Positions 1 to 22,011 of a stretch of DNA of 22,011 nt are shown piece by piece. The DNA lies in the IMG/VR virus record IMGVR_UViG_3300035698_020616, positions 1 through 22,011 of that record; one strand, 5' to 3'. Positions within the stretch are counted from its first letter, which is position 1. Every line of letters starts with the position of its first letter. The position numbers were made by a program, and so were the translations under genes. Under the pieces are notes generated by a model. It was not told the DNA's origin, searched no databases, and saw only the letters and a list, made by a program, of their open reading frames with translations. This stretch comes from a virus.

Positions 1-1285
1 CACCATCAAGATCATAGTTACCAGTTCCCACTTTCAAAGCTAGGGAAGCTGCTCCTGAGACACTTCCGATCCGTATGACATTCGCGACAGCGCCGATTCC
101 AATATCTACTGCATTCGGGTTAGTGGCACCTCCGCCTACAGCAATCGTTGATGCCCCTTCTCCTGACCCAATCTGGACAATTTGTGTTCCACTAGAATCA
201 CCGAAAGTCATGGTTCCAGTACCTGCAGTTCCTCCGTATGTCATTGTACCTGTGGTAGTTGACGCACCAATAGCATAAGTTGTAGCACCAACCCCGTTTA
301 AGTCATAGTTTCCAGTTCCAACATCAATTACAACTGCTGTGGCACCCGTGTTATTTCCTATGGTTACAGTATGCGCAACCGCATTTGTACCCAAATTTAA
401 GGCACCTGTTCCACTATTAAGTACTACACTAGTTGCACCCGTTCCATTACCCATGGTAATCGTTCTTGCTGCGGCGCCCGTACCTATATTAATATTTTGG
501 GCATCCGCATCACTACCGATTCCTATAACTCCTGCTGATGAATTAAGTTCAAGGACACCATCTGAATCAAGCAGCATTGTATCATCAGAATTTAAGATGA
601 TATCTCCAGTACCTGTTGTAGTGACTGTGAAATGTCCTGTTCCAGTATTTACTGCAACCGCTGTTCCGCCACTAATATTTCCTAGCGTAATAGTTCTTGC
701 TGCGGCGCCCGTACCAAAATTCATAGCTGCTGTGTCCGAATCCGCACCAATATTAATAGCTGTTCCACCACTTTCCAAAGATCCACCTGCATCGAAGTCA
801 ACGGCTCCAGTGGCTCCTAAAGTTGTAAATTGTCCAGCTGCAGGGGTTCCTGATCCCGTTGCTGGAGGCGCTGCAAATACACTTGCTACGTTTGCAGATG
901 TCATAATGCGTGAAGTGTCCGTTCCTGCAACTGCTTCTGCTGTGGTGTTTAGTTCGGCGATACCTTTAACTGTTGTAGAGGCATCTGGCGCCCCTGCGAT
1001 TGCAAGGTTATCGGCATACGTTTTAATTGCTAGTGATGAAGAAGCTGTCGTATCTAACGCCCCTGTAAATGTAGCGTCTGTACTCAATGAGAGTTCGTTT
1101 GAGTTCCAGTCTCCTCCACCAATATGCCAATAAAGGATAGATGGCGTTACACTCTCATCAATCCAGCCAGCACCTTTGGGATAATCAGTATCTGATGTTG
1201 CAGGCGCTCTTTGTGAAATTATTGCTGGGGGCTGAACCCGTACAAAAGGACTTCTTCTTCCTATCGCTTGTTGAATTTTTGCCAT
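1..1285 (-). CDS. Tail fibre / receptor-binding protein, N-terminal part (runs off left edge)
   Basis: The frame is open for 428 codons from ATG at 1285 to the window edge, so the C-terminus is missing. An AAGGAG at 1292-1297 lies 6 nt before the start. The N-terminus (MAKIQQAIGRR) is followed by a WIDESVTPSILYWHIGG stretch. Next come fibre-type motifs: TTVKGIAELNTTAEA, then GTDTSRIMTSANVA, then GTPAAGQFTTLGATG. The remainder is a long run of short Gly/Thr/Ala repeats of the type IGTGAAARTITMGN...VLNSGTGA, which suggests a beta-helical or beta-prism shaft. Fibres of this kind often end in a self-cleaving S74 chaperone domain; that is family knowledge and lies outside this window. Role inferred: host attachment at the tail tip. 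It is the last minus-strand gene visible and appears to have its own upstream control region (1286-1400). Fibre-type protein is a confident call; receptor binding itself is inference. Confidence 0.8.
   Translation of the reverse strand, partial: MAKIQQAIGRRSPFVRVQPPAIISQRAPATSDTDYPKGAGWIDESVTPSILYWHIGGGDWNSNELSLSTDATFTGALDTTASSSLAIKTYADNLAIAGAPDASTTVKGIAELNTTAEAVAGTDTSRIMTSANVASVFAAPPATGSGTPAAGQFTTLGATGAVDFDAGGSLESGGTAINIGADSDTAAMNFGTGAAARTITLGNISGGTAVAVNTGTGHFTVTTTGTGDIILNSDDTMLLDSDGVLELNSSAGVIGIGSDADAQNINIGTGAAARTITMGNGTGATSVVLNSGTGALNLGTNAVAHTVTIGNNTGATAVVIDVGTGNYDLNGVGATTYAIGASTTTGTMTYGGTAGTGTMTFGDSSGTQIVQIGSGEGASTIAVGGGATNPNAVDIGIGAVANVIRIGSVSGAASLALKVGTGNYDLDG
462..715 (-). repeat. Exact 23-bp repeat pair inside fibre gene (462-484 and 693-715)
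   Basis: The same 23 bases occur at 462-484 and 693-715, offset by 231 bp (77 codons, in frame). Read on the minus strand they encode GTGAAART. They are the best-preserved members of the degenerate repeat that builds the shaft of the fibre protein, and point to past duplication of shaft units. Confidence 0.75.
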
Positions 1286-1332
1286 CTTAGACTCCTTAGG
1301 GGTAATTTTTTCCCATTTATGGGTTTTTCTTT

Positions 1333-1361
1333 AATGTACTCTTTCTCTAACAATATAGCAA
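1333..1361 (-). promoter_or_regulatory. Candidate promoter for the tail fibre gene
   Basis: Read on the minus strand, TTGCTA (1361-1356) and TACATT (1338-1333) are separated by 17 nt. These match the sigma70-type -35 and -10 boxes at 4 of 6 positions each, about 48 nt before the fibre start. The region is very AT-rich, so chance matches are common. The opposite-strand gene at 1407-1604 interrupts the late block, which makes a dedicated fibre promoter plausible. Confidence 0.3.
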
Positions 1362-1366
1362 TTATT

Positions 1367-1385
1367 TTATTTGACGTTATTTGAC
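1367..1385 (+). promoter_or_regulatory. 9-bp direct repeat with 10-bp period (operator or promoter candidate)
   Basis: TTATTTGAC occurs at 1367-1375 and again at 1377-1385, one helical turn apart. Each copy contains TTGAC, so either could act as a -35 box for the plus-strand gene at 1407. GATATT at 1393-1398 would be a -10 box 16 nt after the first TTGACG. Same-face repeats one turn apart are also a common shape for a repressor site. It lies between the fibre gene and the helix-turn-helix gene. Confidence 0.35.
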
Positions 1386-1406
1386 TATCACTGATATTGT
1401 TTGTAT

Positions 1407-1604
1407 ATGGATGAATGGTACGGAGTTGATGAGTTTGCGAAACTTTTAGGAATATGTCGTCAGACTGTGATGAAACTCATAAAGAATGCACGATTGGAAG
1501 CGGTCAATGTTGGATCAAAAAAAAGACCCACATGGAAAATTCATGACGGGGCTTATCAAAAGTTTATTGCTGAAGCTTACGAAGAGCAAAAAAATAATAA
1601 ATAA
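1407..1604 (+). CDS. Small helix-turn-helix DNA-binding protein (excisionase/MerR-like)
   Basis: This 65-aa protein (starting MDEWYGVDEFAKLL) has the layout of the excisionase/MerR-like winged HTH family. A first helix EFAKLLGI and a recognition helix RQTVMKLIKN are followed by a wing (LEAVNVGSKKRPTWKI) and a short basic tail. An in-frame TTG at 1401 would add two residues; ATG 1407 is preferred. No Shine-Dalgarno sequence is seen, unlike most minus-strand genes here. The gene is antisense to the structural block, between the fibre gene and the 526-aa gene. It ends immediately before a frame coming from the other side (1605). Role inferred: transcriptional regulator, possibly of the fibre or of itself through the direct repeats just upstream. 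It could also be a recombination directionality factor, but no integrase is visible. Confidence 0.75.
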   Translation: MDEWYGVDEFAKLLGICRQTVMKLIKNARLEAVNVGSKKRPTWKIHDGAYQKFIAEAYEEQKNNK

Positions 1605-1689
1605 TTATCTTTTATTTGATTTAGGCTTCAACTTCCCTTTTTTCTTCTTGAAAAGTGTTTTGAGAGATGCAAGAATCTTCAAAAGGTTA
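1605..1689 (-). other. Open 28-codon extension beyond the stop of the 526-aa gene
   Basis: After the TAA at 1689-1687, a shifted frame stays open to a TAA at 1607-1605, directly abutting the plus-strand gene that ends at 1604. It would read NNLLKILASLKTLF followed by KKKKGKLKPKSNKR, a Lys-rich continuation that matches the Lys-rich end of the annotated protein. The shift point is a run of seven A (minus strand, 1696-1690). Removing one A would join the two frames. It may be a ribosomal frameshift, a one-base sequence error, a tiny separate peptide starting at a TTG, or chance. Confidence 0.3.
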
Positions 1690-3267
1690 TTTTTTTGTTT
1701 TGGCACTTTTCTTATTCCTTCTATATAGATCTTTAGAGGCCTGCCTAGCAGGTTTCAGACCATCATAAATACTTTCATACTTTCGTGAATATTCTTTTCC
1801 TCTACCTCTCTCTTTTACTAGCTTCTGAATTAGAAGACTGATAGCGGCTCCAATTGGAGATTCACTACCCTCTTCCCATCCGCCAATATGGTTTTCCCCT
1901 GTAGTTTTTCGAGGAAGTAGAGAGATGAGCTTGTCGGCATCTTCTTGCGAAATATCATTATATAGATAGGTGGCTCCACTATGGGGTGTGAATACAAGCT
2001 CGTTGTTTTCTGCGTCAAAGCCTGCTAAGTTTACATTCCTAGAGACTTGTTGACCTGTATGTGATTCAATACCCACGATTAGATCGTCGTACAGCTTAGC
2101 AAGTTCATCTTGTGATATAGGGGATGGTGTCAGGTCTTCGGTTTTTACAATTTTGTTTTTACCATCTATGCTAATTTTGGCTGTATCTCCGGGAAGCTCT
2201 TCTATCTTGGCTATTTCTCCATCTTGAGTGATGACATTCGATCCCCATGAAGGTTTTTTAACTTCCTCTTCTGTTTCGGTAACCTCTTCTATTTGTTCTG
2301 TTACCCCTAACGGACTCTCACCAAAACCCTCTGTAACCTGGGTAACCTGTTGTTCTTCGATACCTTTTTTTGCTCCTAACGGGAAATAGGAATCAACCAT
2401 ACCCATCAATCTCTCATCAAGATCACCTGGTTCTCCTGTAAATCCTATTGAACGAATGTATTCTTGATCCACCATAGGCATGGATTTTTTTAGGTATTCT
2501 AGCATCTCTTCGCGAGATTTGCCGGCTTTCTTCAGAGTCTTAAGACGATTCCCTAATTTACCCTTATCTAAATATCTGCGCTGGAGAAGTTGAGTTTCAT
2601 CAAGAGAATCTTCTGCGGCATTCAGAGCTTCTTTTTCTGCTGATACAGTTAAATTAGCCTCTTCTATCCCACCTTTTGCAATTTCAGGTCCTGGTAAAGG
2701 TGTTCCAGAAAGTGACCCTGCAGTTGGCTCTTGCTGGGCTGGAGAGGTTGGTTGCGGTAAAGGTCCTCCTCCAGGTCCTGGTGCGGCAGTGCCTCCTCCC
2801 CCTTGCTGGGGGATTAATCCTTGCTGTCCTTGACTTGGTAAATTACCTCTCGGACCTGCCCCTTCTCCACCTGGTTGTGGTTGGCCTCCACCTGGTTGTG
2901 GTTGGCCTCCACCTCCTAATAGGGCTTGGAAAGCTGGAAATTTAGACAATAGCTGAGGGGCTGTTTTAGCTATCAATCCTGCTCCAAAAGCCATTGTTCC
3001 AAGTTTTACACCCTCTTTTAACAATGTCTTAGTTATATCATCCTGTTTTTTTCTTTTTCTTTGGGAAGACTTAGAAGATGCCCCATGTTCCTTTGTTTCT
3101 TCTTCAGTCATCGACTTGGAAAGGAAATCGAGAATTCTACTTACTGAATGACCCGCTTTTGTAGCTGCTAGGATTTTAGGTGCTAGCTTTGGAATTTTAC
3201 TCGCCATAAAGTCTAAAACTTGTTCTGGAGAATGACCCTGACCTAAAGCTGACAAAATAGGATTCAT
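1687..3267 (-). CDS. Candidate internal/ejected virion protein with GHS repeats and KTSG-like domain
   Basis: The 526-aa product is not assigned to a named family. At the N-terminus are two copies of a helical motif (GHSPEQVLDFMASKI, residues 11-25; GHSVSRILDFLSKSM, 39-53), with a third at about 249-264 (KAGKSREEMLEYLKKSM). A weakly hydrophobic Gly/Ala segment lies at 86-110. A Gly/Pro/Gln linker (about 118-195) contains tandem GGGQPQP units. Residues about 341-380 look like an SH3-like barrel (SNVITQDGEIAKI...VKTEDL). Residues about 408-465 resemble a KTSG domain (AGFD...LVFTPHSGATYLYNDI...TTGENHIGGW). The C-terminus is strongly basic. The start overlaps the upstream stop as TAATG, with GAGGA 8-9 nt ahead. 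It is last in the late gene row before the HTH gene. An internal or ejected virion protein is inference from position and composition. Confidence 0.6.
   Translation of the reverse strand: MNPILSALGQGHSPEQVLDFMASKIPKLAPKILAATKAGHSVSRILDFLSKSMTEEETKEHGASSKSSQRKRKKQDDITKTLLKEGVKLGTMAFGAGLIAKTAPQLLSKFPAFQALLGGGGQPQPGGGQPQPGGEGAGPRGNLPSQGQQGLIPQQGGGGTAAPGPGGGPLPQPTSPAQQEPTAGSLSGTPLPGPEIAKGGIEEANLTVSAEKEALNAAEDSLDETQLLQRRYLDKGKLGNRLKTLKKAGKSREEMLEYLKKSMPMVDQEYIRSIGFTGEPGDLDERLMGMVDSYFPLGAKKGIEEQQVTQVTEGFGESPLGVTEQIEEVTETEEEVKKPSWGSNVITQDGEIAKIEELPGDTAKISIDGKNKIVKTEDLTPSPISQDELAKLYDDLIVGIESHTGQQVSRNVNLAGFDAENNELVFTPHSGATYLYNDISQEDADKLISLLPRKTTGENHIGGWEEGSESPIGAAISLLIQKLVKERGRGKEYSRKYESIYDGLKPARQASKDLYRRNKKSAKTKK
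2867..2908 (-). repeat. Two perfect tandem copies of a 21-bp unit (GGGQPQP linker)
   Basis: Copies at 2867-2887 and 2888-2908 are identical. They encode the Gly-Gln-Pro linker of the 526-aa protein. The same sequence recurs in the next gene at 4315-4340. Confidence 0.8.
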
Positions 3268-4652
3268 TATTTGTTTCCTCTAATATAATCGATAATCCTT
3301 CCTGATTCTTGGAAAATATAGGGAAGAGAGTCTTTGGGAGCATGTGTTAGATCTCCCAACTCACCCTGTTGTTCGGTAGAAAATTGTAAACCACCATCAG
3401 CTGCGCGACTGATTGACTCATAGAACTGTCTCCAATCTAATCCTTTTTCTTGTCGCATTGTCTCTCTTAAACCCAATAGAGAAGTTTCAGGAGAAATGTT
3501 ATTTTTTAAATAATCAGTATAACTCTCTGTCATGCTTTCTATGAGTTCAGGATTTTTACCTTTCATGGCATCAAATGTTGGTTTTGTCCCTACATAAAAA
3601 AGATCTTCTAAAGTGTCCTCTTTTTTATATGGTGCGTTAGGTAAAGTCTTTATATTCGATTTCTCATCTTTCGATAATGGTTTCATCACCATTTCAACTT
3701 CTGCTGAACTTAAATATTGATCCTCTAATTTCGTTCTAGCTAGTTGCGTTTCACCTAAATCAATAAGAGGCTTAACTGCTAATTGTAAACGATTTAAAGA
3801 GTCTTCTCTGTGTTTACTGCCTCTAAATAGTCCAGAAATCCATCCCGGAACATTGGCCTTTTCTATTCCTGAAAGGGCATTCTGCATTTTTTTAAAGTCT
3901 TGATTTGTCGATTGGAACCAGTCTTCGGGACTTTGATTTTGGTATTTCACACCTAATCTAGTAAACTGATTCAGATCTTCTTGTGAAGTTCCTTTTGGAA
4001 GTTTATTTTGTGCATATAAATTACGTTCTTGAGATTTATTAAGTGATAACGTTTGTAGTCTTGCATCGATTTCAGCTTGTGGAACTCCCTGTGTAGCTTC
4101 TAGAGCATCTTTATAGCTCATTCCATACATCGTTGCTTGTTGCAATAAATAAGGATCCATTCCCTCTTGAGTTGGTGGGGCTGCTTGTGGTTGTGGTTGG
4201 CCTCCACTAGGCGGCTGATAACCTCCTGCTTGGTTTGGTGGGGCTGCATACCCCCCTGGTGTCGTAACTGTTGGTGGGGCTGCTTGTGGTGGGACTGCTT
4301 GTGGTGGGACTGCTCCTGGTTGTGGTTGGCCTCCACCTGGCTGAGGTGCACCGCGTTTACCTGGTTGCCTTCCTATATTCTGTATTGCTTGCATTTGCAA
4401 TTGAGGGATAATAGTTTTTCCTATTTCTTGAGAACCTGGCACTCCTGCCATATTTTGAGCCCATTTCATACTTATATCTGCAGGAGTATCAATATTTAAA
4501 TCTAAAGACTGTTTGAATTTGTCAAGAGCTCCTTTTTGACGCATTCCCATTATTTCCTGACCGGCAACGCCTCCCAGCGCACCTCCAAGAGCTTGTCCTA
4601 GCTGACCTGCTTGTCCCTGAACTGGCGTTGGATCAAAAATTTGAATAGGCAT
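3267..4652 (-). CDS. Unassigned virion protein with Pro/Gln-rich linker
   Basis: The 461-aa product begins MPIQIFDPTPVQGQAGQLGQ, then a Gly/Ala helix (ALGGALGGVAGQEIMGM) that could insert in or cross a membrane. A Pro/Gly/Gln linker (about 100-165) has repeated VPPQA and GGQPQP units. The rest is mainly charged helix (for example NALSGIEKANVPGWISGLFRG and SADEGGLQF-like spacing near the end). I do not recognise the family. The start overlaps the preceding stop as TAATG, with AGGAGG 9 nt ahead inside the upstream gene, suggesting translational coupling. It sits between two other Gly/Gln-rich genes after the tail genes, the usual place of internal ejection proteins in short-tailed phages. That role is inferred from position only. 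Confidence 0.6.
   Translation of the reverse strand: MPIQIFDPTPVQGQAGQLGQALGGALGGVAGQEIMGMRQKGALDKFKQSLDLNIDTPADISMKWAQNMAGVPGSQEIGKTIIPQLQMQAIQNIGRQPGKRGAPQPGGGQPQPGAVPPQAVPPQAAPPTVTTPGGYAAPPNQAGGYQPPSGGQPQPQAAPPTQEGMDPYLLQQATMYGMSYKDALEATQGVPQAEIDARLQTLSLNKSQERNLYAQNKLPKGTSQEDLNQFTRLGVKYQNQSPEDWFQSTNQDFKKMQNALSGIEKANVPGWISGLFRGSKHREDSLNRLQLAVKPLIDLGETQLARTKLEDQYLSSAEVEMVMKPLSKDEKSNIKTLPNAPYKKEDTLEDLFYVGTKPTFDAMKGKNPELIESMTESYTDYLKNNISPETSLLGLRETMRQEKGLDWRQFYESISRAADGGLQFSTEQQGELGDLTHAPKDSLPYIFQESGRIIDYIRGNK
4281..4340 (-). repeat. Linker repeats: 15-bp tandem pair plus 26-bp copy shared with the neighbouring gene
   Basis: A 15-bp unit (TGCTTGTGGTGGGAC on the plus strand) is repeated at 4281-4295 and 4296-4310 and encodes VPPQA. 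Bases 4315-4340 are identical to 2870-2895 in the 526-aa gene and encode the GGGQPQPG region. Confidence 0.75.
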
Positions 4653-5266
4653 TAAAACTTTCCTCCTGCTGTTTGACCGGCTCCTTGTGAAAATGATGAG
4701 AACATCTGTGGAATAAAACCTTGCTGAGGTTTTTGATATCCAAATTGTTGTGCACCCATTGCTTGCCCTGACATTCCCTGATATTGCTGCATTAAATCTC
4801 TCATAGCTTGTTGTTGTAGGCCTGATTTCATGCCCGCAAGTTGCGTTTGTAATTGCCCACCTGCTGAGCTTAAAGCTTGACCAAATCCACTGGATGATAA
4901 GGCGCCACCTTGAGCTCCCGCTCCTGCAAATCTCTCTGCTAGTCCTGGAATCGTTTCTTGCTCAAATTGCTGTAGATGGGGAGCTTCGAATCTTTGCATA
5001 GCAGATGAGGAGGGATCTAACATCTCTTGAAGTCCGGAAAGAGATTGACCATAGCCTTGTCCAAGTTGTCCTTCCGAGCTTAAACTTTGAAGTATCTGCT
5101 GGAGTTGCTGAATCTGCTCTGGAGACATTGTATCCATCTTAGTAAAGTCTGTACCCCACAGAAAATCATTTACACCTTGTCCTCCGAATTGACTGGCAGC
5201 TCCGATTCCTGCGCCTCCTGCTGCATATTTCGCCCAGGTGGGCATGTTTGCCATTGATGCTGTCAT
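4652..5266 (-). CDS. Unassigned Gly/Gln-rich virion protein (ejection-protein candidate)
   Basis: ATG 5266 (MTASMANMPTWAKYAAGG) is chosen because AAGGAG at 5273-5278 lies 6 nt ahead; the frame extends upstream to 5329, but that part would overlap the previous gene. The product is 204 aa. An N-terminal Gly/Ala segment (KYAAGGAGIGAASQFGG) precedes Gln-rich helices. A central region (EQETIPGLAERFAGAGAQ...SSSGFGQALSSAGGQLQ...AGMKSGLQQQAM) is of a kind I associate with structural proteins of environmental and gut podoviruses. The C-terminus is Gln/Gly/Phe-rich. The gene is coupled to its successor by TAATG, and its ribosome binding site covers the stop of the gene before it. An internal or ejection role is inferred. 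Confidence 0.6.
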   Translation of the reverse strand: MTASMANMPTWAKYAAGGAGIGAASQFGGQGVNDFLWGTDFTKMDTMSPEQIQQLQQILQSLSSEGQLGQGYGQSLSGLQEMLDPSSSAMQRFEAPHLQQFEQETIPGLAERFAGAGAQGGALSSSGFGQALSSAGGQLQTQLAGMKSGLQQQAMRDLMQQYQGMSGQAMGAQQFGYQKPQQGFIPQMFSSFSQGAGQTAGGKF

Positions 5267-5276
5267 TAGTGTCTCC

Positions 5277-5765
5277 TTATTTTGTATACTCAATAACCAC
5301 AGTAGTTTGCGTAAATGTAGAGAGGTCAATCCCTGTGGTTATAATGATGTCTGTTTCATCTGCTTCTAATGTAACATTATTCACTAATGTAGGGCTAGAA
5401 AAAGGTAAAGGCATAAATTTAATAGAGGATGGATCAGTTGCTCCTCCATACATTCTAGTAAGTCGGGTTACATTATTTAAGGCTACATTGTGCTGTACTC
5501 TCTTAGTTGTCGCATTTGGAAGAGGTCCAAAGACTACGAGCTTCCTATACACATTGCGTGTGTTCTGAGGATCTTCTGGAATGAAATATCTTTGAAAAGT
5601 AGCTAGCTCTTGAGGTAAGTATAGAGCACCCTCTTTCGTATTGACCACATCTATAACTTTCTTATGCTCTCTCTCGAAGATTTCTGAGAATGCATCAAAA
5701 TTATCTGGGAAATCAAAGTCACTTAATTGGTTTGCTACTAAAGGATTATCACTGCTTGAGCTCAT
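5277..5765 (-). CDS. Probable virion structural protein, unknown function
   Basis: The 162-aa product starts MSSSSDNPLVANQLSDFDFP. A short N-terminal helix (FDAFSEIFEREHKKVIDVV) is followed by an all-beta C-terminal two thirds: FQRYFIPEDPQNTRNVYRK, VVFGPLPNATTKRVQHN, TRLTRMYGGATDP and LSTFTQTTVVIEYTK. This looks like a compact surface or tail-attached beta domain, but I cannot name the family. GGAG lies 9 nt before the start. The ATG overlaps the stop of the HNH gene as ATGA, so expression may now depend on translation of that nuclease gene. It directly precedes the three Gly/Gln-rich genes. Confidence 0.65.
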   Translation of the reverse strand: MSSSSDNPLVANQLSDFDFPDNFDAFSEIFEREHKKVIDVVNTKEGALYLPQELATFQRYFIPEDPQNTRNVYRKLVVFGPLPNATTKRVQHNVALNNVTRLTRMYGGATDPSSIKFMPLPFSSPTLVNNVTLEADETDIIITTGIDLSTFTQTTVVIEYTK

Positions 5766-6421
5766 TTAACATGTCTCCACGTTTTATTCTTGCAAATCAA
5801 ATAAACACTATGATAACAAACATCATAGTCTTTTTTTATTTTATTTATTTTCTCACCAATACCATATCGATTTCGTATTTCCATTATATCAACATCATTC
5901 AATTTTGCGCTTTTTACTTTTTCACCTTTCAATTGGCGGTCTTTTTTTACCTTATCGTGCTGATTATCTTTTGGTGTTCCTATCCATAAATGCTCAGGAT
6001 TGTAACACGCAGGGTTATCACATGAATGACATATATGTTTTCCTTCAGGGATCTCTCCTTTCCAAATTAAATACGATATTCTATGTAATTCCATTTTTCT
6101 TTTTTTTCCACCATATCCAAAACTTCTTCTTCCATATCCTTTAAATCGATATCCTGGCCACTCCCAACACGCTCCATTTATCACTCTCTTTTCTAGAAGT
6201 TCCTTTCGCAATTTCTCATAGTATTCTTTTTTTTCAATTTGTCTATGACATCCACAGCTTATGATTTTTTTTCCTAAAATAGTTTTTGCTTTTGTTATTT
6301 TTTCCTTTCCACATTGACACCTTATTTTCCATAAACTTTCAGAATAATCATTTTTACCTTCAAATTTTATCACTTCAAAATGATCAAACTTTATTCCCTT
6401 CAAATCTATAAAATTTGGCAT
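5762..6421 (-). CDS. HNH homing-type endonuclease with zinc motif and C-terminal HTH
   Basis: The 219-aa product starts at the second of two adjacent ATGs (6421), which places AGAGG 5 nt ahead; 6424 is the alternative. Numbered from 6424, an N-terminal Cys cluster (CQCGK at 36-40, SCGCH at 56-60) forms a likely zinc site. The HNH core follows: H114 in ELHRISYLIWKG, then KHICHSCDNPACYNPEHLW (129-147) with the paired Cys/His, N142 and H145, then N154. The C-terminal 45 residues (KSAKLNDVDIMEIRNRYGIG...YHSVYLICKNKTW) form a helix-turn-helix-like DNA-binding tail. Such proteins cut specific DNA sites and spread as free-standing homing genes. It lies between the nozzle candidate and a structural gene, and overlaps the latter as ATGA. 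It is paralogous to the nuclease at 9719-10360. Confidence 0.9.
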   Translation of the reverse strand: MPNFIDLKGIKFDHFEVIKFEGKNDYSESLWKIRCQCGKEKITKAKTILGKKIISCGCHRQIEKKEYYEKLRKELLEKRVINGACWEWPGYRFKGYGRRSFGYGGKKRKMELHRISYLIWKGEIPEGKHICHSCDNPACYNPEHLWIGTPKDNQHDKVKKDRQLKGEKVKSAKLNDVDIMEIRNRYGIGEKINKIKKDYDVCYHSVYLICKNKTWRHVK

Positions 6422-6467
6422 CATAACCTCTTTTTTAAGGAGTATACCACCTAACTTGTTTTAAATG

Positions 6468-9068
6468 CTAGAAAGTTATTCGTCCCCCTTCTTTTGACCA
6501 CAGAATCATTCCATTTAGAACGAAGGGTACTCGTGCGACTGCGATATCATTCATTTGATCGTCATTATAGGCAATTTCTACGGATACGAATTGACCAAAC
6601 GTTGAGGTGTAAAATCTATTCCAGTAAACATCTAAGGATTGGTTTTGAAATAAAGGGTTCTGCTGAGTATTCATCTCTGTTTGGCCGACTAAAAGGTCAC
6701 CCTCTTCTGCTGTCGCCGAATTCGCATAGATTTTGATTGTAACAACCCCTGTTCCCGTGACATCAGTTAAAAAGTCTATGTAGGTTAATTTTATCTGTTT
6801 ACCATTGGGTAAATAAGGATTGAAATCTTTTGTAAGTATCTTTATCTGAGGTACTAATGCAGCTTTTCCTAAACCGATATAGGTTCCCGTCCCTACAGCT
6901 GGAGTGTAGGAAAAATTAGATATATAACTTTTAGATGTTGTATCCCATTTGACTATCTCTATGTTGTCAGGGTCGTAGGTTCCGCCACTCACTATAGGTC
7001 TTACAAAATATGTTTTTTCATTTAGATCGGTGGTGACGTCTGTAGAATCTGAGGTGTCTATGAAATCTAGATCTGTAACATAAATGATGTCCCCAAAACT
7101 TAGATTATGATTGACGATTTTTAATCTTGGCGGCGTAACTGTTCTATCTACTCCTGTGATGGCTAAAGAATAATCATCTATGCTGTCGCATCCATATTTA
7201 TGGATAAACCCTTCTTGATTTCCTGAAACTGTAAAAGGAAATTGTTTGACTTGTTCGGGATCATCCCAGCTTACTTCGTCATTCCAGAAAACATCTGTTG
7301 AATCCCATGTGATTCCTGTGATGTCTTCATATACTCCAAATGCTGTAACCGAACTTCTGAATATCGAAAAGGTGTTATTTCGGTAGTTATATAGGAGGAC
7401 TTCATTAGGATATTTCTGTGCATTATCTGTGTTTGTAGCATTGTTGTAACACCAATAGACCACTTCTTTTTGGAAATCTCTGATCCCATGGACTCTTTGC
7501 TTTCCCTGATTGTCGTTTCTAAAAGCAAACACTTGGTCAGGTATCTTAAGATCAATGCGATCCACTGATTGTGAAGTCGCCGCGACTATAGCTCTGTTGC
7601 CAACACCTAATACACCATCATCAAAAAGAATTGAGGAGAACTGGCTTTCACTTCCAAAGTCTGAAGATATCCTTTCCCAGATAAAGGGGAGCCCGTAATC
7701 ACCCACATAACGCAATTGCCATGTGGTTTTCTCAAAAAATACAATCAATGTGCTTTTGAAGAATATAGCTGAAATAATCTCTTCATTGGTAGGGGCATCG
7801 ATGAACCCCCCTTTACCAAAGGTATTACTAACCCAAGCTCCTGTTTGAGTGGGATCTCCTACTTGAGAGAAACGTAAACGATTGTAATATTTCTTTGCTG
7901 CCCCTTGAGTCGCACCCTCAAAAGTATTGAAAGCTAAAAGCCTTCCATAATAAGGTATTAGAACCCTAGCAGAGAAGAGAAAGGATGTTTCATACTGATA
8001 ATTCACCATCACAGTGGCGTCTGCTGTCATAGCTGGAGTAATCGTTAATGTGATAGCCCCAGTGGCATAATCTATGGTTCCTGAGTTCGTATTTGCCGAT
8101 CCTTTTAAGGTTCCATCTTTTGCTGGATCTGTGAAAATGACATCAGGATTTGTCCCATTATTACTGACTGTGATCGTTACCGTTCCAGGGATTATGGGAG
8201 TATTAGATATGTTGCTAGGACCAAATAATGTCCAGGGAGTTGTTAAATTCCCAACACTCTCGTTGGTTACTAATGTTCCACCCACTGCAGGTGCAAAATC
8301 TGTCCATGTATTTCCATCCGTATAACGCATAGGGGAGAGTGGATCGTTATTAAAATTCGTAACGAAAAGGTATTTTACTGATTCGTCGGAGGCTCTATAG
8401 TTTGCTCCCCAAAAGAATTCGGAGTCGCTCCCATTCCATGTCTGAGCTGAGGTACCTAGAAATTCTGTATAATTGGTTCCATCAAAAATATAGGCATAGA
8501 TAGTATCAAAAATTATGGTGCTTTCGAAATTTATGTTTCCAGTTTCTCTTTGCATGATCCCCATACATGGGAGAGCCGGAAAATAAGCGTAGGTGATATT
8601 TATTGTTTCTAAGTTTGGGGGAGTCCCTGCACCATCCCATTCTATATGGACGTTTCCTGTTAGGTAATTTACAAATGTTCCCGGATCTATGTCGTAGGCT
8701 ATTCCACTTGTGCGTGTAAAGGTCCCATCTCCTTGATCTGTAAATACTGTGGTATTCCCTCCAAGAAGATCAACCGTTATAACCATGCCAGTCTGCAACT
8801 CTGCATTAGGTTCGTTAGCACGCAGGCTTGTAAGGATATCCGCTATATTATAGGTTCCCGTTCCGTCTGCTGCGGCTTGTAACTGATTAGTGAAAGTCCT
8901 TCGAAGTCTACCTAAAAACTTAATCCCATCCCTTTTTTTTACTCGGTCACGCCAAACATAAGCATTTAAAAGCTCTGGGAAAGCTTTCTCTGGAAGGAGA
9001 AAAGACTTCTTGTCTTTCTCCAATCCCATATCTGAACCAGCTATGTAAAAGGGTCGAGGGTTTGTCAT
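6468..9068 (-). CDS. Large tail hub/nozzle-like protein (DNA stabilisation type)
   Basis: The 866-aa product starts at ATG 9068, overlapping the upstream stop by one base (TGATG), with AGGA 8 nt ahead; a TTG at 9071 is the less likely start. The N-terminus (FLLPEKAFPELLNAYVWRDR, VKKRDGIKFLGRLRR) and the middle are typical of podovirus tail nozzle or P22 gp10-like stabilisation proteins. Examples are YYNRLRFSQVGDPTQTGAW, FFKSTLIVFFEKTTWQLRYV and EVVYWCYNN, which look like beta-propeller blades. Two Ig-like inserts occupy about 100-163 and 296-360 (GTIDYATGAITLTITPAM). A segment at about 636-732 resembles the E1-FCCH-like beta domain (LKIVNHNLSFGDIIYV). The C-terminus is a beta jelly-roll-like stretch. 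The inferred role is to close the portal channel after packaging and form the distal tail. Family assignment rests on motif resemblance. Confidence 0.65.
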   Translation of the reverse strand: MTNPRPFYIAGSDMGLEKDKKSFLLPEKAFPELLNAYVWRDRVKKRDGIKFLGRLRRTFTNQLQAAADGTGTYNIADILTSLRANEPNAELQTGMVITVDLLGGNTTVFTDQGDGTFTRTSGIAYDIDPGTFVNYLTGNVHIEWDGAGTPPNLETINITYAYFPALPCMGIMQRETGNINFESTIIFDTIYAYIFDGTNYTEFLGTSAQTWNGSDSEFFWGANYRASDESVKYLFVTNFNNDPLSPMRYTDGNTWTDFAPAVGGTLVTNESVGNLTTPWTLFGPSNISNTPIIPGTVTITVSNNGTNPDVIFTDPAKDGTLKGSANTNSGTIDYATGAITLTITPAMTADATVMVNYQYETSFLFSARVLIPYYGRLLAFNTFEGATQGAAKKYYNRLRFSQVGDPTQTGAWVSNTFGKGGFIDAPTNEEIISAIFFKSTLIVFFEKTTWQLRYVGDYGLPFIWERISSDFGSESQFSSILFDDGVLGVGNRAIVAATSQSVDRIDLKIPDQVFAFRNDNQGKQRVHGIRDFQKEVVYWCYNNATNTDNAQKYPNEVLLYNYRNNTFSIFRSSVTAFGVYEDITGITWDSTDVFWNDEVSWDDPEQVKQFPFTVSGNQEGFIHKYGCDSIDDYSLAITGVDRTVTPPRLKIVNHNLSFGDIIYVTDLDFIDTSDSTDVTTDLNEKTYFVRPIVSGGTYDPDNIEIVKWDTTSKSYISNFSYTPAVGTGTYIGLGKAALVPQIKILTKDFNPYLPNGKQIKLTYIDFLTDVTGTGVVTIKIYANSATAEEGDLLVGQTEMNTQQNPLFQNQSLDVYWNRFYTSTFGQFVSVEIAYNDDQMNDIAVARVPFVLNGMILWSKEGGRITF

Positions 9069-9703
9069 CAAGCAAATCCTATTCCTAAACCAAAAAATAC
9101 AACTTTATACGTCTGACTATCTCCTAGTCTTCTCACATCAAAACCCGTTGTTGCTATAGTAGATTGTTGTATAAAGAAATCTTGTGGTGAATTTACAGTG
9201 GTATCATTTCTTTGAGGTGAAAACCATTGAGTCAAAATTGTTTGAAATTCATATTGATAACGGCATTTTAATGGGTTTGAACTTGCTACCGCTTGTTGTT
9301 CTCCCCATTGTAGTATCAATCCTCCTGGTAAAAATGTCCACCCCCCAGTGGAGTCCACTGAATCAGCAGTATAATTCGTATCTACTCCAAACGTAGCTTG
9401 ATTAGCTTGTTTTACAGTGGTCATCTGATACTCTTTTCCACTGCTTTCGCCTCTGAAGAAAAGGTTGGCTTCTGCCGGTGTAACCCCTACTTTGGTATAC
9501 AATCCCCCTTCGTTCGATGCTGTAGCTGGCGCTGATCCTTGTTCTGGCATTTGAAGGAATTTATGTTTTCCTTCTCCTGAAGAATTAAAAGCTACGTGGT
9601 TAACGGCTTCAACTATAGCAATCTCTTTAAAGTTCTCATTAATTCTTGCTCTTGTTCCGCCTAGTGTCTCACCAGACTGGGGGATATCATTGGAATATGT
9701 CAT
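9068..9703 (-). CDS. Tail fibre or collar-like protein
   Basis: The 211-aa product starts MTYSNDIPQSGETLGGTRAR, continuing INENFKEIAIVEAVNHVAFN, which resembles the attachment end of many phage fibres (short motif with R-x-R-I-N-x-N-F). The middle (EGGLYTKVGVTPAEANLFFR) is beta-rich. The C-terminal part has TGGWTFLPGGLILQWGEQ, the GG(L/F)xxQWG element found in tip domains of tail fibres, then strands ending VVFFGLGIGFA. AAGGAG lies 7 nt before the start. It is coupled to the nozzle candidate by TGATG, which fits a fibre or spike attached to the tail hub. Its short length for a fibre suggests an adaptor or short spike. Confidence 0.65.
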   Translation of the reverse strand: MTYSNDIPQSGETLGGTRARINENFKEIAIVEAVNHVAFNSSGEGKHKFLQMPEQGSAPATASNEGGLYTKVGVTPAEANLFFRGESSGKEYQMTTVKQANQATFGVDTNYTADSVDSTGGWTFLPGGLILQWGEQQAVASSNPLKCRYQYEFQTILTQWFSPQRNDTTVNSPQDFFIQQSTIATTGFDVRRLGDSQTYKVVFFGLGIGFA

Positions 9704-9718
9704 GTAATCTCCTTATAC

Positions 9719-10360
9719 TTAAACACTTATGTGACCCCACAATCTTCCACTTTTTATGTGATAAACATGAGATACAGATATATTAAAGTCTGTTGCAATC
9801 TGCTTTGCAGCAATGTTTTCTTTTAATTTAGTTTTGATGTTTTTAACGATTCCATTGTTTAATTTGGCTAAATGATGTTTTTCCCCAGATTTCCCTGGAT
9901 GGTTATATTTTCTTCCAAATTGTAGTTTTTCAAAGTGTTCTTTTGAAATTTTTCTACCCTTTAGATCAAACTTTCTCCCTTTTTCTATCATATCCTGAAT
10001 ATTTTCTTTTTGAGTACCTTCCCATAGATGATCAGGGTTTATACATAATCTAACATCACAAGTATGGCAAACATGCTTGCCTTTGGGTATATCTCCTTTA
10101 AATGCTAAATATGAAGCTCTATGTGCAGATATGGTTTTTCCTTTGTTATTTAGTTTTCCATAGCCATTTTTTCCAGCTGGACCTTTCCAAATCCAACATC
10201 CATCTTGCACTTTTTCTATTCTTTGTAAAACCATATCTTTTAAACTCGTATGCCTAAATTCTTGCATACATTCAAGTGAACAATATTTCTTTCTACCTTG
10301 TGTGTAATCATAAGCTTTAAATTCTTTTTTGCAATTTTTGCATTTCAATAAGTATGTCAT
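9719..10360 (-). CDS. HNH homing-type endonuclease with zinc finger and C-terminal HTH
   Basis: The 213-aa product has a treble-clef-like zinc motif at the start (C7, C10, C27, C31; CKNC...YCSLEC). The HNH core includes H80 (ISAHRASYLAFKGD) and GKHVCHTCDVRLCINPDHLW (94-113), with N108, H111 and N120. The C-terminal part (HHLAKLNNGIVKNIKTKL, then DFNISVSHVYHIKSGRLW) is a helix-turn-helix-like tail closely matching the one in the nuclease at 5762-6421. GGGAG provides the ribosome binding site. The start codon falls inside one arm of a perfect inverted repeat (10353-10393). The gene is inserted between a tiny basic protein gene and a fibre gene within the late block. Site-specific DNA cleavage and self-spread are the family role; the target site is not known. 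Confidence 0.9.
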   Translation of the reverse strand: MTYLLKCKNCKKEFKAYDYTQGRKKYCSLECMQEFRHTSLKDMVLQRIEKVQDGCWIWKGPAGKNGYGKLNNKGKTISAHRASYLAFKGDIPKGKHVCHTCDVRLCINPDHLWEGTQKENIQDMIEKGRKFDLKGRKISKEHFEKLQFGRKYNHPGKSGEKHHLAKLNNGIVKNIKTKLKENIAAKQIATDFNISVSHVYHIKSGRLWGHISV

Positions 10361-10393
10361 AAAATTTCTCCCGTATGTGTATTTTATGACATA
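10353..10393 (-). promoter_or_regulatory. 13-bp inverted repeat covering the HNH start codon (translation-control hairpin)
   Basis: TATGTCATAAAAT at 10353-10365 and ATTTTATGACATA at 10381-10393 are perfect complements around a 15-nt loop. In minus-strand RNA the GGGAG ribosome binding site sits in the loop and the ATG (10360-10358) sits in the 3' arm of the stem. Folding would occlude the start codon. There is no U-run after it, so it is not a simple terminator. Confidence 0.6.
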
Positions 10394-10402
10394 TGTGGAT
10401 TT

Positions 10403-10546
10403 TTATCTACCTCTTTTTTTAGATTTTACTATGCCGGCTGAATTTAATGCAGCAGCTAGAGATTGTTTTTGAGAATACCCTGAGCCTTTCATCTCTTTTA
10501 TATTCTTACTGATAATTTTTTTTGATTTCCCTTTCTTTAACGGCAT
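10403..10546 (-). CDS. Tiny basic protein (DUF6496-like)
   Basis: The 47-aa frame begins MPLKKGKSKKIISKNIKEMK, followed by GSGYSQKQSLAAALNSAG and a basic tail ending KKRGR. AGAGG lies 4 nt before the ATG. The pattern (Lys-rich start, S..NIKEM, G(Y)xQKQ(A/S)xAxAL..AG) is that of the small DUF6496-type proteins common in phage structural regions. Their function is not established. A DNA-associated or minor virion role would fit the charge but is a guess. It follows another tiny basic gene by 14 nt and precedes the HNH gene. Confidence 0.7.
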   Translation of the reverse strand: MPLKKGKSKKIISKNIKEMKGSGYSQKQSLAAALNSAGIVKSKKRGR

Positions 10547-10560
10547 AGAACCTCTTCACA

Positions 10561-10737
10561 TTATTTTTTCTTCATCTTAGGCTTATCCATAGTCCCGACG
10601 GAAGAATAGGCTTTCTTACCCATAGATTTCTCCATACCCTTTGACTCTGACCTGCGTGATTTCATAGACTGTTTCTTCTTGCCATTCTTAGCCCCTAAGG
10701 ACTCATCCATTTTGCTGTTATAGCCTTGTTTTTTCAT
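10561..10737 (-). CDS. Tiny Lys/Ser/Met-rich basic protein, unknown
   Basis: The 58-aa frame begins MKKQGYNSKMDESLGAKNGK and ends DKPKMKKK, with many Lys, Ser, Met and Gly and no predicted hydrophobic core. AAGGA lies about 9 nt ahead of the ATG. It begins 15 nt after the adaptor gene and is followed at 14 nt by another tiny basic gene, so all are likely on one transcript. The composition suggests a disordered nucleic-acid- or capsid-associated peptide. No family is recognised. It has a loose resemblance in style to the 61-aa protein at 16240-16425. Confidence 0.65.
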   Translation of the reverse strand: MKKQGYNSKMDESLGAKNGKKKQSMKSRRSESKGMEKSMGKKAYSSVGTMDKPKMKKK

Positions 10738-10752
10738 AATCTGTTTCCTTTT

Positions 10753-11832
10753 TTAACCATTATTTCCACCCCATCCACCAAATCCTCCGCCCATACCATT
10801 GAGTTGGCTAGAATAGATCGTTCCGATGCGTTGTTTTCCAAGTTCTGCGTATGTCCTAGTCTCATTGAGTGCATAGCGTTCATTAAGCATTTTGTCCATC
10901 ATCATAATACCGTCAAGATCCTGTCGATCCTCGAAGATCTTCTTCGCTGCTCCTGCTGCTAATGTCTCCCACCACTCGAGAAGCTCTGGGATCCCTGTTG
11001 TAGTTGGCGAGTCTGGATTTACACTTCCTAGGAGGATTTGAGAAGGTCTCCTATAGGCTACGATCTCAACAGTATAAGCCCTGTCTGGTACTGGGCGAAG
11101 TGTGATCTGGTTCTGGAAAAACAGAACTGCTTGGGGAATCGCATTGTTTGATGGGTTGTAGCTGATGTTTATTTCAGTTCCTGAGGGTACTGCAGTTGAG
11201 AAAATGAGACCTGCTATCACTCCTGTTGTGTAATTGATAGTACCCCCAGCTAAAACATCTCCTATTAAATTTCCGTTACCATCATCAGTAACATGCAAAG
11301 ATCCATTTGCCACATTTGCACTAATGAGGATATTCTGGATTCTGGACGGGTTTGGCTCATTGAAAGTTGTAGGGTATGAACCTGTTGCAAATGTCGCTGT
11401 TACCGTCTCATTTGTTTCTACTAATGGGTTATTGTTAATACTCGCTTGGATAGGTATCGATTTTAACGTGCCCGCATAAGGCCCGGTTGTTCCATCTCCT
11501 GTATCAAACGTCTCTTTGTTTTGCCAGTTGAAAAACAGGTTAAAGAATGGCCATAAACTATAGTAGAGAGGGACTAAGCGCTTGTCGACATAGGCTGGGG
11601 ACTCAAGACTCTGATAATGCTCATAATCAAACTGATAAGTTCCTACGTTTTGGATGGTATTTAGAGTAAAGGTGTCTTTAAGTTGTAAGCTCCTGAACTC
11701 TGAGGGGAAGTCATAGAGGTAAAAGGAATTGATGTAATCTATGATAGTTGAATCGGTAAGCTGTAGAGAATTACCCGTACCCGTGAGCTTCCTCACTTTT
11801 ACCAGTATATCTGCTAATGTGGCTGTCGACAT
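10753..11832 (-). CDS. Head-tail adaptor / tail tubular A-like protein with Ig-like insert
   Basis: The 359-aa product has an N-terminal helical part (TLADILVKVRKLTGTGN, TIIDYINSFYLYDFPSEFR) and a C-terminal part (RAYTVEIVAYRRPSQILL, then PELLEWWETLAAGAAKKIF and EDRQDLDGIMMMDKMLNERY). These are hallmarks of podovirus tail tube/adaptor proteins that bind below the portal. Between them, about residues 118-226, is an Ig-like beta insert (LHVTDDGNGNLIGDV...GGTINYTTGVIAGLIF...EINISYN) that also appears in the 866-aa protein. The tail end is Gly/Trp-rich (GMGGGFGGWGGNNG). A strong AGGAGG is 6 nt before the start, which overlaps the upstream stop as TAATG. The adaptor role is inferred from the two flanking parts and from gene order. 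Confidence 0.65.
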   Translation of the reverse strand: MSTATLADILVKVRKLTGTGNSLQLTDSTIIDYINSFYLYDFPSEFRSLQLKDTFTLNTIQNVGTYQFDYEHYQSLESPAYVDKRLVPLYYSLWPFFNLFFNWQNKETFDTGDGTTGPYAGTLKSIPIQASINNNPLVETNETVTATFATGSYPTTFNEPNPSRIQNILISANVANGSLHVTDDGNGNLIGDVLAGGTINYTTGVIAGLIFSTAVPSGTEINISYNPSNNAIPQAVLFFQNQITLRPVPDRAYTVEIVAYRRPSQILLGSVNPDSPTTTGIPELLEWWETLAAGAAKKIFEDRQDLDGIMMMDKMLNERYALNETRTYAELGKQRIGTIYSSQLNGMGGGFGGWGGNNG

Positions 11833-12194
11833 TATGACCTCCTATTGTCAAAAGCTGCCTTTCTATTGATCTTCACAGGATTTGTGTTCGGTATTATGCT
11901 AGAACAACAAGGCACTGCAATTGGAGGAGTTGTCCCTGCAGAATCAAGTGAAGAATAATCAAAGGCATCCCAACTCGTCGTATCTATGTCTACAGTTATC
12001 GTATCACTTGTCAATGCTTGAACGATAGCCTTTTTTTGATTTAATTCTCGCATCCCAAACTCTCTTCTCACTCTAAAGGAAACTATTTCCCCTAGAGTAA
12101 AATCATGAGCTGCTGTGAAAGTCACAACTGCTTGCTGAGCATTGGTTATCGCATTGATGAAAGCCTTCTGCGGGTAAATTACATTTGTAACCAT
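11832..12194 (-). CDS. Small E1-FCCH-like beta-domain virion protein
   Basis: The 120-aa product is nearly one beta domain. AVVTFTAAHDFTLGEIVSFR, then GMRELNQKKAIVQAL, then TITVDIDTTSWDAFDY matches the phage domain usually labelled E1-FCCH-like. It closely parallels residues 193-313 of the 345-aa protein at 12633-13670 (AVVGMTVSHDFSIGEKVSFR, QVDLDTSGFSAF, AAFDNR), including the AAFDNR ending. It is therefore a truncated paralogue. Only a weak GAGGT is seen, about 13 nt ahead of the ATG. Probable capsid decoration or connector component; exact place unknown. Confidence 0.65.
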   Translation of the reverse strand: MVTNVIYPQKAFINAITNAQQAVVTFTAAHDFTLGEIVSFRVRREFGMRELNQKKAIVQALTSDTITVDIDTTSWDAFDYSSLDSAGTTPPIAVPCCSSIIPNTNPVKINRKAAFDNRRS

Positions 12195-12200
12195 GACAAG

Positions 12201-12581
12201 TTAGAACACCTCTACCGGGGTGAATCTTACTCGTGAGACAGTTTCAAAGGTAGACGGCAACCCTCTATGAGGTAACTCATTCCCTCGCTGCGCTCCATTA
12301 CTCATTCCAAAGTTTCTAACTTTCTTCTTGGTATTGTTCAGATGCTTTACCAAGCCTAAAGGCATTTCACAGGTCTCACCATGTACTAATTTGTAAGTGA
12401 CAAGTAGATCTTCTGGGAAGAATCGATAGTTAAATTCTAGAAAACCACCTTGTGCGTCGATGAATTCAAATGTCCCTTTGACCAATTTATTGTGCTCTTT
12501 TCTTAAAGCATCCATTTTATCTTTGGCTTTTACTGGGTCAATTTTTGTCTGATGACTTCTTCTTATATGTTTTATTTCCAT
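12201..12581 (-). CDS. Unknown protein of the head-completion region
   Basis: The 126-aa product begins with a basic helix (MEIKHIRRSHQTKIDPVKAK, then KMDALRKEHNKLVKGTFEF). It continues with a compact mixed part (YRFFPEDLLVTYKLVHGETC, MPLGLVKHLNNTKKKVRNFG) and an Arg-rich C-terminus (RVRFTPVEVF). I do not recognise the family. AAGGAG lies 6 nt before the start, directly after the hairpin at 12599-12623. Its position between two beta-domain capsid genes suggests a head completion or connector role, on context alone. Confidence 0.65.
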   Translation of the reverse strand: MEIKHIRRSHQTKIDPVKAKDKMDALRKEHNKLVKGTFEFIDAQGGFLEFNYRFFPEDLLVTYKLVHGETCEMPLGLVKHLNNTKKKVRNFGMSNGAQRGNELPHRGLPSTFETVSRVRFTPVEVF

Positions 12582-12598
12582 TTTTTTCTCCTTATTAA

Positions 12599-12623
12599 GA
12601 GAGAGGACAAAACGCCCTCTCTC
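12599..12623 (-). terminator. Intergenic hairpin after the decoration gene (attenuator candidate)
   Basis: GAGAGAGG (12599-12606) and CCTCTCTC (12616-12623) form a perfect 8-bp stem with a 9-nt loop. It sits between the stop of the 345-aa gene and the ribosome binding site of the next gene. The 3' flank in minus-strand RNA is UUAAUAAGGAG, not a clean U-run. It may therefore be a partial terminator, or an RNA-processing or stability element that keeps capsid transcripts more abundant than downstream ones. Confidence 0.5.
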
Positions 12624-12632
12624 ATTTATAAA

Positions 12633-13670
12633 CTACTCGGCTTTATGGTTGTTACTATAATAAGCAACCCAATCGTACACAGAACTAACGCTTGTGACAA
12701 CGTTAACTCCACATCTCATAACAAAGTTATTTCTGTTATCAAAAGCAGCTGTTACCGGTGATCCTGGAGGGTTAGCGCCAACCTCTGGCCCTGCTCCTGC
12801 TGGAAGTAACATTGCCGGACTAACACCTGCTGCATAAACAGCTGATGTAGGAGGCAAAAATGCTGAGAATCCTGATGTGTCAAGATCTACTTGAAGCGCT
12901 CTAACTGTCGCTCCACTTGCATCTGCTGTGTAAACGCCACTGGATATATTACCCACTGACAAAACAGTTGCTGTTAGATTGTTAGCCTCAGACATCCCGT
13001 AGGCTGTAGGAACTCTAAACGAGACCTTTTCACCGATTGAGAAGTCATGAGAAACTGTCATACCAACTACTGCGTTTACCGCTTGCGTAATACCAACATT
13101 ACCTTCAATAGGCATGATAAACCTATTGCGTGGGTAAAATTTGCCTGGCATTACCTGACGAACATTACCAGCCGTACCGAAAGCTGCAAAGTTCGTTGTA
13201 TCCAAGTTTAGAGATATGTTCGTATCTACTGATACCGCTGTAACTTCAATGTCATACGCTGTTGACTGAAGCTGGCCAGTGATATTATCTAAACGAACAA
13301 TACTTCCTACTTGAATGGAACCCGTGCTAGCCATAGTGACTACACCTGGATCTTCAAGCGAAATATTTGTCTGTGCCAATGCTGCAAACGTTGGAGGATT
13401 AGAACTATCAATAAAACGGAAACCATTGGTGGTTCCAGCTTCTGTTGATAAAATCCCTGACGTTACAGCTTGATCCATAGACTGGAATGCCTCTTCAGCC
13501 ATTCCTCTATAATGATAACTTTCAACTGAGGTTTCAGCTGTATCATCACCCCAAGCAGTTCTATTTCTTAGAACAAACTTGTCCGGTCTTCCCTGTGGCA
13601 ATTCTACATCTTTGAAAGCTGCTGCCGCCGCTGATGTAAAAGAACCACTATCTCTATAATTAAAAGTCAT
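12633..13670 (-). CDS. Capsid-associated protein with two E1-FCCH-like beta domains (decoration candidate)
   Basis: The 345-aa product follows the major capsid gene by 12 nt, with AAGGAG 7 nt before its ATG. The N-terminal 95 residues (MTFNYRDSGSFTSAAAAAFK, FRFIDSS) are a separate part. Two related beta domains follow, at about 103-180 (PGVVTMASTGSIQVGSIVRL, SLNLDTTNFAAF) and about 193-290 (AVVGMTVSHDFSIGEKVSFR, QVDLDTSGFSAF). The last 30 residues (RCGVNVVTSVSSVYDWVAYY) close the fold. Repeated beta domains beside the capsid gene fit a decoration or head-fibre protein. The family seen is structural; the exact role is inferred. A single-domain paralogue lies at 11832-12194. Confidence 0.65.
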   Translation of the reverse strand: MTFNYRDSGSFTSAAAAAFKDVELPQGRPDKFVLRNRTAWGDDTAETSVESYHYRGMAEEAFQSMDQAVTSGILSTEAGTTNGFRFIDSSNPPTFAALAQTNISLEDPGVVTMASTGSIQVGSIVRLDNITGQLQSTAYDIEVTAVSVDTNISLNLDTTNFAAFGTAGNVRQVMPGKFYPRNRFIMPIEGNVGITQAVNAVVGMTVSHDFSIGEKVSFRVPTAYGMSEANNLTATVLSVGNISSGVYTADASGATVRALQVDLDTSGFSAFLPPTSAVYAAGVSPAMLLPAGAGPEVGANPPGSPVTAAFDNRNNFVMRCGVNVVTSVSSVYDWVAYYSNNHKAE

Positions 13671-13682
13671 AGTAATTCTCCT

Positions 13683-14639
13683 TTATACTGCCAATAGGCC
13701 GGTTGATCTTAAGTTCTGTACCCATAGATCCTGTGTAATACACTGACCTTGGTAGAAAGTTGCTCCTGCGGTATGTCTAAGCATACAAGGATCGTTGTTG
13801 TATCCTGGAGGTAGATAGATAAATTTAGCTTTACCACCTGACTGCCATACAACTTTATAACCCTCTTTTGCACAAACAAAACAGTTCGCTATGTCATTTC
13901 CCATTAGGGAAGCGTTAGCGGTAATGGAACCCTGAGAGGAAACGAAGTAACGGACGTTATTGATCCCGCCCCATTCGCTTTCTAGAGTTCTGTCAATGTT
14001 AGGATACTGATACTTTCTAGTAAATCCTTCCATATTGTTCAACACGGGAATCATACGAGTATGGCAAAGAGCTCCATAGGAATCGCCAATTGGGCTGGTT
14101 CCTATTTTATCTTTTCCACCCATCATGGAAGTAATATACTCACCATCATTTCCTTGAAGAACAGCAACAATATCATCGACATCGGTAACGTTCATCTCGG
14201 TAGGTAGATCACCATTAGCTCCTCCTACACAGTTAACGATTGAAGCTGTTGCCTCAAGGTTATCGCGTTGGAGAATATCCTGTGTTTCCCTCATCGCTTG
14301 ACCAAGCCTTGCAGCGGCGGAATTTAATACAGGGTCTTCGTTTGTAATTGTTACCTGTCTTGTAAGAACAATATAGGTAGCATACACACGGACTCTGCAA
14401 TCCACATCTACTCGGTTTAGCTGTTGAGATGGAGGGTTAAGCTGGGCATCATCTAGAGGCACAGGGAAACGATCTAAACGATCGTACCTTGATTGTCTAT
14501 CGATAAAGCCCTGATTATCTGGAAGTTCAACTGGCACTGCGAAAAGGTTATGGATATTGTTCCTTTCTGGAGTGCTAAGTAACTTCGAGTTGTACCGCTG
14601 TTGGATTTGCGGTGGCAACGTAGAAATTGAGACTGTCAT
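13683..14639 (-). CDS. Major capsid protein, N4-gp56 family
   Basis: The 318-aa product matches the N4-gp56 capsid pattern. An N-terminal arm (SISTLPPQIQQRYNSKLL) leads to the conserved spine YATYIVLTRQVTITNEDPVL, then NSAAARLGQAMRETQDILQR and DNLEATASIVNCVGG (about residues 86-140). A DVDDIVAVL helix and a strand-rich axial part with YFVSSQGSI and AKEGYKVVWQSGG follow. It would form the icosahedral shell by HK97-fold self-assembly, guided by the scaffold gene just upstream. GAGG lies 5 nt before the start, and the gene follows the scaffold after 15 nt. The length is within the usual range. The family is clear from the spine motif and the gene order. Confidence 0.88.
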   Translation of the reverse strand: MTVSISTLPPQIQQRYNSKLLSTPERNNIHNLFAVPVELPDNQGFIDRQSRYDRLDRFPVPLDDAQLNPPSQQLNRVDVDCRVRVYATYIVLTRQVTITNEDPVLNSAAARLGQAMRETQDILQRDNLEATASIVNCVGGANGDLPTEMNVTDVDDIVAVLQGNDGEYITSMMGGKDKIGTSPIGDSYGALCHTRMIPVLNNMEGFTRKYQYPNIDRTLESEWGGINNVRYFVSSQGSITANASLMGNDIANCFVCAKEGYKVVWQSGGKAKFIYLPPGYNNDPCMLRHTAGATFYQGQCITQDLWVQNLRSTGLLAV

Positions 14640-14654
14640 CTTAACCTCGGTTAT

Positions 14655-15440
14655 TTAGTAACCGGACGATTGGCTTGCAAATCCCATCATTTCTTCATAC
14701 ATCTTGGTCTTCTCTGCATCACTCATATTTGACATTGTAAAAGCTTGCGCCATTGGTCTCTTATTGTAAGCCTGAGGAGACTGTACGGCCTTCTCATTCT
14801 TCTCAATTTGATTCTCAACCTCTTTAGCATGCCTTCTGTCTGATGAAGATGTAGATAATCCCATAGACTTTATGAAGTTATATGTTTGGTAGCCCATTTT
14901 ATAAGGGTCTTTTAGATCTGCAATCGTTCTCGCTAGTTCCGGTTCTTTTTTTTCTAAAATAGCAATTGTCTCGGTATTAACAACACTGTCGAAGTCAGAA
15001 TATTTAGATTTAAGACGCTCATGAAATCTTGACTCTTCTCTTTTCTTTTCCAATTTCGCAAACTCTTCACGGGCGACATTTCGTGCATCCTGGTCAACCA
15101 GTTTTTTAGTCTGGCCAAACGTGGGATATTCCTCGTGAGAGATACCAGCAAATTGGTCAACCTCTTGGGGAGGGGCTACCGGTTGCTGTTGCTGTTGGTT
15201 TTGAGTGAGCAAAGACTTAATAAACTGGTCTTGCATCTGCATTCTTTCTTCTAAACCTTTGTTGCTTTTTTCAGCATCATCTGCCTTCCTTCTAAGAGCA
15301 TTCCAGTTTCTATCTTGGACATCATCCTCCTGGCCGGGAGGGTCTGCCACAACTTCAGCCTGTGTGCTCTCATCAACAATCGTGGATTCCTGATCATGAG
15401 GCGTGACCTCTACTTCTGCACTATTATAATCTTCGTCCAT
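14655..15440 (-). CDS. Capsid scaffolding protein
   Basis: The 261-aa product is acidic at the N-terminus (MDEDYNSAEVEVTPHDQEST). It then forms charged helix and coiled coil (RNWNALRRKADDAEKSNKGL, EERMQMQDQFIKSLL). A Gln tract and Pro linker (QQQQQPVAPPQ) follow, then a second helical region (FAKLEKKREESRFHERLKSK). The C-terminus is Met-rich and positively charged in part (KRPMAQAFTMSNMSDAEKTK). This composition and the place directly before the major capsid gene are typical of scaffolds, which template prohead assembly and then leave or are cleaved. AGGA is close to the ATG. No protease domain is seen. It is confident as scaffold by context; sequence alone is generic. Confidence 0.75.
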   Translation of the reverse strand: MDEDYNSAEVEVTPHDQESTIVDESTQAEVVADPPGQEDDVQDRNWNALRRKADDAEKSNKGLEERMQMQDQFIKSLLTQNQQQQQPVAPPQEVDQFAGISHEEYPTFGQTKKLVDQDARNVAREEFAKLEKKREESRFHERLKSKYSDFDSVVNTETIAILEKKEPELARTIADLKDPYKMGYQTYNFIKSMGLSTSSSDRRHAKEVENQIEKNEKAVQSPQAYNKRPMAQAFTMSNMSDAEKTKMYEEMMGFASQSSGY

Positions 15441-15489
15441 AGTTTTCCTTTCCGCGTTGGCGAGTCGCGATTGCAGCCATTAAATTAAA

Positions 15490-15516
15490 TGTATAGTATT
15501 TCTTATTTTTAGACAA
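15490..15516 (-). promoter_or_regulatory. Candidate promoter ahead of scaffold/capsid genes
   Basis: In the AT-rich gap before the scaffold gene, minus-strand TTGTCT (15516-15511) and TATACA (15495-15490) are 15 nt apart, two short of ideal. About 50 nt of leader, richer in GC, follows to the scaffold ATG. A terminator-like hairpin upstream at 16177-16209 makes a second promoter for capsid genes plausible, but the match is weak. Confidence 0.25.
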
Positions 15517-16159
15517 TTAAAGAAATTTTAGATTCTGCTTTCGTACAATCTTTGTCTTGTGCAAATTTATTTGGTAGCCAAAAGAAACCTAAAACTTTCT
15601 CTGTTTCTACCGCTTTCTCATCCATGTTAACAGTTTTGCAATAGCTGTAATAGCATTCCTTATAACTTGTAATAACTTTCTCATCATAGCCCTCCACTTG
15701 GTTGCTAGACATTGAAACTTTTATAAATCCAAAGGGTGTAAGATCACCATTTACCCACTTGCGTATATTTTTAACATATTCTGGCTCATATAATATTTCA
15801 TTGCTAAGGATATTCATAAACTCAGAGTGATGAGGAATGTCCCAACAGTACTGAACCTTCTCCTCGTTTGGTAACACATGGAAAACAAGGGTGTTATCTT
15901 CAGGATATGGACGATAAAGCGTTAGATGAGGTCGACGCTTCAATGCATTCTTCATCTGAAGGTCTCGCTCTTCGACTACATTGACAAAGTAAGGACGCCC
16001 CTCAAAAGGATTGGCTTTAAACGCGTCATTGAGATCATCCACTAAGCCATTGAGCATATCACGCCCAATATCTCCGATAGTAAGACCCTCAACGCTATTC
16101 TTCTGTGCGTCTAGATATTGAGTTCCTACAGTATCCCTATCGCCATAACTTGATTTCAT
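15509..16159 (-). CDS. Unknown protein between portal and scaffold genes
   Basis: The 216-aa product starts at ATG 16159 (MKSSYGDRDTVGTQYLDAQK). AAGGAG (16164-16169) lies 4 nt ahead, and the longer open frame to 16213 would read through the hairpin at 16177-16209. Sequence features include ANPFEGRPYFVNVVEERDLQ, ALKRRPHLTLYRPYPEDNTL, HHSEFMNILSNEILYEPEYV and a Cys/Tyr-rich stretch (YKECYYSYCKTVNM). It looks like a soluble globular protein without membrane segments. I do not know the family. Its constant-looking position beside portal and scaffold suggests a head assembly or minor capsid role. Confidence 0.6.
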   Translation of the reverse strand: MKSSYGDRDTVGTQYLDAQKNSVEGLTIGDIGRDMLNGLVDDLNDAFKANPFEGRPYFVNVVEERDLQMKNALKRRPHLTLYRPYPEDNTLVFHVLPNEEKVQYCWDIPHHSEFMNILSNEILYEPEYVKNIRKWVNGDLTPFGFIKVSMSSNQVEGYDEKVITSYKECYYSYCKTVNMDEKAVETEKVLGFFWLPNKFAQDKDCTKAESKISLIV

Positions 16160-16176
16160 AAAACTCCTTAAATTAC

Positions 16177-16209
16177 AAAAAGCCATGAGAAATTCAAACC
16201 CCTCATGGC
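16177..16209 (-). terminator. Rho-independent terminator or attenuator
   Basis: GCCATGAG (16182-16189) and CTCATGGC (16202-16209) form a perfect 8-bp stem with a 12-nt loop. In minus-strand RNA the stem is followed directly by UUUUUG (16181-16176). It lies between the 61-aa gene and the unknown gene at 15509-16159, so it would separate the packaging/portal genes from the capsid genes or set their ratio. Confidence 0.65.
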
Positions 16210-16239
16210 ACAAACATAGGTGAGAGCTATATTTTAAAT

Positions 16240-16425
16240 CTAATAACCGTAACGGCCTTTGAAAGCTTCGCTTTTTAGCTTGCTTCCAGCTTTTACCATT
16301 TGACGGTCTTCTCTCTCTTTATACATTAAAGGAGATTGATTGTATTTTTCTGCAAAAGCTCCTGCTGGAGTTTGGCAATCTTTTACATCTGGCTTCATAT
16401 CGCCTTGTGAGTATCCATTTTTCAT
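16240..16425 (-). CDS. Small hydrophilic protein after the portal gene, unknown
   Basis: This 61-aa protein begins MKNGYSQGDMKPDVKDCQTP and ends KSEAFKGRYGY. It is charged, with no hydrophobic segment. It has an excellent ribosome binding site (GGAGG at 16432-16436, 6 nt before ATG) and is the last gene before the terminator-like hairpin. No family is recognised. The strong initiation signal and location suggest a well-expressed virion-related peptide. Confidence 0.7.
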   Translation of the reverse strand: MKNGYSQGDMKPDVKDCQTPAGAFAEKYNQSPLMYKEREDRQMVKAGSKLKSEAFKGRYGY

Positions 16426-16455
16426 TTTACACCTCCGGAGTGTTATAATAATAAG

Positions 16456-18525
16456 TTATCCTATTTCTCCCAAATTGGCAAACGATTTTTTAAGTCCTGC
16501 ACCGGGAGAGTTTTCCATTTCCATCTTTTCTTCAAAGTTTAAGGAATTGATTTGATTTAACATCTGTAGTTTAGAAGATAAATTTGTTGTGTCCATAGTC
16601 TGAAGCTCTTTAAGGCTTTTAACTAGAGCTAGGAGACCTTCTACGTCCTCAGTCTCTGCTCTGCGAAGCTTGTCTTCTGCTACTGCTTTATCTGTCTGTA
16701 TCTTAGCAACCCTTTCAGCTGCTAATCCTTTCTGGCTTTGGGCATAGGCTAACTTAGTCTCGTTGTCAACCTGCAGCTGCTGCATTTGTAGTTGCTGCAT
16801 CTGTTGATTCTGCTGTGCTTCACCCTCTTGGAATTTCTGAATGTCAGCTTTAAGCTCTTCCTTATCAGTTATATACATAGCATCTAATATGCGTTGCATG
16901 ACAGGGGGCGGAGTAGCATCTCCAAAGATCTCTTTAAGATGCAGAAGCTGGCCTAACTCTAATTGGTGCTGGCTTTCAGTTAGGACGCCTTGGACTACTT
17001 TTGTGCCGTATTTAAAGAAGGCCTTGTCATCAAATTCTGGGGTAGGGTCCTCACCAATCACTTGTTTAACTTTGTTAAAGCTCCAGTTTTTCTGGATCAT
17101 CTCAAGAATGATGTCACCGCAAAGTCTTTGTGATTCATCGAACTGATCAAACAGCCTTTGAAGTGTGGTAAGACCTGCCCCTTGCCTAAGCATAGAAAGG
17201 ATTCCAGCTTTCGAATCATCAGCTGAACCTAGCAGCTCCTCGTTCACGCCGCTAATTTTCCCCATCACTTCACGTAGCATCTCTTCCATCTGTAGCATAG
17301 TGGGTGCTGGAGGTATGATCGGCATAGGCTCAACATCTGACATCTGTGCTGTCTCTTTAAGCACTAACATGCGGCCATTACCTTGATTCATCCCATCTTC
17401 GGGTGAAACAAGTGAGCCCTTCTTAACTTTTATTCCTTGCTGTTGGCTCTCGAGGATATCGAGGTCCGATACTTTCAGCCTGTTGAATAAATATTGAGCG
17501 TCTCGAAGATCTCTAACTATACCCTTGTATTTGTAGGCATAGTAGGCAGTGTCGGGAGTAAAGTAGCCTAGGAAAGGAACATATGGGTAGCGATCGATTC
17601 CGTAGGGATTAGGTTCATCAACCATCACCCGACCGTTTATAAGAATGGTTCTTCTTACTGTCTGCTTAGGACGCTTTACTAACTTGAATTGAGTGTTAAA
17701 CTTTAGCTGGATAATACGCATATCCTCTTCATCACCATCCCATTCCTGGGATTCGTTGGTAAGGGTGTCGACTAAATAGGTAGCCTCGCGTGATGTCAAA
17801 TACCAATACTCATCAAATGCTATTAGATTGTGATCTTGGATCTGATAGACTTCTGGCATATAATAGAATTTGTCATCTTTGGGATTGCCGGGAGGCATCG
17901 ATCTAATCTCATCTGCAAAGTCTGGGTAAAGCTGAACAGCTTCCTCTTTATCAAAGAATTGTCTAGTCCATATGTATCTACAGTCCGAAAGGTCATGCTT
18001 GCGGAAGTAGGGGTCAATGAGAATAGATTTGAAGTCTACGTATCTTAATTTGATATCTCCTGAAGATGGATCACTTGAGTAGTCGCTGAAGATACTAACC
18101 AACCCTATGCCCTGGGTGAGAGCCCCTTGCTCAAAGGCATCGGAATATACTTGATAGGCTCCTGTCTGATTGTGTACCTGGTAAAGACATTTTGTGAATT
18201 GATCAGCTGTCTTTTGCATGGGCGATTGCACTGGAATGCATATTGAAGACTTTCTATTCTTCCGCTGGAATCCCGACACCATCTGAACCATAGAATTGAT
18301 GATGTTAAAGTTGAACATCTTACGTCGATAGGTGCTTAGTCCTGGAAAGAGAAGGCCCCAAAGGTCTTGGTCACCTAGAACAAATCGCTGATCAAGGTCT
18401 GCTTGCTCCCACTGCGTCTGTAATATATTGATGGAATCATGGTAGTTTCTGTCCATCTCTTGTTTCTTCGCTGTATCGGCTTCAAGACCTGGAAAAAAAA
18501 TCTGTGTCGAACCTGCTCTGGACAT
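16456..18525 (-). CDS. Portal protein (P22-type)
   Basis: The 689-aa product forms the dodecameric ring at the capsid vertex through which DNA is packaged and ejected. Seen in the sequence: an N-terminal helical wing (RNYHDSINILQTQWEQADLD, QRFVLGDQDLWGLLFPGLST), the clip/wing region (KLRYVDFKSILIDPYFRKHD), YPYVPFLGYFTPDTAYYAYK, and GIVRDLRDAQYLFNRLKVSD. Then comes a stem/crown region with IPPAPTMLQMEEMLREVMGK, SGVNEELLGSADDSKAGILS and a Gln-rich coiled C-terminus (QQNQQMQQLQMQQLQVDNET). These elements fit the P22-type portal family, in which long C-terminal helices form the barrel. Length is close to the family norm of about 700. AAGG lies 7 nt ahead of the ATG, and the gene follows the large terminase after 56 nt. 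Confidence 0.9.
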   Translation of the reverse strand: MSRAGSTQIFFPGLEADTAKKQEMDRNYHDSINILQTQWEQADLDQRFVLGDQDLWGLLFPGLSTYRRKMFNFNIINSMVQMVSGFQRKNRKSSICIPVQSPMQKTADQFTKCLYQVHNQTGAYQVYSDAFEQGALTQGIGLVSIFSDYSSDPSSGDIKLRYVDFKSILIDPYFRKHDLSDCRYIWTRQFFDKEEAVQLYPDFADEIRSMPPGNPKDDKFYYMPEVYQIQDHNLIAFDEYWYLTSREATYLVDTLTNESQEWDGDEEDMRIIQLKFNTQFKLVKRPKQTVRRTILINGRVMVDEPNPYGIDRYPYVPFLGYFTPDTAYYAYKYKGIVRDLRDAQYLFNRLKVSDLDILESQQQGIKVKKGSLVSPEDGMNQGNGRMLVLKETAQMSDVEPMPIIPPAPTMLQMEEMLREVMGKISGVNEELLGSADDSKAGILSMLRQGAGLTTLQRLFDQFDESQRLCGDIILEMIQKNWSFNKVKQVIGEDPTPEFDDKAFFKYGTKVVQGVLTESQHQLELGQLLHLKEIFGDATPPPVMQRILDAMYITDKEELKADIQKFQEGEAQQNQQMQQLQMQQLQVDNETKLAYAQSQKGLAAERVAKIQTDKAVAEDKLRRAETEDVEGLLALVKSLKELQTMDTTNLSSKLQMLNQINSLNFEEKMEMENSPGAGLKKSFANLGEIG

Positions 18526-18581
18526 AAAAAAACCTTAATTTATATTTTTCATAAAGATAACATAAACATCAATTAAAAAAT

Positions 18582-20105
18582 CTATCCCTCACCCCAATAA
18601 GACCTCATCGCTTTCATATCATCCTCTATAGTTCCAGCCTCCACTACATATCTAAGACCAGAACATAGATAACGCATAGAGTCTGATCCATGGGATGCAG
18701 CATCATGGACAGGCTTAGAGGTGAACCCACCAATTTGAGTGTTCCAGGTTTTCTTATAGTTCGAAAGGGCTGTAATACCTGTTTGACATTTGGTGCGGTC
18801 AAACCACATTTTGGAGAGGGAGGTTCTTACCAGGTTGATTCCATCAAGCAAACCAGCTTGCTCTAATACAACGCCATGAAGATTGAATTCTCTTGCCTGC
18901 ATCTCAAATGTTATGCCCGCTCTGTCTCTCGCTCTGGCATCATGTGGCCAAATGTGCGTACCATATGTGTATCCCTTCTCTTTTAGCATCTGTACCATCT
19001 GATCTAAGGGAGTATCTGTACGCTCGAAGTAATCGATTAACATGATCTCACCCGATCTGTTGATCTGGAAGAACCATATACTCATAAAGTCGGCTTGCCC
19101 TAAATCCCATGCTGTATGTACAGGTTGTGTTTTGTCATAGCTTACCGAAGTAACATGACCCAACTCATAAAGCTCTTTAATCTGGGTAGCATACCAGTTA
19201 CCAACCTGTGAGCTTGCAAAGGCCTCCTCTTGAGTAGATGGAAACTCACGTAACATATCCTCACCTTGCGTCTCCAGCTTCTTGACATACCACCACTTTT
19301 GTGGGTCTGACAGGTTAATACCCTCTAAACTGAGCTTAGAAAAATAGTCGTGCTGGTCGGGGGTAAGTACTTGAGGCTCATCTAATATATAGGTTGGGTG
19401 TCTATGCCATGGGAAAAAGAAAGGATAGAAATCCATCTCACCAAACTTAGCGCCTTCCTGCTTACGCCTAAAGGCTGCCTGTGTCATCTCGTAGTATGAA
19501 CCCTCTCTTCCCTCGGCTGTAGATTCTATCACCACGAACTGCCCAGGGTGTATAGTATTGAGAGCTCCAGTCATTACCTCACGTGCTTTCTCGGGGTATT
19601 TGGCACAAATCTTACCGAACTCGCTTATATGTAGAAACTGTAAAGTGCTAGAACGTAGAGACGTACCAACCCTTATGACTGATCCATGAGTAAAAGAAAG
19701 CTCCTTAGCGGAGTCCCCGATAGCCTTAAACAGAGGTCTAATAGCGGGGTGTAGATTATCAAAGGCAAACTTAAGCTTATCAACGAAGATATTTTGCGCG
19801 TCATCTAAAGTATGAGCTATGATACCTGCTTGGACATTGTCATTCCAAAGCACCTGGTCTAATAAGTATATACAGAACAGCGTAGTTATGCCCAACTGCC
19901 TAGCCTTAAGGATAATATTACACCCATGCAGATTATCAAGCAGTTCCTGTTGAGCCCAGTTAGGCTTGAATGTGATCTTTTTTCCGTATGGGTCTTTGAT
20001 ACAATAGAGGTGACTGAGTCTCCACTTCTTATCTTTTAACTTCAAAAGTTCGGGGTACATCGTCCATATCTTTGAGAGCTGAGGCGAGTTTTCGAGCAAG
20101 GTCAT
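18582..20105 (-). CDS. terL: Terminase large subunit (ATPase/nuclease)
   Basis: The 507-aa product is the packaging motor. ATPase: Walker A variant KARQLGITT (67-75), Walker B LQFLHISE (155-162) with catalytic E162, coupling motif VVIESTAEG (191-199). Nuclease (RNase H-like) acidic residues: D334 in TAWDLGQAD, D389 in IWPHDARARDR and D468/D475 in VHDAASHGSDSMRYL. Length and order match the family. ATG 20105 is used, with AGAGG 9 nt ahead; this overlaps the small subunit gene by 77 nt. ATG 20060 is an alternative but has no ribosome binding site. The portal gene follows, the usual order. All key residues appear present. The gene symbol reflects function only. Confidence 0.95.
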   Translation of the reverse strand: MTLLENSPQLSKIWTMYPELLKLKDKKWRLSHLYCIKDPYGKKITFKPNWAQQELLDNLHGCNIILKARQLGITTLFCIYLLDQVLWNDNVQAGIIAHTLDDAQNIFVDKLKFAFDNLHPAIRPLFKAIGDSAKELSFTHGSVIRVGTSLRSSTLQFLHISEFGKICAKYPEKAREVMTGALNTIHPGQFVVIESTAEGREGSYYEMTQAAFRRKQEGAKFGEMDFYPFFFPWHRHPTYILDEPQVLTPDQHDYFSKLSLEGINLSDPQKWWYVKKLETQGEDMLREFPSTQEEAFASSQVGNWYATQIKELYELGHVTSVSYDKTQPVHTAWDLGQADFMSIWFFQINRSGEIMLIDYFERTDTPLDQMVQMLKEKGYTYGTHIWPHDARARDRAGITFEMQAREFNLHGVVLEQAGLLDGINLVRTSLSKMWFDRTKCQTGITALSNYKKTWNTQIGGFTSKPVHDAASHGSDSMRYLCSGLRYVVEAGTIEDDMKAMRSYWGEG

Positions 20106-20538
20106 CTTGTTTTTCCTCTTCTTCTTTTTTTGCAGCTTGGGCTTTGAACGTCACCTCTTCATTCTCTGATTCGACAACTTCTCGATCATGATGTCTAAGA
20201 TATCTATTACCAAAAGACTTATCCATTATCTTAGGATTCATTACTCTTTTAGCTAAAATTGCTTTAGTTGCTTCATAATATGGCAGAAACTCCGGACATT
20301 GTATCATTGTTTTCCAAAACTTTCTAGGAATCATCTTTTCTAATGCATACCATTGTGCAAACCTGCAGTGAGGATCTTCTTCATCTTCTTCTTGAGCCCA
20401 TGCAAGAAGCTCTTGCGCTAAAGGTAAAAGTTCCTCTGGAGGGGGCATAACAAGTCGCGGCCTTCTCAGCTTGACTTCAGAGAGAATCCTCTCATAATTC
20501 TCTTTTTTCAACTCTTTTTTTGTTTTTTCTTTACCCAT
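20029..20538 (-). CDS. terS: Terminase small subunit candidate
   Basis: The 169-aa product starts at ATG 20538 (MGKEKTKKELKKENYERILS), with AGG 7 nt ahead; the ATG at 20544 has poorer spacing. It is highly charged, with a basic N-terminus and an acidic patch (AWAQEEDEEDPHCRF). A helical, HTH-like core (AQWYALEKMIPRKFWKTMIQ, FLPYYEATKAILAKRVMN) is followed by a coiled Glu/Lys C-terminus (AAKKEEEEKQDDLARKLASA). Small subunits recognise the packaging site and load the large subunit. The assignment relies on size, HTH-like helices and direct overlap with the large subunit gene. Sequence identity of this family is always weak. Confidence 0.75.
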   Translation of the reverse strand: MGKEKTKKELKKENYERILSEVKLRRPRLVMPPPEELLPLAQELLAWAQEEDEEDPHCRFAQWYALEKMIPRKFWKTMIQCPEFLPYYEATKAILAKRVMNPKIMDKSFGNRYLRHHDREVVESENEEVTFKAQAAKKEEEEKQDDLARKLASALKDMDDVPRTFEVKR

Positions 20539-20544
20539 TATCAT

Positions 20545-20626
20545 ACCTAAACATTGAACTTCAGTATCTTAAACATAGCAGTGATTAATATTTATTTATA
20601 GGTTTTTTTCTGATATTCTTTTTCCC
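20545..20626. promoter_or_regulatory. Divergent intergenic control region
   Basis: This 82-bp, very AT-rich gap separates the minus-strand packaging genes from the plus-strand genes, so both units probably start here. On the plus strand TGATATT (20611-20617) lies 9 nt before the ATG at 20627, as a similar TGATATT lies 8 nt before the ATG at 1407. On the minus strand a GATACT (20575-20570) could be a -10 box. No clear -35 box is seen. Confidence 0.35.
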
Positions 20627-20812
20627 ATGCAAGCGTACCAACTTAATCTTTTTGAGAGTTATTCTGAGATCGATCATTTGAGAGCTGAGGTTATGCAGCT
20701 TACTAAGCAGATAGCCGTTGTGAAGAATGACAATAAGAGATGCTGTAATGGTATGCAAAAGCTATGTGTTGAATTGCTTGAGAGGGTTCACTCTTTGGAG
20801 TGCAAACGTTAG
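20627..20812 (+). CDS. Small coiled-coil protein, unknown
   Basis: The 61-aa product (MQAYQLNLFESYSEIDHLRA, then EVMQLTKQIAVVKNDNK and LCVELLERVHSLECKR) is mostly amphipathic helix with heptad-like spacing. It has a Cys pair (RCCNGM) and another Cys near the end. No Shine-Dalgarno sequence is seen before the ATG, suggesting a short-leader or leaderless message. It is first in a plus-strand unit and is followed after 6 nt by the DUF1064-like nuclease gene, which has a weak AGG site. Function is unknown. Confidence 0.65.
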   Translation: MQAYQLNLFESYSEIDHLRAEVMQLTKQIAVVKNDNKRCCNGMQKLCVELLERVHSLECKR

Positions 20813-20818
20813 GTTTTT

Positions 20819-21127
20819 ATGAGATATGTAAAACATAAATTCAAAGCTAAATCTTGTGAATCAGACGGTATAAAGTTTGGAAGCAAGAAAGAAAGAGCTT
20901 ATTATGAACGCCTTAAACTTCTTCAGAAAAGTGGCGAAATTTTATTTTTTTTAAGACAGGTTCCGTTTGATCTCCCTGGAAAGGTTCGATACTTTTGTGA
21001 TTTTTTAGAGTTCCATGCTGATGGGAATTGTGTTTTTACTGAGGTGAAGGGGTATATGACCGATTTAGGTCTGATGAAGCTTAAAGTTGTCCAGGACCTT
21101 TACAATATTGACATTAATATTGTATAG
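20819..21127 (+). CDS. DUF1064-like PD-(D/E)XK nuclease
   Basis: The 102-aa product matches the DUF1064 layout. A basic start (MRYVKHKFKAKSCESDGIKF) is followed by GSKKERAYYERLKLLQKSGE with E25. After a strand (LRQVPFDLPGK) comes the catalytic core YFCDFLEF...VFTEVKGYM, with D61, E75 and K77 as the expected D...ExK triad. The C-terminal helix and strand (LMKLKVVQDLYNIDINIV) complete a small restriction-enzyme fold. Such proteins are predicted phage endonucleases, probably for branched or packaging-related DNA, with substrate unproven. TAGG lies 5 nt before the ATG. It is slightly shorter than usual members but has all core elements. It lies close to the terminase, on the opposite strand. Confidence 0.78.
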   Translation: MRYVKHKFKAKSCESDGIKFGSKKERAYYERLKLLQKSGEILFFLRQVPFDLPGKVRYFCDFLEFHADGNCVFTEVKGYMTDLGLMKLKVVQDLYNIDINIV

Positions 21128-21134
21128 TGATCGT

Positions 21135-21881
21135 ATGAATGCAAAACAAACCCATACCTGTAAATTTTGTAACACCTCATTTAAGGGATATTTAAACAGG
21201 GGGAAGCCACCGATTTATTGTTCAATGGAATGTAAATCTATGGATTGCTACGAGTTTAAAAAATGTAAATTTTGCAACATTTCTTTTAGGACAATGAAAT
21301 GCAAAAAAAGAGAATTTTGCTGTCAGACTTGTTCGAATTCCCATACTCATAAATTAAGATCTAAAAACACTAAGAAAAAAGAACTTATATGTTTAAATTG
21401 CAAAGAAAATTTTACTACATCGCTAAAATTTTACAAATTAAAACTAGCAAATAAAACACAAATAAAGTTCTGTTGCAGAGAGTGTTACATTGTTTTTAAA
21501 AAGAGTTTAACCTTAAAAACTTGTTTGTTTTGCCAAAATAAATTTCACTACAAAGACAAAAAATCTCAATATTGTTCAGTGAAATGCGTAAGTGAACACA
21601 GGATTGAAAAGCATAAAAATTGTCCTGGTAGGTGGAAAGAAAATGGATATATTGTGATTTATACAGGGAATGGGAACGGCATAAAAGAGCACATAAAGAT
21701 TATGGAAGATCATCTAGGGAGAAAGCTAGATAGGAAAACAGAGTGTGTTCATCACGTGAACGGAAAAAAAGATGACAACAGACTTGAAAACCTTTTATTG
21801 ATGACTCCTAGTGATCATGTTGCTCTCCACCGAAAACAAGATATTGAAGAGGGGAGATCTTTATTTGGAAGAGATAAATAG
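21135..21881 (+). CDS. HNH endonuclease with four tandem zinc-binding modules
   Basis: The 248-aa product starts at ATG 21135 (MNAKQTHTCKFC), 7 nt after the previous stop; the frame is open from 21087 but that part overlaps the nuclease gene. Four CxxC...CxxxC modules occur in series: C9/C12/C29/C33, C44/C47/C62/C66, C86/C89/C113/C117 and C130/C133/C147/C151. The HNH domain is C-terminal: GYIVIYTGNGNGIKEHIKIM, then ECVHHVNGKKDDNRLENLLL with H206, H207 and N219, and H228/H232 in SDHVALH. This is a different HNH subtype from the two on the minus strand, because it lacks their Cys-rich loop and C-terminal HTH. The modules probably read DNA sequence. No clear Shine-Dalgarno is seen, but TTGACA lies at 21108-21113. 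Confidence 0.88.
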   Translation: MNAKQTHTCKFCNTSFKGYLNRGKPPIYCSMECKSMDCYEFKKCKFCNISFRTMKCKKREFCCQTCSNSHTHKLRSKNTKKKELICLNCKENFTTSLKFYKLKLANKTQIKFCCRECYIVFKKSLTLKTCLFCQNKFHYKDKKSQYCSVKCVSEHRIEKHKNCPGRWKENGYIVIYTGNGNGIKEHIKIMEDHLGRKLDRKTECVHHVNGKKDDNRLENLLLMTPSDHVALHRKQDIEEGRSLFGRDK

Positions 21882-22011
21882 CCCTCCTTTTTGTTGGTCT
21901 CACCCAAATGGTAAAAGTGCCCTCTCATACCACTCTCAGCGATAAAACACTTTTTTTATTTTTCTAATATGATTCTCTTACATTAAAAACTTTTAAACCT
22001 TCTTTGTACGC
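21882..22011. other. Non-coding right edge
   Basis: No gene is supported in these 130 bases. Complementary AAAAGTG (21913-21919) and CACTTTT (21948-21954), followed by more T, could be a weak terminator for the HNH gene. The 28-nt loop makes this doubtful. The next gene probably lies beyond the edge. Confidence 0.4.

Follow-up and report, generated by a model that had tools for sequence, protein, structure and literature searches.

The start codon of an HNH_3 endonuclease gene lies within a perfect hairpin in the window (the whole stretch of viral DNA analyzed here, 22,011 nt; IMG/VR record IMGVR_UViG_3300035698_020616, positions 1 to 22,011). This hairpin is probably a translational lock on a mobile nuclease gene, with a host-type promoter inside it. 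On read-through RNA from upstream, the 5′ arm would pair with the start codon, and ribosomes would initiate poorly. A sigma70-like promoter, with its −10 box within the 5′ arm, would give rise to an additional short transcript that begins in the loop, lacks the 5′ arm, keeps the GGGAG sequence, and can be translated. The arrangement would presumably serve to keep nuclease production from the structural transcript low. The lock reading is based on the predicted fold, chance tests, opening energies, the promoter-like match, a comparison of the same junction in relatives, and enrichment in three nuclease families. We infer that the promoter fires, that the read-through RNA is made, and that the lock holds firmly enough to have an effect. 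The hairpin consists of the following elements:

10381 to 10393, minus strand: 5′ arm, TATGTCATAAAAT (sequence, fold, and repeat search)
10366 to 10380, minus strand: 15-nt loop, ACACATACGGGAGAA, carrying the Shine-Dalgarno (SD) sequence (sequence and repeat search)
10353 to 10365, minus strand: 3′ arm, ATTTTATGACATA, carrying the start codon (sequence, fold, and repeat search)
10368 to 10372, minus strand: SD-like GGGAG in the loop (sequence; anti-SD duplex energy, −7.4)
10358 to 10360, minus strand: ATG of the HNH gene, within the 3′ arm (sequence and ORF)

All 13 of 13 bp in the AU-rich stem are paired (minus strand, 10393 to 10353), and 7 nt separate the GGGAG from the ATG. The hairpin alone has a predicted energy of −10.5 kcal/mol. 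None of 200 shuffles was as stable as the 101-nt fold around it (z = −3.68), and the identical stem is present in a 1,161-nt fold. The window contains three inverted repeats of at least 11 nt with arms no more than 60 nt apart, the hairpin being the sole fully complementary one, and no perfect repeat of 13 bp enclosing up to 60 nt occurred in any of 60 dinucleotide-shuffled windows. When the SD-ATG part was fixed and the upstream 44 nt were shuffled 1,000 times, the observed cost of opening the start region (computed for −14 to +3) was reached in 0.5% of the shuffles and the observed start-codon pairing in 1%. With the AUG in the stem, the SD in the loop, and an opening cost of 10.3 kcal/mol, the gene shares with T4-type hairpin-regulated homing endonuclease genes a stable predicted hairpin over its start on read-through RNA. 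The original prediction of a 13-bp hairpin with the ATG in its stem and GGGAG in its loop was thereby confirmed by sequence, fold, and shuffles.

The putative promoter runs across the 5′ arm:

10381 to 10386, minus strand: −10-like hexamer TAAAAT, on the loop side of the 5′ arm (promoter scan)
10404 to 10409, minus strand: −35-like hexamer TAGATA, with a 17-nt spacer, overlapping the 3′ end of the small ORF before the hairpin (promoter scan)
10372 to 10376, minus strand: predicted RNA start (about 10374) of the nuclease's own transcript, in the loop (placed from the −10 position)

The match, TAGATA-17-TAAAAT, is sigma70-like with 9 of 12 consensus positions and a score z of 2.5 over shuffles, in an AT-rich window where promoter-like matches are frequent (63 seen versus 44.7 expected). 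Its −35 hexamer is a poor match, and a sigma70 match would be meaningless if the phage encodes its own RNA polymerase. The hairpin stayed significant (rank, 0.037) in shuffles that left the −10 and −35 hexamers in place. To the eye, the sequence of the 5′ arm is CATAAAATA, unlike the T4 late promoter type TATAAATA; judged by its P22-type portal, the phage is not T4-like. Starting about 7 nt beyond the −10 box, the predicted RNA would have a leader of about 14 nt and retain the GGGAG. The original prediction held that the ATG is hidden on the read-through RNA and freed on a shorter transcript starting inside the hairpin (10366 to 10393). The predicted start falls within this range, and the folds agree: the predicted opening cost is 10.3 kcal/mol on the read-through RNA versus 2.2 kcal/mol on RNAs starting at 10385 to 10377 and about 1.1 kcal/mol on those starting at 10376 to 10372. 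These modeled energies support the idea of a lock with a short escaping transcript. A terminator was rejected as a reading of the repeat: on the minus strand, the AT-rich stem is not followed by a run of T, and a terminator-like site is present on the plus strand only (10371 to 10398), with counts of such sites at chance (10 seen, 12.9 expected).

The genes around the hairpin are as follows:

9719 to 10360, minus strand: HNH_3 endonuclease gene, 213 aa (Pfam and PHROG)
10403 to 10546, minus strand: small basic ORF upstream, 47 aa, with its stop codon at 10405 to 10403 (sequence)
9068 to 9703, minus strand: fiber-like gene downstream, with a gp53-like C terminus below the Pfam cutoff (Pfam)
10753 to 11832, minus strand: SU10-adaptor-like gene upstream, used as the query for junction relatives (Pfam)

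The 213-aa protein matched the HNH_3 family in Pfam (E = 4.5e-10) as well as PHROG endonucleases, and all 17 invariant family columns were found in it. The gene order is SU10-adaptor-like, small basic ORF, HNH_3 nuclease, and fiber-like, in a block with the P22-type portal and the major head protein. The latter is 77% identical to a major head protein encoded on a 40-kb Verrucomicrobia MAG contig (L307), a weak hint of the host. On the minus strand, the HNH gene (10360 to 10353) and the next fiber gene (9703 to 9696) share the opening ATGACATA. The fiber start may have been duplicated during nuclease insertion, or the shared opening could represent copies of target and operator, as for I-TevI-like autorepression.

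Next, we compared the same junction in relatives. Among the 42 adaptor-encoding loci found, a nuclease at the adaptor-fiber junction was present on three contigs, namely, the window, L008 (the same contig as L049), and the L042/L043 pair; such patchy presence at one junction fits mobility. The L008 nuclease, the nearest homologue, is 58% identical to the window's over residues 3 to 146, and its start lies within a 20-pair helix (−40 to −20 with −3 to +16) that has AAGGAG near its top. The L008 arm sequences are unlike those of the window, and the start is covered nonetheless (opening cost, 12.4 kcal/mol; rank, 0/60). The L042/L043 nucleases (33% identical to the window's) start at the adaptor stop and had no hairpin in the fold test at the junction. 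Among other close homologues, start-codon pairing but not opening cost was significant in L053 and L057, and neither measure was in L055 or L056. Of the 31 nuclease-less junctions (26 distinct), none of the 26 was occluded at the fiber start by opening rank (top cost, 7.1 kcal/mol), and in L010, L011, and L015, the small basic gene leads straight into the fiber gene. The hairpin is therefore not a feature of the fiber gene, and it arrived with, or arose on, the nuclease cassette. The original prediction had pointed to this comparison of junctions with and without the nuclease, which came out in its favor: L008 keeps a start-covering helix, and the nuclease-less junctions have no such structure. 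The contrary evidence it had named, a homologous nuclease gene whose start region is the same yet lacks the pairing arms, did not turn up among the sequences compared (L042/L043 and L056 lack the hairpin, but their start regions differ). As for the proteins themselves, the L008 nuclease (L008:7140-7697) has a NUMOD3 C terminus (Pfam, 4.4e-7), and the C terminus of the window's copy aligns with other HNH proteins. The adaptor genes of L042, L043, L045, and L048 contain an in-frame stretch of about 240 additional bases at residue 111, flanked by the two matching parts.

We then surveyed start occlusion in phage nuclease genes on contigs of environmental viruses; the controls were other genes from these loci. 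Starts lying close to a contig end, in the window and in the loci, were dropped, as were those whose start window differed from a kept one by no more than 30% Hamming distance. This left 83 starts from 100 ORFs for HNH_3, 68 from 85 for a second HNH_3 set (5 of them seen before), 80 from 92 for EndoVII-like genes, and 74 from 111 for LAGLIDADG genes, the last two before removal of seeds; two control samples, of 500 and 387 genes, yielded 332 and 360, from which 6 endonuclease genes were taken out. What prompted the choice of the EndoVII-like and LAGLIDADG families was that members had turned up among hairpin-positive controls, and those seeds (2 and 1, respectively) were removed. Start sites were picked by a simple score and some are wrong, which should dilute the difference rather than create it.

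An opening rank of at most 0.05 was observed in 43 of 686 controls, which may include unrecognized mobile genes, compared to 13/83 in HNH_3, 14/68 in the second HNH_3 set (P = 2e-4), 26/78 in EndoVII-like (P = 7.5e-11), and 18/73 in LAGLIDADG (P = 3.3e-6) genes; even after distance filtering, related genes within a family retain some dependence. Noncoding upstream DNA does not account for the excess: the picture was the same when only genes with noncoding DNA at −40 to −1 were considered (HNH_3, 8/45; EndoVII-like, 24/46; LAGLIDADG, 16/55; controls, 22/324). Start-codon pairing (Pstart) was the statistic preset as primary, and the secondary one, opening cost, proved stronger. Start-codon pairing was significant in 15/83 HNH_3 (P = 1e-4), 10/78 EndoVII-like (P = 0.013), and 9/73 LAGLIDADG (P = 0.022) genes versus 36/686 controls; for the second HNH_3 set, there was no significant excess (6/68; P = 0.17). 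By opening rank, 70/83 and 54/68 genes of the two HNH_3 sets were without the feature. The hairpin was thus rejected as a universal property of HNH genes. Two T4 genes served as positive controls, I-TevI (14.5 kcal/mol; rank, 0) and segB (15.9 kcal/mol; rank, 0), and the nuclease of Shigella phage CT02 was also positive by the opening test. The excess in opening cost was not significant for T4 mobE, the defective I-TevIII, T7 2.8, 3.8, 5.3, and 7.7, or the PS-1 and ES18 nucleases. A comparison gene, T7 gene 3 (endonuclease I; L306:1258), has its start in a hairpin (14.7 kcal/mol; rank, 0/60).

Promoter-like sequences and hairpins occurred together in the nuclease genes. With the window excluded, 35 of 60 hairpin-positive nuclease genes reached a promoter score of at least 8, compared to 35 of 171 hairpin-negative ones (P = 1e-7) and 33 of 324 controls with noncoding upstream DNA. 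In 30 of the 36 genes with both features (window included), the transcript from the predicted start loses at least half of the opening cost, versus 20.5 expected for random placement of the −10 box in −45 to −14 (P = 0.0004); for controls with both, 6 of 9 were freed versus 5.2 expected. L008 (GGGACA-17-TATGAT) and L027 (TTGACT-17-TATGAT) have a promoter-like match in the same place as the window. In several genes, among them L219:2492, L187:103, L232:2486, L383:2351, and L360:2330, the outer part of the 5′ arm carries TATACT or TATAAT, with an anti-SD, loop, SD, and start after it. When the −10 and −35 hexamers were held fixed, 4/17 HNH, 7/17 EndoVII-like, and 13/37 LAGLIDADG genes were positive, compared to 6/33 controls, whose six positives include three endonuclease seeds and one gene matching HNH PHROGs (L287:2942). 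On these fractions, with four of the six control positives being nuclease-like, the promoter alone was rejected as the cause. Hairpins also occur in some promoter-bearing control genes.

This specific enrichment of promoter-like sequences with hairpins in nuclease genes, at positions that would free the start, speaks against a lock with a different key. The hairpin might instead be opened on the same long RNA by ribosomes terminating on the upstream small ORF, by RNase cutting, or by temperature, which we regard as unlikely. The small-ORF stop sits 9 nt from the hairpin base, the AU-rich stem is worth −10.5 kcal/mol, and the hairpin-free L042/L043 nucleases that begin at the adaptor stop indicate that coupling is an available mode at this junction. 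A terminating ribosome, however, should cover no more than a few bases at the beginning of the 5′ arm.

The combination of lock and internal promoter has known counterparts. According to the reviews PMC2988022 and PMC3014915, ribosome-binding-site (RBS)-sequestering hairpins with an embedded late promoter control I-TevI, I-TevII, I-TevIII, segB, and Aeh1 mobE, so the T4 homing nuclease precedent invoked in the original prediction is correct. As in the window's gene, the SD and AUG of T4 I-TevI lie in a hairpin on read-through RNA with the same computed signature, and transcription from within or next to the 5′ arm yields a short, freed RNA, as is predicted for the window. Unlike the window's gene, I-TevI is an intron-encoded (td) GIY-YIG nuclease with a T4 late promoter (phage sigma) rather than a sigma70-like one, and its control has been proven by experiment (reviewed in PMC2988022 and PMC3014915), whereas the window's is predicted by computation. 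T4 segB and Aeromonas phage Aeh1 mobE are, like the window's gene, free-standing nuclease genes with RBS-sequestering hairpins, and mobE is likewise an HNH gene, but both belong to T4-type myoviruses with late promoters. The start regions of T4 e, soc, and 49 are hidden on early read-through RNA and freed on late RNA (PMC3014915); unlike the window's gene, these are ordinary phage genes (49 encodes endonuclease VII) and not mobile nucleases. In the openly licensed literature, hairpin descriptions of this kind were found for T4-type phages, and a term search of two phage-nuclease papers, PMC10448857 and PMC12724721, turned up no mention of hairpins.

I-TevI also represses its own promoter via an operator (PMC2988022). 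By this precedent, the window's inverted repeat could be a DNA operator for the nuclease, or for another protein, with the RNA fold being secondary. The window's arms are perfect as DNA too, and the −10 box lies in one arm, as an operator requires. We consider this reading very unlikely, since the L008 helix, with 5 G-U among its 20 pairs, makes a poorer DNA palindrome than the window's, and since one arm regularly covers the SD or ATG across families, a cover that an operator would not need; the operator and RNA lock roles could nevertheless coexist. The chance of a functionless AT-rich repeat left by nuclease insertion is slimmer still: the shared ATGACATA opening hints at a start region duplicated at insertion and several homologues have no hairpin, but such a repeat was absent from all 60 shuffled windows, the opening cost gave P = 0.005 with the SD-ATG fixed, and recurrence in three nuclease families speaks against chance.

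Since the mechanism of a translational lock with an internal promoter is already known from T4-type phages, the newer part here is the host-type promoter, the non-T4 phage, and the recurrence in three families. We lean, by a little, toward the view that mobile nuclease genes in phages far from T4 are generally controlled by such a switch, evolved convergently, with the −10 box of a host-type promoter in the arm that hides the SD or start of HNH_3, EndoVII-like, and LAGLIDADG genes. If so, one short element would both silence the read-through RNA and start the RNA that escapes, and selfish genes in crowded phage operons would have repeatedly solved the problem of residing in an operon while escaping expression from it. 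A promoter in a hairpin could then be a sequence mark of selfish passenger genes. The survey yields such a computable mark along with many test cases.

The window has two other HNH genes. The second (5762 to 6424, minus strand) lies between a tail-like gene and a gene for a 162-aa protein; a TATACT lies some 19 nt ahead of its start, which also shows a minor CTCC/GAGG pairing, and the gene was not significant in the fold test. The third has a 92% inverted repeat (21098 to 21127, plus strand) just before its likely ATG at 21135. A promoter-like TTTACA-18-TATAGT (21099 to 21128, plus strand) overlies this repeat, and an RNA from it would begin at about the ATG, making a leaderless message possible.
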